Shown here one piece after another: positions 1-64,000 of a stretch of DNA of 64,000 nt; the stretch's first letter is position 1; the number at the start of each line of letters is the position of its first letter. The stretch lies in the NCBI RefSeq assembly GCF_900142135.1, contig NZ_FQZU01000002.1, positions 1 to 64,000 of the forward strand, given 5' to 3'. This stretch comes from Desulfatibacillum alkenivorans DSM 16219. GTDB taxonomy: Bacteria; Desulfobacterota; Desulfobacteria; Desulfobacterales; Desulfatibacillaceae. The notes under the pieces are model-generated. The model did no database searches and had not been told where the DNA came from. It worked only from the letters and a program-made list of their open reading frames with translations. The position numbers were made by a program, and so were the translations under genes.

Positions 1-1533
1 CTTTTCCGCAGGCCCCAGAACGCCGAACTCCACGCCGGCGGCGGTGAGCACGCGGGCCGTGGACTGGGCGATCTTGGAGATCTGATCGTCATAGGACGTG
101 ATGGAGTCCACAAAGTACAGGGTCTCGCAGGTCTCGCCCTTTTTGGGATTGAGCACGGCCACCGGAGTCTCCTCCGCGATTTCCTTGGCCCATTCGGCGC
201 GCTTCTTTTCCATCTTGCCGTAGGGATTGCCGCGCTTTTCCATGGCGCTCAAGGGCTTTTGCAGGGACTGGGGCACATTGCCCTCGTCCACCATGCCCCG
301 GCGCAGGTCCACCATCTTGTCGATGTATTCGATGAAGATGGGACATTCCTCTTCGCAGGCGCCGCAGGTGGTGCAGGACCAGATTTCGTCTTCGGACAAA
401 ACCGTGCCGATGAGTTCGTCGTTGGGCAGCGCTTCGCCCTTCAGGGGAAAGGCGCCGAATATCTTGTCGCGGCATTTGATGGTCACGAACCGGGGGGACA
501 AGGGACGTCCCACCGCGTTGGCCGGACACTGATCCGAGCAGCGGCCGCAGTCGGCGCAGGAGTAGAAGTCCAGGATGTGCTTCCAGGTGAAGTCCGTGGC
601 CTTTTTGACGCCCAGGGATTCCAGATCGTCCAGCTCCTCTTCCGTGATGCCCCATTTGACGGGCTTGACCGAGCCTTTGTTCAGCTTGGACAGGAAAACG
701 TTGGGTAAGGAGGTGATGACGTGGAAGTGCTTGCCCAGAGGCAGGATGTTCAAAAAGCTGAAGAAGATTATTTCGTGCGCCAGGTAGGCCCAGGTGTTCA
801 CGTGCTGCAGCGTGCTCACCGAGGCGTTTTTCACGAACATGTACACCCACCAGGTCCCGGTCAGGGGAATGAGCATGCCGGCTTCGTGCCCGCTGCGGAC
901 TTCCGCCGCGATCTTGGTGCCTTCGTAGAAAAAGTCGCCCAGCATGAGGCCCGAGATCATGGCCAGCACAAAAACCGCCTCGCCCGTGTGGTCATGGCCG
1001 AGGGCGGGCGGCACGGCGTAGCGCGCGGGCTTGATAATGCCCCGGCGGATGGCTGCGATGATACACGAAACCAGCACCAGGGTGGCTGCGATTTCCTTGA
1101 TGAACTGGTAGATGGTTCCGCCGATTCCGTTCAGGCCCGGGAACTGGAAGTCCGGAGCGAGGCCCCAGATCACCAGACGGGTGGAGTTGATGGACAGAAT
1201 CATGAACCCGGCGAAAATGAAGATATGCAGCAGGCCCGCCGTCATGTAACGGGGCTGCCGCCACTGGCCGATGGCGAACTTCACAAGGCGGAACACCCGC
1301 TCGGGGATCTGGTTGAGCCGGAAGTCCGGGTTGGCCAATACCAGGGGCTTCATGCGATTGGCCATGATATAGGCGAACAGGCCGATGGCCACAGCCGGAA
1401 TCACCAGCGCGAAAAACCATACCGGAATGCCCAGAAAACTGGAATGGGCAGGCAGGTTGATGATCAGATCATGGGCTGCTCCCGCTGCCTGCTCCACAGG
1501 CGCGGCGGCAACGACTTCGTGTGTTGTTTCCAT
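1..1533 (-). CDS. Membrane-bound Fe-S oxidoreductase, ETF:quinone oxidoreductase type (3' end cut by window)
   Basis: The reading frame is open from an ATG at 1533 to the window edge: 511 codons with no stop, so the C-terminus lies outside. The N-terminal ~240 residues hold several hydrophobic segments, like the nitrate-reductase-gamma (cytochrome b-like) membrane domain. They are followed by two ferredoxin-type cysteine clusters, CADCGRCSDQCP and CTTCGACEEECP. The family normally continues into CCG (HdrD-like) domains, which would be off the edge. Proteins of this architecture pass electrons between ETF, reduced by acyl-CoA dehydrogenases, and membrane quinone in fatty-acid-oxidising anaerobes. 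No etfAB is visible in the window, so the partner is inferred. A purine-rich GAGGAAG stretch lies upstream of the ATG. Confidence is high for the family and moderate for the ETF link. Confidence 0.8.
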   Translation of the reverse strand, partial: METTHEVVAAAPVEQAAGAAHDLIINLPAHSSFLGIPVWFFALVIPAVAIGLFAYIMANRMKPLVLANPDFRLNQIPERVFRLVKFAIGQWRQPRYMTAGLLHIFIFAGFMILSINSTRLVIWGLAPDFQFPGLNGIGGTIYQFIKEIAATLVLVSCIIAAIRRGIIKPARYAVPPALGHDHTGEAVFVLAMISGLMLGDFFYEGTKIAAEVRSGHEAGMLIPLTGTWWVYMFVKNASVSTLQHVNTWAYLAHEIIFFSFLNILPLGKHFHVITSLPNVFLSKLNKGSVKPVKWGITEEELDDLESLGVKKATDFTWKHILDFYSCADCGRCSDQCPANAVGRPLSPRFVTIKCRDKIFGAFPLKGEALPNDELIGTVLSEDEIWSCTTCGACEEECPIFIEYIDKMVDLRRGMVDEGNVPQSLQKPLSAMEKRGNPYGKMEKKRAEWAKEIAEETPVAVLNPKKGETCETLYFVDSITSYDDQISKIAQSTARVLTAAGVEFGVLGPAEK

Positions 1534-2045
1534 TAGAACGTCTTCCTCTTCAAATCATTAAAATGGTTGGAGACCTAAAACTATCCTGGATGGGCCGGCG
1601 CAAATCCCATGCAACGCATAAAGCGCGTCAGCCTTGGCTCAAGGCTCTCGGCCGGCAAAAAAATGAATCCGCACTCAGGTAACAATAATCGTATTTTGTT
1701 GTCAAGAGAAAAGTCTGGAGGCCCAAGGACTTGGGGTTATGGTGGATTTTTAAAATATTTAAATAGTTATATTCTAATTCCCTGGCGGTTTCGCCGCCCT
1801 CCTTCACGAATGTGCTAGTTGGTTCCCGAAAATGCTGAGCGGCGATTCAGTCTTGCAGGTCCGTTGCAAACCCCGAATAACGCAAAATAATCCTTTGTTC
1901 TTCCTTGTATTGTGCGCTTTGGCGCCCTGTGCTATTAAATAGCAGCCCGATAACGTCCGATTGAACAGGGCGTCATCAATATTTGTCTATTTTACTACTT
2001 GGTTTTTGCTGCAAAATCAATGAGCTAAAGATTGTCGGAGGCATA
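1534..2045. other. Intergenic region between divergent genes
   Basis: This is about 510 bases between the divergent starts of the Fe-S oxidoreductase and the DUF2889 gene. A short open frame at 1609-1818 has no ribosome site and no recognisable product. The middle is AT-rich, as expected for promoters. The only distinct structure I see is a 15-base palindrome at 1930-1944, listed separately. Confidence 0.5.
1930..1944. promoter_or_regulatory. Perfect 15-nt palindrome, operator-like
   Basis: TGCTATT-A-AATAGCA has two 7-base arms that match perfectly around one central base. It lies 101 bases upstream of the DUF2889 start codon. Size and symmetry fit a dimeric repressor site, but no regulator is known and nothing else in the sequence confirms binding. 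Confidence 0.35.
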
Positions 2046-2639
2046 ATGGCATCATCCAGCCTGAAAGACGTGGTGGAAAACGCAAAGCCCGTACACACCA
2101 GAAAACTGGAAGTGGCGTCCTATCCTGCGCCGGATGGGAACGTCGTTGTGGAAGGGTGGCTCCGGGACGAGCGCTATGTTGGGATTTATCGCGGCTATGA
2201 CGCCGAAATAAAAGGGCCGGGACCGGTGCACGGCATGTGCGTGCGTTTTTTGGTGGGCGATTATCCCATCACTATCCTGGACGCGGAAGCGGAAATGCCC
2301 ACCATTCCCAATGAGCATTGCATAGAAATCAAAGACAGCGTTAAAAAGGTGATCGGGGAAAAAATCACCTCCGGTTACAGCGAGCGCATCCGTCACTTGC
2401 TGAAAGGGACCAAGGGCTGCACCCATCTGACCCACTTGATGGTGGTCATGGGCCCTGCGGCTCTCCATGGTTTCTGGACCTTGCACGCCCAAAACCCCAG
2501 GCCCATCCCCAAAACCATGGATGAGGTGGGCGGCCTGGAATACCTTATTAATAGCTGCCACTTGTGGGCGGAGGACGGCCTTCATATGCAGGCGATCCGC
2601 GATGCCGTGGAGAAAGCCGCCCTGGAAGACGGAAAGTAG
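2046..2639 (+). CDS. DUF2889 domain-containing protein
   Basis: This is a 197-residue soluble protein. It carries the DUF2889 pattern: an HTRKLEV segment near residue 18, a DGN-x-VVEGWL-x-D strand, and a GCTHLTHL segment followed by a conserved small/aromatic region. The function of this family is not established. The frame is open upstream to 1983, but ATG 2046 is preferred because GGAGG stands just before it and the homologous region begins shortly after. It converges with the DUF401 gene, whose stop is 22 bases away, so the two are not co-transcribed. A palindrome about 100 bases upstream may regulate it. Confidence 0.7.
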   Translation: MASSSLKDVVENAKPVHTRKLEVASYPAPDGNVVVEGWLRDERYVGIYRGYDAEIKGPGPVHGMCVRFLVGDYPITILDAEAEMPTIPNEHCIEIKDSVKKVIGEKITSGYSERIRHLLKGTKGCTHLTHLMVVMGPAALHGFWTLHAQNPRPIPKTMDEVGGLEYLINSCHLWAEDGLHMQAIRDAVEKAALEDGK

Positions 2640-2661
2640 TCCGGTCCGGAACGGCCTTGCC

Positions 2662-3903
2662 TTATTTTATAAAATGCAGGGCCAGGAAGAAACCGATCAG
2701 GCCGCCGCAAAACTCGATGGCCGTCAAAATCCATAACTTGCGGTATATGGCCGACATTTCCGCACAGAAGTAGCTCTGGGTCAGAGCCAGGCATGCGTGG
2801 ATGGGGGAGGCCAGCAGACCTGCGTATCCCGAGCAATAGGCCAGGATGGTGTACGCCGCGATCTGATGGCTCAGCCCCGAGGCGTCCAGCAAGGCGTATA
2901 GAATGGGAAAGGTAGCGCCCACAAAAGCCATGCAGACGCCGGTCAGCGCGCCCACAATCAGGGGCAGGATGACGGCTGCAAGGGCCACCGGCACATGGCC
3001 GTCGGCAAGGCTTTGGCTGATTTGCTGCACGGAATGGCTGGATTCCAGAATTCCCGCAAAAAGCATCACCCCGATGACCAGGTAGACCATGGACCAGAGG
3101 GAGGGCTTCTTGAACAACCGGATCACCGGATCCAGGCCTGTCTTGTGTCTGATCAGAATCCATAGAATTCCTGCGGTCAGGGAGAGGCACAACGGAATTT
3201 CCGGCGGCGGATGAGGGAGGGTGCCCTGCTCCGCAGCCAGGGCAAAACCTTCTCCACAGATTCCCGCGCCGATGACCACAATCAGTATGGGCGACATCTC
3301 GCTGATAAGAGCCCGCCAGCTTCCCTTTTCCTCCTTGGGCTTTCGAAGCACGTTCAACGGAGACAGGATGACCAGGTATCCGGCGGCCACGGCCAGCAAA
3401 GTCATGGGACTCATGGCCAGGAAGTAGGTTTTGAGAGAGAGGCCGCTCAGGGAAACGGCCAGGATCACCCCCGGATACAGAGGCCAGCAATATTCCCAGA
3501 TGTGGCGGAACCAGTAATTGATGAGCGCCTTGTCCGCCCGGGAAATGTCATGCTCTTTGGACATGGCCTCCACCATGGGGGCGGAAAAAACTGCGCCGCC
3601 GGGCATGGGCAGCAGGCCGATCAGGGCCGGAAACACCGTGAGGTTGATTCGGATATTGCTGCTGATGCCCTCAAAGGAGGACGTCAGGCGTTTCATTTGC
3701 CCGGTGCTTTCCATCAAATGGCTCAGGATCAGAATCAGGCTGACCACGGCCGCCAGCAAAATGGTTTTTGGCAAAACCATGGTATGGGCGAAGCTGGCCA
3801 GGATCTCCAAAGGAGACATGAGCGACCACAGGCCCAGGGCCACGGCGCCCGAGACCAGGGATGTTCCCAGGGAGACCTTCCGGTAGATGAGTACAACTAT
3901 CAA
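2662..3903 (-). CDS. DUF401 family integral membrane protein
   Basis: This is a 413-residue, strongly hydrophobic protein with about ten membrane segments. The GLLPMPGGAVFSAPMV segment (about residues 94-109) and the NYWFRHIWEY-x-WP-x-YPG segment are typical of DUF401, a family of transporter-like proteins of unknown substrate. The start is uncertain. The TTG at 3903 has no good ribosome site and cuts into the first membrane helix. The frame stays open to 3942, where AGAGGA precedes only ATT and CTG codons, so the true start may be a rare ATT around 3930 that restores a full first helix. It is transcribed divergently from the crotonase-fold gene. Confidence 0.7.
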   Translation of the reverse strand: MIVVLIYRKVSLGTSLVSGAVALGLWSLMSPLEILASFAHTMVLPKTILLAAVVSLILILSHLMESTGQMKRLTSSFEGISSNIRINLTVFPALIGLLPMPGGAVFSAPMVEAMSKEHDISRADKALINYWFRHIWEYCWPLYPGVILAVSLSGLSLKTYFLAMSPMTLLAVAAGYLVILSPLNVLRKPKEEKGSWRALISEMSPILIVVIGAGICGEGFALAAEQGTLPHPPPEIPLCLSLTAGILWILIRHKTGLDPVIRLFKKPSLWSMVYLVIGVMLFAGILESSHSVQQISQSLADGHVPVALAAVILPLIVGALTGVCMAFVGATFPILYALLDASGLSHQIAAYTILAYCSGYAGLLASPIHACLALTQSYFCAEMSAIYRKLWILTAIEFCGGLIGFFLALHFIK

Positions 3904-4162
3904 TATAAATATAACAAGCAGCTTTAAAATGGTAAAAATCCTCTAAAAACAAACGGTTAGTATAAAATAAGTTCCGCCTTCCCGCCTCCGCCAAGCAGCT
4001 TTGCCTCAATATGGACAAAATGGCAAGACGAAAATGCTTTTTCCGCCTTATGGGGCGGGCCAAATCTTTTTGTTGCAGTCGAGCGAAAAGGGTTGCTACA
4101 TTGGATGCATCAAGCAGCGTCTCGCCCTCAAACCCCATCGCCAACCACTATCAGGAGGCCAC

Positions 4163-4942
4163 ATGTCCTACAATACGATCATTACGGAAATCGGAGAAGA
4201 CTTTGTGGGGATGATTACCTTGAATCGTCCCGATCAATTGAACACCTTCAGTTGGGACCTTGCCGGGGAGCTGCGCCAGGCTCTGGAGGAAATGGAAAAG
4301 GACTCCTCCGTCCGGGTGGTGATGGTAACAGGCGCGGGCCGGGCTTTTTGCGCGGGGATCGACCTGACCGGATACGAGGGCAAGACCCAGGCGGAATATG
4401 AAGGGTGGATCACCCACATGGAAGATTCTTTGGCCTACATCAGCCAAATGAGCAAGCCCGTCATCGCCAAGGTGAACGGCGCTGCCGCGGCCATAGGCGC
4501 GGGGCTGGTGGCCGCATGCGATCTGGCCATCGCCTCGGAAAGGGCGAAGATCGGCCTGACCGCCATCAACGTGGGCCTTAACTGCGTGGGGCCGGTCATT
4601 CCCGTATCCAAATCCCTGGGCCGCAAGCACGCCCTGGAAATGCTGTTGTTCGGGGAGTTGCTCAACCCCAAGCGGGCTTTGGAAATGGGTTTGTACAACC
4701 GGGTCGTCCCCTCGGACGAACTGGACGGACTGGCCCGGGAATGGGCCGCTTCTCTGGCGCAACGGAGCCCCGCGGCCGTAGCCAACGCCAAGACGTCCTA
4801 TTACGCCTCCGAGGACTTGAGCTACATGGAGCAGTTCAAGTTCATGGACCGGGCTTTCGCCCAGCTATGCGCCTCGCCCGAAGCCAAGGAGGGCGTCAGC
4901 GCCTTTTTGGAAAAACGGGACCCAAGCTGGAAGACCAAATAA
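4163..4942 (+). CDS. Enoyl-CoA hydratase/isomerase family protein (crotonase fold)
   Basis: This 259-residue protein has the usual crotonase length. ATG 4163 follows a perfect AGGAGG. The oxyanion-hole segment FCAGIDL (about 62-68) and the second loop, rich in Gly and Ala (about 106-115), are present. The Glu equivalent to crotonase Glu164 is visible as E159 in HALEM. The partner Glu144 (PEI in crotonase) is not obvious: the aligned segment reads KIGLTAINVGL. It may therefore be an isomerase, a thioesterase-like member or a hydratase with altered chemistry rather than a standard beta-oxidation hydratase. The gene is monocistronic by position and converges with the MFS gene. Confidence 0.75.
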   Translation: MSYNTIITEIGEDFVGMITLNRPDQLNTFSWDLAGELRQALEEMEKDSSVRVVMVTGAGRAFCAGIDLTGYEGKTQAEYEGWITHMEDSLAYISQMSKPVIAKVNGAAAAIGAGLVAACDLAIASERAKIGLTAINVGLNCVGPVIPVSKSLGRKHALEMLLFGELLNPKRALEMGLYNRVVPSDELDGLAREWAASLAQRSPAAVANAKTSYYASEDLSYMEQFKFMDRAFAQLCASPEAKEGVSAFLEKRDPSWKTK

Positions 4943-5004
4943 TTCAATTTTTGCAATGGACATGTGGGTTGGAAGAACCTGCGCATAGGCAATTTTAATC
5001 AGGC

Positions 5005-6198
5005 TTAGCTTGTGGACCGCCGCCGATGCGCCAGGGCGGCCATGACCATGGACGCCGCCAGGGACGCCGTGCAGGCCAGGGTGACGCCGGTCCAGCCCCA
5101 GGCGTTCCAGACAGGCCCCAACAGGGTTGCAGCCATGCTGCCTCCGCCTATGCAAAACAGGATGTACATGGAGCTGGCGCAGCCCGTGCTGTCTATCGGG
5201 ACGGATTGGCTGATTTCCAGAAAAATGGACGGCTGGGCGCCATACACCCCTAAAAAGACCATGAGGATGCCGATGACAACCGGCGTCAGGGACGCCGTCC
5301 ATCCCATGAGTTGAAGGGAAATCAAGCACAGGCTCATGCCGAAAACAGCCACCTTGTACCAGCCGAATTTTTGGGAAAACGCCCCGGACAGGGGCGCGCC
5401 CAGCAGGGAGGTCAGCCCGGCCAGGCTGACCAGCCCGATTTCCCTGGCTGTATAGAAAAAGGGCGGCTGGGCCAGCCTGTAAGTCAGGAAGGTCACCATT
5501 CCCATAAATCCGAAAAACAGTAAAAACCCGGTGAAAAGCAGGGTGATGATTTTCGGCTGGGCCATGAGTTGGAAGGGTTTTAGCAGCAGCCGGAAAAAAC
5601 CGGAGCCGTCGGCGGGCAGCTCCATCTCCGGCTTGGGTAAAAAAGCAAGCACGCAAATTCCGCAGGCCAGAACGATTCCCGCCAAAACCCGAAACGCAAT
5701 CTCCCATCCCCACCAGGAAGTCATGAGCCCCATAACAAGGCGCCCCACGATCACCCCGATGGTGGCGAAGGCCAGAAGCATGCCGACAAAGGCGCCAATA
5801 CGCTCCGGCGGAGCGGTATGCACCATATACGGAAACATGGAGGCCGGAATGGCTGAAGCGCCCATGCCGACCGCGGCCATGAGAACCAGGAATAGTTTAA
5901 AATCGTGCACAAAGGAGGCTGTGAATACGGCCAGGGCCAGAAACACGGCGCCGCCGAACGCCATACGAGGCTGATGAACCCTGTCTGCAATAGGACCGAC
6001 CAGCAAAAAGGAAAGCCCGTAAAACAGGGACACAAAGCTGAAGCTCAGGCGAGCCCGGGTTTCCTCCACCTGGAGGCTTTGGGCCAACTCCAGGAAGATA
6101 GCTTGGGTCATGAACACGCAGGACACCGCAAGCATGCCGATGACGCAAACAAGAATGGGCCTGAAGGCCTGGACGGGAAAGGGCGCTTTTTCGGGCAT
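5005..6198 (-). CDS. MFS transporter
   Basis: This 397-residue protein has about twelve hydrophobic segments in two halves, the size and layout of a major facilitator superfamily carrier. A motif A-like GPIADRVHQPRM lies between helices 2 and 3. The frame extends to 6291, but ATG 6198 gives the normal family N-terminus and has GGAGG upstream. The substrate cannot be read from the sequence. The gene lies downstream of the 2-hydroxyacyl-CoA dehydratase operon, separated from it by a stable hairpin at 6280-6308. Confidence 0.75.
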   Translation of the reverse strand: MPEKAPFPVQAFRPILVCVIGMLAVSCVFMTQAIFLELAQSLQVEETRARLSFSFVSLFYGLSFLLVGPIADRVHQPRMAFGGAVFLALAVFTASFVHDFKLFLVLMAAVGMGASAIPASMFPYMVHTAPPERIGAFVGMLLAFATIGVIVGRLVMGLMTSWWGWEIAFRVLAGIVLACGICVLAFLPKPEMELPADGSGFFRLLLKPFQLMAQPKIITLLFTGFLLFFGFMGMVTFLTYRLAQPPFFYTAREIGLVSLAGLTSLLGAPLSGAFSQKFGWYKVAVFGMSLCLISLQLMGWTASLTPVVIGILMVFLGVYGAQPSIFLEISQSVPIDSTGCASSMYILFCIGGGSMAATLLGPVWNAWGWTGVTLACTASLAASMVMAALAHRRRSTS

Positions 6199-6279
6199 GG
6201 GCTTCGGTTTCCTCCTGACCTGAGGTGTAAACCGAAACGGAAATGAAAGTCCATTAAAACCTGTGATGCGCAGCAATAA

Positions 6280-6308
6280 CGCCCTTCCCAAGGGGGGAGG
6301 GAAGGGCG
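6280..6308 (-). terminator. Strong hairpin after the dehydratase operon
   Basis: CGCCCTTCCC (6280-6289) pairs perfectly with GGGAAGGGCG (6299-6308) over ten base pairs. It lies 23 bases past the stop of the activator gene on the minus strand and is followed by GTTATTG, not a long T-tract. It may be a weak intrinsic terminator or a 3'-end stabiliser. Confidence 0.5.
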
Positions 6309-6330
6309 CTATCGCCCCACAACACGCGTC

Positions 6331-7122
6331 CTAACCTGACCCATTGCGGGAGGCCAGGACGGCGGCTCCCAGGGCCCCCGTGAGTTGGGGATCCGTAGAG
6401 AGCAAAGAGATCGGCGTTCTCAATGTTTTTTCCAAGGCTTTGACCAGGCCTATGTTTTTGGAGCATCCCCCGGTGACGGTCACGCCGGGCTTTACGCCCA
6501 CGCGGCGGGCCAGGGTGAAAACCCGTTTGGCCACGGATAATTGCACCCCGGCCGCGATGTCCGCCGGGGAGTTCCGCTTGTACAACAGGCTGACCAGTTC
6601 GCTTTCGGCGAACACCGTGCACTGGGAAGTGACCGGCACGATTTTTTTCGCCTTCAGGGATAATTCCGAAAACTCGTCCAAAGACAGGTCGAAGGTGCGC
6701 ACCACGGCCTCGTAAAATCTGCCCGTGCCCGCCGCGCATTTGTCGTTCATGGCGAACTCCAGCACGCTGCCCGTATCCGACAGGGCGATGGCCTTGATGT
6801 CCTGGCCGCCCACGTCCACAATGGTGCGGATATTGTTGTCGCAAAAATGGGCGCCCACGGCGTGGCAGGTGATTTCCGAGACGTTTTCGTCCGCGAAAGG
6901 CACTTCGTTCCGGCCGTAGCCCGTGCCCACCAGCTTCGCCAGATCCTCCACTCTTTCCAGGTCGTCTATTTGCTGGATCGCCAGATTCAACACCTCGCGG
7001 CCTGTCTCCACCGGGTCGATTTTGCTTCTGATGCAGGCGGTAGCGACAATCTCTCCGTCCTTTAAAATAACCGCCTTGCCCGTCGTCGACCCCAGGTCGC
7101 ACCCTCCGTAATACTTGGCCAT
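6331..7122 (-). CDS. 2-hydroxyacyl-CoA dehydratase / benzoyl-CoA reductase activator (BadF/BcrD/HgdC family ATPase)
   Basis: This 263-residue protein belongs to the ASKHA-fold ATPases that inject an electron into 2-hydroxyacyl-CoA dehydratases at the cost of ATP. The N-terminal phosphate loop GGCDLGSTTGK (6-16), the second phosphate motif DVGGQDIKAI (103-112) and the C-terminal TGG-x-SKN segment are visible. The dimer-bridging [4Fe-4S] cluster should be held by C129 in KCAAGTGRF and C168 in SQCTVFAE. It is the last gene of the minus-strand operon, 25 bases after the larger dehydratase subunit, which fits its role as that enzyme's activase. Confidence 0.9.
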   Translation of the reverse strand: MAKYYGGCDLGSTTGKAVILKDGEIVATACIRSKIDPVETGREVLNLAIQQIDDLERVEDLAKLVGTGYGRNEVPFADENVSEITCHAVGAHFCDNNIRTIVDVGGQDIKAIALSDTGSVLEFAMNDKCAAGTGRFYEAVVRTFDLSLDEFSELSLKAKKIVPVTSQCTVFAESELVSLLYKRNSPADIAAGVQLSVAKRVFTLARRVGVKPGVTVTGGCSKNIGLVKALEKTLRTPISLLSTDPQLTGALGAAVLASRNGSG

Positions 7123-7147
7123 AATTCCCCCCGAAGAAATTATAAAA

Positions 7148-8566
7148 TCAAAGCAGCGGCTCAGCCTGCATGACCGTTTCCATAAAAGCCTCAGCCTGCT
7201 TTTTCATATCCACGGGCGATACCACCCGCGTGTCCGAAAGATCGTAATTCATGATAAACAGCGGGATTTCCCGCTCCCTGCACCGCTCCCGAAACATGCC
7301 GTTCAATGCCATGGTGTTTTTGCACCCGATGTGGCCGGCCATCCAGATCATGTCCAGGGAAAAATACTCGTAAAGGTAAAAAAGATCGTCGAAAAAATTC
7401 TCCGCAGGCCCCCGGGTGTGGCGGGCCATGGGGCCTTCCACAATAATCTGGGCCAGGCTGCGGAGCATGGAGTCCGGGCTGGAGACGTCAATGAACGGGT
7501 GGCGATGATAGGTCAGCATATCCGCCAACAAGGCGACGCCGTACTGCTGCTCGGCCCAGACGAATAATTCCGGAAACACCAGGGTGGGGGGATTCCATAA
7601 AACCGCCCGGTAGCGCTCTTCCGGCAGGGCCCCCCCTCCGTTTTCCATGATTTTTTTGGTGCGCCTTAAAATGTTTTTCATGGTGCGGGTGGCCCGGGGC
7701 GAGCCCGGAGTGGCCACCATATGGATAAGCTGGGCCAGCCAGATGGCTTCCCCGGCCATGGGCGCGGGCTTCTGGCGAATCAACTCCCAGATTTCCAGCT
7801 CATGCTCCATGGCCTTGTTTCTTTCAATGCAGACCTCTTTCAGCCGGTCCCAGTCCATGCGTCCGGGGGTGTGCTCCTCCAGCCAGGCGATCATGCGTTT
7901 GAGCTCCGAGACAAAATAGTCGATGGCCCGGTCGTTGTAAAAGTTGTACGGGATGTCCAGCCGGAAACAAGGGGATTTCAACTCCCTCTCCAGGATGGTG
8001 TACGACGCCATGCCGCCGTCGCAGGGCATATTGGAGGTGACAATGGCCGCGCTTTTGGGGAATTGGCCGTCCAAAGCCACGCCCATGGTGCATTTGGGCA
8101 GGCTGCACGTATCCGGGGGCGTGCCTTCGTTCTCCGCGATGTCGATGTATTTCTCCGCCCAATCCGCCTTTACCAAAGGTACGGCGATGCCAATCACCTC
8201 GGCCATGAACGGCGCCAGGCCCATGCCGCGAAAAATTTCCGACGGCACAAGGTCCTCGTGGATGATCACACGGTCCGGAGAGGCGCAAATGGAGTCGATA
8301 AGGTCGCCGATGCCGCCGATCACCTCGGCCAAGGCGTAAGCGCTGGCCTCCCGATACCGGCCTGTGCGGGTGTAGACCGCCATATCCAACAGGTTGGAAG
8401 CTCCCGCCAGCGTCCGCAGCCAGTCCCAACTGAAAATCTCACGCATCTTGCCTGGGCCGTGCCTTAACAGGCGCGCCAGGGAGCCTATGGATTCCACCCT
8501 GTATCGGGCGTAAACCGCTTTGTCCTTCCAACTTGCGTCGGCTTTTTTCAGATCTTGAAGTCTCAT
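7148..8566 (-). CDS. 2-hydroxyacyl-CoA dehydratase family subunit (HgdA-like)
   Basis: This is a 472-residue member of the HgdA/HgdB/BcrBC/FldBC family that holds a [4Fe-4S] cluster and, with its partner, dehydrates a 2-hydroxyacyl-CoA or reduces an aromatic acyl-CoA. Conserved cysteines are seen in TCSLPKC, NMPCDGG and the C-terminal GHIGCKNT segment. ATG 8566 is chosen because it overlaps the upstream gene's stop (ATGA), which indicates translational coupling. The longer upstream frame would run through the neighbour's coding region. The substrate cannot be assigned from sequence. Confidence 0.85.
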   Translation of the reverse strand: MRLQDLKKADASWKDKAVYARYRVESIGSLARLLRHGPGKMREIFSWDWLRTLAGASNLLDMAVYTRTGRYREASAYALAEVIGGIGDLIDSICASPDRVIIHEDLVPSEIFRGMGLAPFMAEVIGIAVPLVKADWAEKYIDIAENEGTPPDTCSLPKCTMGVALDGQFPKSAAIVTSNMPCDGGMASYTILERELKSPCFRLDIPYNFYNDRAIDYFVSELKRMIAWLEEHTPGRMDWDRLKEVCIERNKAMEHELEIWELIRQKPAPMAGEAIWLAQLIHMVATPGSPRATRTMKNILRRTKKIMENGGGALPEERYRAVLWNPPTLVFPELFVWAEQQYGVALLADMLTYHRHPFIDVSSPDSMLRSLAQIIVEGPMARHTRGPAENFFDDLFYLYEYFSLDMIWMAGHIGCKNTMALNGMFRERCREREIPLFIMNYDLSDTRVVSPVDMKKQAEAFMETVMQAEPLL

Positions 8567-9693
8567 TTTCCCATGCTCTCCAAAAACGCCTGGATGCGGG
8601 TTTGCAACTGCCCTTCGCTGGACATGGTGTATTCCCGTTCCAGTTTTAAAATGGGGACCCCGGCTTTGCGCAGTTCCTGGACCATGGGGCTGGACTCCAC
8701 GCCCCAGGTGTCGCAAAATTTCATGGTCTGCAAAACCACCCCGTCGGCCCGATACTCCTCCACAGCCTCCAAAATTTCGTCCACCCTGGCCTGAAAGGAT
8801 TCCATCATGCGCGGGCAACTGATGTTCGCCAAAGCCCGCTCGGCGAGGGTTTCGTAGGGAGCGCCGTTTTCGGGAATAGGGGCCAGGGCCGGAATGGAGC
8901 CCGTGCAGGTGCGCTCTGCAACCACCAGGCCTCCTGTTTTTTCGATGACATCGATGTATCCGGGATCGTCGCAGTGGCTTCCCGCCAAAAGCACTCTGGC
9001 TCTGTAAGGCTTGCCTTCTTTACCCTCCCTAAGACGGGCAAGCAGGGCTTTCAACTCGTCCATGACCATGTCTTTGGGCGCACTGGTTGACGCGGCCAGC
9101 AAGGTTTGGAACATGGCGCCGGTCACGGGCGGGTTGTCCTGTTTGCGCATTTCGCTGATTTCACGCATGACCGAAAGATAGGCGTTATGCTCCTCGATGG
9201 ACCGGGACAAAGCCTGGGGGCTTGCGTCCACCCCGAACGATTCGGCCAGAGCCGCGCCCAACGACTTGTACTCCTCGGTAAGCCATTTTTCCGCGGCCGC
9301 CCCCCCCCGGTGGGGCATGTCGATCATGTGGTTGAAAGCCGGTTTGTTCAAATAATCCAGGTTGTCGTACAAGCGCCTGAGATGGTCGCAGCTTGCGGCG
9401 AACACCCAGCCGTCCAGAGAGTCAAAAGCCCACTCCAGGGCCAGTTCCAACACGCTGCGGGTGTAGGAGCAAATCACCGACGACAGATAGGTGTCGGCCA
9501 TGGGCGTTCCCACCACCCCCGGCGCCCGCACCCGGATGGGAAAGACCCCGTCCAGGGAAAGGAGCGGCTGGGGGACATAGCTGCACGTGTACGCAATGGC
9601 TTTTTTCCCCTGCTCTTGCGCCTGGTCGACCAGATTATTTACCGGTTGGTCAATAATTTGGCGAAAAAAATCCGAGATGACTGCTTGGTTCAT
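8563..9693 (-). CDS. 2-hydroxyacyl-CoA dehydratase family subunit (HgdB/BcrB-like)
   Basis: This 376-residue protein is the smaller dehydratase-family subunit. Typical cysteines sit at C37 (YTCSYVP), C75 (VICSYTRS), C102 (ASCDHLRR) and near C327 (MKFCDTWG); some of these should ligate the cluster. ATG 9693 is preferred over the TTG at 9705 because TGAGG precedes it. It overlaps the next gene by four bases and begins 17 bases after the CooC-like gene. It forms the catalytic pair with the HgdA-like protein. Hydratase, benzoyl-CoA reductase and double-cubane-type reductase functions are all possible for this superfamily. Confidence 0.85.
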   Translation of the reverse strand: MNQAVISDFFRQIIDQPVNNLVDQAQEQGKKAIAYTCSYVPQPLLSLDGVFPIRVRAPGVVGTPMADTYLSSVICSYTRSVLELALEWAFDSLDGWVFAASCDHLRRLYDNLDYLNKPAFNHMIDMPHRGGAAAEKWLTEEYKSLGAALAESFGVDASPQALSRSIEEHNAYLSVMREISEMRKQDNPPVTGAMFQTLLAASTSAPKDMVMDELKALLARLREGKEGKPYRARVLLAGSHCDDPGYIDVIEKTGGLVVAERTCTGSIPALAPIPENGAPYETLAERALANISCPRMMESFQARVDEILEAVEEYRADGVVLQTMKFCDTWGVESSPMVQELRKAGVPILKLEREYTMSSEGQLQTRIQAFLESMGK

Positions 9694-9710
9694 ACAAGGC
9701 CTCAAAATGA

Positions 9711-10466
9711 TTATGGGTTGATGAGCTTTTCCGCGACGGCCCTGGCGGCTGTCAAGGCCGGGTTATCAGAGGGCAAATCCCACAGGGAGCGGCCTTGCCT
9801 GTCAAAGGCGCGCACCTGATCGTCCTCGGGGATAATCCCCAAAAATTCCACGTTGGGGGGCAGGCCCAGGTCGTCCACCCTGTCGACCCGGTTGCCGATG
9901 ACCCCCATGATGGAGGGATCCACCATCCGGGTTATCAAATCTATGGTTTGGACGCTGCGGGAGGACCCGTCGGACAAGGCAATGACCCTGGTCACGCGGC
10001 GGGTCACCTGCCTGGCGATCTGCTCCAGGCCCGCTTCCGCGTCAATAAGCACCATGGCGAAGGGCTCGGCCAAAAGGTCGATGGCCTCCCTCAAAAGGGT
10101 ATTGGCCGGGCAAAAGCAGCCCTTGGCCTCCATGCGTCCCATGGCCAGCAGCGAGTAGCCCGGTCCCTCCACCAGGGCTTCCATGACCAGGTAATCCAGG
10201 TCCTGGGCGAGGCGCGTTTTTTCCGCATCCCCAGCGCCGCGCGCCGTGGAGATGAGTTGATCCCTGGCGCCGGCAAGGGTTTTATCCGCTTTTTCACCGA
10301 CCGCCGAAACCAGTCCGCCCGCCGGGTCTGCGTCGATCAGCAGCACGGGGCGCGGGCCCAACTCCAAAAAGGCCCGGGCCATGAGGGCGGAAACGGCGGT
10401 TTTTCCCACGCCGCCTTTTCCGCATACGGAAAATATGGGTTTGGCGTTATTCTCTCTTTGGGTCAT
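9711..10466 (-). CDS. CooC-like nickel-insertion / MinD-type ATPase
   Basis: This is a 251-residue P-loop ATPase with the deviant Walker A CGKGGVGKT (15-23), which has the signature lysine of the MinD/ArsA/CooC class, and the Walker B-like VLLIDADP (41-48). The KGCFCPAN segment gives a C117-x-C119 pair at the place where CooC proteins bind metal between two subunits. CooC loads nickel into CO dehydrogenase. No CODH catalytic subunit is in the window. The gene is instead sandwiched between a CdhC-like fragment and the dehydratase pair, overlapping the former by four bases. A role in metal-cluster maturation or ATP-gated electron delivery for this operon is inference. Confidence 0.8.
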   Translation of the reverse strand: MTQRENNAKPIFSVCGKGGVGKTAVSALMARAFLELGPRPVLLIDADPAGGLVSAVGEKADKTLAGARDQLISTARGAGDAEKTRLAQDLDYLVMEALVEGPGYSLLAMGRMEAKGCFCPANTLLREAIDLLAEPFAMVLIDAEAGLEQIARQVTRRVTRVIALSDGSSRSVQTIDLITRMVDPSIMGVIGNRVDRVDDLGLPPNVEFLGIIPEDDQVRAFDRQGRSLWDLPSDNPALTAARAVAEKLINP

Positions 10467-11314
10467 GCTTTGGCTGCTTTTTCGGATTTTTTCTGCTTGC
10501 GGCGCCTTACAACCACGTCGCGCAGGTTATCGCACACGGGTTTTTCCTCGCATTCCTCGCAATTCAACTCGCTGCACTCAATGGATCCGTCCACTCCAAG
10601 CACCAGCTTTTTGTGCCGGCCCGAAAGCACTTTGGCCTCGGCCGCAATAGGCTCCAGAGCGAGGACGTCCTCCCTGCCCGTGGTCACAAAGGCGATTTCC
10701 GCCTTTAACACGCCGGGAAAGTCGTCCGTATACGCCTTGACAAGGGCCGAACCCACGGTGTGAAGATCCAGGCCTTGGTTGAACCGGTCCTTTCCCACCC
10801 GCACCCACAGCTTGCCGGGCACGGAGCGGACCATATAGCCGGGCAGCCGGTGCATGAGATATTGGGCGTTTTCCAGGTCAAAGGGGTCGGGCATGGCGCT
10901 TCGATCCAGCGCCAAAAGGATGACCTGGGCGAACGCCTGCCTCCCTCCGGGCTTCATCTGCCTCAAATCCGGCCCGATCAGGGAAATGCGGCCATGCTGG
11001 ATAAGGCTTGGGTCATAAGTCGTCAGCACTGCGGCCAGAGACCCTACGGAAGGATGCCCCAATTCCACCTGGACGTCCTCTGTCAGGATGACCTCGGGCT
11101 TGCCTTTTCCTTTGGCGGAAAATCCGAACTCCCGGATCAAAACCTGTTCGGGCAAGGGATCAGGGTAAACCGTCAGGTTATCCCGCCTTTGGGCCAGATA
11201 TTCCCGCACCTGGTCCGCCAGGACCGCCATGTCGGCGGCTTCCACAGGCTGATCCTGCACGGTTTGGCTGGCCGCCTGGACTTCCGATTCTACATGGGCA
11301 AAATTTGACGCCAT
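10463..11314 (-). CDS. CdhC / acetyl-CoA synthase middle-domain-like protein without the A-cluster domain
   Basis: The product has 283 residues. The stretch from VELGHPSVGS through ISLIGPDLRQM, LWVRVGKD and the following helices resembles the first half of archaeal CdhC, which is the ACS A2-type domain. The C-terminal domain that carries the Ni-Fe-S A-cluster in true CdhC is missing. In its place is a short tail with four cysteines (C247, C252, C255, C261: CSELNCEECEEKPVC) and a lysine/arginine-rich end. ATG 11314 is chosen over ATG 11320 because AGGA is then eight bases away. It is the first gene of the operon, coupled by ATGA overlap to the CooC-like gene. Similarity was judged by eye. Confidence 0.65.
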   Translation of the reverse strand: MASNFAHVESEVQAASQTVQDQPVEAADMAVLADQVREYLAQRRDNLTVYPDPLPEQVLIREFGFSAKGKGKPEVILTEDVQVELGHPSVGSLAAVLTTYDPSLIQHGRISLIGPDLRQMKPGGRQAFAQVILLALDRSAMPDPFDLENAQYLMHRLPGYMVRSVPGKLWVRVGKDRFNQGLDLHTVGSALVKAYTDDFPGVLKAEIAFVTTGREDVLALEPIAAEAKVLSGRHKKLVLGVDGSIECSELNCEECEEKPVCDNLRDVVVRRRKQKKSEKAAKA

Positions 11315-11572
11315 GGACATCTTCCTGAGGCTTTCGCCGGTTGAATGAACAAATGTAAGATTAAGGAAAAACAAGTATTTTGGCTGGTTAAGGCCTTGTT
11401 TTGACCGATTGGTTAAAAATATAGCCCAAATGACGCAATGAGTCAAGGGTTTGTTTTGCACCGTCCGAAACCGGACGCGCCTATGGACAACCCATGGAGC
11501 CTGAACAGCCCGGCATTAAAGGCAATCGGGCGTTCGGACAAAAATAATTCTGCAGGGAGATCCTGCTCCCCT

Positions 11573-11956
11573 TTACGCCGCCCTGGGAAAGTTTCCCGGT
11601 TTGGGCCAGTGGCTAGGCGTCAGAGGCTCCAGGCCGTGGGCCGCCCGGGCTTTGTCGCAACGGGGATTCGGCTCTCCGTTTTCCCAGGAGGGCGTGAACT
11701 CCCGGCATACGGAAGCCCGCTTGTCGTATATGCTGCAATGGACCGACTTCCCTATGAGTCCCATGAGGGCCGAGCACCGGGGCGGAATGTCGTTGGTCCC
11801 TTTGATGACCACAAAAAAATCGTTCAGTTTTTCGCAGATTTCCATGGGGATGCCGCCGGGAGTCGCCTCATCGGTTTCCCCCCAATAGATGGACGCCCTA
11901 AAATAGGCGCAGCATGCGCCGCACTCGCAACAAATATTAGTTGTTATTTCTTGCAT
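11573..11956 (-). CDS. YkgJ family cysteine cluster protein
   Basis: This is a 127-residue protein with the UPF0153/YkgJ pattern: CCECGACC at 9-16, then PPRCSAL, HCSIYDKRASVCREF and a final NPRCDKAR. The cysteines are thought to bind an Fe-S or zinc centre; the cellular role is not known. Its ribosome site is weak. The gene stands alone upstream of the dehydratase operon on the same strand, with more than 250 bases between, so co-transcription is doubtful. It is the first of three YkgJ-type proteins in this window. Confidence 0.8.
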   Translation of the reverse strand: MQEITTNICCECGACCAYFRASIYWGETDEATPGGIPMEICEKLNDFFVVIKGTNDIPPRCSALMGLIGKSVHCSIYDKRASVCREFTPSWENGEPNPRCDKARAAHGLEPLTPSHWPKPGNFPRAA

Positions 11957-12394
11957 TTATAGATGCTTTCAAAGGTTCGGAGACACGCCCCGCGCTGCGG
12001 GACGGCGCACTATAAACCCATGGGAGAAATAAGCAACTAAAAATTTGCAGGGGCCGGACGCCTCATTTTTTTAGGCGCACACAGCGCCTTTGAGTAGGCA
12101 AGCCCTACCGCTGCATAACAAAATCAACCTTTGCTGCTTATCAATGCAATGCAGCTCCGGGGCTTGCCCTGCGTGGTTTCTTTTGGGCTGCCTCGCCGTC
12201 CCCATAAAAAGGGGGTTTTCCAGTCTCATTCCATGCTTGACGAGAGGGATAGGAGTATGCAAGAATAGATAAGTAGTTGAAATAATTATTTAAACTTAAT
12301 TCATCCGGTTTTCTGTTAGCCCTACCGAAGGTCCGGCGCATGGTGCGCCGGGACGGTTCATCCAACCCCCTGGATTCAGGGAAAGGAGGCGGCC
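11957..12394. other. Intergenic region between divergent genes
   Basis: About 440 bases separate the YkgJ gene from the small plus-strand gene. Short open frames here (12071-12262, 12090-12272, 12141-12365) overlap each other on both strands and match nothing I recognise. The region holds a perfect hairpin at 12333-12351 in what would be the leader of the next gene. Confidence 0.5.
12333..12351 (+). promoter_or_regulatory. Perfect 8-bp hairpin in the leader of a small gene
   Basis: CCGGCGCA-TGG-TGCGCCGG forms a tight stem with a three-base loop, ending 43 bases before the ATG of the 67-codon gene. No T-tract follows, so it is not a terminator. It could be an operator or an RNA leader element. 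I do not recognise it as a known riboswitch. Confidence 0.35.
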
Positions 12395-12598
12395 ATGGAA
12401 ACTTTAAAATTATCCCTTAAAGACACGGATCACAAAGTGGTGGTGATGACCGACCTGGAGACAGGGAACGCCGATAAGGTTTTTCTGAATTTCATGCGGT
12501 GCGTGCAGGAGGAGCTGGTGGGCTCCGAGCGGGCCACCTTGGAGATCGACTGCCAGGGCGGCGATTGCATGACTTTTGAGGTGCTTCGCACGTTGTAA
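12395..12598 (+). CDS. Small conserved-looking hypothetical protein
   Basis: The product has 67 residues. I do not recognise a family. The gene is supported by an excellent ribosome site (AAAGGAGG, seven bases before the ATG) and by a balanced soluble composition with alternating strand and helix patterns. It contains the segment IDCQGGDCMTFEVL with two cysteines five residues apart (a C-x4-C spacing). It stands alone on the plus strand between the YkgJ gene and the convergent polyprenyl synthase gene. Confidence 0.55.
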   Translation: METLKLSLKDTDHKVVVMTDLETGNADKVFLNFMRCVQEELVGSERATLEIDCQGGDCMTFEVLRTL

Positions 12599-12679
12599 TG
12601 CAAAGAGAAGTCTGATTTGGAGCGCGCCCCGGTCTGTAAAGGACCGGGCCTGTCCCGCCTGATTCCAGCCTCTGTTTTA

Positions 12680-13657
12680 TCAACTATCCCGCTGGGCGGC
12701 GAAATCCGCGACTTTGGCAAGCACGTCTTTTTCCGGGCAATCCGGGAAAACGTCCAGGAGCGCCTTGGCGGCCGCCACATGCTCCTGGGCTTTTTGATTG
12801 GTGTAGTCCACCCCGCCTGACTTGATGATATTATCCAGCACAAAGGCGAAGTCTTCTTTGGAGGCGTATTCGTCCAGGATGATTCTTTCCATCCTGGGCC
12901 GGGTTTCTGCGTCGCTCTGTTCCAGGGCGCGGATCAGGGGCAGGGTCAGTTTGCCCTCGGCCAGGTCCGCGCCGATGGCCTTGCCGGTCACCTTGGGGTC
13001 GGCCACATAGTCCAGGAGGTCGTCCGCCATCTGGAAGGCGATGCCCAAATGCCTGCCGTATTCCTTAAGGGCGTCCACCTGCTCCTGGGGAGCGTCGGCC
13101 AGCAGGGCGCCCACCTCGCAGGCGGCCGAAATGAGCACCGCGGTTTTGCGGTATATCACGTCCATGTATTGCTCTTCGGACAGGTCCAGGCGTTTTTTAT
13201 AGAGAAGCTGCTGGATTTCGCCTTCGGACATAACGCCCGTGACGTTGGTGATGACCTTGATGATGGGCAGTTTGTCCGTGTCCGCGGCGATGGTGCATGT
13301 GCGGGAGAGCAAAAAATCCCCGGTGAGGACCACCTCGGCCGGATCCCAGACCTTATGGGCTGCGATTTTTCCCCGGCGGGTTTCCGCGCCGTCCACAATG
13401 TCGTCATGGAGCAGGGTGGCGGCGTGCAGGTATTCGAAAACGGTGGACAGGTTGATCTCCTCCCCGTTGCTGCAGCCGCAAACCCGGGCGCTCAGCACCA
13501 TGAGCACGGGCCTCAGGCGTTTGCCTCCGGCGAAAAGGAGGTGGCTGGCCACGTCCCGGACCAGGTCCAGGTAGGGGTTGAGGTTGGATTTCAGGGCCTT
13601 TTCGATGTCCGCCAGGTCCCTTTCCACAAATTCGAATATTTCCTGTTTTAAACTCAT
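12680..13657 (-). CDS. Polyprenyl diphosphate synthase
   Basis: This 325-residue enzyme belongs to the trans-isoprenyl diphosphate synthases. It condenses isopentenyl diphosphate onto an allylic primer, probably to make the quinone side chain or a related long-chain prenyl diphosphate. The first aspartate-rich motif is LLHDDIVDGAETRRG (DDIVD at 85-89) and the second is FQMADDLLDY (DDLLD at 212-216). The GGKRLRP substrate-binding segment is at 44-50. The residues before DDIVD (YLHAATLL) are small or moderate, compatible with a long product, but chain length cannot be fixed by eye. ATG 13657 has GGAAG upstream; the TTG four codons earlier is less likely. rimO lies upstream on the same strand, 36 bases away. 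Confidence 0.9.
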   Translation of the reverse strand: MSLKQEIFEFVERDLADIEKALKSNLNPYLDLVRDVASHLLFAGGKRLRPVLMVLSARVCGCSNGEEINLSTVFEYLHAATLLHDDIVDGAETRRGKIAAHKVWDPAEVVLTGDFLLSRTCTIAADTDKLPIIKVITNVTGVMSEGEIQQLLYKKRLDLSEEQYMDVIYRKTAVLISAACEVGALLADAPQEQVDALKEYGRHLGIAFQMADDLLDYVADPKVTGKAIGADLAEGKLTLPLIRALEQSDAETRPRMERIILDEYASKEDFAFVLDNIIKSGGVDYTNQKAQEHVAAAKALLDVFPDCPEKDVLAKVADFAAQRDS

Positions 13658-13693
13658 TGATTCTTCCAAGGCTGGGGGAATTCGTTTCCCCGA

Positions 13694-15049
13694 TTATGCG
13701 TCTTTTATTTCCGCTAAAAGGTCATAGACGTCCGCCCCGTGCACGGTCACGCGGGCCAGTCGGCCGGGCTCCAGGTTTTCCCCCTGGATAAAGGTCGCGC
13801 CGTCCACGTCCGGCGCCTGGAGGCAGGTTTTCCCCCAATACGGGTATTCGGGGTCGCCGCTTTCCCCCAGCACCAAAGCCGTGTAGGTTTTTCCCACACG
13901 GTCGGCGTTATTGTCGAGGGAAATCGTGTTCTGCATATCCATGATGAGATCCCGGCGCTTGATGGCCGTATCCTCCGGCACGTGGCCGGGGAGGCGGTGG
14001 GAGGGGATTTCCTGGGCGTCCGAGTAAGCGAAGACTCCCAAGTGGTCGAACCTCGCCTCCTGAACGAATTCCACCAATTGGTTGAAATCCTCCTCCGTCT
14101 CGCCGGGAAAACCCACCAGGGCCGTGGTCCGCAGGGCTGCATCCGGGACTGCCGCCCGAATTTTTTCGAACAGCCGGAGCATTTCCTCCCGGGTGTTTTT
14201 GCGGCCCATCATTTTCAGGATGCGGTCGCTGCCGTGCTGCACGGGCAGGTCGAAATAAGAGCACACCCGGGGCTGGGACGCAACCGTCTCAAGCAATGCG
14301 TCGGTCACCCGGTTGGGATGCCCGTATAAAAACCGGAAGCGCGTTTCCCCCTTCAGCCGGCACAGGCTGTTTAAGAGTTGATCCAGGCTGGTGCGGTTTT
14401 GCTTGTCAAAATCCAGGCCGTAGGCCGTGGTGTCCTGGGCGACCAGGATGATTTCCTTGGCGCCCCACTGGATCAGGTTTCCCGCCTCCTCCACGATGTC
14501 GTCCAGGGGCCGGCTTCTCCACGCCCCGCGCAATTGGGGGATCATGCAAAAGGTGCAGCGGTCCGGGCAGCCTTCGGAGATTTTGATGTACGCCATATGG
14601 GGCGTGCTGCAAATTCTGGGAAATCCCGCCTGCTGCAAGGGCGCCGTGGATGGATCGGGAACCCGGCAGATAAAGCCTGTGGGCCGCCGGAGCAGTTCCA
14701 CGATGTCCTTGTGAGCGCCCGGCCCCAGCACCATGTCCAGTTCAGGGAGGGCTTCCTCCAATTCCTTGCCGTACCGCTGGGCCATGCAGCCGCACAGCAC
14801 AAGCCTTTGGCATAGGCCTTCCTCTTTGAAGCGGGCCATTTCCAAAACCACGTCGATGGTTTCGTCCACGGCGGCCCGGACAAAGCCGCAGGAGTTGACG
14901 ATGATGGTTTCCGCCTCGGCGGGGTCCTCGGTCAGGGCGAAGCCGCTCGAGGCCAGGGCGCCCAGAATCAGTTCGCTGTCCACCAGGTTGCGAACGCATC
15001 CCAGGCTGACAAGATGAACGATTTCCTGATTGTCAGTGGTTGAATTCAT
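13694..15049 (-). CDS. rimO: Ribosomal protein uS12 methylthiotransferase RimO
   Basis: This 451-residue radical SAM methylthiotransferase has the RimO layout. The N-terminal MTTase domain has cluster cysteines C18 (SLGCVRN), C54 (NSCGF) and C88 (CGCMAQR). The radical SAM triad is C161-x3-C165-x2-C168 (CPDRCTFC), and a TRAM domain closes the protein. RimO adds a methylthio group to the conserved Asp of ribosomal protein uS12. The segment MAYIKISEGCPDRCTFCMIP and the absence of tRNA-specific MiaB features favour RimO over MiaB. It lies in the same direction as the polyprenyl synthase gene downstream and a tiny membrane protein gene upstream. Confidence 0.95.
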   Translation of the reverse strand: MNSTTDNQEIVHLVSLGCVRNLVDSELILGALASSGFALTEDPAEAETIIVNSCGFVRAAVDETIDVVLEMARFKEEGLCQRLVLCGCMAQRYGKELEEALPELDMVLGPGAHKDIVELLRRPTGFICRVPDPSTAPLQQAGFPRICSTPHMAYIKISEGCPDRCTFCMIPQLRGAWRSRPLDDIVEEAGNLIQWGAKEIILVAQDTTAYGLDFDKQNRTSLDQLLNSLCRLKGETRFRFLYGHPNRVTDALLETVASQPRVCSYFDLPVQHGSDRILKMMGRKNTREEMLRLFEKIRAAVPDAALRTTALVGFPGETEEDFNQLVEFVQEARFDHLGVFAYSDAQEIPSHRLPGHVPEDTAIKRRDLIMDMQNTISLDNNADRVGKTYTALVLGESGDPEYPYWGKTCLQAPDVDGATFIQGENLEPGRLARVTVHGADVYDLLAEIKDA

Positions 15050-15079
15050 TTATATTTTCTTTAGGGGAAAAACCCCTGG

Positions 15080-15220
15080 CTAAACGCCGGCTTCGTCCGC
15101 CGGACTTCCCGGCCATGCTGGCAGATAATCCCGCAGCCGGGGGTAGCGCCACAGCAAAAAAGCCAGGCCGAATATAAGTTTAAGCGTTAAAAACACCAAA
15201 AATAAGGTCGCGGCGTTCAT
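15080..15220 (-). CDS. Small single-span membrane protein
   Basis: A 46-residue product starts at ATG 15220 and is preceded by GGGAGAAG. The first half is one hydrophobic helix (AATLFLVFLTLKLIFGLAFLL) and the tail is polar and proline-rich. I do not recognise a family. It sits 30 bases upstream of rimO on the same strand, so the two may share a transcript. The frame is open further upstream to 15316, but that part has no ribosome site. Moderate to low confidence, given the size. Confidence 0.45.
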   Translation of the reverse strand: MNAATLFLVFLTLKLIFGLAFLLWRYPRLRDYLPAWPGSPADEAGV

Positions 15221-15275
15221 CTTCTCCCGTCCTCCGTAAAAAGGCTGAATCATGCGCCGTTCGCGCAATTCACCG

Positions 15276-15305
15276 GCCGTTTGCTTTGGAAAAAACGCAA
15301 ACGGC
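15276..15305. promoter_or_regulatory. Inverted repeat in a divergent promoter region
   Basis: GCCGTTTGC (15276-15284) and GCAAACGGC (15297-15305) are perfect 9-base arms separated by 12 bases. They lie between the minus-strand small membrane protein gene and the plus-strand J-domain gene. It could be an operator or an RNA leader hairpin; no T-tract follows on either strand. Confidence 0.35.
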
Positions 15306-15547
15306 TCCGTAAGCAACCTATATAGGAGGCATTATCATAATGTCAACAATGCCTTGGCCTGGGCGCGATTCCCTTTCTTGACACCGGCCGTCGCCAATCT
15401 TATTATTGTTAAAAGGCACGGGGAGTTATTGGATAAGCCGGCCGCAGGGCCGGGGTGAAATCGCCCGGAACGGTTCTTTCGGCGTAAATCCGGTTTCGGG
15501 TTGTTGGATAACATGCCTTTGTCAAAAACGATTACAGGTGGATGATT

Positions 15548-16471
15548 ATGGCTGATAAGGATTATTACAAAATACTTGGTGTACCGAAAACCGCCGCCAA
15601 AGAAGAGATAAAAAAGGCCTACCGCAAGTTGGCCATGAAATACCATCCGGACCACGCCAAGGGGAACGATGACGCCTCGGAGGACAAGTTCAAGGAAATC
15701 AGCGAGGCGTATGCGGTGTTGAGCGACGAAGAAAAGCGCAAAGAGTACGACATGTACGGAACCGAAGGGTTTCAACAGCGCTTCACCCAGGAAGACATCT
15801 TCAAGAATTTCAACATGGGGGATATCTTCCGGGAATTCGGCTTTGAAAACGCCAACTTTACCGGACAGCGCGGCGGCGGAGGAGGAAGGCGCTTTTCCTT
15901 CAACATGGGCGGGGATCCCTTTGGCGGAGCGGGACGTTCGTTCCAGACCAAGGGTTCGGACCTGGTGTATGAGATTCCGTTGACCCTGCGGGAAGTGGCG
16001 GAAGGGGTTTCCAAAACCGTTTCCCTTTCCCACAAGGGCCGGCAGGAAAAGATTTCGGTGAAAATCCCCAAGGGCATGCTCACCGGCAAAAAAATTCGCC
16101 TGGCCGGCAAGGGCGAGCCCAGCCCCAACGGCGGCCCCAACGGCGACTTGTACATCCAGTCCAAGGTCATTCCGGACCCGGTGTTCGGCGCGGAAGGCCT
16201 GGATTTGTACGTGAACAAGGAGATAAAGTGGACCGAGGCGCTCACGGGGACGACCATTAAAGCGCCCACCCTGGACGGCGGGGAAGTAAACCTGAAGGTT
16301 CCTTCGGGAACCAAGCATCAAACCAAGCTGAGAATCCCCAAGTATGGGCTTCCGGAAATGGGCGGCAGCAAAAAGGGCGACCTCTTTGTCCGGATTCTGA
16401 CGGCCTCTCCGGGCAAGCTCAGTAAAAAGCAACTGGAATTGCTTAAAGAACTATCGGAAACCGGCCTGTAG
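15548..16471 (+). CDS. J-domain protein, class B (CbpA-like Hsp40)
   Basis: This 307-residue Hsp40 has an N-terminal J domain (about 4-70) with the HPD motif at 33-35, which stimulates DnaK ATPase. A Gly/Phe-rich linker ([13 protein letters not shown]) and two C-terminal beta-barrel substrate-binding domains follow. The zinc-finger CxxCxGxG repeats of DnaJ proper are absent, so this is the CbpA/class B type. ATG 15548 has AGGTGG at good spacing; ATG 15542 just before is the alternative. No dnaK or grpE is nearby. A strong hairpin follows the stop. Confidence 0.9.
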
Positions 16472-16500
16472 CTCCGCTATACCCGATCTGCAGCAAATCC

Positions 16501-16526
16501 TCAGGCCCCGGGCGTTCGGGGCCTGA
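16501..16526 (+). terminator. Hairpin after the J-domain gene
   Basis: TCAGGCCCCG and CGGGGCCTGA form a perfect 10-bp stem around a six-base loop, 30 bases past the stop codon. The downstream sequence (TGATTCCATT) is only weakly T-rich, so termination may be inefficient. Confidence 0.55.
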
Positions 16527-16646
16527 TGATTCCATTCAAATCGTTGACACCCCAGCGTTATTATTGTATGACAATTCAGATTGTTTTGTGTTTTTGACGC
16601 AAAAAACCCTTTTAAATTCTACATCGATGTTTTTTGGGGCGTATCT

Positions 16647-17165
16647 ATGGCGCAATTAACCCCGCTTCTGTCCGCTGAGGAAATAGAAGCAAAGGTGGCT
16701 GCCGTGGCTCGTGAAATCTCCCGGGATTACAAGGATTCCGACCTTGTTTTGGTGGGAGTGCTCAACGGTGCGTTTATATTTATGGCCGACTTGGCCAGGT
16801 CCATCGAAAATTCCGTGGCAGTGGATTTCATCCGTATTTCCAGCTACGGCTCCGGCGATACGTCCTCCGGCGAACATAAATTGACCAAGCCCCTGGAACT
16901 CGACATTGAGGGAAAAGACGTCATTATTGTTGAGGATATTGTTGATTCCGGCCTTACCATGAAGTTCCTTACGGATTATTTTCAGACCCTGTCCCCCCGT
17001 TCCGTTGAAATTTGCGCCATGATAGACAAAAGCGAACGCCGGGAAACGCCTATAGATATAAAATACGCATGTTTCAGGGTGCCCGAGGGCTTTCTGGTCG
17101 GTTACGGGCTGGACTTTGACGAAAAATACCGGTCTCTTCCCGGGATTTATACTTTACAACCCTAG
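16647..17165 (+). CDS. hpt: Hypoxanthine phosphoribosyltransferase
   Basis: The 172-residue product has the normal HPRT length. The PRPP-binding loop VIIVEDIVDSGLT is at 92-104, with the acidic pair preceding the conserved IVDSG. VGVLNGAFIF (36-45) is the phosphate-contact loop, and a FVGYGLDFDEKYR-like tail (here VGYGLDFDEKYR) closes the active site. It salvages hypoxanthine or guanine with PRPP to give IMP or GMP. The frame is open to 16581, but ATG 16647 gives the family's usual N-terminus. It is followed after 16 bases by the large acidic protein gene on the same strand. Confidence 0.92.
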   Translation: MAQLTPLLSAEEIEAKVAAVAREISRDYKDSDLVLVGVLNGAFIFMADLARSIENSVAVDFIRISSYGSGDTSSGEHKLTKPLELDIEGKDVIIVEDIVDSGLTMKFLTDYFQTLSPRSVEICAMIDKSERRETPIDIKYACFRVPEGFLVGYGLDFDEKYRSLPGIYTLQP

Positions 17166-17181
17166 CTAACGGGGAAAAGAC

Positions 17182-20172
17182 ATGATTGCCACATGCCTGA
17201 AATGCATCTATCACGCCCATTCTGGATTTGCCGCGGAACAATGGGGCCTGCCCCTGACTTGTTGTCATGGCTGCCGTCGCTATCACATGATCGGCGAGGG
17301 CGGCGGAGGAAAATCCTCCGGCAGCGGCGGAGATCTTTCCCTGGATTCGGACTTGGACCTGGGCTCCCTGGATGACGACCTGGATATGGACCTTTCCAGC
17401 CTGGAAATGGATTTGGACGCAGGCTCCGACTCCGGCGCCTCCGCCCAGGCCGGCGCCCAAGCCGGCTCCGATCCCTTGGATGTCTCCGACCTGGCTCTGG
17501 ACCGCCCGGCGGCCCCGGTTGACTTGGATGAAGACCTTCCGGATTTGGATCCTGACCTGGAGGGCGATTCTTCTTCCTATGCACCGGATGATGACACCTT
17601 TGACCTGGACGTGGATCTGCCTGAGTTGGACGACGATCTGGGGACGCCTGAATTGGAAAATCAGTTGGCCGAAAATCTGGCCGCAGTTTCCCAGGCGGCT
17701 CCGGCCCAACCCAAGGATATGGATATTGACCTCCCCGATCTGGAAGACGAGTTCGGAGACCAGCTTGCCGAAAGCGTGGAGGACATCAATTCCGTGGGAC
17801 AGGGCTCGGAGTTTTCCTCCAGGGACGACGGCCTGGGCCTGCCGGAACTGGATATGGTTCCCGAGGACAATATAGCCGAGGAGGAAGCGCTCGGCGAAGT
17901 GAGCGACGAACTGGACCGGGAATTGCCGGAACTGGACATGGGGCTCCCCGAGATTGATGAAGATTCGGTGGACGACTCGGCCATGAGCCTGTCCGAGGAC
18001 GACGCCCTTGATATTCCCGACCTGGACATGGACCTGCCGGACATGGATTCCACGGCGGATGACTCGACCCAGGGGCCGGGCGCCGATGAATTGGGCCTGC
18101 CCGACCTGGACAGCGATCCCGGCGATCTGGGCATGGCGGCGGATGACGAATTGGGTCTGCCGGACCTGTCCAGCGAGGACGACAGCCTGAGTCTCGACGA
18201 CGACGGAACGGATGCAGACGGCGACCTGGCCCTGGGCGGAGACGATGACGGCGGCCTGGACCTTGGCCTGGATGACGCTGCAGATGACGACGATTTGGGC
18301 CTGCCTGACCTGTATGACCCTGCTTTGGAAGAACCCGCGGCCCCCGAAGCCGCTGATGATGATTTGGACCTGTCCGGTTTGGACGCAATGCCGGAAGGAC
18401 TTGACGAACCGGTAGACGCCCCCATGGATTTGGATCTCGACGGTCTGGACGACCTGGGAGACGATCTGGAGGCTGGAGCCCCCCAGGAAGCGGATGCAAC
18501 GGAAGACGCCCCGTCGGAACTGGACTTGGAACTGGGAGACACAATGACCATGGATATGGATGGCGTAAAGGAACCGGAAGCCTCTCCGGATTCCGCAGAT
18601 TTGGATGTGGACCTTGGCGACATGGATACTTTGGAAGACCTTAGAATGGAATCGGACGACGAGGAGGAATCCTCCGGCGAACTGGAGCTGGAACTAGAGG
18701 ACATGGACGGCGGAGAAGACTCCACGCCCCTGCCCCTGGAAGAATCCACCGCGGACCTGGATCTGGATTTGGACCTGGACAGCTTTGCGGAAGAGGATAA
18801 ACCCGCCGAGGCGGCCGCTGGGGAAGACGGCCTCGGCCTCGGCGAGATGGATCTGACCGAGGAGCTTCTTGTTCCGGAGTCCGAAGAAGACGACTCCGAA
18901 GGATTGGGCGAAGACTTCGATTTGGAAATCGACGACCTGTCTACAGGCGCGGAGGATGCGCCTGCCAAGGACGCGCCGGTTTCCGACCTGGACCTGGGCG
19001 ACCTGGAAATGGAGCCTGAAGCCGAACTGGAAATGACCGAAGAGGAAGCCACCGAAGAAATGTCCATTGACCTGGACAGCTTTGACCTGACCATGGATGC
19101 CAGCGCTCCGGAGCCCGAGCCCGCCCAGCAGGCGGCTGATGAGGGCATGGACCTGGATTTTGACATGGACATGGAGGACAGCCAGGGCGACGACGGCGGT
19201 ATGGATCTGGATATTGATCTGGAGGATGAAATCGCCTCGGACGGCCTGGAAGTGCAGGTCGTGGACGATGATGAGCAGGAATTTGAGATTGATGAAGATA
19301 CGGATGATTTCCAGGTGGACGCGCCCATAGGCGACGCCATCCAGACCATGGAGTTCACCCATGATGAAGAAGGCGCGGCAACCATGGACATGGAGCCCGG
19401 CGAAACCATGGAGCTGCCGCCGGAAACCATGGACACTGAAGCAAGCGCGCCTCCGCCGCCTCCGCCTTCCGATGAGGAAGAGGAGGAAGAAGATTTTGCC
19501 GCTCCGCCTGCCAAGAAAGGCCCGAGCAAGATCCTGATCCTTCTGTTGGTGCTGATCATCCTTTTGGGCGGCGGCTTTGCCGCAGTCAAGTATCTGGACA
19601 TCCAACTGCCCTTTGAAATCCCGTTTGTATCTGAAATGCTGGGGATTGCGCCCGAGCCTGAGCCGGCCCCCAAACCCATGCCGAAGCCCAAACCGGCCCC
19701 GGCGCCCGCTGCAAAACCTGTGGCGCCCAAGCCCCAGGCCGCGCCTGCTGAACCGCCTGTCTCGGCCGCTCCGAGCCGGAACATAGTGGGTCAGATCAAT
19801 TTCGGCGCCTATCAGCATGAGTGGATCCAGGGCGCTGACGGCAGCTGGATGCTGGTGGTCAGCGGAAAGGTGCAAAACGGATTTAACGCGCCTTGCAGCA
19901 ATATTCGCCTTAAAGGGGTGTTAAAGGACGCTGCGGGCAAGGTTCTGACCGAGGTGCAGGCCTACGCTGGCAATCCCCTGCCCAAGGCCCAATTGAGCTC
20001 CATGAGCCGGGCGGACATCCGCAGCGCCATGGGCAATAAAAATGGCGCCGGAAATTCGAATTTAGGTCTTGCACAGAACGGCGTTTTAGACTATACGGTT
20101 GTTTTCTTCGATCCGCCGGCGGCCCTGGATTCCGTGGACGTGGTCCTTGCTGAAGCCAATCACGGCAGCTGA
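17182..20172 (+). CDS. Zinc-ribbon / giant acidic repeat / single-span membrane protein with DUF3426-like C-terminus
   Basis: This is a 996-residue protein. Residues 1-38 form an MJ0042-type zinc ribbon (C5-x2-C8, C28-x2-C31). Residues ~45-765 are low-complexity and extremely acidic, built from irregular D/E-L repeats such as LDLGDLD, LPDLD and MDLDLD. A proline patch and a basic KKGPSK segment precede one membrane helix (~782-806, ILILLLVLIILLGGGFA). A Pro/Lys/Ala-rich linker then leads to a DUF3426-like beta domain (~866-993). Zinc ribbon, helix and DUF3426 are a known delta-proteobacterial combination of unknown function; the 700-residue acidic insert is unusual. By the positive-inside rule the acidic part is cytoplasmic and the DUF3426-like domain periplasmic. 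The ATG follows GGGGAAAAGAC. Confidence 0.7.
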   Translation: MIATCLKCIYHAHSGFAAEQWGLPLTCCHGCRRYHMIGEGGGGKSSGSGGDLSLDSDLDLGSLDDDLDMDLSSLEMDLDAGSDSGASAQAGAQAGSDPLDVSDLALDRPAAPVDLDEDLPDLDPDLEGDSSSYAPDDDTFDLDVDLPELDDDLGTPELENQLAENLAAVSQAAPAQPKDMDIDLPDLEDEFGDQLAESVEDINSVGQGSEFSSRDDGLGLPELDMVPEDNIAEEEALGEVSDELDRELPELDMGLPEIDEDSVDDSAMSLSEDDALDIPDLDMDLPDMDSTADDSTQGPGADELGLPDLDSDPGDLGMAADDELGLPDLSSEDDSLSLDDDGTDADGDLALGGDDDGGLDLGLDDAADDDDLGLPDLYDPALEEPAAPEAADDDLDLSGLDAMPEGLDEPVDAPMDLDLDGLDDLGDDLEAGAPQEADATEDAPSELDLELGDTMTMDMDGVKEPEASPDSADLDVDLGDMDTLEDLRMESDDEEESSGELELELEDMDGGEDSTPLPLEESTADLDLDLDLDSFAEEDKPAEAAAGEDGLGLGEMDLTEELLVPESEEDDSEGLGEDFDLEIDDLSTGAEDAPAKDAPVSDLDLGDLEMEPEAELEMTEEEATEEMSIDLDSFDLTMDASAPEPEPAQQAADEGMDLDFDMDMEDSQGDDGGMDLDIDLEDEIASDGLEVQVVDDDEQEFEIDEDTDDFQVDAPIGDAIQTMEFTHDEEGAATMDMEPGETMELPPETMDTEASAPPPPPPSDEEEEEEDFAAPPAKKGPSKILILLLVLIILLGGGFAAVKYLDIQLPFEIPFVSEMLGIAPEPEPAPKPMPKPKPAPAPAAKPVAPKPQAAPAEPPVSAAPSRNIVGQINFGAYQHEWIQGADGSWMLVVSGKVQNGFNAPCSNIRLKGVLKDAAGKVLTEVQAYAGNPLPKAQLSSMSRADIRSAMGNKNGAGNSNLGLAQNGVLDYTVVFFDPPAALDSVDVVLAEANHGS

Positions 20173-20260
20173 TCGAAGGAATTTTAAAAATAGTTGGCAG
20201 AGATGTATTTTCCGGGTTGACGCCGGACAAATCACGTGGTAAAAGCGCTTTCTCTGTTGC

Positions 20261-20337
20261 GGCGATGTAGCTCAGTCGGTCAGAGCATGCGGCTCATATC
20301 CGCAGTGTCCGGGGTTCAAATCCCTGCATCGCCACCA
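20261..20337 (+). tRNA. tRNA-Met (CAT), elongator type
   Basis: The 77-base cloverleaf folds completely: acceptor GGCGATG/CATCGCC, D arm GCTC-AGTCGGTCA-GAGC, anticodon arm TGCGG-CTCATAT-CCGCA, variable GTGTC, and T arm CGGGG-TTCAAAT-CCCTG. The discriminator A and the CCA end are encoded. The anticodon is CAT. The acceptor begins with a G-C pair and the D and T arms resemble elongator Met tRNA, not the initiator. A tRNA-Ile with lysidine would share the anticodon but has a different body. Confidence 0.93.
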
Positions 20338-20348
20338 AACGCAATTAA

Positions 20349-20386
20349 AACCCTCGGGAGGCGTCCAGCCCTCTCGGGGGTTTTTT
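20349..20386 (+). terminator. Intrinsic terminator of the tRNA-Met gene
   Basis: AACCCTCGGGAGG pairs with CCTCTCGGGGGTT (about 13 bp including two G-T wobbles) and is followed directly by TTTTTT. It begins 12 bases after the tRNA CCA end. Confidence 0.85.
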
Positions 20387-20405
20387 AGTTGCCACCGCCC
20401 AAGGA

Positions 20406-20840
20406 ATGTTTTATCTTTGGACCGTGAACCACCGATCTCTTGAGTACGGCTCCTTTGCAGGTGAGCGTGTGGACGGTTTTAGCAAAATCATCGAGCAGCG
20501 AATTCAAGACGCCCAACGTAGAGGAGTCTTTGACGATCTTCCAGGCGCCGGCAAACCCATCGACCTGGACAGGGACGCCTGCGTTCCCGAAGACCTGCGC
20601 ATGGCTTACAAAATACTCAAGAACGCGGGCTGCCTGCCCCCGGAGGTGGAAGTTAAAAAGGAAATCGCCAACATGGAGCAGTTAATGGCAGGCATGGAAG
20701 ACACCCGGGAAAAATACAAAGCAATGAAGAAATTGAACCACCTGATAACCAAGCTCAATCTTATGCGTTCGGGCTCGCTTGAGTTTGATGTGCCCGAATG
20801 TTATGAGCACAAGTTGGTGGAGAAATTCGGGAAGAAATGA
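20406..20840 (+). CDS. DUF1992 (DnaJ homologue subfamily C member 28-like) domain protein
   Basis: This product of about 144 residues carries the DUF1992 signature FSKIIEQRIQDAQRRGVFDDLPGAGKPIDLD followed by PEDLRMAYKILKNAG (read in short pieces: EQRIQDA, FDDLPGAGKP, AYKILKNAG). The family is widespread and of unknown function; it is named from a human protein that also has a J domain, which is absent here. The start is uncertain. ATG 20406 lacks a spaced ribosome site, and a GTG at 20469 just before DGFSKI would match the usual short N-terminus. The next gene begins four bases after the stop, so they are probably co-transcribed. Confidence 0.75.
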   Translation: MFYLWTVNHRSLEYGSFAGERVDGFSKIIEQRIQDAQRRGVFDDLPGAGKPIDLDRDACVPEDLRMAYKILKNAGCLPPEVEVKKEIANMEQLMAGMEDTREKYKAMKKLNHLITKLNLMRSGSLEFDVPECYEHKLVEKFGKK

Positions 20841-20844
20841 AAGC

Positions 20845-21339
20845 ATGTTTTTTAACCGCAACAAGCAGGCCCCTAAGCAACCGGAAAATCCGGGGGTCGT
20901 AAAAAGCGTATTCCTGGCCTATTTTATTTTGGTTCTCCACGCCCTTTTGGTTTTAGGGCTGGGAGGGGCCGTCCTCTTCTTCGGCGGCCTGGTCCATTTT
21001 ATGCCTTATATCTTCTTCGGCGGAACCGCCCTCATAATCTACTCGGGATACCGCTTTTTCCAAAAGCTGAAACGCGACGGAAAAAGCCTGTCCGAAGTCC
21101 TTTCCGACCCCATGATCAGCGGAAAAGAAGTGGAAGTCAGCTTTCTCGGCGGCTTGGTGTCCGTACGTATGGACGGCAGGGCGGCGGCTGAAAGGCTGGC
21201 GGGCCCCCGCCACGTAGCCCAACTGGAAGACCCTGACGCCATGCGCCTCCGCGAGCTTAAGGAACTGGCCGAACTTTTTGAGAAAAATCTCATAACGGCC
21301 GCCGAGTACCACAAAGCCAAACAAGGGCTCTTGAAGTAA
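20845..21339 (+). CDS. Two-span membrane protein with SHOCT-like C-terminus
   Basis: The product has 164 residues. Two hydrophobic helices lie at about 22-48 and 50-68, followed by a basic loop (KLKRDGK) and a short soluble domain. The last 30 residues (LRELKELAELFEKNLITAAEYHKAK, in pieces LKELAELF and ITAAEYHKAK) resemble the SHOCT short-helix motif found at the ends of many bacterial membrane proteins. ATG 20845 follows GGGAAG and lies four bases after the DUF1992 gene. The function is unknown. Confidence 0.65.
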   Translation: MFFNRNKQAPKQPENPGVVKSVFLAYFILVLHALLVLGLGGAVLFFGGLVHFMPYIFFGGTALIIYSGYRFFQKLKRDGKSLSEVLSDPMISGKEVEVSFLGGLVSVRMDGRAAAERLAGPRHVAQLEDPDAMRLRELKELAELFEKNLITAAEYHKAKQGLLK

Positions 21340-21417
21340 TCCGGCCTGCAGGCAAAAGGCCGGACCCTGATAAAAGGGTTTGCACAAAACATCAACCCAA
21401 CCACGCCGGGGGGATCC

Positions 21418-22380
21418 ATGAAAAGGTTGAATCTCGCCCTCCTATTCGGCGGCGCCTCCGCAGAACGGGAGGTCTCCATTCTTAGCGGCACGGAAGTGCT
21501 CAACGCCTTGGACAAAGACCGTTTTGTCGTTCGCTGCTACGACCCCAAAATCGACATTCCGCGCCTTGTGCACGACGCTCCCAATATAGACGTCGCCGTG
21601 GTCATGCTCCACGGAGAATACGGCGAGGACGGCCGGATCCAGGGCCTCTTGGATTTGCTGGACATCCCTTATCAGGGGTCTGGAGTCCTGGGCAGCGCTG
21701 TATCCATGAGCAAACTGGCCTCCAAGCAGCTTTATGAGCAAGCAGGGATTAAAACTCCGTCCTATCGCGTGGTCAGCCCGGATATTCGCCATGAGGCCGC
21801 AAATCTGGCCGGCCAGGTGGGGTACCCCCTGTTCGTCAAACCCTGCATGGGAGGCTCCTCCATAGGCATGAGCTTGGTTAAAGGGCCTGCCGACCTGGAC
21901 AAGGCGCTGGACGCGGGATTCGCCGAAGATCCGGTCCTGCTTCTGGAAGCCTGCGTGACCGGCGTGGAAATCACGGGCGCCGTGCTTGGCAACGACGAAT
22001 TGGAAGCCCTGCCGTTAATCGAAATCGTGCCGGGAGAGGAATTCGCCTTTTTTGAATACGGCGCAAAATACGAAGCCGGCAAGTCCGAAGAAATCTGCCC
22101 CGCCCGCATCAGCGAAGAAGACGCTCAAAGGGCCATGGATCTGTCCAAACAAGCTCACAAAGCCCTATTCTGCAAGGGATACAGCCGCACGGACATGATT
22201 CTGGATAAGGAAGGGGCCCTGCATGTGCTGGAGACCAACACCATACCGGGAATGACCGCCAACAGCCTGCTGCCCAAAGCCGCAAAGGCTGCGGGCATGG
22301 ATTTCACCGCGCTTATGAGCAGGCTGGTGGATTTGGCCCTGGAGGCCAAAGGACGGCCCGGGCATATCGAAGCGGCTTAA
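21418..22380 (+). CDS. ddl: D-alanine--D-alanine ligase
   Basis: This 320-residue ATP-grasp ligase joins two D-alanines for peptidoglycan precursors. The N-terminal LLFGGASAEREVSILSG segment, the MLHGEYGEDGRIQGLLD segment, the grasp loop KPCMGGSSIGMS and the C-terminal VLETNTIPGMT with the metal ligands are all in place (each seen at the expected order). The ATG follows GGGGGGATCC. The gene's last four bases overlap the stop of the minus-strand YkgJ gene, so the two converge. It is located outside any mur operon in this window. Confidence 0.95.
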   Translation: MKRLNLALLFGGASAEREVSILSGTEVLNALDKDRFVVRCYDPKIDIPRLVHDAPNIDVAVVMLHGEYGEDGRIQGLLDLLDIPYQGSGVLGSAVSMSKLASKQLYEQAGIKTPSYRVVSPDIRHEAANLAGQVGYPLFVKPCMGGSSIGMSLVKGPADLDKALDAGFAEDPVLLLEACVTGVEITGAVLGNDELEALPLIEIVPGEEFAFFEYGAKYEAGKSEEICPARISEEDAQRAMDLSKQAHKALFCKGYSRTDMILDKEGALHVLETNTIPGMTANSLLPKAAKAAGMDFTALMSRLVDLALEAKGRPGHIEAA

Positions 22381-23138
22381 GGATGATTCTCCACGGGAAA
22401 TAAGGCCAGCTTGCCCCGGATGTTTTTCACCTCCAGGCCGCAGCCTTTCAAGGCTTCCTGCAAGGGCCTGCCGAACAAGAAATCCAGGTGTTCGTTTTTA
22501 AGCCCTGCCTTTTGCACCAGCATGGCCCGCATGTCATTCTCGTACAGAACCATGTCCAGAATCTGGTTGGCGGCGTTTTCCGCCTGCTCTGAAGAGAGCA
22601 GCCCGATCAACCGCCCTATCTCCCGGTGCGAGCATCTTTTCTCGTGGGCGTCCATGAATTTCCTGACGGCGTCCTGAGGACCGACCAGGTCAAACCGCGT
22701 CAGGCGGTCCTTGGCGTACACCGCTTCAATGGCTGACGTGTCCCAGCATGCCAGGGCGCGGCACTCCATGGGGCGATCCTGGTAAATGCCGCAGTTTTTT
22801 TCCTCTTCGTTAAAAAAAAGGCAGGTCCAAGATCCGGGCTTGCCCTTAATCTTGACCATTTCCTCCTGGGAGGGAACCACGGCGCCCACCACGTTTTCGT
22901 ACACCTTCTCGCCCACGCGCAAGGTAAACAAGTGCTGGGGCATGATAACGCCCCGCCGCATGATGTCCATGTCCTGCTTGTGAAGCGCGGGGCCGCCCTT
23001 GGTGCAGCACGAACCGCACTGGATGCAGGAGGTCCTGGGGGCGTCCGGAGTTTTGCTGGAATTGGGGGTCAATGGTCCGTCCTCATTGGCAGTATTGGTT
23101 GGCGCAGCATTTTTCATCATGGAGCGAGGGGAAAGCAT
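22377..23138 (-). CDS. YkgJ family cysteine cluster protein (long form)
   Basis: This 253-residue protein has the YkgJ pattern: CIQCGSCCTKGG near residue 38, WTCLFFNEEEKNCGIYQDRPMECRALACW in the middle (Cys-rich), and a late KRCSHREI. The role of the family is unknown; the cysteines probably hold a metal centre. The start at 23138 makes it overlap the 3' end of the yidD-like gene by 56 bases. The alternative ATGs at 23120 and 23117 still overlap. This and yidD-like therefore form one transcript. Confidence 0.8.
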   Translation of the reverse strand: MLSPRSMMKNAAPTNTANEDGPLTPNSSKTPDAPRTSCIQCGSCCTKGGPALHKQDMDIMRRGVIMPQHLFTLRVGEKVYENVVGAVVPSQEEMVKIKGKPGSWTCLFFNEEEKNCGIYQDRPMECRALACWDTSAIEAVYAKDRLTRFDLVGPQDAVRKFMDAHEKRCSHREIGRLIGLLSSEQAENAANQILDMVLYENDMRAMLVQKAGLKNEHLDFLFGRPLQEALKGCGLEVKNIRGKLALFPVENHP

Positions 23139-23514
23139 TCTCCGAAACCGGATCCAGGCATTTTTTCTTTCCGTTCACCCAAAGGACGGGGGAGAGGTGG
23201 ATTTCGTCCCGGCCGCAGCGCATGAGTCTGTCGCAGGTCATGATATAGCCCCTCAAGAGGCCGTATTCTTCAAAGCACTGCCGGCCGTAGCGCGAGCAAC
23301 TGGGATGCATTCTGCACCGCGCCCCGCCCACGGGGGAGAGGATTTCCTGGTAGGCGGTAATCATAAATCCTTCGCCTACGCTGTCTTCATGTTTGACCGC
23401 TGCGGGTTTGACGGCCTTTTTAGGCCCCTTCATAGGGTCTCCTCCCGCAACGGCGGGGCCGGCCGACAGAAGCAATATCACGATCAAAGCCGTATGCAGT
23501 GCAATCGTTTTCAT
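23083..23514 (-). CDS. yidD: YidD-domain protein with N-terminal signal sequence
   Basis: The 143-residue product contains the full YidD (DUF37) core: AYQEILSPVGGARCRMHPSCSRYG (about 54-77, seen in pieces YQEILSP, RCRMHPSCSRY), then YGLLRGY and DRLMRCG. Ordinary YidD is about 70-85 residues, cytoplasmic-side and amphipathic, and helps membrane protein insertion. Here the core is preceded by a hydrophobic leader (MKTIALHTALIVILLLSAGPAVA) that looks like a cleavable signal peptide plus a lysine-rich linker. Export would place YidD in the periplasm, which is odd. ATG 23514 is chosen to begin the signal sequence. Confidence 0.75.
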   Translation of the reverse strand: MKTIALHTALIVILLLSAGPAVAGGDPMKGPKKAVKPAAVKHEDSVGEGFMITAYQEILSPVGGARCRMHPSCSRYGRQCFEEYGLLRGYIMTCDRLMRCGRDEIHLSPVLWVNGKKKCLDPVSENAFPSLHDEKCCANQYCQ

Positions 23515-23671
23515 GTCGTCAGTGGACAATTTCTCGGCCTCCCTGTCAAGCGAAAACCGGATGCCGCCTAAATCCTCCATGGGGGGTGACGATCAGGCTG
23601 TTTTGCGATACAGTGCCTTAAGTCGAAATCGGCTTGAAAGAATCGGAGCATTTGGAAAGGACCCTGCACCC

Positions 23672-24439
23672 ATGGCGAAAATCAAAACAGGACGGCATCT
23701 TTTAACTGCCGGAGAAACCTTTAATTTTACATGCAATCCCCAGGTGGACTGCTTTACCAATTGCTGTCACAACGCAGACATGTACTTATACCCCTACGAC
23801 GTCATCCGCATGAAAAACCGGTTGGGCATGACCTCGGACGAGTTTTTGGAAAAGCACACCTATTCGGATTATCGGGACAACGAGCATTTTCCCAGCGTCA
23901 TGCTGAAAATGCAGAAGATCGAAGGCCTGCCGTGCCCCTTTTTGACCGATGAAGGCTGCACCGTGTATGAAGACCGGCCTTTTTCGTGCCGGGCCTATCC
24001 ATTGGAGCCCGCAGTCTCCCGGGTGGGCGACTACTGTCATACAGCCTATTTTTATACCGTACACGACCATTGCCACGGCCACGGCCACGGCCACGGGCAG
24101 GGCAGGGAGTGGACTGCCGAGGAATGGATTGCAGACCAGAATATGGGGGATTACATTGCCATGAACGCCCACTGGGTGGATATGGACTCTCTGTTCCGGT
24201 CCAACCCATGGGGGCCCCAGGGGAGGCAAAGCCCGGCCCTGAAAATGGCGGCCATGGCCTGCTTCAACGTGGATAAGTTTAAGGATTTCGTCCTGAACAG
24301 CTCGTTTTTAAGCCGCTTTGACGTACCCGGGGACAGGCTCGCCATGGCCCAGGCTTCGGACGAGGACATGATGCTTTTGGGGTTCGACTTCGTGAAATCC
24401 TTCCTCACGGGCAAGGGGCCGTTTTTTCCTAAGAGTTGA
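23672..24439 (+). CDS. YkgJ family cysteine cluster protein with His-rich loop
   Basis: The product has 255 residues. The YkgJ cysteines are C21, C27, C31 and C32 (CNPQVDCFTNCC), then C88, C96, C106 and C122 in the PCPFLTDEGC, RPFSCRAYP and YCHT segments. A histidine-rich stretch HDHCHGHGHGHG (131-142) directly follows; it could bind nickel, zinc or another metal and is not a usual part of the family. ATG 23672 has GGAAAGG upstream and begins the homologous region; the longer frame to 23393 overlaps yidD on the other strand. Metal storage or metallochaperone activity is only a suggestion from composition. Confidence 0.8.
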   Translation: MAKIKTGRHLLTAGETFNFTCNPQVDCFTNCCHNADMYLYPYDVIRMKNRLGMTSDEFLEKHTYSDYRDNEHFPSVMLKMQKIEGLPCPFLTDEGCTVYEDRPFSCRAYPLEPAVSRVGDYCHTAYFYTVHDHCHGHGHGHGQGREWTAEEWIADQNMGDYIAMNAHWVDMDSLFRSNPWGPQGRQSPALKMAAMACFNVDKFKDFVLNSSFLSRFDVPGDRLAMAQASDEDMMLLGFDFVKSFLTGKGPFFPKS

Positions 24440-24469
24440 TGAATAAACTCCCATAATTTGACGGACGGG

Positions 24470-25303
24470 CTATTTCACGCCGCCCGTTTGCCTGAGAACC
24501 GCCTTTTCCTCCACCAGAGGCAGGCTGGCTTCCACCCGTCCGTCGGAGAAAAACGCGTATTTAGCCAGTTGAGGCGTTTTGTCGTCCATCAGGTATACGC
24601 CGGAGAGCTTATCCCCTTCGTAAATGATGAACTTAAGGTCCCCTTTATCCCACTCTGAGTTTGAAGCCCCGTTGTAAAATCCCAGGATCCGGCCGTCCAT
24701 CTTGAAGGCCTCCACCCTGGCGCCCTGGGCGTCATATTCTGCGTATGCCTTGGCGGCAGTCAGATCGCCGAACTGGGACTTGTTCATTTCCCACAAAGCG
24801 GGCTGGTCTTTGACCTTACGCAAAAACAAAGCGGTTTGGTTGAAAATCTTCAGATTCATACGCATGCGCTGGTGGCTGGTCACGCCGGTCGTATGATAGC
24901 CGGAAGGCCCGGCGCTGTCCCCGCCCACCACGGGAATCGAGGGCGTGGCGGGCATGTCTATGATCATGTCGTGGGTGCGCTCCTCCGAAAGCGAGGACGA
25001 CGTCACCACAACATGGGCGCCTTTTGCCTGGGCGAACTCCAACAGCTTTTGGGGATCGTTGTATGGGCCTTCAAAGGACGAGCGGCCGATGATAAGGTAG
25101 TCTTTAAAAAAGACATCGTATATTTTATCCGCATTGACGTCATAATAATTGAAAATTTTAGCGTCACTGGTTGGGGGCATGGCCTCGGGCATTTCCGGGG
25201 TGTAGGTGATTTCATAGCCTCTTTGCATGCAACCGGAAAAAAGCAGAACGGCCAAGGCCGCCGCCGCGCAAAAACGGGAAAAAACAGACAGGCAGGGTTT
25301 CAT
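24470..25303 (-). CDS. Putative lipoprotein of unknown function
   Basis: This is a 277-residue protein with a lipoprotein signal: basic start, hydrophobic core AAAALAVLLFSGC, and lipobox cysteine C25. The mature part is polar and rich in beta-type segments, with AKGAHVVVTSSSLSEERTHD in the middle, as in proteins that carry a small substrate- or surface-related fold; I do not recognise a family. It is probably tethered to a membrane facing the periplasm. The frame opens at 25360, but ATG 25303 begins the signal peptide. It is convergent with the His-rich YkgJ gene. Confidence 0.65.
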   Translation of the reverse strand: MKPCLSVFSRFCAAAALAVLLFSGCMQRGYEITYTPEMPEAMPPTSDAKIFNYYDVNADKIYDVFFKDYLIIGRSSFEGPYNDPQKLLEFAQAKGAHVVVTSSSLSEERTHDMIIDMPATPSIPVVGGDSAGPSGYHTTGVTSHQRMRMNLKIFNQTALFLRKVKDQPALWEMNKSQFGDLTAAKAYAEYDAQGARVEAFKMDGRILGFYNGASNSEWDKGDLKFIIYEGDKLSGVYLMDDKTPQLAKYAFFSDGRVEASLPLVEEKAVLRQTGGVK

Positions 25304-25413
25304 ATTAAATGTCCTTGATTGTTGGTTATCCCTTATGGTGCAAGGCGCACCCTCCGACATTATGATACCGAAAAATCAATAAAGAAGCCAGCATATTTCC
25401 TGTTTCAATGGAA

Positions 25414-27072
25414 TTAGAGGGTTGCGATGTCGGCGTTTAGCAGAAAAAAGAGGAGCAGGATAATCAAGGGAAGAACCAAAACCCCGACATATATCAAAGC
25501 GCCTTTTACCAGTTCCAATTGGGTGGGTTTGGGCGCCCCAAGCAATTTGATCAGGGTATTGGCAAGCCGCAGCCTTTGGGCGTATGGCCCGTTTCCAACA
25601 GCATCGTCTTTCAGCGTCTTGAAGACGACCTTTTTGGTAATGGCTTCTCCCGCCATGGGGGGCAGGGCCGCCATGGCTTTTTTAGCTAATGAGCCTTCAC
25701 GCCATTTGGATTTGACCCCAAAAGTAAAGATTACTGCAATGAACGGCAAAATAGGCTCCGACAATAACAAGCCGCAGCTTGCCAAAATGAAAATGCTTCC
25801 CAGGAAGAAAAAAAACTGGGCTCTGGGAAAACGGTCGAAAAACAAAGCATCCAGAATTTTTCCTCCGTCAAAAGGAGTGATAGGCAACAGGTTCAGATAG
25901 TTGATGACTAAAAACATCGCTCCCAGCATGAGCATAAAATCATTGTGCGTATGGAAAAATAAGAGCATGCAGGTTGCGCCCAGAATCAGTCCGGGCGCCG
26001 GGCCGCCCAGTAAAACCCAAACCCTTTGTAAAATTGTAGCGTCGTCCTTCGCCCCCATTGTGGCCGCGCCCAAAAACGGCACGAAAAACACCTGCCGGTT
26101 CTTATATCCGAACAGGCCCATGGCCAGGTAATGCCCGATCTCGTGTATAAATATGACCAGCAGCAGCAACAACGCGTTTTCAAACGACCATAGCCAGGTA
26201 AAGGCCGCGACAAAGGCGGCGGCGCTTAGGATAAACCGGCCGATTTTTCCCTGGCTTTTGGAAGAGAAAAATTCCTCGGCCCTTTGATGGCGGTCGTACG
26301 CTGCGATTTCCGCCGCCATCAATGCGTTCCCGCTGAACCGGGTTTGCGGCGCCGCAACCTTTTGCGCCTGAGCCATCATGTTTTGCTCGCCCTTAATCAT
26401 TTGCATGCTTAAGGCCCAGGCCTTGGAAAAAGTGAGCCTCCATTGAAAAGGCTCGTCCGCATGGATCAGGTCTCCCCTTGCTTCCATGTCGGGGATGGTC
26501 TCCGAACCAAAACGCCTTTCCATCTCCAGGTAGTTTTCAAGGCTCGCAGGCAGAGGCCTGGACTCCTTGGCCTCGCAGGATTGCTGGTGGGCCTCCCACT
26601 GCTTGATATAATCGCCTACGCCGTGATCCTCCAGCTTGAACCAGTCGGGATAGGCCGGGATGGACTGGGATATTCCGTCTACGGTGGAGAGAACCGTCCC
26701 GTCGTCAAAGAGGGTCTGGAAGTGGACCTCAAAGGGAACCTGGCCGTTGGGAATGGTCGGGGGCAGGACTATGGCGAACGCCCTGGCTTGCTTATGGGCG
26801 AATGCCATGACCTGTTTGGGCGGTTCGCTTGTCCACAAGGGGGTGACGATGGAACTGCAGCAATACTCAAAGCCCAGGGCTTCCATGGCGCGTTCCGCTT
26901 CCTCAAAGATCGGCCTGAGCGTTGCGGCGCCCTGGCCTCTTTCTAAAAAGGAGACGCCTCCTTTCCTAAACCGGAGGCTTTTCAAACGAAGCCAGACCCT
27001 CACGCGCGGCAAAAGCATGACGGCGAAAAACAGGAATACGGCGGGGACGATGAATTCAGCGCTATTCAGCAT
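25414..27072 (-). CDS. M50 family (site-2-type) zinc metalloprotease with long N-terminal domain
   Basis: The product has 552 residues. The membrane core contains the zinc site HEIGH (310-314) at the end of a hydrophobic helix and the third-ligand segment NLLPITPFDGG (394-404), the standard pair for intramembrane S2P proteases. Further helices follow, with one more at the C-terminus. The first 20 residues are a membrane helix, and residues ~30-275 form a soluble domain that I do not recognise in place of the PDZ domain found in RseP. The target is unknown. A strong terminator of the upstream metK stands just before the start, so it has its own promoter. Confidence 0.85.
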   Translation of the reverse strand: MLNSAEFIVPAVFLFFAVMLLPRVRVWLRLKSLRFRKGGVSFLERGQGAATLRPIFEEAERAMEALGFEYCCSSIVTPLWTSEPPKQVMAFAHKQARAFAIVLPPTIPNGQVPFEVHFQTLFDDGTVLSTVDGISQSIPAYPDWFKLEDHGVGDYIKQWEAHQQSCEAKESRPLPASLENYLEMERRFGSETIPDMEARGDLIHADEPFQWRLTFSKAWALSMQMIKGEQNMMAQAQKVAAPQTRFSGNALMAAEIAAYDRHQRAEEFFSSKSQGKIGRFILSAAAFVAAFTWLWSFENALLLLLVIFIHEIGHYLAMGLFGYKNRQVFFVPFLGAATMGAKDDATILQRVWVLLGGPAPGLILGATCMLLFFHTHNDFMLMLGAMFLVINYLNLLPITPFDGGKILDALFFDRFPRAQFFFFLGSIFILASCGLLLSEPILPFIAVIFTFGVKSKWREGSLAKKAMAALPPMAGEAITKKVVFKTLKDDAVGNGPYAQRLRLANTLIKLLGAPKPTQLELVKGALIYVGVLVLPLIILLLFFLLNADIATL

Positions 27073-27088
27073 GGGAACCCTGCTAACA

Positions 27089-27128
27089 GAAAAAGCCGCC
27101 TGCCCGTGATTGCGGGACAGGCGGCTTT
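27089..27128 (-). terminator. Intrinsic terminator downstream of metK
   Basis: On the minus strand AAAGCCGCCTGTCCCG pairs with CGGGCAGGCGGCTTT around a six-base loop (one wobble) and runs into TTTTT. It begins about 60 bases past the metK stop and ends just before the M50 protease gene. Confidence 0.85.
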
Positions 27129-27188
27129 GTTTAACTGCTGCGATATTACAGGCGCGCGCGATCGGACCGGCTCGCCCGGGTCTTCTTT

Positions 27189-28358
27189 CTATAATCCGGC
27201 TTTGGCGCGGATTTCGTCGGCCTTGTTGGTCGCTTCCCAGGTAAAATCGCTGTCTTCGCGGCCGAAATGGCCATAGGCGGCGGTTTTGCGATAAATGGGC
27301 CTGAGCAGGTCCAGGTACTCGATGATGGCCCTGGGGCGCAGGTCAAAGACGTCCAGGATGATTTCCCGGATTGTATCCTTGGGAACCACGCCCGTGCCCA
27401 TGGGGTCCACCATGACGGAGACGGGCTGAGGCACGCCGATGGCGTAGGCCACCTGGACCTCGCACTTTTTGGCCAGGCCCGCGGCCACGATGTTCTTGGC
27501 GATATGGCGGCCCATGTAGGAAGCGCTCCGGTCCACCTTGGAGGGGTCCTTGCCCGAGAAGCATCCGCCGCCGTGGCTGCCTTGGCCGCCGTAGGTGTCC
27601 ACGATGATCTTCCGGCCGGTGAGGCCGCAGTCGCCCATGGGGCCGCCGATGACGAACCGGCCGGTGGCGTTGATGAAGTACCGGGTGTCGCCGTCTATCA
27701 TTTCAGCGGGAATCACCTTTTTGATGACTTCTTCAATGATCGCTTCCTGAAGTTGGGAGGTGGTCACGTCCGGCTTGTGCTGGGCCGCGATGACGATGGT
27801 GTCCACCCGCTTGGGCTGGCCGTCCACGTATTCGATAGTCACCTGGCTTTTTCCGTCGGGACGGAGAAAGTCCAGGGCGCCGTTTTTCCTCACCTTGGCA
27901 AGGCGCTTGGTCAGTTTATGGGCGTAGGTGATGGGCATGGGCATAAGCTCCGGGGTCTCGTCCGTGGCATAGCCGAACATCAGTCCCTGGTCGCCGGCGC
28001 CCTGCTCCTTGAACTGCGCGGTCTGCTCATCCACGCCCAGGGCGATGTCTTCGGACTGGCGGTCGATGCTGGTGAGCACCGAGCAGGTCTGCCAGTCAAA
28101 GCCCATCTGGGAGGAGTGATAGCCGATTTCCTTGATGGTGTTCCGGACGATGTCCGGGATGTCCACGTAGCAGCTTGTGGTGATTTCCCCGGCGATAAAC
28201 GCCAGGCCCGTGGTCACCAGGGTTTCGCATGCCACCCGGCAGTTTTTGTCCTGGGCCATAATGGCGTCCAGGATGTTGTCGGAAATGGCGTCCGCCACTT
28301 TGTCAGGATGTCCTTCGGTCACGGATTCCGAGGTGAAGAAAAATTTGTTGTCGCTCAT
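27189..28358 (-). CDS. metK: S-adenosylmethionine synthetase
   Basis: This 389-residue enzyme makes SAM from ATP and methionine. The expected signatures are present: [12 protein letters not shown] near the start (ATP/Mg site), [16 protein letters not shown] in the middle and [19 protein letters not shown] in the last third. Length is normal. It stands downstream of panC in the same direction with a 75-base gap, and a strong terminator follows. I found no SAM riboswitch in the short leader. Confidence 0.97.
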
Positions 28359-28433
28359 AAAACGGCTCCCTTCTGTGTTATTTAGACCCTCTCCGTTTGG
28401 AAAAGCGTACTTATGTTTAAAAAGAATAAGGAA

Positions 28434-29279
28434 CTAGGGTTCAAGCACTTTATTGTCTATAAGCCGGGTTGCGCCGATCTTGACCGCCAGGGCCATGAGG
28501 GCCGGCCCGGCAATGGCTTCCACGTCGTCCAGGGTCGCGGGATCGCACAACTTTGCATAGTCGATTTCAGCGCCCGGAACGGCCAGAATTGTTTCCGAGG
28601 CTTTTTCAAGAATGGCCGCCGCGCTTTTTTCCCCCGCCGAGACCATCTCCTGGGCTTGGTTGAGAGATTTGTATAAGGCCGCGGCGTCTTTTCTTTGTTC
28701 GGGCGTCAAGTAGGCGTTCCTGGAGCTCATGGCCAGCCCGTCCGGTTCGCGGACCGTGGGGCCGCCTATGATCTCTATGCCGAAGTCCAGGTCCTTGACC
28801 ATCTGGCGGATGACCGCAAGCTGCTGAAAGTCTTTTTCACCGAAAATCGCCGTATGGGGCCGAACAATGTTGAACAGCTTGGTCACCACGGTGGCGACCC
28901 CGCGAAAATGCACGGGCCGGGACAGGCCGCATAAATGATAGGGCAGCTTTTCCAGAGCCACGTAGGTTTGGTAATTGGGGCCGTACATCATTTCGTTATT
29001 GGGCATGAATATGGCGTCCACCCCGGCTTCCCGGGCGACCTTTTGGTCCCGCTCCTCGTCCCTGGGGTAGGCGTCCAGGTCTTCGTTGGGGCCGAACTGG
29101 GTGGGATTCACAAAAATGCTAAGTACAAGATAATCGCAGAGGCTTCTCCCTTTTTTTAACAAGGACAAGTGCCCCTCATGCAAATAGCCCATGGTGGGGA
29201 CAAAGGCTATGGTCTTTCCTTCCAGCCTGACAGCTTCGCTACGGGCGGCCATGGCCGCTTTGTCCGAAATGATTTCCAA
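28434..29279 (-). CDS. panC: Pantothenate synthetase (pantoate--beta-alanine ligase)
   Basis: This is a 281-residue class I-like nucleotidyltransferase-fold ligase that joins pantoate and beta-alanine with ATP in coenzyme A biosynthesis. PTMGYLHEGHLSL (28-40) holds the HxGH-type signature as HEGH. SIFVNPTQFGPNEDL, FGEKDFQQL and a late SSRNAYL segment complete the active site. The Lys/Ser KMS-like loop is the SSRN segment. panB and panD are not in the window. It lies upstream of metK. Confidence 0.95.
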   Translation of the reverse strand: MEIISDKAAMAARSEAVRLEGKTIAFVPTMGYLHEGHLSLLKKGRSLCDYLVLSIFVNPTQFGPNEDLDAYPRDEERDQKVAREAGVDAIFMPNNEMMYGPNYQTYVALEKLPYHLCGLSRPVHFRGVATVVTKLFNIVRPHTAIFGEKDFQQLAVIRQMVKDLDFGIEIIGGPTVREPDGLAMSSRNAYLTPEQRKDAAALYKSLNQAQEMVSAGEKSAAAILEKASETILAVPGAEIDYAKLCDPATLDDVEAIAGPALMALAVKIGATRLIDNKVLEP

Positions 29280-29546
29280 AGGACTCCTCCAAAAAAAATG
29301 AGGTTGCTAAGAAAAAAATACGCTATGGCATTGCAGGCTAAAAGTCAACAAGCCCTCCGGGGCGGGGCGTAAAAGAAATGTCACAAACCAGCGGCGCCTC
29401 CGGGGCCTGAAAAGGAGCCTGGGCGGCAGTCTCCCAGTAAACCTTGCCTTTTTTCTCTGATAAAGCTATTTGTCTGATTCCGTCAAGGACTATTCCCAAG
29501 TTTTAGCTCGAATTCAAACACCCACGATACCCTAAAACGAGGCGCC

Positions 29547-31433
29547 GTGAAAACCTTTGGCTTCACCAACCAGGGTGGTCTTTCAAAATATACGGTCCCA
29601 GCCCTGGTTTTCACGCTTCTGGCGGTCCACTTTCTGCTCGGGGCGTCCTCCGCAATACGTAAAAGTAACACCTATGACGAAATTGTCCACATTACCGCCG
29701 GATTCTCCAACTGGACCCAACAGGATCACCGGGTCGACCCGGTGAGCGGCGCCCTGCCCAAGCGCCTTGCCGCCTTGCCTCTGCTATTCATGGACCTGAC
29801 GCCGCCAGATCCCCGGTCCTCCGATGTGTTCACGGATTTTTTGTACAACCCGGCTAATCCCGCCGATCAAATGCTCTTTCGAGCCCGGCTCATGATCCTG
29901 CTGCTTTCCGTGTGTTTGGGCGGTGCGGTGTTTTTGTGGTCCCGGAATCTGTTCGGCCTCAAAGCGGGATTATTTTCCCTGGCGCTGTATTGTTTTTCCC
30001 CCACCATGTTGGCTCACGCCCGGCTGGCGACCTCGGACCTGGCTGCAGCCCTGTTCTTCATGCTGAGCCTGGGGGCTCTGCAAAAGCTCCTGAACCGCCC
30101 GGGGCTTGGGTCCTCCCTATTGGCCGGGCTGGCTTTGGGAGGCCTCATGACTTCCAAGCTGTCCTTTTTGATCATATTCCCGGTCGCCGCGTTGCTGGCC
30201 GTGATGCATTGGGCCGGGGGAGGGGGCCGCAAAGGGGATCTTTTGAAATTGATGGCCTATACGGCCGGCGCTCTGACCCTGACGGTCTTTACGGTATGGG
30301 CGTTATACGGATTCCGCTTTTACGCCGCGCCGGAAGGCGGCCTTTCCCTGGCCGCCGGCCCTTCGGTTTCCGGAATATGGGCTTTGTTGATCAAAAGCAG
30401 GATTCTGCCCGAATCTTTTATCATGGGCCTGTGGGACGTCCTCCATAAGTTATCCCTGCGCGACGGGTTCATGAACGGCGCCTATTCCATCAATGGTTGG
30501 GCGTTGTTTTTCCCCTTTTGCATAGCCGTAAAAACCCCTGAGCCCGTAATCCTGGCAGCGATCCTGACGGCCGGCGTGCTTTTTGTGCATCGGGGGGATT
30601 CCGCAGCCATCCAAACCCGCCCGCTCTGCGTTTTTGTATTGGTTTACATGGCCATGGCAATGAGCGTGGGCGTCAACATCGGCCATCGCTATTTGCTGCC
30701 AATATACCCGGCTGTGTTCATATTGGCGGGCGCTCTGATCCATTATTGGGGGGATCGGCCATGGCTCCGCATCGCCGCCCTTGCCTGCCTGATTATCCTT
30801 GTTGCCCAGTCCTTATGGATTTGGCCCCATTACCTCTCTTATTTCAACTGGATTTCAGGCGGACCCGGGCGGGGCTATGAACGCCTTGTGGACAGCTCCC
30901 TGGATTGGGGCCAGGACCTTCCGGCCCTGAAGGAGTGGCAGGATAATAGGGCGGACGACCTTCCGGTTTATCTTTCCTACTTCGGCACCGCACTGCCAGG
31001 GCATTTCGGGGTTCGCGCCGAAAAAATCGCTCCCATGACCCTGGACGAGCCGGGAATTCCGGCTTTGAAGCCAGGCTGGTATTGCATCAGTGCGACCTAT
31101 TTGCGGCAAGTGTACACCGGCGCGTTGGGGCCGTACAACCAGCCTTTTGAAGCCAAATATCAGGATTTAACCCGAATGGTTCAGGATCTGGGCTTGGGGA
31201 AAATTGGCAATCCAAACCCGGCGCAGGCGGAAATCATCGCCAGGTTCCGGCGCGCCCGCTTCGCAAGACTTTGCCATGTCCTGGGCCAGCGACGCCCCGA
31301 CGCCATGGCCGCGTACTCCATTTGCATATACAAGGTGGATCAAGACGAGTTGCATAGAGCGTTATTTGAGCCCATGGACGGGCTGCCCAAAACCCGTATG
31401 GTCAAAGGAGCGGGAGACTATACCTTGTTCTAA
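29547..31433 (+). CDS. GT39/PMT-like multi-span membrane glycosyltransferase
   Basis: This 628-residue protein has about ten membrane segments. The first extracytoplasmic loop contains TYDEIVHITAG, where the acidic DE resembles the catalytic pair of the GT-C fold (dolichyl-/undecaprenyl-phosphate sugar transferases). A large C-terminal periplasmic domain (from about residue 440) follows. Such proteins transfer a sugar from a lipid phosphate to protein or lipid A-like acceptors. The start is GTG 29547, preceded by ACGAGGCG. The substrate is unknown. It converges with the SGNH hydrolase gene five bases away. Confidence 0.65.
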   Translation: MKTFGFTNQGGLSKYTVPALVFTLLAVHFLLGASSAIRKSNTYDEIVHITAGFSNWTQQDHRVDPVSGALPKRLAALPLLFMDLTPPDPRSSDVFTDFLYNPANPADQMLFRARLMILLLSVCLGGAVFLWSRNLFGLKAGLFSLALYCFSPTMLAHARLATSDLAAALFFMLSLGALQKLLNRPGLGSSLLAGLALGGLMTSKLSFLIIFPVAALLAVMHWAGGGGRKGDLLKLMAYTAGALTLTVFTVWALYGFRFYAAPEGGLSLAAGPSVSGIWALLIKSRILPESFIMGLWDVLHKLSLRDGFMNGAYSINGWALFFPFCIAVKTPEPVILAAILTAGVLFVHRGDSAAIQTRPLCVFVLVYMAMAMSVGVNIGHRYLLPIYPAVFILAGALIHYWGDRPWLRIAALACLIILVAQSLWIWPHYLSYFNWISGGPGRGYERLVDSSLDWGQDLPALKEWQDNRADDLPVYLSYFGTALPGHFGVRAEKIAPMTLDEPGIPALKPGWYCISATYLRQVYTGALGPYNQPFEAKYQDLTRMVQDLGLGKIGNPNPAQAEIIARFRRARFARLCHVLGQRRPDAMAAYSICIYKVDQDELHRALFEPMDGLPKTRMVKGAGDYTLF

Positions 31434-31438
31434 ATGCC

Positions 31439-32470
31439 TCAAAGAAGGCTCTGTACAGAAAACCAATCCCTTATGCATTCCGCAAACAAGGCGTAGCCCC
31501 TGGCGTTGGGGTGGAAGTCTTTCTCCCAATACAGCGATGCGGGAGGCGTCTCCGCAACGTCAACGCGTTTTTTTAGACAGGGCAATATGTCGCATACGGG
31601 AACGCCGTTTTGATTTATCTGTGCGCCCAATGCGTCCAGGTTTTGAGCGTATTGACCAGCTTGCAATTCGTGCAAATGAGGCTGTAAAACCACGGCCAGC
31701 TTAAATCCTTTTTCGCATCCGGCCGCGTCCATTTCCCGCACCAGAGCAGTAACTTTTTGCCTGGCTTCTTCATTGGCCTTCATGTGTTCCCGGGGCGATA
31801 AAAGCAGCCAGTCCCAGCTGAAAACCCGCATGGCCAGCAGCCGCGCCAACCTGCTTTGGGCGAACAAGGGCTCCCAGGCCGGAGCCTCTTTGTAAAATAC
31901 CTTATTATGCGGCAAAAAACGTTCTTCGCCGCCCCGGGCCATGACGTCCGTGACGTCAAAGGAGTTGAGGGCCAGGATGACCAAATCCGGAGTAAACCGC
32001 ATCAAACGTTCTTCCAACAGGCGGCGGCTATAAAAAGGATCGCTGCCCGCTGCCCCGCCCATGATGACTTCTACAGACGCCTCGGCGCCGGAGTTCAGGG
32101 ATTGCTCAAGAACTTTGGGCCAGGATTCGTCCAATAGGGCGCCTTGCCCTTCCGTGAAAGAGTCTCCCAGGACGATGATGCGCAGGGCCCCCGGCGGTTT
32201 TGCCGCCGCATGGTCCTTGTCCCGTATTCCCAGGGAATTGGTTTTAAGGGGAAAGTTGAACTCCGGCTGGGCGTACGCCATGTGGGCGTTGGCCGGCCTG
32301 ACCATGAGCTGCGAGGCGCATCTCACTGCATAAGGGGAGACGTATTCGCCCCCGTTACGCTCCTCCCAGGTTGCGTAAGCGCCCAATGCGCGCAGCTCAA
32401 GCTCCGCCAGGATGATCAGCGCCAGGCTTGCAACAAGGAAAACAAGAAGCGTTTTGGTTGATTTTTTCAT
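31439..32470 (-). CDS. SGNH/GDSL hydrolase family protein, membrane-anchored or exported
   Basis: The product has 343 residues. An N-terminal hydrophobic helix (residues 8-22) serves as anchor or signal. Block I is LGDSFTEG (101-108) with the nucleophile S104; a GGAAGSDP segment gives the oxyanion Gly, LALNSFD the Asn, and DFHPNARGY (318-326) the Asp-His pair with H320. This is the complete SGNH set, typical of esterases or acetyl-transfer partners acting on extracellular polysaccharide. Its neighbour is the GT-C glycosyltransferase, transcribed toward it, so a link to cell-surface glycans is reasonable but unproven. Confidence 0.8.
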   Translation of the reverse strand: MKKSTKTLLVFLVASLALIILAELELRALGAYATWEERNGGEYVSPYAVRCASQLMVRPANAHMAYAQPEFNFPLKTNSLGIRDKDHAAAKPPGALRIIVLGDSFTEGQGALLDESWPKVLEQSLNSGAEASVEVIMGGAAGSDPFYSRRLLEERLMRFTPDLVILALNSFDVTDVMARGGEERFLPHNKVFYKEAPAWEPLFAQSRLARLLAMRVFSWDWLLLSPREHMKANEEARQKVTALVREMDAAGCEKGFKLAVVLQPHLHELQAGQYAQNLDALGAQINQNGVPVCDILPCLKKRVDVAETPPASLYWEKDFHPNARGYALFAECIRDWFSVQSLL

Positions 32471-32658
32471 AGGTTTAAGGCAAGATGATCGAAATTATCC
32501 AAGCAGTTAGTACCATGGCGTCGACGCTAAATCAATTAAACTCACTTGATTTGGAGTCGGTTGGTCCGGTTTTCTTTGAGGGGGTCTCGCAGAAACCAAT
32601 TTTACGGGCATGCGCGGCGGAACGGCTATTGCGGCGCTTCATGCCAGGGAGCATTTTC

Positions 32659-33333
32659 ATGAATATTCTGGACGCAGTGCGAGCAAGGAAAAGCATCAGG
32701 AACTTTTTGCCGGATCCGGTCCCCAAAGACCTGCTGTCAGGCATTCTTGAAGACGCCTGCCGGGCGCCTTCCGCAAACAACACCCAGCCCTGGGAGTGTT
32801 TTATGCTGGGCGGAAACGTTTTGGAAGAGGTCCGCCAAACCAATCTGGAGCAACTGCGGGCCGGAGTTTTTCCGGAACCGGAAAGCGTCCTGATTGACTG
32901 GCCGAAGGACTCGGTCTATCGCACCCGCCAAGTGGATCTTGCCATAGAGCTTTTCCGCCTTATGGACATTCAGCGGGACGATCACGAAGGCCGGGCCAAA
33001 TGGATGGAAAGGGGCTTCGGCTACTTCAACGCTCCCGCCGCGTTGATCGTCGTCGCCGACAAATGCCTGCCCGAAACCGGCCCTCTGCTGGATATCGGCT
33101 GCTTTTTGCAGACCTTCTGCCTGCTTTGCACGGCCAACGGCCTGGGCACCTGCATTGAGGACCAAGGCGTCATGTACTCCAAAACCCTGCGCCAAATCGT
33201 AGGCATCCCCGACGAAAAACGAATCATCATGGCCGTGGCCGTGGGATATCCGGACTGGGATTTTCCCGCCAACGCCATCAAGTCCTCCCGGGTTTCGGCC
33301 AACGACCTCACCACCTGGGTCGGCTTTGACTGA
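32659..33333 (+). CDS. Nitroreductase family protein
   Basis: This 224-residue flavoprotein of the nitroreductase superfamily carries the FMN-phosphate contact ARKSIRNF (9-16) and the SANNTQPW segment (38-45), followed by the C-terminal FMN loop region AVAVGYPDWDFPAN. It probably reduces a quinone, nitro or other small substrate with NAD(P)H. ATG 32659 follows CAGGGAG. The frame is open upstream to 32485, but that part looks non-coding. A clear terminator follows. Confidence 0.85.
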   Translation: MNILDAVRARKSIRNFLPDPVPKDLLSGILEDACRAPSANNTQPWECFMLGGNVLEEVRQTNLEQLRAGVFPEPESVLIDWPKDSVYRTRQVDLAIELFRLMDIQRDDHEGRAKWMERGFGYFNAPAALIVVADKCLPETGPLLDIGCFLQTFCLLCTANGLGTCIEDQGVMYSKTLRQIVGIPDEKRIIMAVAVGYPDWDFPANAIKSSRVSANDLTTWVGFD

Positions 33334-33381
33334 TTTCTACCCAAGGCCTTAAGAAGCCCATAAAATTCATAGGAAAAAATC

Positions 33382-33421
33382 AATCGGTTTTCCCTTTTTT
33401 GAGGGAAAGCCGATTTTTTTT
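33382..33421 (+). terminator. Intrinsic terminator of the nitroreductase gene
   Basis: AATCGGTTTTCCCT pairs with AGGGAAAGCCGATT (one G-T wobble) and ends in eight T residues. It begins about 50 bases after the stop codon. Confidence 0.9.
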
Positions 33422-33740
33422 GCCGGCTCCCCACAAATATTATCATTCATATCTCCAGCATATCTTTAACATATTCAGAAACTTCCACGGATTAATTCCT
33501 TTTGGTATTGATAACATGCTGCAAATACAGGGCTAATTTTGAAGCGCCCCGTCTTGTGGAATTCCCTAAAGATTTCTCTCTCCTGTTCCGATGTCCTTAA
33601 AAAGCAGTGATTTTTTGGGGCGCAACCCCACGGTTTCAACGCACTAAACTTGGCAATTGAGGCTCTTTGACAAATGGCCCGGATCAACGAACCGGGAGCG
33701 CTTTTTCCTGAGTAGCGCCATCATGCACAATCGTCTCTTT
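33422..33740. other. Promoter-side intergenic region upstream of tandem riboswitches
   Basis: There are 320 bases without a gene I can support. The open frame 33475-33687 on the minus strand has no ribosome site and no recognised product. A TTGACA-like hexamer occurs near 33667 (TTTGACAAAT) and a small CCCGG/CCGGG hairpin near 33678, so the transcript carrying the GEMM aptamers probably starts between here and 33740. Confidence 0.45.
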
Positions 33741-33813
33741 TTGCCAAACCTGCCGCAAGGCAGGGACGGAAAGCTCCGGGTCCCTCAGCAGGGGGACGGC
33801 CGAGCCGCCGGCG
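33741..33813 (+). promoter_or_regulatory. GEMM-I cyclic-dinucleotide riboswitch, first of tandem pair
   Basis: The GEMM-I core is present: GCCAAACC, then the P1b hairpin CCTGCC-GCAA-GGCAGG closed by a GNRA tetraloop, then GGGACGGAAAGCTCCGGGTCCC, then the 3' strand GACGGCCGAGCCGCC in place of the usual TAGCCGGGTTACC. It is the more diverged copy. GEMM-I RNAs bind c-di-GMP, and a subgroup common in delta-proteobacteria binds 3',3'-cGAMP; I cannot decide which by eye. The second aptamer starts about seven bases later. Confidence 0.7.
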
Positions 33814-33819
33814 GAAAGA

Positions 33820-33895
33820 CAAAGCCAAACCTGCTGCGAGGCAGGGACGGAAAGCCACGGGTCCCATAAACAGACATGCGGATAGCCGGGTTACC
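33820..33895 (+). promoter_or_regulatory. GEMM-I cyclic-dinucleotide riboswitch, second of tandem pair
   Basis: This copy matches the consensus closely: AAAGCCAAACC, the hairpin CCTGCT-GCGA-GGCAGG with a GNRA loop, GGGACGGAAAGCCACGGGTCCC, a variable loop, then GATAGCCGGGTTACC. It ends 27 bases before the start codon of a small exported protein. No T-tract terminator lies between, so control at translation initiation is more likely than at transcription, unless an unseen alternative helix forms. Confidence 0.88.
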
Positions 33896-33922
33896 ATTAG
33901 CATCACTGCTGAAGGAGACATC

Positions 33923-34273
33923 ATGAGAAAACATGTGTTCTGCGCTGTCCTTCTGGTCGGCGCGCTGCTCGCCATTCCGGCTATGGCGGAAAAAATTGAA
34001 CTTACCGACATGGAACTGGCGGAGATATCCGCGCAGGGATGGGGACCTGAGGTAGATATTGCCTCCAGCGTTTACACGGAATCGGTGAGCGATCTTGTCA
34101 GAACCCCCGAACTCTTTACAACCCCCTTTACGCAAGACCAGCACGGCATGGAGTTGACTATCGCGCCAACAACGATAAGCATCGACTCCATCACGGCGGA
34201 CACGGATTTCGGCACATTCATCATAGGGGACTTGAAAATGAACGTGTCGGCGAAAGTGACCGTACTTTACTGA
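33923..34273 (+). CDS. Small exported protein controlled by tandem GEMM riboswitches
   Basis: The product has 116 residues. A signal peptide (MRKHVFCAVLLVGALLAIPAMA) should be cut after residue 22. The mature start EKIELTDMELAEISAQGWG carries an 'LTDxELAEIxAQG' segment, like the N-termini of several small exported or pilus-associated proteins in proteobacteria. The rest is Thr/Ser/Asp-rich with beta-strand character (TIAPTTISIDSITADTD). There is a good ribosome site (AAGGAG). The family is not firmly identified. Regulation by a cyclic dinucleotide and export suggest a surface, adhesion or biofilm role. A terminator follows, so it is monocistronic. Confidence 0.7.
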   Translation: MRKHVFCAVLLVGALLAIPAMAEKIELTDMELAEISAQGWGPEVDIASSVYTESVSDLVRTPELFTTPFTQDQHGMELTIAPTTISIDSITADTDFGTFIIGDLKMNVSAKVTVLY

Positions 34274-34334
34274 AAACTTTTGCTTTGCTTCTTCTTACGG
34301 CATGATGGCGCTACTGAGGAAAAAGGCCAAAATC

Positions 34335-34364
34335 AAGCCTGCGAGGCCCATCGCGGGCTTTTTT
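34335..34364 (+). terminator. Intrinsic terminator after the small exported protein gene
   Basis: AAGCCTGCGA pairs with TCGCGGGCTT (one wobble) around a six-base loop and runs into TTTTTT. It starts 62 bases past the stop codon. Confidence 0.9.
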
Positions 34365-34446
34365 GCGTTTAAGGGGCGTGCAAATCAATCATTGATGAGG
34401 CGACCTGGGGTGATTAAGGCGCTTGCCGTTGGGTTTCGCAAGCTCC

Positions 34447-34608
34447 ACCCAACCTACGTTTTAATTTATAAATTATCAATAAATTGAAAATGTTATTGTA
34501 AAAATTGTAGGTTGGGTAGAGCATTCCTGATTCGGTTTTTTCCGCCAATCGGACTGATACAATGGAAACGAAGTTTGTCCGCCGGAGTCCTTATCGCGAA
34601 ACCCAACA
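34447..34608. repeat. Dispersed inverted repeat, copy 1 (ACCCAACCTA element)
   Basis: ACCCAACCTAC (34447-34457) and its exact complement GTAGGTTGGGT (34507-34517) flank 49 AT-rich bases. A third partial arm AACCCAACA is at 34600-34608. A related element is at 53052-53152 and a single arm at about 63891. Both full copies lie between convergent genes. No coding capacity is visible. This looks like a small MITE-like or REP-type dispersed sequence. Confidence 0.6.
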
Positions 34609-34634
34609 AAAAAGATTAAAACCCCGATTGCTGC

Positions 34635-35123
34635 TTATAATACAATTTCCCTAAACTCGCCCGTTTTGGTCTCCACCAGGCAAAAGCCCGACTTGCCCTG
34701 CATGCCCATAAGCTCCCCCGGATTGATGAGCAAGGTCTTGCCGATTTTTTCCGCATGATGGGCGTGGGTGTGGCCGTAGCAGACCACGTTGTACTCCTGT
34801 TTGCCGGCCAGGCCGTCGGCCGCCTCCCGGTAATGGGTGAAAGCCACGGGATCGCCCCCCGCGTCCACCTTGCCGAAAAGCCCGTGAAAGGTGATGTTGC
34901 CAACCTCCGCCGCCACTTTCATGAGCAGAAAATGATCGCCGTCGTTGTTGCCGAAAACGGCATGGACCGGGACGCTCACCTTGCTCAGTTCAAACAGCAT
35001 GAACGGAGCCACAATGTCTCCGCAATGGATGACCATTTCCGCCCCTTCCCCGCGAATGCGGGCCGCGGCTTCCTTCATCTTTAAAATGTGATCGTGGCTG
35101 TCGCTCATTACGGCTATCAACAT
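34635..35123 (-). CDS. YfcE-type metallophosphoesterase
   Basis: The 162-residue product shows the calcineurin-like metallophosphoesterase motifs in order: SDSHDH (8-13), HCGDIV, FGNNDGDH and YGHTHAH. This short form is the YfcE/MJ0936 family, which hydrolyses phosphodiester bonds in vitro; the natural substrate is generally not known. ATG 35123 is preferred over the open frame to 35201 because AAGGAG precedes it and SDSHDH then sits at the normal place. It converges with the exported protein gene across repeat copy 1. Confidence 0.85.
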   Translation of the reverse strand: MLIAVMSDSHDHILKMKEAAARIRGEGAEMVIHCGDIVAPFMLFELSKVSVPVHAVFGNNDGDHFLLMKVAAEVGNITFHGLFGKVDAGGDPVAFTHYREAADGLAGKQEYNVVCYGHTHAHHAEKIGKTLLINPGELMGMQGKSGFCLVETKTGEFREIVL

Positions 35124-35835
35124 GTTCGGATCTCCTTGGCCGGGCGCCTCGTGCTTATTGGGTGAGAAAATTTCAGCATTATGATGGGTACAAGATACCA
35201 CGGCCCAGCCGCGCTGTAAATTCCGTAAAATGGGCGCCTTTTTGATCGCCTGTAACCCACGAGGATGACGGCGGGCATCAGCGGGGGCAGGGCGGCCCAG
35301 GCAAGGCTTTTTTTTGCCTGGGTTCGAAGAACAAAAGGCGCGGCCGGGAAAGAAGGCGGAAATTGGGTGCGATCGGCGGGCGCATGAACTCGGTGGAATC
35401 CATGCTTTCGTTTTTTTGGGGATTGGGCGTTCGGCCCTTGCTGATTAAAGGTTTCCATCAATTCAAAGGCCGCTCCTACTGCGCTGCGCGCCCAGGCAGG
35501 ATACTGCTCTGCCTGGGTTACCCATCATCGGGGGCGGCATAGATCATCGTTCCTGCAAGGGCGACCTGTTTTTCAGGATCGCACGCAAGCAAGGGCCCGG
35601 CATCCTTTGGAGTCAAGGGGGACTGCGCCGTCATCCGGTGGATCCTGAACTGTGTTTTATCGGCTGTGAATTGGCTGTAACCGGCTAGGGAAGTAAAAAT
35701 GGATAGGTCACAGGGCGGGGAAAAACAAAACTACTTTCCCCGGGGAAATGGCAGAGGCCGAAGCCCCTGCGATTGTCCCCGGTTAAAATGCTGGATCAAT
35801 AAGCATTAATCAACGAATGTGCGCGTACTCAGGTT
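35124..35835. other. Gene-poor intergenic region with paired hairpins
   Basis: About 710 bases without a supportable gene; the minus-strand open frame 35117-35461 is low in coding character. Two perfect 9-bp hairpins share the same stem: CCCAGGCAA/TTGCCTGGG (35296-35304, 35314-35322) and CCCAGGCAG/CTGCCTGGG (35491-35499, 35509-35517). A third hairpin, CGGGGAAA/TTTCCCCG, is at 35716-35742, downstream of the response regulator. These could be decayed repeat copies. Confidence 0.45.
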
Positions 35836-36225
35836 TTAGCCCGGCAGTACGCGTTTGATGGCTGCGGTGATGTCTTCCGCGGAAGCCGGTTTGGGAATGT
35901 AGTCGTCGGCTTCCATGCTCATGCCGTCATAATGCGAATAGCGGGTGGATGTGACGTGGGACGCCACAGCCGTGAGCATGACGATGGGGATATCCTGGTA
36001 TTTTTCGTCGGATTTAAGCTCCGAGCACACGGCGTAGCCGTCTTTTTCAGGCATCATAACATCCAGGACGATGGCGTCCGGGGGGCTTTCCTTGACCTTG
36101 TCAATGCCCTCGACTCCATCATAGGCCGTCTCCACCGCATAACCTTCCTTTTCCAGGTAAGATTTGACTATGGCGCAGAAATCAGGCTCATCGTCAACCA
36201 CAAGAATTCTCTTTTTGTTTGCCAT
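35836..36225 (-). CDS. Receiver-only response regulator (CheY-like)
   Basis: The 129-residue product is a single receiver domain: acidic pocket D11-D12, phospho-acceptor D55 in VLDVMMP, T85 in VMLTAVAS and K112 in IPKPAS. No output domain is attached, so it must act through partners. The loop after T85 is longer than usual (SHVTSTRYSHYDGMSMEADDY), a form seen in several delta-proteobacterial single receivers. It lies downstream of the MetF/Hdr operon on the same strand with a 108-base gap; a functional tie is not demonstrated. A good ribosome site (AGGAGG) precedes the start. Confidence 0.9.
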   Translation of the reverse strand: MANKKRILVVDDEPDFCAIVKSYLEKEGYAVETAYDGVEGIDKVKESPPDAIVLDVMMPEKDGYAVCSELKSDEKYQDIPIVMLTAVASHVTSTRYSHYDGMSMEADDYIPKPASAEDITAAIKRVLPG

Positions 36226-36333
36226 GTGTGTTCCTCCTTGTAATTAGAACAGATTCAACCTACCTGAAACACGGCGCCTGACTTGATCAGGCTATGGCGG
36301 GCCAGGGGTGAGACCCTGCCCGTTTTGTTCAGG

Positions 36334-37266
36334 CTAATCAACCTCGGGCCTGGGGTACAACCCGGCGCCCTCGACCAGTTCGGGCACCTTTTCCTCCCAT
36401 TCGATTGCCATGACATGGAATCCGGCTACTCCTTTCACCTCTTTCAGCCGTTGCATAGTTTCTATGCAAATTTTGATCCCTTCGTCGGCCTGCTTCTCCT
36501 TGGGAGTGTCGGAAAGACGCTTCACAATCTCGTCCGGCACGTCCATCCCGGGAACCCGATTTTTCATGTAGCGGGCCATACCCGCTGATTTCATTGGGGT
36601 TACTCCCGCCAGGATGAAGACTTTTTCGGTCAATCCCCGATCCCTGGCGATCTCCAGCCATTTTTCAAATTTTTCCACATTATAGATGCACTGGGTCTGG
36701 ATGAACTCAGCCCCGGCTGCGATCTTTTTGGCAAGCCTGGGTACTCTTACCTCAAAGGGATCAGCGAAGGGGTTGGCCGCCGCGCCTACAAATATTTTGG
36801 GAGGACCGGCGATGTCTCCGCCCCCCAGAAATTTCCCTTCATCCCGCATGTGGCGCACGGTCTGCACCAGTTGCATGGAGTCCAGGTCGTGGACGTTCTG
36901 GCCCGTGGCGCAGTCTCCAAAGCTCTGGTGGTCGCCCGAAAGGCAGAGCATGTTGTTCACGCCGAATGCCGCCGCCCCAAGGATGTCCGACTGCATGGCG
37001 ATGCGGTTTCTATCCCGGGTGACCATCTGAAGGACGGGCTCCAGGCCCATGAGCTTGATCTTGATGCAAGCGGCCAGACTGCACATGCGCGTGACGGAGG
37101 TCTGATTGTCCGTCACATTGATGGCGTCCACGCAGTCTTTGATCAGATTGGCCTTTTCCTCGATTTTATCGAGGCTCGTGCCGCGCGGAGGACCGCATTC
37201 ACTGGTAACCGCAAGATGTCCCGCCTTGAGAATTTTTTCCAGCTTGCTTTCGGTGTTCAGGCTCAT
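36334..37266 (-). CDS. metF: Methylenetetrahydrofolate reductase, MetF-like (operon copy 1)
   Basis: The product has 310 residues. It is a TIM-barrel flavoprotein with VTSECGPPRGT near the start (the catalytic-site acidic residue region), TDNQTS, the DRNRIA segment, and CLSGDHQSFGD. It interconverts methylene- and methyl-tetrahydrofolate. ATG 37266 overlaps the metV stop by four bases (ATGA), which indicates coupled translation; the frame open to 37452 runs through metV. In acetogens MetF works with MetV and an Hdr/MvhD module; the same partners are encoded directly upstream here, in a likely reverse Wood-Ljungdahl setting. Confidence 0.88.
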   Translation of the reverse strand: MSLNTESKLEKILKAGHLAVTSECGPPRGTSLDKIEEKANLIKDCVDAINVTDNQTSVTRMCSLAACIKIKLMGLEPVLQMVTRDRNRIAMQSDILGAAAFGVNNMLCLSGDHQSFGDCATGQNVHDLDSMQLVQTVRHMRDEGKFLGGGDIAGPPKIFVGAAANPFADPFEVRVPRLAKKIAAGAEFIQTQCIYNVEKFEKWLEIARDRGLTEKVFILAGVTPMKSAGMARYMKNRVPGMDVPDEIVKRLSDTPKEKQADEGIKICIETMQRLKEVKGVAGFHVMAIEWEEKVPELVEGAGLYPRPEVD

Positions 37267-37931
37267 GATTGCACGTCCTCCTTCACCACTTTTCGGGGGC
37301 CTCCGGCCCTGTCCGTAGACCAGTCCTTGAGAGGGGCGATCTGTTCGTATTCGTCCATCTTGCCCAGGGCTGTCAGGCGATCCACAATCAGTTGCCAGGC
37401 GCAATCCACTTCCTTGCTGATTTCGCACTTGCCGTTTGTGGATCCGCCGCACGGACCGTTAAGCACCCGCTTGGCGCATCGGGACACGGGGCAGATGCCG
37501 CCGGTCTTGGCCAGGACGCAGGCGCCGCAGGCCTGGCACCTTTCGGTCCAGAGCCCCCGTTCCTCCGTGGCGCCCAAAAAGCAGGTGTTGACCCCGGGCA
37601 GCACCACGGTGGCAAGATATTTTTCCGCCGTAAACTGCACGCCCACTCCGCAGGCCAGAGAAAGGATAGCGTCGTAAGTGTCGGCGATGTCCCGGATTTC
37701 CTCCAGGTACTCGTGATCGCACTGGCGCTCCAGAGTCCTCTCGTCGATCTGGATCTGCCGGCCCTGCTTGGCGAAATACATCCGCAGGGCCGAAGCCAGG
37801 ACGCCCACCTCCTTTTTCCCCCCGGCTTCGCAAACCGTTACGCACTCATTACAGCCCAGGATCAGCAGTTTCTTGCAATCCTTCACCGTGTCAATAATTT
37901 CTTCCATGGGTTTGGGTGATGCAACAATCAT
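37263..37931 (-). CDS. metV: MetV-like zinc/Fe-S subunit of methylenetetrahydrofolate reductase
   Basis: The 222-residue product belongs to the 'methylenetetrahydrofolate reductase C-terminal' family. Cysteines are arranged as ILGCNECVTVCEAGG near the N-terminus, LACGVGVQ, RCQACGACVLAKTGGICPVSRCAK and GPCGGSTNGKCE in the C-terminal half. They probably bind one or two Fe-S or zinc sites that feed MetF. It ends in an ATGA overlap with metF and begins 26 bases after mvhD, so all are in one operon. The start ATG 37931 has a GGAGG-type site. Confidence 0.85.
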   Translation of the reverse strand: MIVASPKPMEEIIDTVKDCKKLLILGCNECVTVCEAGGKKEVGVLASALRMYFAKQGRQIQIDERTLERQCDHEYLEEIRDIADTYDAILSLACGVGVQFTAEKYLATVVLPGVNTCFLGATEERGLWTERCQACGACVLAKTGGICPVSRCAKRVLNGPCGGSTNGKCEISKEVDCAWQLIVDRLTALGKMDEYEQIAPLKDWSTDRAGGPRKVVKEDVQS

Positions 37932-37957
37932 GGGTAAAAGCCCCTCCTTTCCAGGCG

Positions 37958-38392
37958 CTATGCCGCTTCGCCCTTTTTAGCCAGCTTCATGGGATTGGGA
38001 CCCAGTTCGCGGATTTTTTCCGTCATCTCCCTGGCGAAGGCGGCGAATTTAGGGCCTTCCGCGGACGACAGATTGTACATCTGCACCCTTTGCCCGCCCA
38101 TGCCCACGGAGTCCAGGACCTTCTGGGCCTGGAGAACCCGTTTTTTTGCGCGGAAGTTGCCGTTGTTATAAAGGCATTCCCCTTCCATGCACCCCACAAC
38201 GTAGGCTCCGTCAGCGCCTTTTTCGATGGCCCTTAACAAATGGATGACATCAATTTTCCCGGTGCAGGGCGCCCGGATGACTTTGATGTTCGCCGGATAC
38301 TCAAGTCGCATGGACCCAGCCAGGTCCGCAGCCGAATATCCTCATTGGTTGCAGCAAAAAGCCACAATGATCGGTTCGAAATCCTGGGTCAT
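37958..38392 (-). CDS. mvhD: MvhD-like hydrogenase/heterodisulfide reductase delta subunit, selenoprotein
   Basis: Reading through one in-frame TGA gives a 144-residue protein of normal MvhD length. It starts at ATG 38392 (overlapping the hdrA stop as ATGA) after GGAG. The N-terminus reads [17 protein letters not shown]17-GYSAADLAG, where MvhD proteins have CCNWCxY...GADLAG; the TGA replaces a [2Fe-2S] ligand cysteine. C-terminal cysteines (RAPCTGK, VGCMEGECLYNNGN) follow. A bSECIS-like hairpin sits right after the TGA. MvhD passes electrons between hydrogenase or MetF-type partners and HdrA. If TGA is treated as a stop, only a truncated frame from 38311 would be annotated. Confidence 0.92.
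38312..38344 (-). promoter_or_regulatory. Selenocysteine codon and bSECIS-like hairpin in mvhD
   Basis: The TGA is at 38344-38342. After 14 bases, GGACC (38327-38323) pairs perfectly with GGTCC (38316-38312) around the loop TGGCTG. A short stem with a G in the first loop positions, about 20 bases after TGA, is what bacterial SelB-recognised SECIS elements look like. It lies within the coding sequence, as bacterial SECIS must. Confidence 0.75.
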
Positions 38393-41300
38393 AAAACTCC
38401 CTCCAATAAGGCTTCCACCTTGCTTAATATTTGTTCGTCCTCATACCAGTTAAGCCGGATGGCCTTGGCCGGGCATTCGGAGGCGCATACTCCGCACCCC
38501 TGGCACAGGGCCGGGTCTATGATGCTTTTTCCCGTTTCATCGATTCTGGGCACGCTAAAGGGGCAGGAACGCACGCAAATCAGGCAGGAGGCGCATTTTT
38601 CCTGCTCCACCACCGCCTTGACCGCCGACAGGGTCAGGCTGTCCTGGGACAAGAAGGTGGTCGCCCGGGAGGCCGCAGCCAAAGCCTGAGCCACGCTTTC
38701 GGACAAGAGCTTGGGGCTGTGGGCCGTGCCGCACACGAAAATGCCTTCCGTGGTCATGTCCACGGGGCGCAGCTTGACGTGGGCCTCCATAAAATATCCG
38801 TCCGCGTTCCGGGGCGCTTTCATGATGGTGGAAAGCTCCTCGGTCTCCTCGGGAACCATGCCAGCGGACAGGATCAGGTTGTCCGCCGCCAATTGCAGGC
38901 GTTTGCCAAGTACAAGATCCCTGAAGGTTATCAACACGCCTTCTTCCGAGGCTTCCACAACAGGAGGTTCGTCCTGGTGGAACCGGAAGAACATGACGCC
39001 CAGCTTGCGGGCCTCCTGGAAATAGTCCTCCATGGTCCCGTAGGTGCGGATGTCCCGGTAAAACACGTAGACCTCGGCGTCGGGATTGGATTTTTTGATG
39101 TGAAGCGCGTTTTTGACGGCCGCCTGGCAGCAGATGCGGCTGCAGTTGGGGTTCTCCTCGTTTCGGGATCCCACGCACTGGATCATGGCGACTACGCCCA
39201 TATCCATGGCTGCGTCCGGGCTGTCCGCCAGCAGGCGGGAGAGCTCCACCTGGGTCAGAACCCGGTCGTCCTCGCCGTAAAGGAATTCCTTGGGCTGGTA
39301 CTCCTTGGCGCCGGTGGCCAGAATCACCGCGCCGTGGTCGATCTTCCGTTCATACATGCCCGGGCCCACCAGAACCTCCGTGGTGAAATTGCCCTTGAAT
39401 CCGGAAAATCCCACAACCAGGGAATCGGTCAGCACCTGGATCTTTTCATGGTCCAAGACCTTTTCAACCAAAGGCTCCAGGCTGTCGGCGATAGTCACGC
39501 CTTCGATGGTCTTGGTCAGCTTCAGGGCCATGCCGCCAAGCCGGGTTTCCTTTTCCAAAAGCACCACCTCAAAACCCTGGTCTCCCAGGGCCAGGGCGGC
39601 GGTCATGCCGGCGACGCCCCCTCCTACAACCAGGCATCTGCGGTTGACCGAGAGCTTTTTCTCCTCCAGGGGGTCCAAAGTGGCGGCCCTAGCCACGGAC
39701 ATGCGCACCAGATCCTTGGCCTTTGCCGTCGCCTGTTCAGGCGTGCTGGAATGGCACCAGGAGTTCTGGTTGCGGATGTTGGCCATTTCGAACAGGTATT
39801 TGTTGAGCCCGGCCTTTTGGAGCGTGTCCATGAAGATGGGCTCGTGGGTCTTGGGCGTGCATGAGGCCACAACCACCCGGTTGATGTCGTGTTCTTCGAT
39901 GAGCTCCTTCATGGAGTCCTGGGCGTCCTGGCTGCAGGTGAACAGGTTGTCGCCCGAGTACACCACGTGAGGCAGGGAGGCGGCGTACTCCTGCACGGCC
40001 GGGACGTCCACAATGCCGGCGATGTTGATGCCGCATTTGCAGACAAACACGCCGATGCGCGGCTCCTCCTGGGAGACGTCCTTTTCCGCGGGCATCTCCA
40101 CGGATTTGGTCAGGGTGTCGCGGCTTTCGGCCAGGGCGGTCCCGGCGGCGCATGCCGCTGCGCTGGCTTCGGTCACGCTGGTGGGGATGTCCTTGGGACC
40201 TTGGAACACGCCGCACGCGAAAACGCCCTCCCTGGTGGTGGCCACAGGGGCGAACGGCGTGGTGACGGCGAAATTATGCTTATCCACTTCCACGCCCAGG
40301 CGCTCGGCCAACTCGCCCACGTCCTTTTGAACCTGAAGGCCCACGGACAGGACGACCATGTCAAAGACTTCCTGCTGCACGTCTCCGTTTTCGTCCGCGT
40401 ACCGGATTTCCAGGTCCCTGGTGTCCTTCAAGTCCTCGATGGTGTGGACCCTGGCCTTGATGAACCGGACTCCTTCCTTGTCCCTGGCCCGGTTCAGGTA
40501 TTGTTCGTAGTCCTTGCCGAATGTGCGCATGTCCATGTAGAAGATGGCGCAGTCCAGATCCTCCTCGGAATGCTCCTTGGCGATCATGGCGTCCTTGCAG
40601 GCGTACATGCAGCACACCGAACTGCAGTAGGTGTTTCCGCACCGGTTGTTGTCGCGGGAGCCCACGCACTGGAGCCAGGCGATTTTTTTCGGCTCCTTAT
40701 GGTCCGACGGCCTGGCCAGATGCCCCATGGTGGGGCCGGAGGCCGAGAGAATGCGCTCAAACTCCAGGCTGGTCATGACGTTGGGGTTGATCCCGTATTG
40801 GTAGAATTCCCGGAACGGCGCCGGGTCGAAAGGTTCGCTGCCCGGGGCCAGGATGACGGATCCCACCTGGATTTCCAGGTCCTTGTCTTTTTCGTCATGC
40901 TGAACCGCTCCGGCGAGACAGGCCTCCACGCACTGGTAGCATTCGGAGCACACGCCGCATTTGAGGCAGCGCTGGGCTTCCTCCAGGGCTTCCTGCTCGT
41001 TGTAGCCGCAGTGAACTTCGTCAAAGTTGCCGGACCGCGCTTCAGGCAGCAGACAGGTCATTTCCACCCGTTCCTTTACAGGCTCGTCAATGACTTCCGG
41101 CTTGTAGAAATCCCAGTCCTCCTCCCGGCCTTCCAGCATGTCCAGGCCGTTGATGAAGCGGTGAATGCTTTCCGCAGCCTTTTTGCCGCTGGCCACGGCG
41201 TCCACCACGCTTTTGGGGCCATAGAATGCGTCCCCGCCTGAAAACACCCAATCAAGAGGCGTCTGCAGGGTGGCGGGATCAGCCTCCAGGCCGCCGCGCG

Positions 41301-42837
41301 GAGTGACCGAAATGCCCTGGCCGTCGGTGTACGAAAGATCCGCGGACTGGCCGATGGCCACGATAATGGTATCCGCGCCCATGGCCGTGCAGTCTTCCGA
41401 ATCGTATTGGGGATTAAACCGGCCCTGTTCGTCGAACACGCAGGTGCAGGCCATGAACTCCAGGCCTGTGACTCTGCCGTTTTGCACCTTGAATTCCTTG
41501 GGGCCGAAGCAGTTTACAATGTCGATTTCGCTTTCCAGGGCTTCCTGGACTTCATAATCCCAGGCCGGCATTTCCTCCCGGGATTCCAGGCAGACCTGGC
41601 GGACGCTTTCCGCGCCCAGGCGTTTGGCCACCAGGGCCACGTCAATGGCCACGTTGCCGCCGCCGATGACGACCACCCGCTTGCCAAGCTCCACGTCCTT
41701 GCCCAGGGCCGTATCCCGCAAAAAGTCCACGCCCTGGATGATGCCGTCCGCATCTTCGCCCGGAACATTCAGCGCCCGGCCTCCATGGAGGCCCGTGGCC
41801 AGGAACACGGCCTGATACCCATCGGCTTTCAGGCTGTCCAGGGTGACGTCCGTTCCAAAAGACACGCCGGTTTTGATTTCCACGCCCATGTCCGTGACGG
41901 TCTTGACTTCCGCGGCAATGACCTCGCGGGGCAGGCGGTATTCGGGGATGCCCACGGCCATCATGCCGCCGACCACGGGCAGTTTTTCAAAAATCGTGAC
42001 CTTGTATCCCCGCTGGGCCAGGAAATAGGCGGTGGTCAGCCCGGCCGGGCCCGCGCCCACAATGGCGACTTTTTCGTCCCTGGCTTCCTCCACCTGAGGG
42101 ACGAAGCGGTCTTGAAGTTCAAAGTCGTGATCCGCCAAAAAGCGGTGCAGGTATTGGATGGCAAGCGCCTGGTCCGCCCCGCCGCGCGTGCATTCCCCTT
42201 CGCAGGGATGGTGGCAGACGCGGCCGCAAACGCCGGGAAAGGGGTGCTCCTGCTTGAAGAGCTTGAGCGCTTCCTCGTACTTGCCTGCATTGATGAGCGC
42301 AATGTAGCCCTGGATGCTCACATGGGCCGGACAGGTGGCCTTGCAGGGGGCCGTCCCCATTTTGGTGATGGCGTAGGCGCCCGGAATGGCCTGGGCGTAT
42401 CTTTTAAACGCGGCCTTCCTGTCCATGAGCGACTCGTTGAATTCGTCAGGCAGGCTGATGGGACAGGCCTTGGCGCATTCGCCGCAGCTGGTGCATTTAT
42501 CCAGGTCGATAAAACGCGCCTGCTGGTGGACCTTGGCGGTAAAGTTTCCGCTTTCCCCTTCAAGCTCCTGCAGTTCCGCACCTGTGATCAACTCGATGTT
42601 CAAATGCCGGCCGACCTCGACCAGTTTGGGTGAGATGACTCACATGGTGCAGTCGTTGGTGGGGAAAGTCTTGTCCAGCCGGGCCATGAGCCCTCCAATG
42701 GCCGATGACTTTTCCACCAGGTAAACGTAGTATCCCGAATTGGCCAGATCCAGGGCGGACTGCATGCCTGCAATCCCGGCCCCCACGACCATTACGGAAC
42801 CCGTTGCTTCCTTTTTGTCAGGTCTGCTACCGGTCAT
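38389..42837 (-). CDS. hdrA: HdrA-type flavoprotein with inserted NfnB/GltD domain and duplicated HdrA module, selenoprotein
   Basis: Reading through TGA 42642-42640 gives 1,482 residues, about twice a usual HdrA. In order: HdrA FAD segment ([10 protein letters not shown]) ending in FPTNDCTM-U66[12 protein letters not shown], where HdrA has [17 protein letters not shown]; a ferredoxin motif [11 protein letters not shown] (115-125); a GltD/NfnB-like NAD(P)H:Fe-S flavodomain (~160-620, [21 protein letters not shown]); the QCVGSRD-type HdrA segment; a second HdrA with [12 protein letters not shown] (~934) and VVGGGVAGM (~1070); two C-terminal [4Fe-4S] motifs. It should bifurcate or relay electrons between NAD(P)H, MetF and ferredoxin; direction is inferred. 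No HdrB or HdrC is nearby. ATG 42837 has GGGGGGAA before it. Confidence 0.92.
42607..42642 (-). promoter_or_regulatory. Selenocysteine codon and bSECIS-like hairpin in hdrA
   Basis: The TGA at 42642-42640 is codon 66. After 15 bases, CTGGTC (42624-42619) pairs with GGCCGG (42612-42607), six pairs with two wobbles, around the loop GAGGTC, which begins with G. Position and loop fit a bacterial SECIS. The codon is in a conserved HdrA motif where other members have Cys or, in some, Sec. Confidence 0.75.
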
Positions 42838-42838
42838 T

Positions 42839-43777
42839 CTATTTCCCCCCAGCGTGTTTGCCCCAGCTTGTATTGGGGTCGTCTTGTTCCACGTCCTGCG
42901 CTTCGGTGGGTTTGAGGTTGAGGACCTGGGGCAGCATGTGCTCCCAGCCCAATGTCGCTATCATTACCCCGTCCAATCCGGCGTTTTTGGCCGCCTGGAT
43001 GGTGTCCGCGGCGATCTGGGCGCATTCCCTTCCCTTGTCGGACGCGCTCATGATGCGCTTGATCAGGGCGTCTCCCACGGAAACGTGGTCGGAATGCCGG
43101 TCTATGTACCGGGCCATGCCCACGGATTTCAGCAGCAGAACGGTGGGCAGGACCTTGACTTCGGCCCGGGGCGCCTTTTCCATGAAGTCGCTCAGGTCGC
43201 TCATATTAAATACGGGCGGAGTGATGAAGAACTTGGCGCCCGCATCTATTTTGCGCTTCATTTCATCAATTTCCAGTTGCAGGGCCTTGCCCTTCACCCC
43301 TGCGTTGACCGTGGAGCCGCAATAAAAGGACGGGGCGCCGGCCAGGTCCACTCCGGCCATGTCCTTGCCCTGGGTCATGCCCCGGACGGCTTTAAGCAGC
43401 TCGATCAGGTCTATGTCGTATACAGCCGAGGCCTGATGGTGGTCCCCAAAGCTGGGGTCCTCTCCAGTCACCGCCATGACGTTCTGCACCCCGATGGCGC
43501 CCGCCGCCAGCAAATCCGCCTGCAGGCCCAGCCGGTTTCTATCCCGGCAATTGACCTGCATGACCGTGGGCAGCCCCTTGGACTGCAGGATCAGGGAGGC
43601 GCCCAGGGAACTCATGCGCATGACTGCGCTGTTCATTTCCGGCACCACAAAAGCGTCCACCTGGTCTTTTACCCTGATTGCGTTTGCAGTAAAATCAGTG
43701 ACATCCACCCCTTTGGGGGGCTCCATTTCCGCCAGGACAATGAATTGTCCGGCCTCAGACTTGTCTCTAAGCTGCAT
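42839..43777 (-). CDS. Methylenetetrahydrofolate reductase-like protein (operon copy 2)
   Basis: The 312-residue product is a second MetF-family TIM barrel: [12 protein letters not shown] at the start, [24 protein letters not shown], and [14 protein letters not shown] in the FAD/folate region. It differs from the downstream copy (EMEPPKG versus ECGPPRG, TGEDP versus SGDHQ), so it may have another substrate or serve only as an electron-transfer or regulatory partner. ATG 43777 has GGAGGATT upstream. It is the first gene of the operon, and hdrA begins one base after its stop. Paralogous MetF pairs flanking an hdrA are unusual. Confidence 0.8.
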
Positions 43778-44779
43778 ACATAATCCTCCGGAAGATGAAT
43801 TAGACACGCCTACAGCGCCAAGGCGACTAACCGGGCCGGCGGCTTCACGTTCACGCCGCACCTGCTATTTTTTCTACATATTAACTTAACGGGGTATAAC
43901 CGAGTTCGAAAAAGAAGCCTTGGTCCCGGCTTCCCTGGCGCTTAAAATCCGTCCGTTTAGGAATTTTAATTGTCAGTCTTCGTTGGGCCGGATTCCGTGA
44001 ACGCGTTGTTCGGGAATCCCTCCTTTTGTATGGTTTGACGAGGAATTGTTTGCTTTTCGCGATTTCCGTAAGGCCGTGAAAGGTATAACCCATTACTATT
44101 GTTGAAAATCAAACAATCTGCCTGCAACAAAACCTTGCAAAAGGGAAAGAGGTCATCGTTTCAGTTATAAGAAGAGCAAGTTGATGGATTAGACTGCAAA
44201 CCAGGGGAGTAATGCTTTCGGACAAGTTGGAATTAACTGAACAGTATTGAAACAGAGAGTGAGGTAAGCAGTCCGAAATGAATGGGATGGATCATGTAAG
44301 GCTTGATGATTTCCCGTACCCCCTTGGATAACTATGTCCAAAGTCCGTTTCTTGATTAAAAGAATATACCATCTTTTATGAACAGGCAAGCAATTCCTGC
44401 AATAATAATAAATTTTGTCGAAGCGTTATAAGCGTCCCTTTATCCTGAAAAAAAGCATAAGTGCATGTTCCGCCAATGAATTTTGTACTACAACGTGGTA
44501 CTTATGATACTGAATTGACGAGTTCTCGTCCAGGCGTTTAAACGCGATTTAACCAATTCGGGGTCCGTTGCGTCCGGTTATGCAGCCTTTAACTCAGGCC
44601 GTGTTTCTGGCGCCTTGTTTGCACGGTCTTCAACCAGGATGAACCGGTTTATGACAACCTTGCCACCTCGTATAACGGCATGGTAATCTATTAACATATC
44701 AAATATACAGCCAGGAAGGCGGCCCTGCCTGCAGTTTCTGTAATTGGGGGCGGACAATCGCCCCGTGGGGGAACTCAAC
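43778..44779. other. Large AT-rich intergenic region between divergent operons
   Basis: A full kilobase separates the MetF/Hdr operon from the HDOD gene. Open frames here are short and without ribosome sites. Base composition is clearly more AT-rich than the flanks. It must hold the promoters of both operons. An imperfect palindrome is at 44485-44501. I see no tRNA, riboswitch or mobile-element ends in it. Confidence 0.5.
44485..44501. promoter_or_regulatory. 17-nt near-palindrome, operator-like
   Basis: GTACTACAACGTGGTAC is symmetric around its centre (GTAC-x-AC...GT-x-GTAC, with one G-T type mismatch). It lies about 280 bases before the HDOD gene, in the divergent promoter region. It has the size of a dimeric repressor site; no regulator can be named. 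Confidence 0.3.
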
Positions 44780-46900
44780 ATGATATTTTCAGGGGAACTA
44801 GATAAGTTCAATAGCGCAGATCTTCTTATGATTCTCGGTCAAATGGAAAAGGAAGGCCATTTGACGGTGACGCTTGGCGGCGACTCCTTATTTATAGGAA
44901 TCAGAGACGGCAGAATTTTGACGGCCTACGGCGCGCAAGCGGATTCCAAGTCCTTTCGCTCCCTGATATGGCGGAGGCTTCTGGATAAGGGGCGTTTGTC
45001 CATGGTCAGCAGGATCAAGGAGGAAACCGGCCTGCCCCTGACCCATATTCTGGAGGCCATGCAGGTTGCGAACAACAAAGCCGTTTCCAAGGTCCTCGAG
45101 CAGGGCGTGCGCGAAGTGCTGTTCCAGTTTTTGCTGCTGAAATATGGCCATTTTCACTTTTCCGATGTTTTGACAGGCGAATCCTCCCAGGAAGGCCTTT
45201 CCATTCAGGGGGTGATCCTGGACCTGCTCCATCGTGTGGACGAGTGGAACGAAACCGTCAAGCGCATCGGCCCCGTCTCCCGTCAGGTCAGCCTGACTGA
45301 CGAAGGCCGCATGGCCATGGACCTGCCTCCGGACGTCCAAGCGGTCATGGAACTGGCCGAAGAGCCCAAGTCCATGGAAACGATCCTGAAGCTGGCGCCC
45401 ATGCCCAGCTTCACGGCCTTGCAGGCCATGACTCAGGCCCATGAGTCGGGATGGGTGGCTTTTGGAAAATCCAACGAGGAATCCCCGGCCCCGGAACACT
45501 CGCAGCCAGACCCCTTGTACGACAAGTTCCGGCAGTCCTTTGAAAAAATCGTCCTTTCCATGGAATTGGAGCCCAAAGTGGCGGCGGTCGCCGCATTCTG
45601 CCAGGAAAACTTTGACCTGACGCTTATCATTCGGGCGAAACACGGCGTTATGAACATGGTCACTCAGTTTTTCTCCCACGAAGACCCTAACGAAGGCAAA
45701 ATGGACATCCCCGTGCCGGACCGCGATTTACGGAACAACCCGGTTTTTTCGTGGGTCCTGGACTCGGGTGCCCCTTTTGTGGGCGAAATTTTTTTTACGG
45801 ACCTCTTTGAAGGCATCGCGGAAATGCCTGTTTTCGGGCAGTGCGGCATCATTCCCGTGGAAAACTCGGAGCGGAGCCAGATACTGGCCTTTGTCGCCTC
45901 TCAGGAAGAGTCCATGGGCATGAGCCCTTTTCATTTCCTGGAGCTCATCGGTTGGCTGGTGAGCCCCACGCCGGAAAACACCTTGACCGGCAAACAGCCC
46001 GAGCCTTTGCCTCCGGAAATTGTCAACACCGCTTCCCAAGCCATTCCCCGTTCCCTGGCCAGAGACAAGGCCAGCGTCATTGTGGAGGCGATCGAGGACC
46101 TTCCCCCCATGCCCCGGGTGGTGACCAAGGCCCTTGAGTTGTTGGGGGACCCGGACTCCTCCTTAAAGAACCTTGCGGAAGCCCTGAACAAAGATCCCGC
46201 TCTGGTGGCCAGAATCATCAGGGTGAGCAACTCCGCCCTGTACAGCCGGGGCGAGCGCATCACCAACCTGAATGTGGCCCTTTCCCGCCTTGGGCAAAAG
46301 GCGGTGCGCAGCGTCGTGTTGATCACCTCCGCCAATTTTGTGTTTTCCTCGGTCAAACAATCTTCGGCCATGTTCGCCCAAAACCTGTGGCTTCATTCCA
46401 TGGAATGCGGCCTGGCCGCCCGTTGCGCGGCCAGGGCCGTGGGTTATCAGGATCCGGAAGCGGCAATGGCCGCTGGAGTCTTGCATGATATAGGGAAATT
46501 AGCTATATTGCTGCGTTTGCCGGAGCAATATCCGGTCATTCGAAAAAGGCAGGCCATGGCTCAGATTGTGAGCGCGGAAGCGGAAAAGCAGATCCTGGGT
46601 TTCGACCACTCCATGATCGGCGAAATGCTGCTTAAAAAATGGGGCCTGCCGGAAAGCCTTGTGCGGTGCGCCAAGCATCACCACAAGCCTTTTCAGGCGG
46701 AAGAGGACAGCCTGCTTGTCCACATCGTCGCGTACGGCAATGTCCTGAGCCACATGTTCGGGAGCGGCCTGGCCGACGTAAAGCAATTCAACCCACTGGG
46801 CATGGTGGATATTCTCAGCGCCTTGGGGCTGGGAACCAAGGACAATCAGGAGCTTGTGGAAGAAGTTAAGGAATCCTTTAAACATATTGATTTCGAGTGA
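44780..46900 (+). CDS. PATAN (DUF4388) and HDOD domain signalling protein
   Basis: The 706-residue product begins with a DUF4388/PATAN-like domain (about 1-110: FSGELDKFNSADLLMILGQMEKEGHLTV), common in regulators. The middle (about 230-420) looks GAF-like. Residues ~437-640 are an HDOD domain (DLPPMPRVV, then ALYSRGERITNLNVALSRLGQ, with HDIGKLA near 568). HDOD proteins lack the full HD-GYP catalytic set and act as signalling scaffolds or HD hydrolase relatives. ATG 44780 has GGGGGAA upstream; the earlier open frame to 44744 is unlikely. The stop overlaps a GTG of the next gene's upstream frame, so purH is probably co-transcribed. Confidence 0.75.
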   Translation: MIFSGELDKFNSADLLMILGQMEKEGHLTVTLGGDSLFIGIRDGRILTAYGAQADSKSFRSLIWRRLLDKGRLSMVSRIKEETGLPLTHILEAMQVANNKAVSKVLEQGVREVLFQFLLLKYGHFHFSDVLTGESSQEGLSIQGVILDLLHRVDEWNETVKRIGPVSRQVSLTDEGRMAMDLPPDVQAVMELAEEPKSMETILKLAPMPSFTALQAMTQAHESGWVAFGKSNEESPAPEHSQPDPLYDKFRQSFEKIVLSMELEPKVAAVAAFCQENFDLTLIIRAKHGVMNMVTQFFSHEDPNEGKMDIPVPDRDLRNNPVFSWVLDSGAPFVGEIFFTDLFEGIAEMPVFGQCGIIPVENSERSQILAFVASQEESMGMSPFHFLELIGWLVSPTPENTLTGKQPEPLPPEIVNTASQAIPRSLARDKASVIVEAIEDLPPMPRVVTKALELLGDPDSSLKNLAEALNKDPALVARIIRVSNSALYSRGERITNLNVALSRLGQKAVRSVVLITSANFVFSSVKQSSAMFAQNLWLHSMECGLAARCAARAVGYQDPEAAMAAGVLHDIGKLAILLRLPEQYPVIRKRQAMAQIVSAEAEKQILGFDHSMIGEMLLKKWGLPESLVRCAKHHHKPFQAEEDSLLVHIVAYGNVLSHMFGSGLADVKQFNPLGMVDILSALGLGTKDNQELVEEVKESFKHIDFE

Positions 46901-46911
46901 AGAGAGGCCCT

Positions 46912-48162
46912 ATGTCAAAAGACCTGAAAAAAATGTATAAAACCGTTGTGGGCGACCACTTTCCTCCGCAGATGGAAATCAGCTTTGTGGATGAAGAGCA
47001 AAGGCAGACCCTTTTTTATGAAAAGGTCTCCTGGGAAATCGCCGGGGAAGCCAAAGGTCTTCGCTACGGCGAAAACCCCGGCCAGGAAGCGGCCCTATAT
47101 AAATTGGCGAACGGCAATCTGGCTTTGGGCGACGCCAAGACCATCGCCCCCGGCCAATACCTGGCTTCGGACATTGAACTGCTGCAATCCGGAAAGCACC
47201 CGGGAAAAACCAACCTGACCGACGCTGACAACTCCCTGAACATCCTCCGTTATTTTACGGACAGACCCGCTGCGGTCATCGTCAAGCACAACAACCCCTG
47301 CGGCGTGGCTTTGGGCATCAGCCTGGAAACCGCCTACCTGAACGCCTACATGGCGGACCGGGTGGCTGCTTTCGGCGGCTGCATTGCTTTGAATCGTCCC
47401 GTGGACAAGGCCACGGCCGAAGCCATTGCGGCCCAGTACGCCGAAGTGGTGGTGGCGCCCGGGTACGAAGAAGGCGCCCTGGATATCCTGGCTAAACGGA
47501 AAAACCTCCGGGTCATCGCCATCAATAACATCGAACGCCTTTCCTCCTTTGTCGGCCAGCGCGTGGTGGATTTCAAGAGCCTGATCGACGGCGGCGTGAT
47601 CGTCCAGTGGTCTTTCGTGCCCGAAACCCTGAAAAAGGAAGACTTGAAACTGGCCGAAACCGAATACAAGGGCCAAAAATACAGCATCAACCGCAAGCCC
47701 ACCGAGGCTGAACTGGAAGACCTTTTGTTCGGCTGGCTGGTGGAATCGGGCATTACGTCCAACTCCGTCATCTACGTCAAGGACTGCGTGACCGTGGGAA
47801 TCGGAACCGGAGAACAGGACAGAGTGGGCGTGGCCCAGATCGCCAGGGATAAAGCGTACCGTAAACTGGCGGACCGCTATTGCTTCAACATGCACGGCAT
47901 TCCCTATAACGAATTGCAGGATGCTGAGAAAAAAGGCGAGATCGACGCCCGTGTGGCCTTGGAAAAGGGCGGTTTAATCGGCTCGGCCATGGTTTCCGAC
48001 GCCTTCTTCCCCTTCCGCGACGGCGTGGATGTGGGCATTCAGGAAGGCGTGACCTCCGTGGTTCAGCCCGGCGGCGCCATGAACGACCATGAAGTCATCA
48101 GCGCCTGCAACGAGTCTGACGTGACCATGGTGTTCACGGGACAGAGAAGTTTCAAGCACTAA
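46912..48162 (+). CDS. purH: Stand-alone AICAR formyltransferase (PurH C-terminal type)
   Basis: The product is 416 residues, whereas bifunctional PurH is about 520. The C-terminal formyltransferase is present: GLRYGENPGQEAALY (near 44-58, the folate/AICAR loop), VKHNNPCGVA with the catalytic Lys-His, and the final QPGGAMNDHEVI. The N-terminal IMP cyclohydrolase domain is missing, so IMP cyclisation must be done elsewhere. The enzyme transfers a formyl group from 10-formyl-H4folate to AICAR. ATG 46912 follows GAGAGG. It lies 11 bases after the HDOD gene. Confidence 0.88.
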   Translation: MSKDLKKMYKTVVGDHFPPQMEISFVDEEQRQTLFYEKVSWEIAGEAKGLRYGENPGQEAALYKLANGNLALGDAKTIAPGQYLASDIELLQSGKHPGKTNLTDADNSLNILRYFTDRPAAVIVKHNNPCGVALGISLETAYLNAYMADRVAAFGGCIALNRPVDKATAEAIAAQYAEVVVAPGYEEGALDILAKRKNLRVIAINNIERLSSFVGQRVVDFKSLIDGGVIVQWSFVPETLKKEDLKLAETEYKGQKYSINRKPTEAELEDLLFGWLVESGITSNSVIYVKDCVTVGIGTGEQDRVGVAQIARDKAYRKLADRYCFNMHGIPYNELQDAEKKGEIDARVALEKGGLIGSAMVSDAFFPFRDGVDVGIQEGVTSVVQPGGAMNDHEVISACNESDVTMVFTGQRSFKH

Positions 48163-48315
48163 CGCAAATTCCCAATAAAAGCAAGCACAACCGCCCGGCG
48201 GCTGCCTTTGCGGCGCCGGGCGGACATTGGCCCAAAAGCAGACGCCGCTCCACCATCAACTCCACCTGAATCAATGCGAAAGGCCCAACCAATGCAGCCC
48301 CCCGGAGGAGGCGTT

Positions 48316-50529
48316 ATGCCGGACCAGGATAAATCCTCACCCCCCCCCGTTAAAAGCTCCATGGACTCTTTTCTGGCCAGGTTAAGAAAGGCCCCCGATG
48401 GATGGACCATGGAGAAGGACAGAGTCCTTCAGGCGCTGTTTTTCGGGGTCATTGCACTTGGCGGCGTGTCCCTTATTATCAGCAACATTTTTATGATGCA
48501 GGAAAACAAGTGGGGTCTGGTCTTTATGGACGTCCTGTTTTTCCTGTGGCTCTCCCTTGTGTACCTCCAGCGGAAGAGCGTTTCCCGCGAGATGGTCATC
48601 CTGCACTTTATGGTGCTTACCTATCTTGTGGGCGGCGCCGTGTTGTTCTTTGCAGGGCCTTTGCGAGCGGGCATATTATATCTGTTCACCTTTCAGATTA
48701 TGACGGCGGGCTTTTTCGGAGCGCGGGCGGCGAAAGCCTCCGTAGCCCTTAACTTCATCCTATTGGCCGCCGTGGGTATAGCGGCCGGCCAGGGATATTT
48801 GACCTGGGACGTTGCGCCGGAAAAACGCCTGTTCCTGTGGATTTCCATCAGCACGAATTTTCTGTTTTTAACCGTTGTCGCCTCCATAGTCATCGTCAGC
48901 CGAAACCGTGAATTCCAGGAAGCCCTGGACGGCGAAAGGGCGGCCGCCGCCGAATTGCGTCTGGAAACCAGGGAAAAAGAAGCAGCGGTGCAGGCTCTCA
49001 GGCAAAGCGAAAGCAAGTATCGCCAGCTTGTGGAAAACATCACCGAAGTGGTTTTTTCCGTAAACGCCGAGGGACGCTTCACTTACATCAGCCCCAGGGT
49101 TCGTGAAATGCTGGGATGGGCGCCCGAAGACTTGCTGGAAAAATCCTTCTTTGATCTGATGGATAAGGATCAGCGGACATCCATTCCCGACTGGCTTAGC
49201 AAGGCCCGGTCCGGCCGGAAAAGCTCCTTGGCCTTTAAAACACGGACAAAGGATCAGGAGGAACGCTGGGTCTCGGCTGCGCTGGCGCCCTCGGCGGGCG
49301 ATCAGGACTATTTGGAAATGTTCGGCCTGCTAAGAGACATCACGCAGCACAAAAAGGACAGAGAGGAAAGGGAACTGCTGGAAAGCAGGCTTGCCCAGGC
49401 GCAAAAAATGGAGGCCATCGGCCGCCTGGCGGGCGGCATAGCCCATGACTTCAACAACATGCTTTCCCCGGTTTTGGGCTACGCCGAAATGCTCTCCGAG
49501 GACTTCGCCCATGATCCGCAGGCCAGGGAAAATCTTTCTGAAATCGTGGCCGCGGCGAACCGGGCTAAAGACCTGGTGCGCCAGATCCTTATTTTCGGCA
49601 GTAAGGCCGAAGATCACCCGCGCCCCCTGGATCTGGGCGTCCAGGTCAGCGATGCATTAAGGCTGGTCAAAGCCTCGCTGCCTCCCAACATCACCCTGGT
49701 GAGCAAAATCGAACCCTTGCACTTTGTGGTCAACGCCGACCCCACGCAAATTCAAAGGGTGCTGATGAACATTTGCGCCAACGCCTCCCACGCCATGGGA
49801 AGCCGGGAAGGGCTCCTGGAAGTCTTGCTGGAGCAGGATCATGTTTCTCCGGATAAGAATTCCCCCGGCAAAAATCCTAAACCCGGCCCCTGCGCCCGGT
49901 TGACCATCAAGGATAACGGCCACGGCATCGCGCCGGAAAACCTGGATAAGATTTTCGAGCCCTATTTTACGACCAAAGGCGTGGGCGAAGGCGCCGGCAT
50001 CGGCCTGGCCGTGGCCCATTCCATTGTCTCCAAACTGGGCGGCGCCATCCAGGTCAGCAGCAAACTGGGCGAGTGGACCTGCTTCTGCATCCTTCTGCCC
50101 TTGGCCAAAGGCGCCCCCAAAGCGCAGAAAAAGCCGCCCCAGACGCCTTTGCCCAATGGCTCCGGCCGCATTCTACTTGTGGACGACGAGCCCTCTCTTG
50201 TGCAGATGACTAAGCAAATGCTAAACCGGCTAGGCTATGAAACAGTCACCGCATCTGATGGAAAAGAAGCCATAAAGACTTTGGAGTCCGCGGAAAGGCG
50301 CTTTGACTTGCTTATTACGGATTATTCCATGCCCGGATTTACAGGCGACCAGTTGGCCTTATACGTTCAGGAAAAATTTCCGGGGCTGCCCGTGGTTCTT
50401 TGCACGGGGTACTCAGACAAAGTTTCCAGGGAAAACGCTGCAAAAATGGGTATATCCGCCATGCTGTCCAAGCCGGTGAACCTTCGTCAACTGGCATTAA
50501 CTGCGTACAGACTTACAAATCCGAAATAA
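48316..50529 (+). CDS. Hybrid sensor histidine kinase with PAS and receiver domains
   Basis: This is a 737-residue protein. An N-terminal membrane region of about six helices (about 40-200) is followed by a short coiled coil, a PAS domain (~235-355, VVFSVNAEGRFTYISP) and a histidine kinase dimerisation helix with the phospho-acceptor H377 in GGIAHDFNN. The ATPase domain has NADPTQIQRVLMNICANA, DNGHGI and GAGIGLAVA. A C-terminal receiver starts with VDDEP (acid pocket D623-D624) and is phosphorylated at D669 (TDYSMPG). No partner regulator with a DNA-binding domain is adjacent. ATG 48316 has GGAGGAGG. A terminator follows. Confidence 0.9.
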   Translation: MPDQDKSSPPPVKSSMDSFLARLRKAPDGWTMEKDRVLQALFFGVIALGGVSLIISNIFMMQENKWGLVFMDVLFFLWLSLVYLQRKSVSREMVILHFMVLTYLVGGAVLFFAGPLRAGILYLFTFQIMTAGFFGARAAKASVALNFILLAAVGIAAGQGYLTWDVAPEKRLFLWISISTNFLFLTVVASIVIVSRNREFQEALDGERAAAAELRLETREKEAAVQALRQSESKYRQLVENITEVVFSVNAEGRFTYISPRVREMLGWAPEDLLEKSFFDLMDKDQRTSIPDWLSKARSGRKSSLAFKTRTKDQEERWVSAALAPSAGDQDYLEMFGLLRDITQHKKDREERELLESRLAQAQKMEAIGRLAGGIAHDFNNMLSPVLGYAEMLSEDFAHDPQARENLSEIVAAANRAKDLVRQILIFGSKAEDHPRPLDLGVQVSDALRLVKASLPPNITLVSKIEPLHFVVNADPTQIQRVLMNICANASHAMGSREGLLEVLLEQDHVSPDKNSPGKNPKPGPCARLTIKDNGHGIAPENLDKIFEPYFTTKGVGEGAGIGLAVAHSIVSKLGGAIQVSSKLGEWTCFCILLPLAKGAPKAQKKPPQTPLPNGSGRILLVDDEPSLVQMTKQMLNRLGYETVTASDGKEAIKTLESAERRFDLLITDYSMPGFTGDQLALYVQEKFPGLPVVLCTGYSDKVSRENAAKMGISAMLSKPVNLRQLALTAYRLTNPK

Positions 50530-50643
50530 TTGGGTTTATCTTCGGTTTTTCGCAAAAATTCAGGATTGCAAATTCAGAAAAAAAAGGGTATAGACCTCAG
50601 TTTCCAAGGCTTGGTCAACGAAAGCCGTTGCGGTGCACGGAGG

Positions 50644-50671
50644 GGGCCGGTAAATCGCCGGTCCTTTTTTT
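50644..50671 (+). terminator. Intrinsic terminator after the histidine kinase gene
   Basis: GGGCCGG pairs with CCGGTCC (one wobble) around a seven-base loop and runs into TTTTTTT, about 115 bases past the stop. Confidence 0.8.
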
Positions 50672-50751
50672 GTCCCTGCAGCGCCCAGGCCGTATACGTT
50701 TAAAAACTCACAATACAACTTGCTTTTAATATTAGAAAAAGGGGAATGTTT

Positions 50752-51318
50752 ATGAAAATTTCCAAAGTCAGTCAACGCATTACGAAAATTATGGCGGACC
50801 GTGAAATCACCGTCCAGGACATGAGTCAGCGCACCGGCCTGGACCGGGATTTCCTGGAAACCATCACCAAAGAGGACCTGTACCCCTCCCTGGGGCCCCT
50901 CCTGAAAATCGCCCGCGCGTTGGGCGTCCGCCTGGGCACCCTCATTGACGATCAGGTCAGCCAGGACCCTTTGATTGTGAGAAAAGACGCGGCCCAGGAA
51001 AGCATCAGCATGCTCCGCGGCGCGGACAAGCCGGAGGAATTGAAGTTTTATTCCCTGGGCATGGGTAAGACCGACCGCCACATGGAGCCTTTTTATGTGG
51101 AAATTCTTCCCGAGTCCGCCAAGGACGCCAAACTCTCCTCCCATGAAGGCGAAGAGTTTATCGTGGTCAACTCCGGCCGGATTAAAGTGGTTTACGGCCA
51201 GGAAACCCATATTTTAGGCGCCGGCGACAGCATCTATTACAACTCCATTACTCCCCATTATGTCAGCTGCGAGGGAGAAGAGGCTGCCTCCATTTATGCG
51301 GTCCTGTACATTCCCTAA
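50752..51318 (+). CDS. XRE-family regulator with cupin domain
   Basis: The 188-residue product has an N-terminal helix-turn-helix of the XRE type (about 1-65, VSQRITKIMADREITVQDMSQRTGLD) and a C-terminal cupin barrel (about 110-185, SSHEGEEFIVVNSGRIKVVYG and a PHYVSCEGE segment). Such proteins sense a small molecule in the cupin pocket and control neighbouring genes. ATG 50752 is chosen because GGGGA is then suitably spaced. The acyl-CoA ligase gene follows after 46 bases, a pairing seen in several fatty-acid-degrading delta-proteobacteria, so it probably regulates that gene in response to an acyl ligand. Confidence 0.85.
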   Translation: MKISKVSQRITKIMADREITVQDMSQRTGLDRDFLETITKEDLYPSLGPLLKIARALGVRLGTLIDDQVSQDPLIVRKDAAQESISMLRGADKPEELKFYSLGMGKTDRHMEPFYVEILPESAKDAKLSSHEGEEFIVVNSGRIKVVYGQETHILGAGDSIYYNSITPHYVSCEGEEAASIYAVLYIP

Positions 51319-51364
51319 AATAAACCATGAAGGCCTGTGAGCCTTTTTATACGCAGGAGAAGTC

Positions 51365-53011
51365 ATGACCAACGACCATTTAAAGCATCAAACCCTGGGC
51401 CGGATTCTGGACCAGACCATTTCCCGGTTTCCCGATAACGACGCTGTGATCTACGTGGACCGGAATTACCGCCTCACCTACAAAGAGTTCGGCGAGACCG
51501 TGGACGCGCTGGCCAAAGGCCTCATGGCCCTGGGCGTGGAAAAGGGGGAAAAGGTCGCCATCTGGGCCACCAATATTCCCTACTGGGTTGCGTTTCAGTT
51601 CGCCACGGCGAAAATCGGCGCAATCCTTCTGACCGTCAACACCAATTATAAAACCGCCGAGCTGGCCTATCTTCTGGAGCAGTCGGAGACGGAAAACCTT
51701 TTCCTCATCGAGGGATACCAGGACACGGACTACATAGGGACTGTTTACGAACTGATTCCCGAGTTGAAGAACCAGGAGCGCGGCAGGCTGAACGCTCCGC
51801 GCTTTCCCCATCTTAAAAGGGTGGGCTTTCTGGGCCAGGAAAAGCACCGGGGCATGTACTCCATTCCGGAGATTATGTCCCTGGCCGTCATGACCACCGA
51901 TGAGCAATACAAGGAGCGCCAGGACGCCCTGGACCCCCACGACGTGGTGAACATGCAGTACACCTCCGGCACCACCGGGTTCCCCAAAGGGGTTATGCTC
52001 ACCCATTTCAACATCGGCAACAACGGATTCTGGATCGGCGAAAACCAGAATTTCTCCGAAAAGGACCGGGTGTGCATCCCCGTGCCCTTGTTCCATTGCT
52101 TCGGCTGCGTGCTGGGCGTGCTGGCCGCCGTCACCCACGGCAGCGCCATGGTCATCCTGGAGCAGTTCGACCCGGTGCAGGTCATGGCCTCGGTGGAAGA
52201 GGAAAAATGCACGGCCCTGTACGGCGTGCCGACCATGTTCATCGCGGTTTTGGAGCACAAGCTCTTTTCCAAGTTCGACTATTCCTCCCTGCGCACGGGC
52301 ATCATGGCCGGATCTCCCTGCCCGGTTTCCGTCATGAAACAGGTCATCGACCTCATGAACATGTCCGAGGTCACCATCTGCTACGGACTCACCGAAGCCT
52401 CCCCGGTCATCACCCAAACCCGGATCGGCGACAACATCCAGCGCAGAACCGAAACCGTGGGACGGGTCATGCCTGAAATCGAACTCAAGATGGTGGACCC
52501 GGAAACCGGCGAGGACACGCCCCCCGGAGTTCCCGGCGAAGTGTGCTGCCGCGGCTACAACGTCATGAAGGGCTATTACAACATGCCTGAGCAGACCGCC
52601 GGCGCCATCGACGACCAGGGCTGGCTGCACTCCGGCGACATGGGCGTCATGGACGAGGACGGCTATTTGTCCATCACCGGCCGGTACAAGGACATGATCA
52701 TCCGCGGAGGAGAAAACATCTACCCCCGGGAGATCGAAGAGTTCCTGTTCAAGCTGGAAGGCGTCATGGACGTGCAGGTGGTGGGCGTTCCCAGCAAGAA
52801 GTACGGGGAGCAGGTGGGCGCCTTCGTCATCCTGAAGGACGGCGCCAAGCTGGAGGAAAGCGATGTTACGGATTTTTGCCGGGGCCAGATCAGCCGGTAC
52901 AAGATTCCCAAATACGTGGTCTTTACGGATTCCTTTCCCATGACCGCCAGCGGCAAAATCCAGAAATACAAGCTGGTGGAAAAAGCCGCCGCGCTTTTTC
53001 CGGAGGCGTAA
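51365..53011 (+). CDS. AMP-forming acyl-CoA ligase
   Basis: This is a 548-residue ANL-superfamily ligase. The P-loop-like YTSGTTGFPKGVM (about 199-211), YGLTEASPVI, the GWLHSGDMG hinge and RGGENIYPREIE followed by a C-terminal SGKIQKYKL with the catalytic Lys are all present. It activates a carboxylic acid to the CoA thioester with ATP. Chain length is not readable by eye; the family includes medium/long-chain FadD-like enzymes. It shares an operon with the XRE-cupin gene upstream and has AGGAGAAG before its ATG. Confidence 0.9.
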   Translation: MTNDHLKHQTLGRILDQTISRFPDNDAVIYVDRNYRLTYKEFGETVDALAKGLMALGVEKGEKVAIWATNIPYWVAFQFATAKIGAILLTVNTNYKTAELAYLLEQSETENLFLIEGYQDTDYIGTVYELIPELKNQERGRLNAPRFPHLKRVGFLGQEKHRGMYSIPEIMSLAVMTTDEQYKERQDALDPHDVVNMQYTSGTTGFPKGVMLTHFNIGNNGFWIGENQNFSEKDRVCIPVPLFHCFGCVLGVLAAVTHGSAMVILEQFDPVQVMASVEEEKCTALYGVPTMFIAVLEHKLFSKFDYSSLRTGIMAGSPCPVSVMKQVIDLMNMSEVTICYGLTEASPVITQTRIGDNIQRRTETVGRVMPEIELKMVDPETGEDTPPGVPGEVCCRGYNVMKGYYNMPEQTAGAIDDQGWLHSGDMGVMDEDGYLSITGRYKDMIIRGGENIYPREIEEFLFKLEGVMDVQVVGVPSKKYGEQVGAFVILKDGAKLEESDVTDFCRGQISRYKIPKYVVFTDSFPMTASGKIQKYKLVEKAAALFPEA

Positions 53012-53051
53012 CGCATTCTATTTCCAGCATATTGTTGTGGTTCGCAAACTC

Positions 53052-53152
53052 AACCCAACCTATGTCGCCCCATACCGAGCCGTAGGTTGGGTTAAGAAGT
53101 CCGGCGTTTCCGAATCAAGCGGAGACAGGACTATTGGACTTCGAACCCAACA
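53052..53152. repeat. Dispersed inverted repeat, copy 2 (AACCCAACCTA element)
   Basis: AACCCAACCTA (53052-53062) and TAGGTTGGGTT (53083-53093) are perfect arms around 20 bases, followed by AACCCAACA at 53144-53152, the same three-part order as copy 1 at 34447. It lies between the convergent acyl-CoA ligase and acyl-CoA dehydrogenase genes. Confidence 0.6.
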
Positions 53153-53224
53153 AACTTAGTCTTTGCCTAACCATTTATCGTCGGAGCCCGGTTGCCTACA
53201 AAGTATATCATTGCATCAAATAAC

Positions 53225-53258
53225 TCGGGCGGCTCCTTTGGGGGAGCCGCCCGATTTA
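53225..53258. terminator. Bidirectional-type terminator between convergent genes
   Basis: TCGGGCGGCTCC and GGAGCCGCCCGA form a perfect 12-bp stem around TTTGGG, followed on the plus side by TTTATTT. It serves the acyl-CoA ligase transcript and may also stop the minus-strand acyl-CoA dehydrogenase transcript, which ends 48 bases away. Confidence 0.75.
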
Positions 53259-53305
53259 TTTCATGCGTTTATGGTTGGCGGCAAAGGCGCCTTCCATGAT
53301 AATTT

Positions 53306-55114
53306 TTAGTCGTTAAAGCAGGAAGCCGGAGCTTCGGCCGTCAGGTAATCGTCTTCCATGAGGCGGATTTTCAAGGCCTTGGCCTTGATCAGCTCGTACT
53401 TGAAGAAGTACTTGCAGGTGATGATCTTGCCTTCGTAGAGATCCTTCATTTTCTTGGCTTTGCCGCCGTCCAGGCCCTTTTGGGCCATGAGGGCCTGCAG
53501 CAGCCACTGCCACCCGATGGTCATGTAGCCGAACATTTCCAGGTACAGGCAGGCGTCGGCCAGGAAGGCCTCGGCGCCCTTGGTCGCGGCGACCTTCATC
53601 TTGTGGGCGGTCACTTCTTCGATGTCCGCCAGGGCGTCCCGCAAGAGAGCGGCGTATTCCTTGTACTCGTCGCTTTCTTCGGCCAGAACCAAAGTCTTTT
53701 CCAGTTCTTCCTTGAAGAGCTTGAAGGCTTTGCCTTCCAGCATGACCACCTTGCGGCCCAACAGGTCCATGCCCTGGATGCCGGTGGTGCCTTCGTGGAT
53801 GGGATGGATGCGGATGTCGCGGTAGTACTGCTCCACGGGGAAGTCCTGGCAATATCCGTAGCCGCCCAGGCACTGGATGGCGTTGCTGGTGGATATGATG
53901 CCCATTTCAGAGGGGTAGGTCTTGGCGATGGGGGTCAGGATTTCACAAAGCAGGTTGTATTTTTCCGCTTCTTCGGGATCGGTTGCGGCGGTTTCCAGGT
54001 CCTCGTATTTGTGGCATTGGAGGATCAGGGAGAGGGAGCCTTCCACGATGGCTTTTTGCTGCAGCAGCATGCGCTTTACGTCTGCGTGCTCGATGATGGA
54101 AACCTGGGGCTTGCTCAGGTCTTTCTGGCCCAGCCTGCGGCCCTGGGGGCGCTGCTTGGCGTAGTCCAGGGAGGCGTAGTAGGCGGCGCAGGCGATGCTG
54201 GTGGCCGCGTTGCCCACGTCCAGCCGGGCGCCGTTCATCATCTGGAACATGTATTTGAGGCCGTGATGGGGCTTGCCCACCAGCCAACCCACGCACTCGC
54301 CCTTGTCGCCGATGGCCAGCTCGGTGATGGGAGCGCCGCGGTAGCCCATCTTATGGAAGACCTGGCTGACTGCGATGTCGTTGTATTCCAGCTTGCCGTC
54401 CGCCGTGGGCCTGTATTTGGGCGCCACGAACAGGGAGATGCCTTTTACTCCTGGAGGGGCGCCTTCGATTTTGGCCAGCATGAGATGCACGATGTTCTCC
54501 ACGCCGTCGTGATCGCCCGCGGAGATAAACACTTTCTGGCCCTTGATTTTGTATGATCCGTCTTCTTGCGGGTAGGCCGTGGTGGTGATGTCCGCCAGAG
54601 AGCTTCCGGCCTGGGGTTCGGTCAGGGCCATGGTGCCTTGCCATTTGCCGTCCAGCATGTTGGGCACGTATGTGTCGATAAGCTCCTTGTCGCCGAAGGA
54701 CGTGATGAGCTTGGCCGCGCCGGAGGTCAGTCCGGGATAGACCGAACCGGAGTAGTTGGCCGCGCCGAACATGTGGTGCGTGGCGCAGTTCAGCATGGTG
54801 GGAAGCTGGCCGCCGTCGAATTCCAGGGGAAAACAAGCGGAAATCCAGCCGCCTTCGCCGGCTTCCTTCATGATTTTTTTTACGTCCGCGTGCACCTTGA
54901 CGGTTCCGTCGGCCAGTTCCGGGTGCACTTCGTCCATTTCCTTAAAAATGGGGTAGTACATATCTTTGGCCATTTGCATGCCTGCATCCAGGATCATGTC
55001 AAAGGCCTTTTTGTTGTGCATGGAGAAGTACTCCAGTTTTGTGAGGGACATAAGATCATGCACTTCATACAGCATGAACTTTACGTTTTTCTCGCTGGCG
55101 AATTTTGCTGCCAT
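53306..55114 (-). CDS. Acyl-CoA dehydrogenase, long (about 600-residue) type
   Basis: This 602-residue flavoenzyme shows the acyl-CoA dehydrogenase core: the FAD/substrate segment MALTEPQAGSSLADI, the GYGYCQDFPVEQYYRDIRI segment and IHEGTTGIQGMDLLGRK with the catalytic Glu of this subgroup (HEGT). The extra N- and C-terminal domains match the long DmdC/FadE-like subfamily; the true substrate is not readable. ATG 55114 has ATAGGAGG upstream. It is the last gene of the TetR-ligase-Liv cluster; electrons would go to ETF and then probably to the membrane Fe-S oxidoreductase type encoded at the left edge. Confidence 0.9.
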   Translation of the reverse strand: MAAKFASEKNVKFMLYEVHDLMSLTKLEYFSMHNKKAFDMILDAGMQMAKDMYYPIFKEMDEVHPELADGTVKVHADVKKIMKEAGEGGWISACFPLEFDGGQLPTMLNCATHHMFGAANYSGSVYPGLTSGAAKLITSFGDKELIDTYVPNMLDGKWQGTMALTEPQAGSSLADITTTAYPQEDGSYKIKGQKVFISAGDHDGVENIVHLMLAKIEGAPPGVKGISLFVAPKYRPTADGKLEYNDIAVSQVFHKMGYRGAPITELAIGDKGECVGWLVGKPHHGLKYMFQMMNGARLDVGNAATSIACAAYYASLDYAKQRPQGRRLGQKDLSKPQVSIIEHADVKRMLLQQKAIVEGSLSLILQCHKYEDLETAATDPEEAEKYNLLCEILTPIAKTYPSEMGIISTSNAIQCLGGYGYCQDFPVEQYYRDIRIHPIHEGTTGIQGMDLLGRKVVMLEGKAFKLFKEELEKTLVLAEESDEYKEYAALLRDALADIEEVTAHKMKVAATKGAEAFLADACLYLEMFGYMTIGWQWLLQALMAQKGLDGGKAKKMKDLYEGKIITCKYFFKYELIKAKALKIRLMEDDYLTAEAPASCFND

Positions 55115-55226
55115 CCTTGCTGCCTCCTATGTTAAATCTTGCATGCAACCGGCCACATGGGGGGATGGACGTCATCGTCGTCAAGAAACTGACTGGCCGA
55201 TTCAGCAAGTTGGTTTCTTAAAAAAA

Positions 55227-55922
55227 TCAGACCTCCAGCCATTCTTTGCGGATGGAGTCGTCTTTTTCAAAACTATCCGGGGTTCCTTCAAACACGATCT
55301 TCCCGTGGCCCATGACGTACATTCTGTGCGAGATGGCCAAGGCGATGGTCAGCTTTTGCTCCACCAGCAGCACGGAGATGCCGGATTTGGCGATGTTGGC
55401 GATGAGTTCGCCCATGAGCGCCACCATCTGAGGCGCCAGGCCTTCCGTGGGCTCGTCGATCATGATGAAGTCGGGATCGCCCATGAGGGACCGGCAAATG
55501 GTGAGCATCTGCTGCTCGCCGCCTGAAAGGTGCACGCCTAGCACGTTGCATCTTTCCTGCAGCCTGGGAAAGTTCTTGTACACGTCGTCCAGAGACCAGC
55601 GGCCCGACTGCTTCATGTTCTTAAGGCCCAGTTCCAGGTTTTGCTGCACGGTCAAGGTGGGGAAGATGGAGCGGTCTTCCGGAACGTAGCCAATGCCTTT
55701 TCTGGCGATAATGTGGGGTTTGTCCCTGCCGACTTCCTCTCCCTTGAAAACGATGGAGCCCCTGTGCTTGACCAGACCCATGATCGCCTTGCATGTGGTG
55801 GATCTGCCCACCCCGTTGCGGCCGAGAAGGCTGACGATTTCGCCCTCGCCCACGGTAAACTCCACTCCGCGCAAAATATGGCTTTGCCCGTAATAGGCAT
55901 GAAGGTCACTTACGCTGAACAT
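55227..55922 (-). CDS. livF: Branched-chain-type ABC transporter ATP-binding protein LivF
   Basis: The 231-residue ATPase has the Walker A GRNGVGRSTT (the Lys of the usual GKST is Arg, a deviation), the signature LSGGEQQM, and Walker B FIMIDEPTEGLAP. LivF and LivG form the nucleotide-binding dimer of the HAAT importers. ATG 55922 follows AAAGGAGG and overlaps the livG end by 13 bases. The Arg in place of the P-loop Lys deserves a check, because it would normally impair ATP hydrolysis. Confidence 0.9.
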   Translation of the reverse strand: MFSVSDLHAYYGQSHILRGVEFTVGEGEIVSLLGRNGVGRSTTCKAIMGLVKHRGSIVFKGEEVGRDKPHIIARKGIGYVPEDRSIFPTLTVQQNLELGLKNMKQSGRWSLDDVYKNFPRLQERCNVLGVHLSGGEQQMLTICRSLMGDPDFIMIDEPTEGLAPQMVALMGELIANIAKSGISVLLVEQKLTIALAISHRMYVMGHGKIVFEGTPDSFEKDDSIRKEWLEV

Positions 55923-56674
55923 TCCACGGCCTCCTTTCCCAAATAGGCTTCCTGCACCTTGGGGTCGCACCGCACTTCGTCGGGAGTTCCCGTGGCGATA
56001 ATTTTTCCGTAAACCAGTACGGAAATTCTGTCTGCAAGGTCGAAAACCACGCCCATGTCGTGCTCCACGATCAACAGGGTCTTGCCTTCCGTGACGGATT
56101 TGATCAGAGCGACAGCCTGGGTGGTTTCCTGATTGCTCATGCCGGCCGTGGGCTCGTCGAGCATGATGATGTCCGCGCCGCAGGCAATGGTGATTCCGAT
56201 TTCCAAGGCCCGTTGATCGGCGTAGGACAACACCGCAGCCTTTTCATTGGCCATGGAGGACAGTTTGATTCTCTCCAGAATTTCGTGGGCCTGGGCATTG
56301 ACTTTTTTCAACCGGTCGCACAGGTGCCAGATGGAGTATTTGTATCCCTTGGTCCAGAGCAAAGCGCAACGGACGTTCTGGAACACGGTCATGTTGGGAA
56401 AAATATTGGTGATCTGGAAACTCCGGGCCAAACCCAGGCGATTGATTTTGTGGGGCGCCATGTTGGTTATGTTGCGCCCGTTCAAAGCAATCTTGCCGGA
56501 GCTGACTTCGTAAAGCCCGCTGATGAGATGGAACATGGTGGATTTGCCGGCGCCGTTGGGGCCTATGATGGCGTGACGTTCTCCCTGCAAAACCTCCAGA
56601 TCCAGCCCGGTGATGATTTGCGAGTCTCCAAAATTCTTCTTAACGTTATCCAGTTTAAGGGCGGCTGTAGCCAT
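55910..56674 (-). CDS. livG: Branched-chain-type ABC transporter ATP-binding protein LivG
   Basis: The 254-residue ATPase carries Walker A GPNGAGKST, a Q-loop region and Walker B IIMLDEPTAGMS; the signature motif is VLSYADQRALE, a diverged form typical of LivG. The C-terminal LivG-specific extension is present. The start ATG 56674 overlaps the livM stop (TGATG), with GGAGGGAG upstream. It pairs with LivF. The operon order livK-livH-livM-livG-livF is standard. Confidence 0.92.
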   Translation of the reverse strand: MATAALKLDNVKKNFGDSQIITGLDLEVLQGERHAIIGPNGAGKSTMFHLISGLYEVSSGKIALNGRNITNMAPHKINRLGLARSFQITNIFPNMTVFQNVRCALLWTKGYKYSIWHLCDRLKKVNAQAHEILERIKLSSMANEKAAVLSYADQRALEIGITIACGADIIMLDEPTAGMSNQETTQAVALIKSVTEGKTLLIVEHDMGVVFDLADRISVLVYGKIIATGTPDEVRCDPKVQEAYLGKEAVECSA

Positions 56675-57996
56675 CACACTCCCTCCTGTTTGATCTCTGC
56701 CAAGACGGTTTTCCAGGCCTGGTTCACTCTTCGGGCTGCCAGTTTGAAGAGGTAGCCTCCTACGCCCAGGAGCAGAATTCCCACCGCCCAGGGCATGAAG
56801 GCCTGGGCCCTGAAGCTGACGCCCATAATGCTCAGCGGCGACTCGGGATCAATGCTGAGGGATATGTGGAACATGATTTCCACCAGGACGATCACTCCGG
56901 CGAACATAACCAGGCCGGGGACCAGCGCCGCCAGATAGGAGGGAAGGATTTTCGTCATGCGTTTGGCCCGCCAGATGGGCTGATGCCTCATGATCAGGCC
57001 GGCCAGTCCGTCAGGCGCCCACATGATCATAATAATGAACATGATGCCAAAATACAGCATCCAAGCGTGGGTGACGTTGGACACCACCAGTTGCAGGAAG
57101 GTGATGAATATGGCGCCGAGAATGGGGCCGAAAAAGTAGGTGATGCCTCCAATGACCGTCATCATGAGGATGTCGGTGGAAGGCAGCATGCCCAGGTTCT
57201 CCGCGGTGACCATTTCGTAGTTGATGGCGAACAGGCCGCCGGCGATTCCTGCGAAAAAGGCGGCTAACGTGAACTGAAAGGTTCTGACCTTATGAGGGTC
57301 GTACCCGATGAACTGGGCGCGTTGGTGATTGTCGCGCACTGCATTGGCCATTTGCCCCAGGGGGGTTTTGGTCAGCAGATACATGGCCGCTACGCTCAAA
57401 AACATCCAAATCAGGATCAGGTAGTAAACCTCAATGGATTTGCCGTATTTAAAGGGCAGAAGCGTGATTTCCGTCCACCGGTCGCCGGCGATGCCTTCCT
57501 CGCCGCCGAAAAAACTGGGCAGCAGCAGGGAGCTTGCCAAAAGCAGTTCCCCGATGCCCATGGTGATGAGGGCGAAGGGGATGGCCGCTCTGCGGGTGGA
57601 GATAAAGCCCAGGATAAAGCCCAGAATCGCTGCGAATATTCCGCCCGCCAGGGGCAGCAGTTCGGTGTATATTCTAAGCTCTCCGTCATTGACCATGCAC
57701 AGGACGTGGATGGCGCCAAAGCCTCCCATGCCGTAAAACACGGCGTGGCCGAAGGACAGCAGGCCGCCTTGTCCGAGCAGCATATTAAAGGATAATGCAA
57801 AAACTATGGCTATGCCCATTTGGTTGAACATGGACATGGCGAACCGTGAGTCGAAAATTTTCGGAAGAGCCAAAGAGATCAGGATGAAGCCGAGCCAGAT
57901 TCCGGCCCATTTGGCGATTGCAGCCCCGGAAAAACCGGATTGAACCGCCTGGCCGCCCTTAATTTCAGCGCTGTCCATAGTGGTATTATCAATCAT
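56674..57996 (-). CDS. livM: Branched-chain-type ABC transporter permease LivM
   Basis: This 440-residue permease has about ten membrane helices. The LivM signatures AFSLNMLLGQGGLLSFGHAVFYGMGG (around 75-100) and VIGGITYFFGPILGAI are visible. The C-terminus carries extra helices beyond the normal 320-360 residues, an extension I cannot assign. It overlaps livH by four bases and livG by one. Substrate could be an amino acid or, given the flanking acyl-CoA genes, another carboxylic acid. Confidence 0.9.
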   Translation of the reverse strand: MIDNTTMDSAEIKGGQAVQSGFSGAAIAKWAGIWLGFILISLALPKIFDSRFAMSMFNQMGIAIVFALSFNMLLGQGGLLSFGHAVFYGMGGFGAIHVLCMVNDGELRIYTELLPLAGGIFAAILGFILGFISTRRAAIPFALITMGIGELLLASSLLLPSFFGGEEGIAGDRWTEITLLPFKYGKSIEVYYLILIWMFLSVAAMYLLTKTPLGQMANAVRDNHQRAQFIGYDPHKVRTFQFTLAAFFAGIAGGLFAINYEMVTAENLGMLPSTDILMMTVIGGITYFFGPILGAIFITFLQLVVSNVTHAWMLYFGIMFIIMIMWAPDGLAGLIMRHQPIWRAKRMTKILPSYLAALVPGLVMFAGVIVLVEIMFHISLSIDPESPLSIMGVSFRAQAFMPWAVGILLLGVGGYLFKLAARRVNQAWKTVLAEIKQEGV

Positions 57997-58943
57997 TCTT
58001 CACGCACCCCCATAAGACCTTTGGGCCTGAATATCAGCATAAAAATCATGAACAGGAAGGGGATCATGGCCCGGGTGTTCGCAATTTCAATGCGCACAAT
58101 GTCCCCCCAGAAGCCTTCGCTGCTTGCCTGGATCCCAAAATGGCCCAGGAAGTCGGCCAGCGAGTAGTCCATGCCTACGGCAAAGGTCTGAAGTCCGGCC
58201 AAAAACAGCGACGAGATGAAAGCTCCCGTCAGGCTGCCCATGCCGCCCACCACAATCACCACAAAGACAATGGGGCCCAGCGCCATGGCCATGCCCGGTT
58301 CGGTGACCAGGAAGTTGCCGCCGATGACGCCGGCAAGCCCGGCCAAAGCGGCGCCGGCGCCGAATACGTACATGAACACGGCGGGAACGTTATGGCCCAA
58401 TACGTTGACCATTTCGGGATGCGTCAGGGATGCTTGAATCACAAGACCTATTCTGGTGCGATTTATAACAAGATACATGCCTATAAACATGGCGATGGAA
58501 ATCAGCAGCATAAAGCCTTTGTACGCCGAGAAGTCCGCGCCGAACAGGGTGAATAACGGAAAGTCCAGAAAGTCTGGAATCTGATAATCCACTGGGTTGC
58601 GGCCCCAGATGAGGATGACCAGTTCATTGAACAAAAAGAAAAGACCAAACGTAAACAAAAGCTCCGCCACGTGGCCATGGGCGTGTACTTTGCGCAAGCC
58701 GTAACGCTCCACAATCATGCCTAGAATTCCCACCCCCAACGGAGCCAGGAACAAGGCGGGAATGAACCCAACATGTATGCTGACCTGATAGGCGAAGTAA
58801 GCCCCGAGCATGTAAAAGCTGGCGTGAGCAAAGTTAAGAACATTCATTAAACCGAAAATGAGGGTGAGGCCGCTGGAAAGCATAAACAGCAACAAGCCGT
58901 ATATGAGCGTGTTTAGGAGTGAAAAAATTATAAATTCGGACAT
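57993..58943 (-). CDS. livH: Branched-chain-type ABC transporter permease LivH
   Basis: The 316-residue permease has eight to nine helices with the LivH signature LTLIFGLMNVLNFAHASFYMLGAY (around 26-49) and a late VGGMGSLTGAFISSL segment. It forms the membrane channel with LivM. ATG 58943 has GGGGGAG. A strong hairpin in the 93-base gap from livK probably sets different expression levels for the binding protein and the permeases. Confidence 0.92.
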   Translation of the reverse strand: MSEFIIFSLLNTLIYGLLLFMLSSGLTLIFGLMNVLNFAHASFYMLGAYFAYQVSIHVGFIPALFLAPLGVGILGMIVERYGLRKVHAHGHVAELLFTFGLFFLFNELVILIWGRNPVDYQIPDFLDFPLFTLFGADFSAYKGFMLLISIAMFIGMYLVINRTRIGLVIQASLTHPEMVNVLGHNVPAVFMYVFGAGAALAGLAGVIGGNFLVTEPGMAMALGPIVFVVIVVGGMGSLTGAFISSLFLAGLQTFAVGMDYSLADFLGHFGIQASSEGFWGDIVRIEIANTRAMIPFLFMIFMLIFRPKGLMGVREE

Positions 58944-58973
58944 GGTGCTCCCCCGGGAATAAAGAAATCGTTT

Positions 58974-59005
58974 CCCGCCCGGCCTGTTGAAACAGGCCGG
59001 ACGGG
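58974..59005 (-). terminator. Intercistronic hairpin between livK and livH
   Basis: CCGGCCTGT pairs with ACAGGCCGG around TGAA, extended by CCCG/CGGG after one mismatch. No T-tract follows on the minus strand, so it is better read as an attenuator or 3'-end stabiliser of livK mRNA, which is common after binding-protein genes. Confidence 0.55.
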
Positions 59006-59036
59006 ATAGGGCTCTATCTAATTCTTGGCTCTAGGA

Positions 59037-60293
59037 CTAGGGCCGTTTCATGTCGCAAGGAGAGTCAATGGCGGTATCCAAGGCGTCCACCTTGTACACG
59101 GTTTCCCAACCCATGCCGGTGTTTTCCATGTCATACTTGGCAAAGCCTTCGCCTTGCTTAACCAGCCTGGACATGAACATGGGCTGCAGGAGCTGATGAT
59201 CCTGGGCGCGCATGATGGTCTTGCCGTAGTAGCCGTCGATTTCCATGCCTTCCAAAGCGTAGGCCACGTCCTTGGGCTTGGCGTTTCCGGCTTTGTCCAT
59301 GGCCATGGCAAGCATGTCCATGGTGACTTTGCTCTTCAGGTAGAAGATGTCTTCGCCGTATTTTTCCTTGAAGGCGAGGATGCGTTCTTCGTCTTCCTTG
59401 TTCTTGTACTGGATGCACAGGGCGTTGTTGAATTCCGTAACCTGGTAAACCTTGCCGATGCCGGCTTCGCCGATGGCCGTGGGGCCGCCCAGGCCGCCTG
59501 CATAAAAGGTGTAGTATTCCAGGTCCAGGCCTGCGCTGGTGCCGGCCTTGATGAGCAGGGTCATGTCATTGCCCCAGTTGCCGGTGATGAGGCCCTGGGC
59601 GCCGGAGGACTGGATTTTGGTGATGTAAGGGGAGAAATCCTTGATTTTTCCGATGGGATGGAAGTCGTCGCCCACGATTTCAATGTCCGGGCGCATTTTG
59701 GCCAGGTATTCCTTGGCGGCGGCGCTGACGGAGTGACCGAACACGTAGTCCTGGTTGATCAGGTAGATTTTCTTGATGTCGGGTCTGGAAGTCAGGTAGT
59801 CGGCGATGACCTTGATTTTCATGGTCACATGCGCGTCAGTGCGGAAATGCCAGAAGTCGCATTTTTCCTCGGTGAAGGCCGGGGTGACGGCGGCGTGGTT
59901 GATCAGAAGCAGCTGCTGGTCGGGATAGCGCTTGTTGTGTTTTGCAATGGCTTCCATGAGGGCGCCCGTGACTGCGGAGCCGTTGCCCTGGATCACGTAC
60001 TGGATGCCCTGGTCAATGGCGCGCTGAAGCTGAATGAGGCTTTCCTTGGGGCTCACCTTGCTGTCAAACGGGACCATTTCGAGTTGTTTGCCGCCCAGAA
60101 CGCCGCCATTGGCGTTGATTCTGTCAGCAGCAAAGATGAAGTGCTTGAGGCCCATGTCGCCCACGTTGGCGAAGGGGCCTGTCAAGGGATCGATAAAGGC
60201 GATCTTGATGGTGTCCGCGGCCATGGCCGGAGCGGACAAAAATAAAACGGCGAGAATCAAAGCGATGGTTTTCATCATGGTCCTGGTTTTCAT
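59037..60293 (-). CDS. livK: Periplasmic substrate-binding protein of the Liv importer
   Basis: The 418-residue product has a signal peptide (MKTRTMMKTIALILAVLFLSAPAMA) and a two-lobed type I periplasmic binding fold beginning IKIAFIDPLTGPFANVG. AADRINANGGVLGGK near residue 77 is typical of LivK/AmiC-type proteins. The ligand pocket cannot be read from sequence. It is the first gene of the liv operon, 106 bases downstream of the ligase gene, with GAGGAGGCACC before the ATG. By context it may capture a carboxylic or aromatic acid rather than leucine. Confidence 0.9.
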   Translation of the reverse strand: MKTRTMMKTIALILAVLFLSAPAMAADTIKIAFIDPLTGPFANVGDMGLKHFIFAADRINANGGVLGGKQLEMVPFDSKVSPKESLIQLQRAIDQGIQYVIQGNGSAVTGALMEAIAKHNKRYPDQQLLLINHAAVTPAFTEEKCDFWHFRTDAHVTMKIKVIADYLTSRPDIKKIYLINQDYVFGHSVSAAAKEYLAKMRPDIEIVGDDFHPIGKIKDFSPYITKIQSSGAQGLITGNWGNDMTLLIKAGTSAGLDLEYYTFYAGGLGGPTAIGEAGIGKVYQVTEFNNALCIQYKNKEDEERILAFKEKYGEDIFYLKSKVTMDMLAMAMDKAGNAKPKDVAYALEGMEIDGYYGKTIMRAQDHQLLQPMFMSRLVKQGEGFAKYDMENTGMGWETVYKVDALDTAIDSPCDMKRP

Positions 60294-60327
60294 GGTGCCT
60301 CCTCTGTGAAGATATGTAGGTTGGACA

Positions 60328-60354
60328 CCGTCCGCCGGAACGCCCGGCGGACGG
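60328..60354. terminator. Hairpin between the ligase gene and livK
   Basis: CCGTCCGCCGG pairs perfectly with CCGGCGGACGG around AACGC. It lies in the 105-base gap downstream of the acyl-CoA ligase gene and upstream of livK, and on the plus side is followed by CTTTATT. On the transcribed minus strand there is no T-tract, so full termination is doubtful. Confidence 0.45.
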
Positions 60355-60398
60355 CTTTATTCTCCCGGAGCAGGGGGGTGCAATAGGAATTTACACGA

Positions 60399-62033
60399 TT
60401 ACCCCTGCTGAGCCCGAATTTCTTTCTTGTCAATTTTTCCCACGCTGGTTTTGGGGATTTCGTCTACAAACAGAATGCTTTCAGGGATGCCGTATTTGGG
60501 TATTGCGCCGTTGTCCACCCAAGCGCCCATGAAGGTCTGGATTTCTTCTTTGCTAAGCTCCTGGCCTTGCTTGGGAACGATGAGAGCCATGGGGCGCTCG
60601 CCCCATTTGTCGTCCTTCACGCCTACAACCGCAACTTCGCTGACGCCCTTGTGCTGGCTGATGATGCTTTCCAGCTCCAGGGAGGAGAGCCATTCGCCGC
60701 CGGTCTTGATCACGTCTTTTATACGGTCGGTAATTTGTAAGTAACCGAGTTCATCGATGATACCAACATCACCTGTGTGAAGCCAACCTTTTTCCCAAAG
60801 TTCTTCGCTTTTTTCCGGATTGTTCAGATAGCCCTGGGTCAGCCAGGGGGCTCTCACGACCACCTCGCCGGCGGTTTTGCCGTCGTGGGGCAGGGGATTG
60901 CCCGCGGGATCCACCACGCGAAGCTGCACGCCGGGGCAGGGCAGGCCGGTCTTGGTCCGGTACACCACCTGTTCTTCCGGGGGCAGATCCAGCATATTGG
61001 GCTTGAGCAGCGCCTGGGTCAAAAGCGGGCAGGTTTCGGACATGCCGTAAGCCGAATAAATGTTGATGCCCAGCTTCAGGCCTTCGATGCACATGCCCTT
61101 GGGCAGTGCAGCGCCGCCGATGATCATTTTCCAGCCGCTGAAGTCCGTGTCCTTGGCGGAGGGGGAGTTAAGCAGCATGTGCAAAATAGTCGGCACGCAA
61201 TGGGAGAAGGAAACTTTGTAATCCCTGTAGAGCTTGAGGATCAGCTCGGGTTCGTACCTTCCGGGATAAATCTGCTTGGCGCCCATTACAGTCATGGAGT
61301 AGGGCATGCCCCAGGCATGAACGTGGAACATGGGCGTCAGGGGCATGTATACGTCCCCGGAGTCGATCTTTAACTGAGCCCGGAACGAGTTGGCCGCGCT
61401 CATAAGGCCGAAGGTGTGCAGCACCAGCTGGCGGTGGCTGAAATACACGCCCTTGGGCAGGCCCGTGGTTCCCGTGGTGTAGAACATGGTGGCCATGGCG
61501 TTTTCGTCAAAATCCGGCCATTCGTAATCCTCGCCGGCCGCTTCCACCAGCTCCTCGTACTCTCCCGCGAACTCCAGGCTGGAGGCCGGGGCGTCTTCAT
61601 AATCGGCGATGAGCACGAACTTCTTCACCGTGGTCAGCTGGTCCTTGACGGCTTCCAGCAAGGGCGCGAAGTCCTTGTGAACCAGGATGATGTCGTCTTC
61701 CGCATGGTTGATCGTGTACACCAACTGCTCGGGAGACAGGCGGATGTTTATGGTGTGAAGCACGGCGCCCATCATGGGCGCGGCGAAAAAGCATTCCAGG
61801 TAACGGTGGCTGTCCCAGTCCATGACCGCGACGGTGCTGCCCTGGGTGATCCCCAATCCTTCCAGGGCGTTGGCCAGTTTCCTGGTCCTTTTCTCCATGT
61901 CCTTGTAAGTGTAGGTCATCTTGTCGCGATATACGATTTCCTGATCCGGCTCATAAATCGTGGCAAGGAGCTGTTTGATTAAAAGAGGATAACCGTAGGC
62001 CGAAGGGGTTTTTTGAATCATTCTGACTGACAT
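60399..62033 (-). CDS. AMP-forming acyl-CoA ligase (FadD-like)
   Basis: The 544-residue ANL ligase shows YTTGTTGLPKGVYF (about 183-196), the YGMSETCPLL segment, GWLHTGDVG and DVIKTGGEWLSSLELE with a C-terminal TSVGKIDKKEIR carrying the catalytic Lys. This KTGGEWISS-type core is usual in long-chain and medium-chain or aryl-alkyl acid ligases. ATG 62033 has AAGGATT upstream; the frame to 62231 lacks a ribosome site. Its place between the TetR gene and the Liv importer suggests that it activates the imported acid. Confidence 0.9.
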   Translation of the reverse strand: MSVRMIQKTPSAYGYPLLIKQLLATIYEPDQEIVYRDKMTYTYKDMEKRTRKLANALEGLGITQGSTVAVMDWDSHRYLECFFAAPMMGAVLHTINIRLSPEQLVYTINHAEDDIILVHKDFAPLLEAVKDQLTTVKKFVLIADYEDAPASSLEFAGEYEELVEAAGEDYEWPDFDENAMATMFYTTGTTGLPKGVYFSHRQLVLHTFGLMSAANSFRAQLKIDSGDVYMPLTPMFHVHAWGMPYSMTVMGAKQIYPGRYEPELILKLYRDYKVSFSHCVPTILHMLLNSPSAKDTDFSGWKMIIGGAALPKGMCIEGLKLGINIYSAYGMSETCPLLTQALLKPNMLDLPPEEQVVYRTKTGLPCPGVQLRVVDPAGNPLPHDGKTAGEVVVRAPWLTQGYLNNPEKSEELWEKGWLHTGDVGIIDELGYLQITDRIKDVIKTGGEWLSSLELESIISQHKGVSEVAVVGVKDDKWGERPMALIVPKQGQELSKEEIQTFMGAWVDNGAIPKYGIPESILFVDEIPKTSVGKIDKKEIRAQQG

Positions 62034-62300
62034 AAAAGATAATCCTTCCCTTGGATTCCCCCCGCATCTGATACGGGCAGTAAAAAATATGGTTGGTTGA
62101 AACCCGGCAGACCATGCGGCCGCGGTGGAATTCCCCAAAACGGATTTCTTCGCGGTCTGCACCCCACTGGCTGCCTGATAATTGATAATTCCGCCGCCTT
62201 GTAGGCCGTTCAGCGCCCCCAAAGTCTGCAATGAACGGTTAGCTGCGGCGCTTCCCCCTTAACCCCCCCGGGTTGCAAGGCTCTTCAATCCCCCGGAATT

Positions 62301-62993
62301 CTATCCGGCTTGTTCCTTCTTTTCCTTCGCCGGAATTGTTTTATTGCGCAACCGCGCCTTGGTCCGGCGCCAATTGCTCCAGTGGGCGTCCTCATCAACT
62401 TCCGGATTCAGGATGCCCTCCATGACCGCATCCACTATGGGATCCACGGTCTCCATCAGGTTGGTGCTCTTGCCCGACATGAGCCAGTTCACCGTCACCT
62501 GGTCGATCGCCCCCATGATCAACGCCCGGACAATATAGGCGTCAACGTTAGGGCGAAATTCGCCGCTTTCTATTCCTTCGTTGATTATTTCCGTCAAAAA
62601 CCTGAACCAATTCCGAATCGCCTGGTATCCCGGGGTCTGCCTGAAATTGGCGTTGCCCTTCAAGTACAAAAGCACAATGGTGGCGTAGTCGGGGTTTTCG
62701 TGAAACAATTCCGTGTATATATACGCGTAGGCTCTCAATTTGTTGGCCGCGCCCTGGATCAACTTGAGATGGTATACGCCGATTCTCTGGCGCCGCTGGG
62801 TGAAATGTTCGGGTATATGAAACAGAAGATTTTCCTTATTGGAAAAATGCTCGTATATGGTGCCTTCCGAAACTTTGGCTTCCTGAGCTATTTCAGACAC
62901 GGTGGCTGCATGCACCCCCTTTTCGGCGAAAATCCGCCGAGCCGTGTCAATGATTCTTTCTTTGCGAAGTTCTGCCTTAGTGGGGCCGCTCAT
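62301..62993 (-). CDS. TetR/AcrR-family regulator (FadR-like context)
   Basis: The 230-residue product has an N-terminal TetR helix-turn-helix (about 6-55: RIIDTARRIFAEKGVHAATVSEIAQEAKVSEGTIYEHFSNKENL in pieces) and a helical ligand domain. The C-terminus is rich in Lys and Arg. The nearest genes are acyl-CoA ligase, Liv and acyl-CoA dehydrogenase on the same strand, so an acyl-CoA-sensing repressor of the cluster is likely. ATG 62993 has AAAGGA upstream. A perfect inverted repeat about 365 bases upstream may be its operator. Confidence 0.85.
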   Translation of the reverse strand: MSGPTKAELRKERIIDTARRIFAEKGVHAATVSEIAQEAKVSEGTIYEHFSNKENLLFHIPEHFTQRRQRIGVYHLKLIQGAANKLRAYAYIYTELFHENPDYATIVLLYLKGNANFRQTPGYQAIRNWFRFLTEIINEGIESGEFRPNVDAYIVRALIMGAIDQVTVNWLMSGKSTNLMETVDPIVDAVMEGILNPEVDEDAHWSNWRRTKARLRNKTIPAKEKKEQAG

Positions 62994-63969
62994 GGCATGG
63001 TCCTTTCTCCTGCGGGAATAGGATTGCAGCGAGGGGCCGGGGCGAGGTGGAGCTAACCCGCGCCCGGAACGTCTTTGCGTTGCTCCGGACGCGGGCCAAA
63101 AGCCCAACGCCGTAACTTGGTGAGCATGTTTTTATAGAGGTTCGCCGGTTGCGGCAAACCCGCCTGGGGGGGGGTCCTGGGGGGAACGAGGGTGCATCTC
63201 TGAAAACCTTGGCGGTCTGGCTTTCGGGCAATGCATCCAAGCATGCGGCCTGGTTAGGGCGCGGGCTGTTGTTACAAGACTTCACAGTAAACCGATCGTA
63301 AAAAGCTAATAATATCGGGTCCCGGACGGCGGACCCATGGTCGAAATGTTGTGACGCTTCATTTTCACCTTCAAAAATGAAGTCATTCAGTGTTGATCAT
63401 CGTTAGACGATTGCCCCGCTCCGTGTCAAGGGGAAAATTGCACCACCCGTAAAAAAATAGGCCCATAATTGAATGGGGTCTTTTGAAATATGCGACAAAA
63501 TGGGGCGGCTCTTGGCATAAAACGCCGCGCACCCTAAAATAATGCATATTTTCAAACGGTTATTCGGTTAAAAATACCGGCTCAATGGGGCAATGGCTGC
63601 CTATGCTTCAGGCCCTAAAATGGGCGGTCCGCCCGGAATTGGGCCTGTCCAGGCGTATTGTGCCTTTTGAAGGCATACATGGACTATGCGTTTTGGAGCA
63701 GGCCGGTGAGGGTTTTGAGGGGTAAAATTCGTCCAATTGCTGGAGCAGCGCCGCCCAAAAAATGGGGTTATGGGAGAAGGCGCCTTCCGCAAAAAACTTT
63801 TGCCGGGTCCGAAATCCACAAGCGTTTCCAGCGATGTGAAGCCCCAAGCCGGACTTCTTAACCCCCCCTGCGATCGCCTTATTAAAATGACAGGTTGGGT
63901 AGAGCCCCGTGAAACGCCACAACATAAAGTTATTATGTTCGGAATCGCTTTCCGGGAGGAGAAAGGAAC
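62994..63969. other. Gene-free right end of window
   Basis: About 975 bases contain no frame I can support. The minus-strand frames 63053-63244 and 63608-63925 and plus-strand frames are short, lack ribosome sites and match nothing known. It holds the TetR upstream region, a 9-bp-arm inverted repeat at 63357-63382, several ATGGGG-type short repeats and one arm of the ACCCAACCTA repeat at about 63891. Confidence 0.5.
63357..63382. promoter_or_regulatory. Inverted repeat upstream of the TetR gene, possible operator
   Basis: CTTCATTTT (63357-63365) and AAAATGAAG (63374-63382) are perfect 9-base arms separated by eight bases, followed by TCATTCAG, which makes a partly overlapping TGAA-TTCA pair. 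TetR regulators commonly bind such repeats in their own promoter region. The 364-base distance to the start codon is rather long. Confidence 0.4.
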
Positions 63970-64000
63970 AAAAAAAAGGGGGAAGCCGTGAAGGCTTCCC
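63970..64000 (-). terminator. Intrinsic terminator of a gene beyond the right edge
   Basis: On the minus strand GGGAAGCC pairs perfectly with GGCTTCCC around TTCAC and then runs into CC and eight T residues. This marks the end of a minus-strand gene whose coding sequence lies to the right of the window. Confidence 0.8.

Follow-up and report, generated by a model that had tools for sequence, protein, structure and literature searches.

Layout of the operon

The stretch of DNA analysed in this study (hereafter the window) comprises 64,000 nucleotides from Desulfatibacillum alkenivorans DSM 16219. Five open reading frames were confirmed on its minus strand at positions 6331-11314. These genes, the motifs discussed below and a promoter-like element are as follows.

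11418-11446, minus strand: promoter-like TTGACT-17-TATATT, 10 of 12 consensus matches, followed by AACCAATCGGTCAAA
10463-11314, minus strand: CDHL, predicted A2 (middle) domain of acetyl-CoA synthase (ACS) plus a cysteine tail, without the A-cluster domain; overlaps COOC by ATGA
10799-10807, minus strand: W170-x-R172 of CDHL, invariant in 38 of 38 relatives, aligning with W-x-R of the ACS middle domain
10532-10576, minus strand: cysteine tail of CDHL, C247 followed by C252, C255 and C261 (CX2CX5C), the last three invariant in 38 of 38
9711-10466, minus strand: COOC, MinD-family ATPase of the ACS-operon (AcsF-like) lineage; 17-base gap to HGB1
10110-10118, minus strand: CxC motif of COOC (C117, C119), aligning with CooC (3KJE) and equivalent to Cys112/Cys114 of CooC1
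8563-9693, minus strand: HGB1, BzdN-like subunit; ATGA overlap with HGB2
7148-8566, minus strand: HGB2, BzdO-like subunit; 25-base gap to the activase
6331-7122, minus strand: activase, ATP-driven electron activator of the HgdC/BcrAD family

All five genes are genuine and constitute a single operon. The reading frames, the ATGA overlaps and the gaps of 17 and 25 bases were all found as the first-pass annotation had described them, and profile searches of each protein agree with its assignments (a CdhC-like protein, a CooC-like ATPase, a dehydratase-family pair and an activator). The sequence AGGAAG lies 6 bases upstream of the CDHL start at 11314. The promoter-like element and AACCAATCGGTCAAA are nearly identical upstream of CDHL in a genome of the same genus (L058), and sites of the TTGACT-17-TATATT type occur in the region at chance level. 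The sequence AACCAATCGGTCAAA might be a TetR-type operator.

Just upstream of the operon, on the same strand, positions 11573-11956 encode a CxxCxxCC (zinc- or iron-chelating) domain protein. Elsewhere in the window, a 996-aa reading frame (17182-20172, plus strand) matched no Pfam family at E < 1e-4, and its neighbourhood is kept in L058. A 1404-aa protein (38389-42603, minus strand) combines 4Fe-4S domains with two flavin/NAD oxidoreductase modules.

CDHL and COOC

The similarity of CDHL to CdhC, singled out beforehand as a point on which the annotation might fall, is clear in both profile and structure searches. In Pfam, CDHL matched PF03598 (CdhC) with E = 6.9e-13 and 49.2 bits (cut-off 24 bits), and no other family was found at E up to 1. 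A profile built from 38 CDHL relatives gave convincing matches to ACS/CdhC chains only. Exonuclease V, whose nuclease family has a cysteine motif similar to the CDHL tail, matched this profile at E = 0.35, which was taken as chance. The AlphaFold2 model of CDHL (pLDDT 86.9) gave 23 Foldseek matches at E < 0.001, every one of them ACS. Residues 55-239 of the model superpose on residues 316-495 of Moorella ACS (1oao) with a VIA Z score of 19.8, at 2.5 Å over 177 residues; nothing except ACS rose above noise in Foldseek and VIA. Judged by profile and by superposition of the predicted model, CDHL has the ACS A2 fold and is the middle domain of ACS.

Residues invariant in all 38 relatives include E84-L-G-x-P88, G114, D116, G159, M161, W170, R172, F209, T211, C252, C255 and C261. 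The relatives span 23-69% identity, yet keep these residues. Like W-x-R, the GPD motif is retained in CDHL. In ACS, CoA binds to the middle domain, which in a model also contacts a partner protein (PMC12289521).

When the CDHL profile was compared with the ACS profile in hhalign (probability 98.7, E = 2.7e-16), the alignment extended through the tail and paired C252, C255 and C261 with C513, C516 and C525 of the ACS encoded in the same genome. We take the latter to be C506, C509 and C518 of the Moorella enzyme, three of the four ligands of the A-cluster [4Fe-4S]. The tail cysteines would thus correspond to three A-cluster cysteines, judging from a short, cysteine-rich stretch of alignment; in the predicted model the tail has a pLDDT of 50-60. 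The fourth A-cluster cysteine has no counterpart in CDHL in the profile alignment (3 of 4 aligned). The A-cluster domain PF19436 and the CGC nickel motif are absent from CDHL, which ends 22 residues past the third invariant cysteine; the ACS of the same genome does match PF19436. Of the earlier description of CDHL as a protein lacking the A-cluster domain and ending in four cysteines, the first part is confirmed. The second needs amendment: three cysteines are invariant and aligned with the A-cluster, while C247 is lineage-specific, being confined to the window's family and some others.

COOC has the profile of a CbiA/MinD-type ATPase, and its best solved relative is CooC (3KJE). Of the 36 CooC-family homologues in the first locus set (33 are linked to CDHL), 35-36 keep the deviant Walker A motif (GKGGVGKT) and the CxC motif; the CxC motif itself is invariant (36 of 36). 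In CooC1, Cys112 and Cys114 hold Zn or Ni where the two halves of the dimer meet (PMC6006190). In a maximum-likelihood tree, the 53 ATPases of CDHL clusters form a single clade (SH-aLRT 95.8, UFBoot 100). Its sister group (99.7/100) has eight members: seven ATPases encoded in CODH/ACS operons and one (L100) encoded elsewhere in the window's own genome. CooC1 falls outside both groups. AcsF, the ATPase of the ACS operon, inserts nickel into ACS. On the basis of the tree placement of COOC, CDHL and COOC look like ACS together with its own ATPase lineage.

The absence of CODH reported in the first-pass annotation holds for the operon and not for the genome, which encodes CODH and a full-length ACS elsewhere (G000:C18). 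The genome has one CDHL only. Two observations on related loci may be recorded here. An ACS-like gene with several stops lies inside a CODH/ACS operon (L173, G617:C93), and NZ_CP154629.1 (L228), a chromosome-like replicon of 2.63 Mb labelled as a plasmid, carries a Wood-Ljungdahl gene cluster.

The reductase genes and their association with CDHL

Both HGB1 and HGB2 match PF06050. HGB1 is related to DCCP (its best solved relative), BzdN and HadC, and adjoins BzdN in the tree. Its residues C37, C75, C102, C263, C293 and C327 align with the [8Fe-9S] double-cubane ligands of BzdN, given as Cys36/73/100/263/293/327 in PMC11971306. Every CDHL-linked HGB1 having residues at the six positions keeps these cysteines. 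The pattern is CCCCCC in HGB1 versus PCCACC in HadC, and MbdN also lacks the full set. HGB2 is related to BzdO, and its C154, C182 and C415 align with the [4Fe-4S] residues Cys95, 128 and 380 of the latter; two extra cysteines, C246 and C429, are conserved in 14 of 14 members of the first set. The alignment showed no equivalent of the active-site His131 of BzdO, HGB2 having PCDGGMASY versus CCSH-SKWY at this position. Glu65 of BzdO lies outside the stretch aligned with HGB2; E104-D105 is conserved where its counterpart might lie. The activase belongs to BcrAD_BadFG, scores 241 bits with TIGR00241 (cut-off 125) and matches the structure 4EHT with E = 3e-59. Against the bzdN, bzdO, HadBC and double_cubane equivalogs, the HGB proteins stay well short of the cut-offs; for the last of these (NF040772), HGB1 reached 188.6 bits against a cut-off of 350. 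By its sequence, the reductase is a distinct member of the BCR/HAD superfamily outside the named equivalogs.

These assignments bear on the strong form of the first-pass proposal, in which the reductase receives nickel from COOC and CDHL and thereby gains a new nickel or heterometal site. The position of COOC in the ACS-operon lineage, its CxC motif (Ni- or Zn-binding in CooC1) and the extra cysteines C246 and C429 of window-type HGB2 speak for such a site. Since HGB1 and HGB2 have the cofactor ligands of the known BzdNO, however, the reductase's own site need not be unusual, and CDHL lacks the C-terminal domain whose CGC motif holds nickel in ACS. We regard the nickel-site proposal as improbable.

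The same five-gene order is found in L058, L060, L061 and L063, all of the window's family, and CDHL is present in nine of nine genomes of this family. Recurrence of the neighbourhood beyond this genome had been named beforehand as a test, and it recurs well outside it. The linkage counts cover loci in Desulfobacterota, and the co-occurrence counts a sample of 389 genomes of the class. In 60 of 71 loci, reductase or activase genes lie no more than four genes from CDHL, and in 49 of 71 COOC is no more than two genes away, some of the other 22 being cut off by the end of the contig. Stand-alone CDHL was counted by manual reading in 61 of the 389 genomes of the class sample. Window-type HGB2 occurs in 30 of the 389, 29 of which have CDHL, as against 32 of the 359 others (Fisher p ~1e-25, or ~2e-19 with the window's own family excluded, both uncorrected for kinship). 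The CDHL family was also found outside the class, inside the phylum. A scan of genome contigs gave two CDHL loci, both from the window's family, and a search of plasmids gave one match, a true ACS of Acetoanaerobium. Among the matches listed in the search for relatives, all are within the order.

Since the five-gene order recurs in four other loci and the linkage of CDHL to the reductase recurs phylum-wide, the grouping is more than chance, and it is well supported that CDHL, COOC and the reductase genes belong together. The two proteins could in principle be chance neighbours or passengers from a lost Wood-Ljungdahl cluster, as both descend from an ACS gene cluster. As a general account this is refuted by linkage and co-occurrence conserved over many families; the invariant residues persist despite the divergence of the relatives, and the genome retains a CODH/ACS elsewhere. 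Such an origin of the association is hardly credible.

In other families, CDHL and COOC are placed after a four-gene reductase operon (HGB1, HGB2 and two activases). A GMC oxidoreductase and a protein predicted to be all-helical are often encoded ahead of this operon, and a second trio orthologous to that of the window often follows. A single CDHL is often found in a cluster that has two reductase modules (L090, L093 and L146), and CDHL and the trio lie on different contigs in G027, G089 and G347. The window's own genome contains the first half of the larger cluster, unlinked and without CDHL (G000:C10:114000-126738, L107:2754-11798), with genes for a GMC oxidoreductase, a TetR protein, a 496-aa helical protein, HGB1, two HGB2 and two activases. 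The helical protein of about 490 aa (L107:4724-6214 and relatives, alignment A4; predicted all-helical, pLDDT 80) heads most of the four-gene clusters, only a shorter form being called in some genomes; the one member tested had no Pfam match. Lone window-type HGB2 paralogues with neither HGB1 nor CDHL nearby were seen in L194, L196, L197, L198 and L203.

It is also conceivable that CDHL functions as a subunit of the reductase, being a CoA-binding Fe-S protein that either supplies electrons to the activase or HGB1 or presents the acyl-CoA, COOC serving only to load CDHL. COOC is not adjacent in the 22 loci mentioned above, which include compact CDHL-HGB2-HGB1-activase operons (L066, L152, L154, L156, L169-L171). 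Moreover, the W-x-R and GPD motifs of the CoA-binding ACS middle domain (PMC12289521) are retained, and Fe-S proteins are often close by in the cluster (L079, L090). A fixed subunit would, however, fit poorly with one CDHL for two reductase modules in many clusters and with the genomes in which CDHL and the trio are unlinked, and the passages of PMC11971306 consulted mention no CDHL-like subunit for BzdNO, HAD or DCCP. For the same two genomic reasons we lean towards a helper rather than a fixed subunit, and consider the subunit explanation possible but doubtful.

A few CDHL loci have other neighbours. In L163, L164 and L165, CDHL adjoins an acyl-CoA dehydrogenase gene with no reductase genes in view. 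In L080 and L091 it adjoins two very long genes resembling recC/recB (1092 and 1210 aa in L091), the reductase trio being elsewhere. In L069, a class-V aminotransferase of the family to which cysteine desulfurases belong adjoins COOC-CDHL, in line with the maturation role proposed below. The acyl-CoA dehydrogenase loci, the A2 fold with its conserved W-x-R, and CX2CX5C tails that suit zinc as well as Fe-S would agree with CDHL being a CoA or acyl-CoA sensor or an allosteric regulator of the reductase, with structural zinc at its cysteines. Such a role leaves the maturation-type ATPase beside CDHL in most loci unexplained, and we consider it very unlikely.

Interpretation and comparison with known systems

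The best explanation we can offer, held tentatively, is that CDHL and COOC act as a dedicated metallocentre module that descends from ACS and its ATPase lineage and has been reused as a maturation partner for ATP-dependent double-cubane acyl-CoA reductases. It is based on the retention of the ACS middle domain with a cysteine site beside an ATPase of the matching lineage. Taking the observed gene order, domain identities, ligand residues, COOC ancestry and genomic association together, we infer an action of COOC on CDHL, a maturation role of CDHL towards the reductase, and the overall reaction of the system. COOC, with its nucleotide-binding and CxC motifs, would load an Fe-S cluster or metal onto the three-cysteine site of CDHL. 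Through the surface with which the ACS middle domain contacts CoA and partner proteins, CDHL would then dock on the reductase and complete or maintain the metal centres, namely the double cubane of HGB1 and the active-site [4Fe-4S] of HGB2. The activase would drive electrons into HGB1 at the expense of ATP, and HGB2 would reduce an acyl-CoA.

Several observations count against the maturation role: the compact operons without COOC, the double-cubane proteins without CDHL, and the loci L163-L165 without a reductase. CDHL is not a universal double-cubane factor, since other double-cubane proteins of the window's genome (L105, L108, L110), as well as two HGB1 of the same clade (L104), stand without CDHL as a neighbour. 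The earlier suggestion of a metal-handling pair for a low-potential reductase remains reasonable, and the COOC tree strengthens it. Nickel may be involved in the CDHL/COOC system. In a related proposal, CDHL would carry half of an A-cluster, a three-cysteine Fe-S centre into which COOC has loaded a second metal; the centre, or the metal from it, would join the reductase as a cofactor new to the BCR/dehydratase family; we give it a small chance of being correct.

Benzoyl-CoA-reductase-type enzymes operate at potentials outside the usual biological window (PMC11971306), and no account of the assembly of the unusual BCR-type clusters was found in the cited literature. The open-licence literature gave no description of CooC together with a benzoyl-CoA reductase or 2-hydroxyacyl-CoA dehydratase. 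Two candidate connections were set aside. The ether-lipid/plasmalogen route (Ger/PlsA) involves Ger, a single ~150-kDa protein with no tie to the operon (PMC11150832), and the work on acetone activation in Desulfococcus mentions BCR-like genes and not CooC (PMC4103992). The parts of the operon are of known kinds, and no description of their combination was found in the open-licence literature searched. The fact that CDHL and COOC travel with an unrelated ATP-driven acyl-CoA reductase in many sulfate-reducer-type bacteria suggests that some of the lowest-potential enzymes known have a helper module not yet described. If this is true, a pair recruited from ACS and its ATPase lineage joins two metalloenzyme systems so far studied apart, CDHL/COOC is a specific candidate for the assembly of the clusters or the entry of electrons, and an ACS domain has been put to use outside carbon fixation.

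Compared with ACS/CdhC, CDHL shares the A2 middle domain, GPD, W-x-R and three aligned A-cluster cysteines, whereas the N-terminal domain, PF19436, the fourth cluster cysteine and the CGC motif are missing. COOC resembles the CooC/AcsF-type ATPases in GKGGVGKT and CxC and is sister to those of CODH/ACS operons, but forms a separate clade and adjoins neither CODH nor a full ACS. The 2-hydroxyacyl-CoA dehydratases (HadBC/HadI, HgdABC) likewise combine a PF06050 pair with a single activase gene, although HadC lacks two of the six cysteines kept by HGB1. The double-cubane cluster protein DCCP has all six; it is a homodimer (PMC11971306), whereas the reductase of the window would have two different subunits. 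The class I benzoyl-CoA reductase BzdNOPQ has two activase subunits, whereas the operon in the window has one activase gene and other CDHL loci have two. The window pair is distant from it, lacks an equivalent of His131 in HGB2 and has CDHL and COOC alongside. With BzdNOPQ it nevertheless shares the six double-cubane cysteines in HGB1, the three [4Fe-4S] cysteines in HGB2 and an ATP-driven activase of the BcrAD family.
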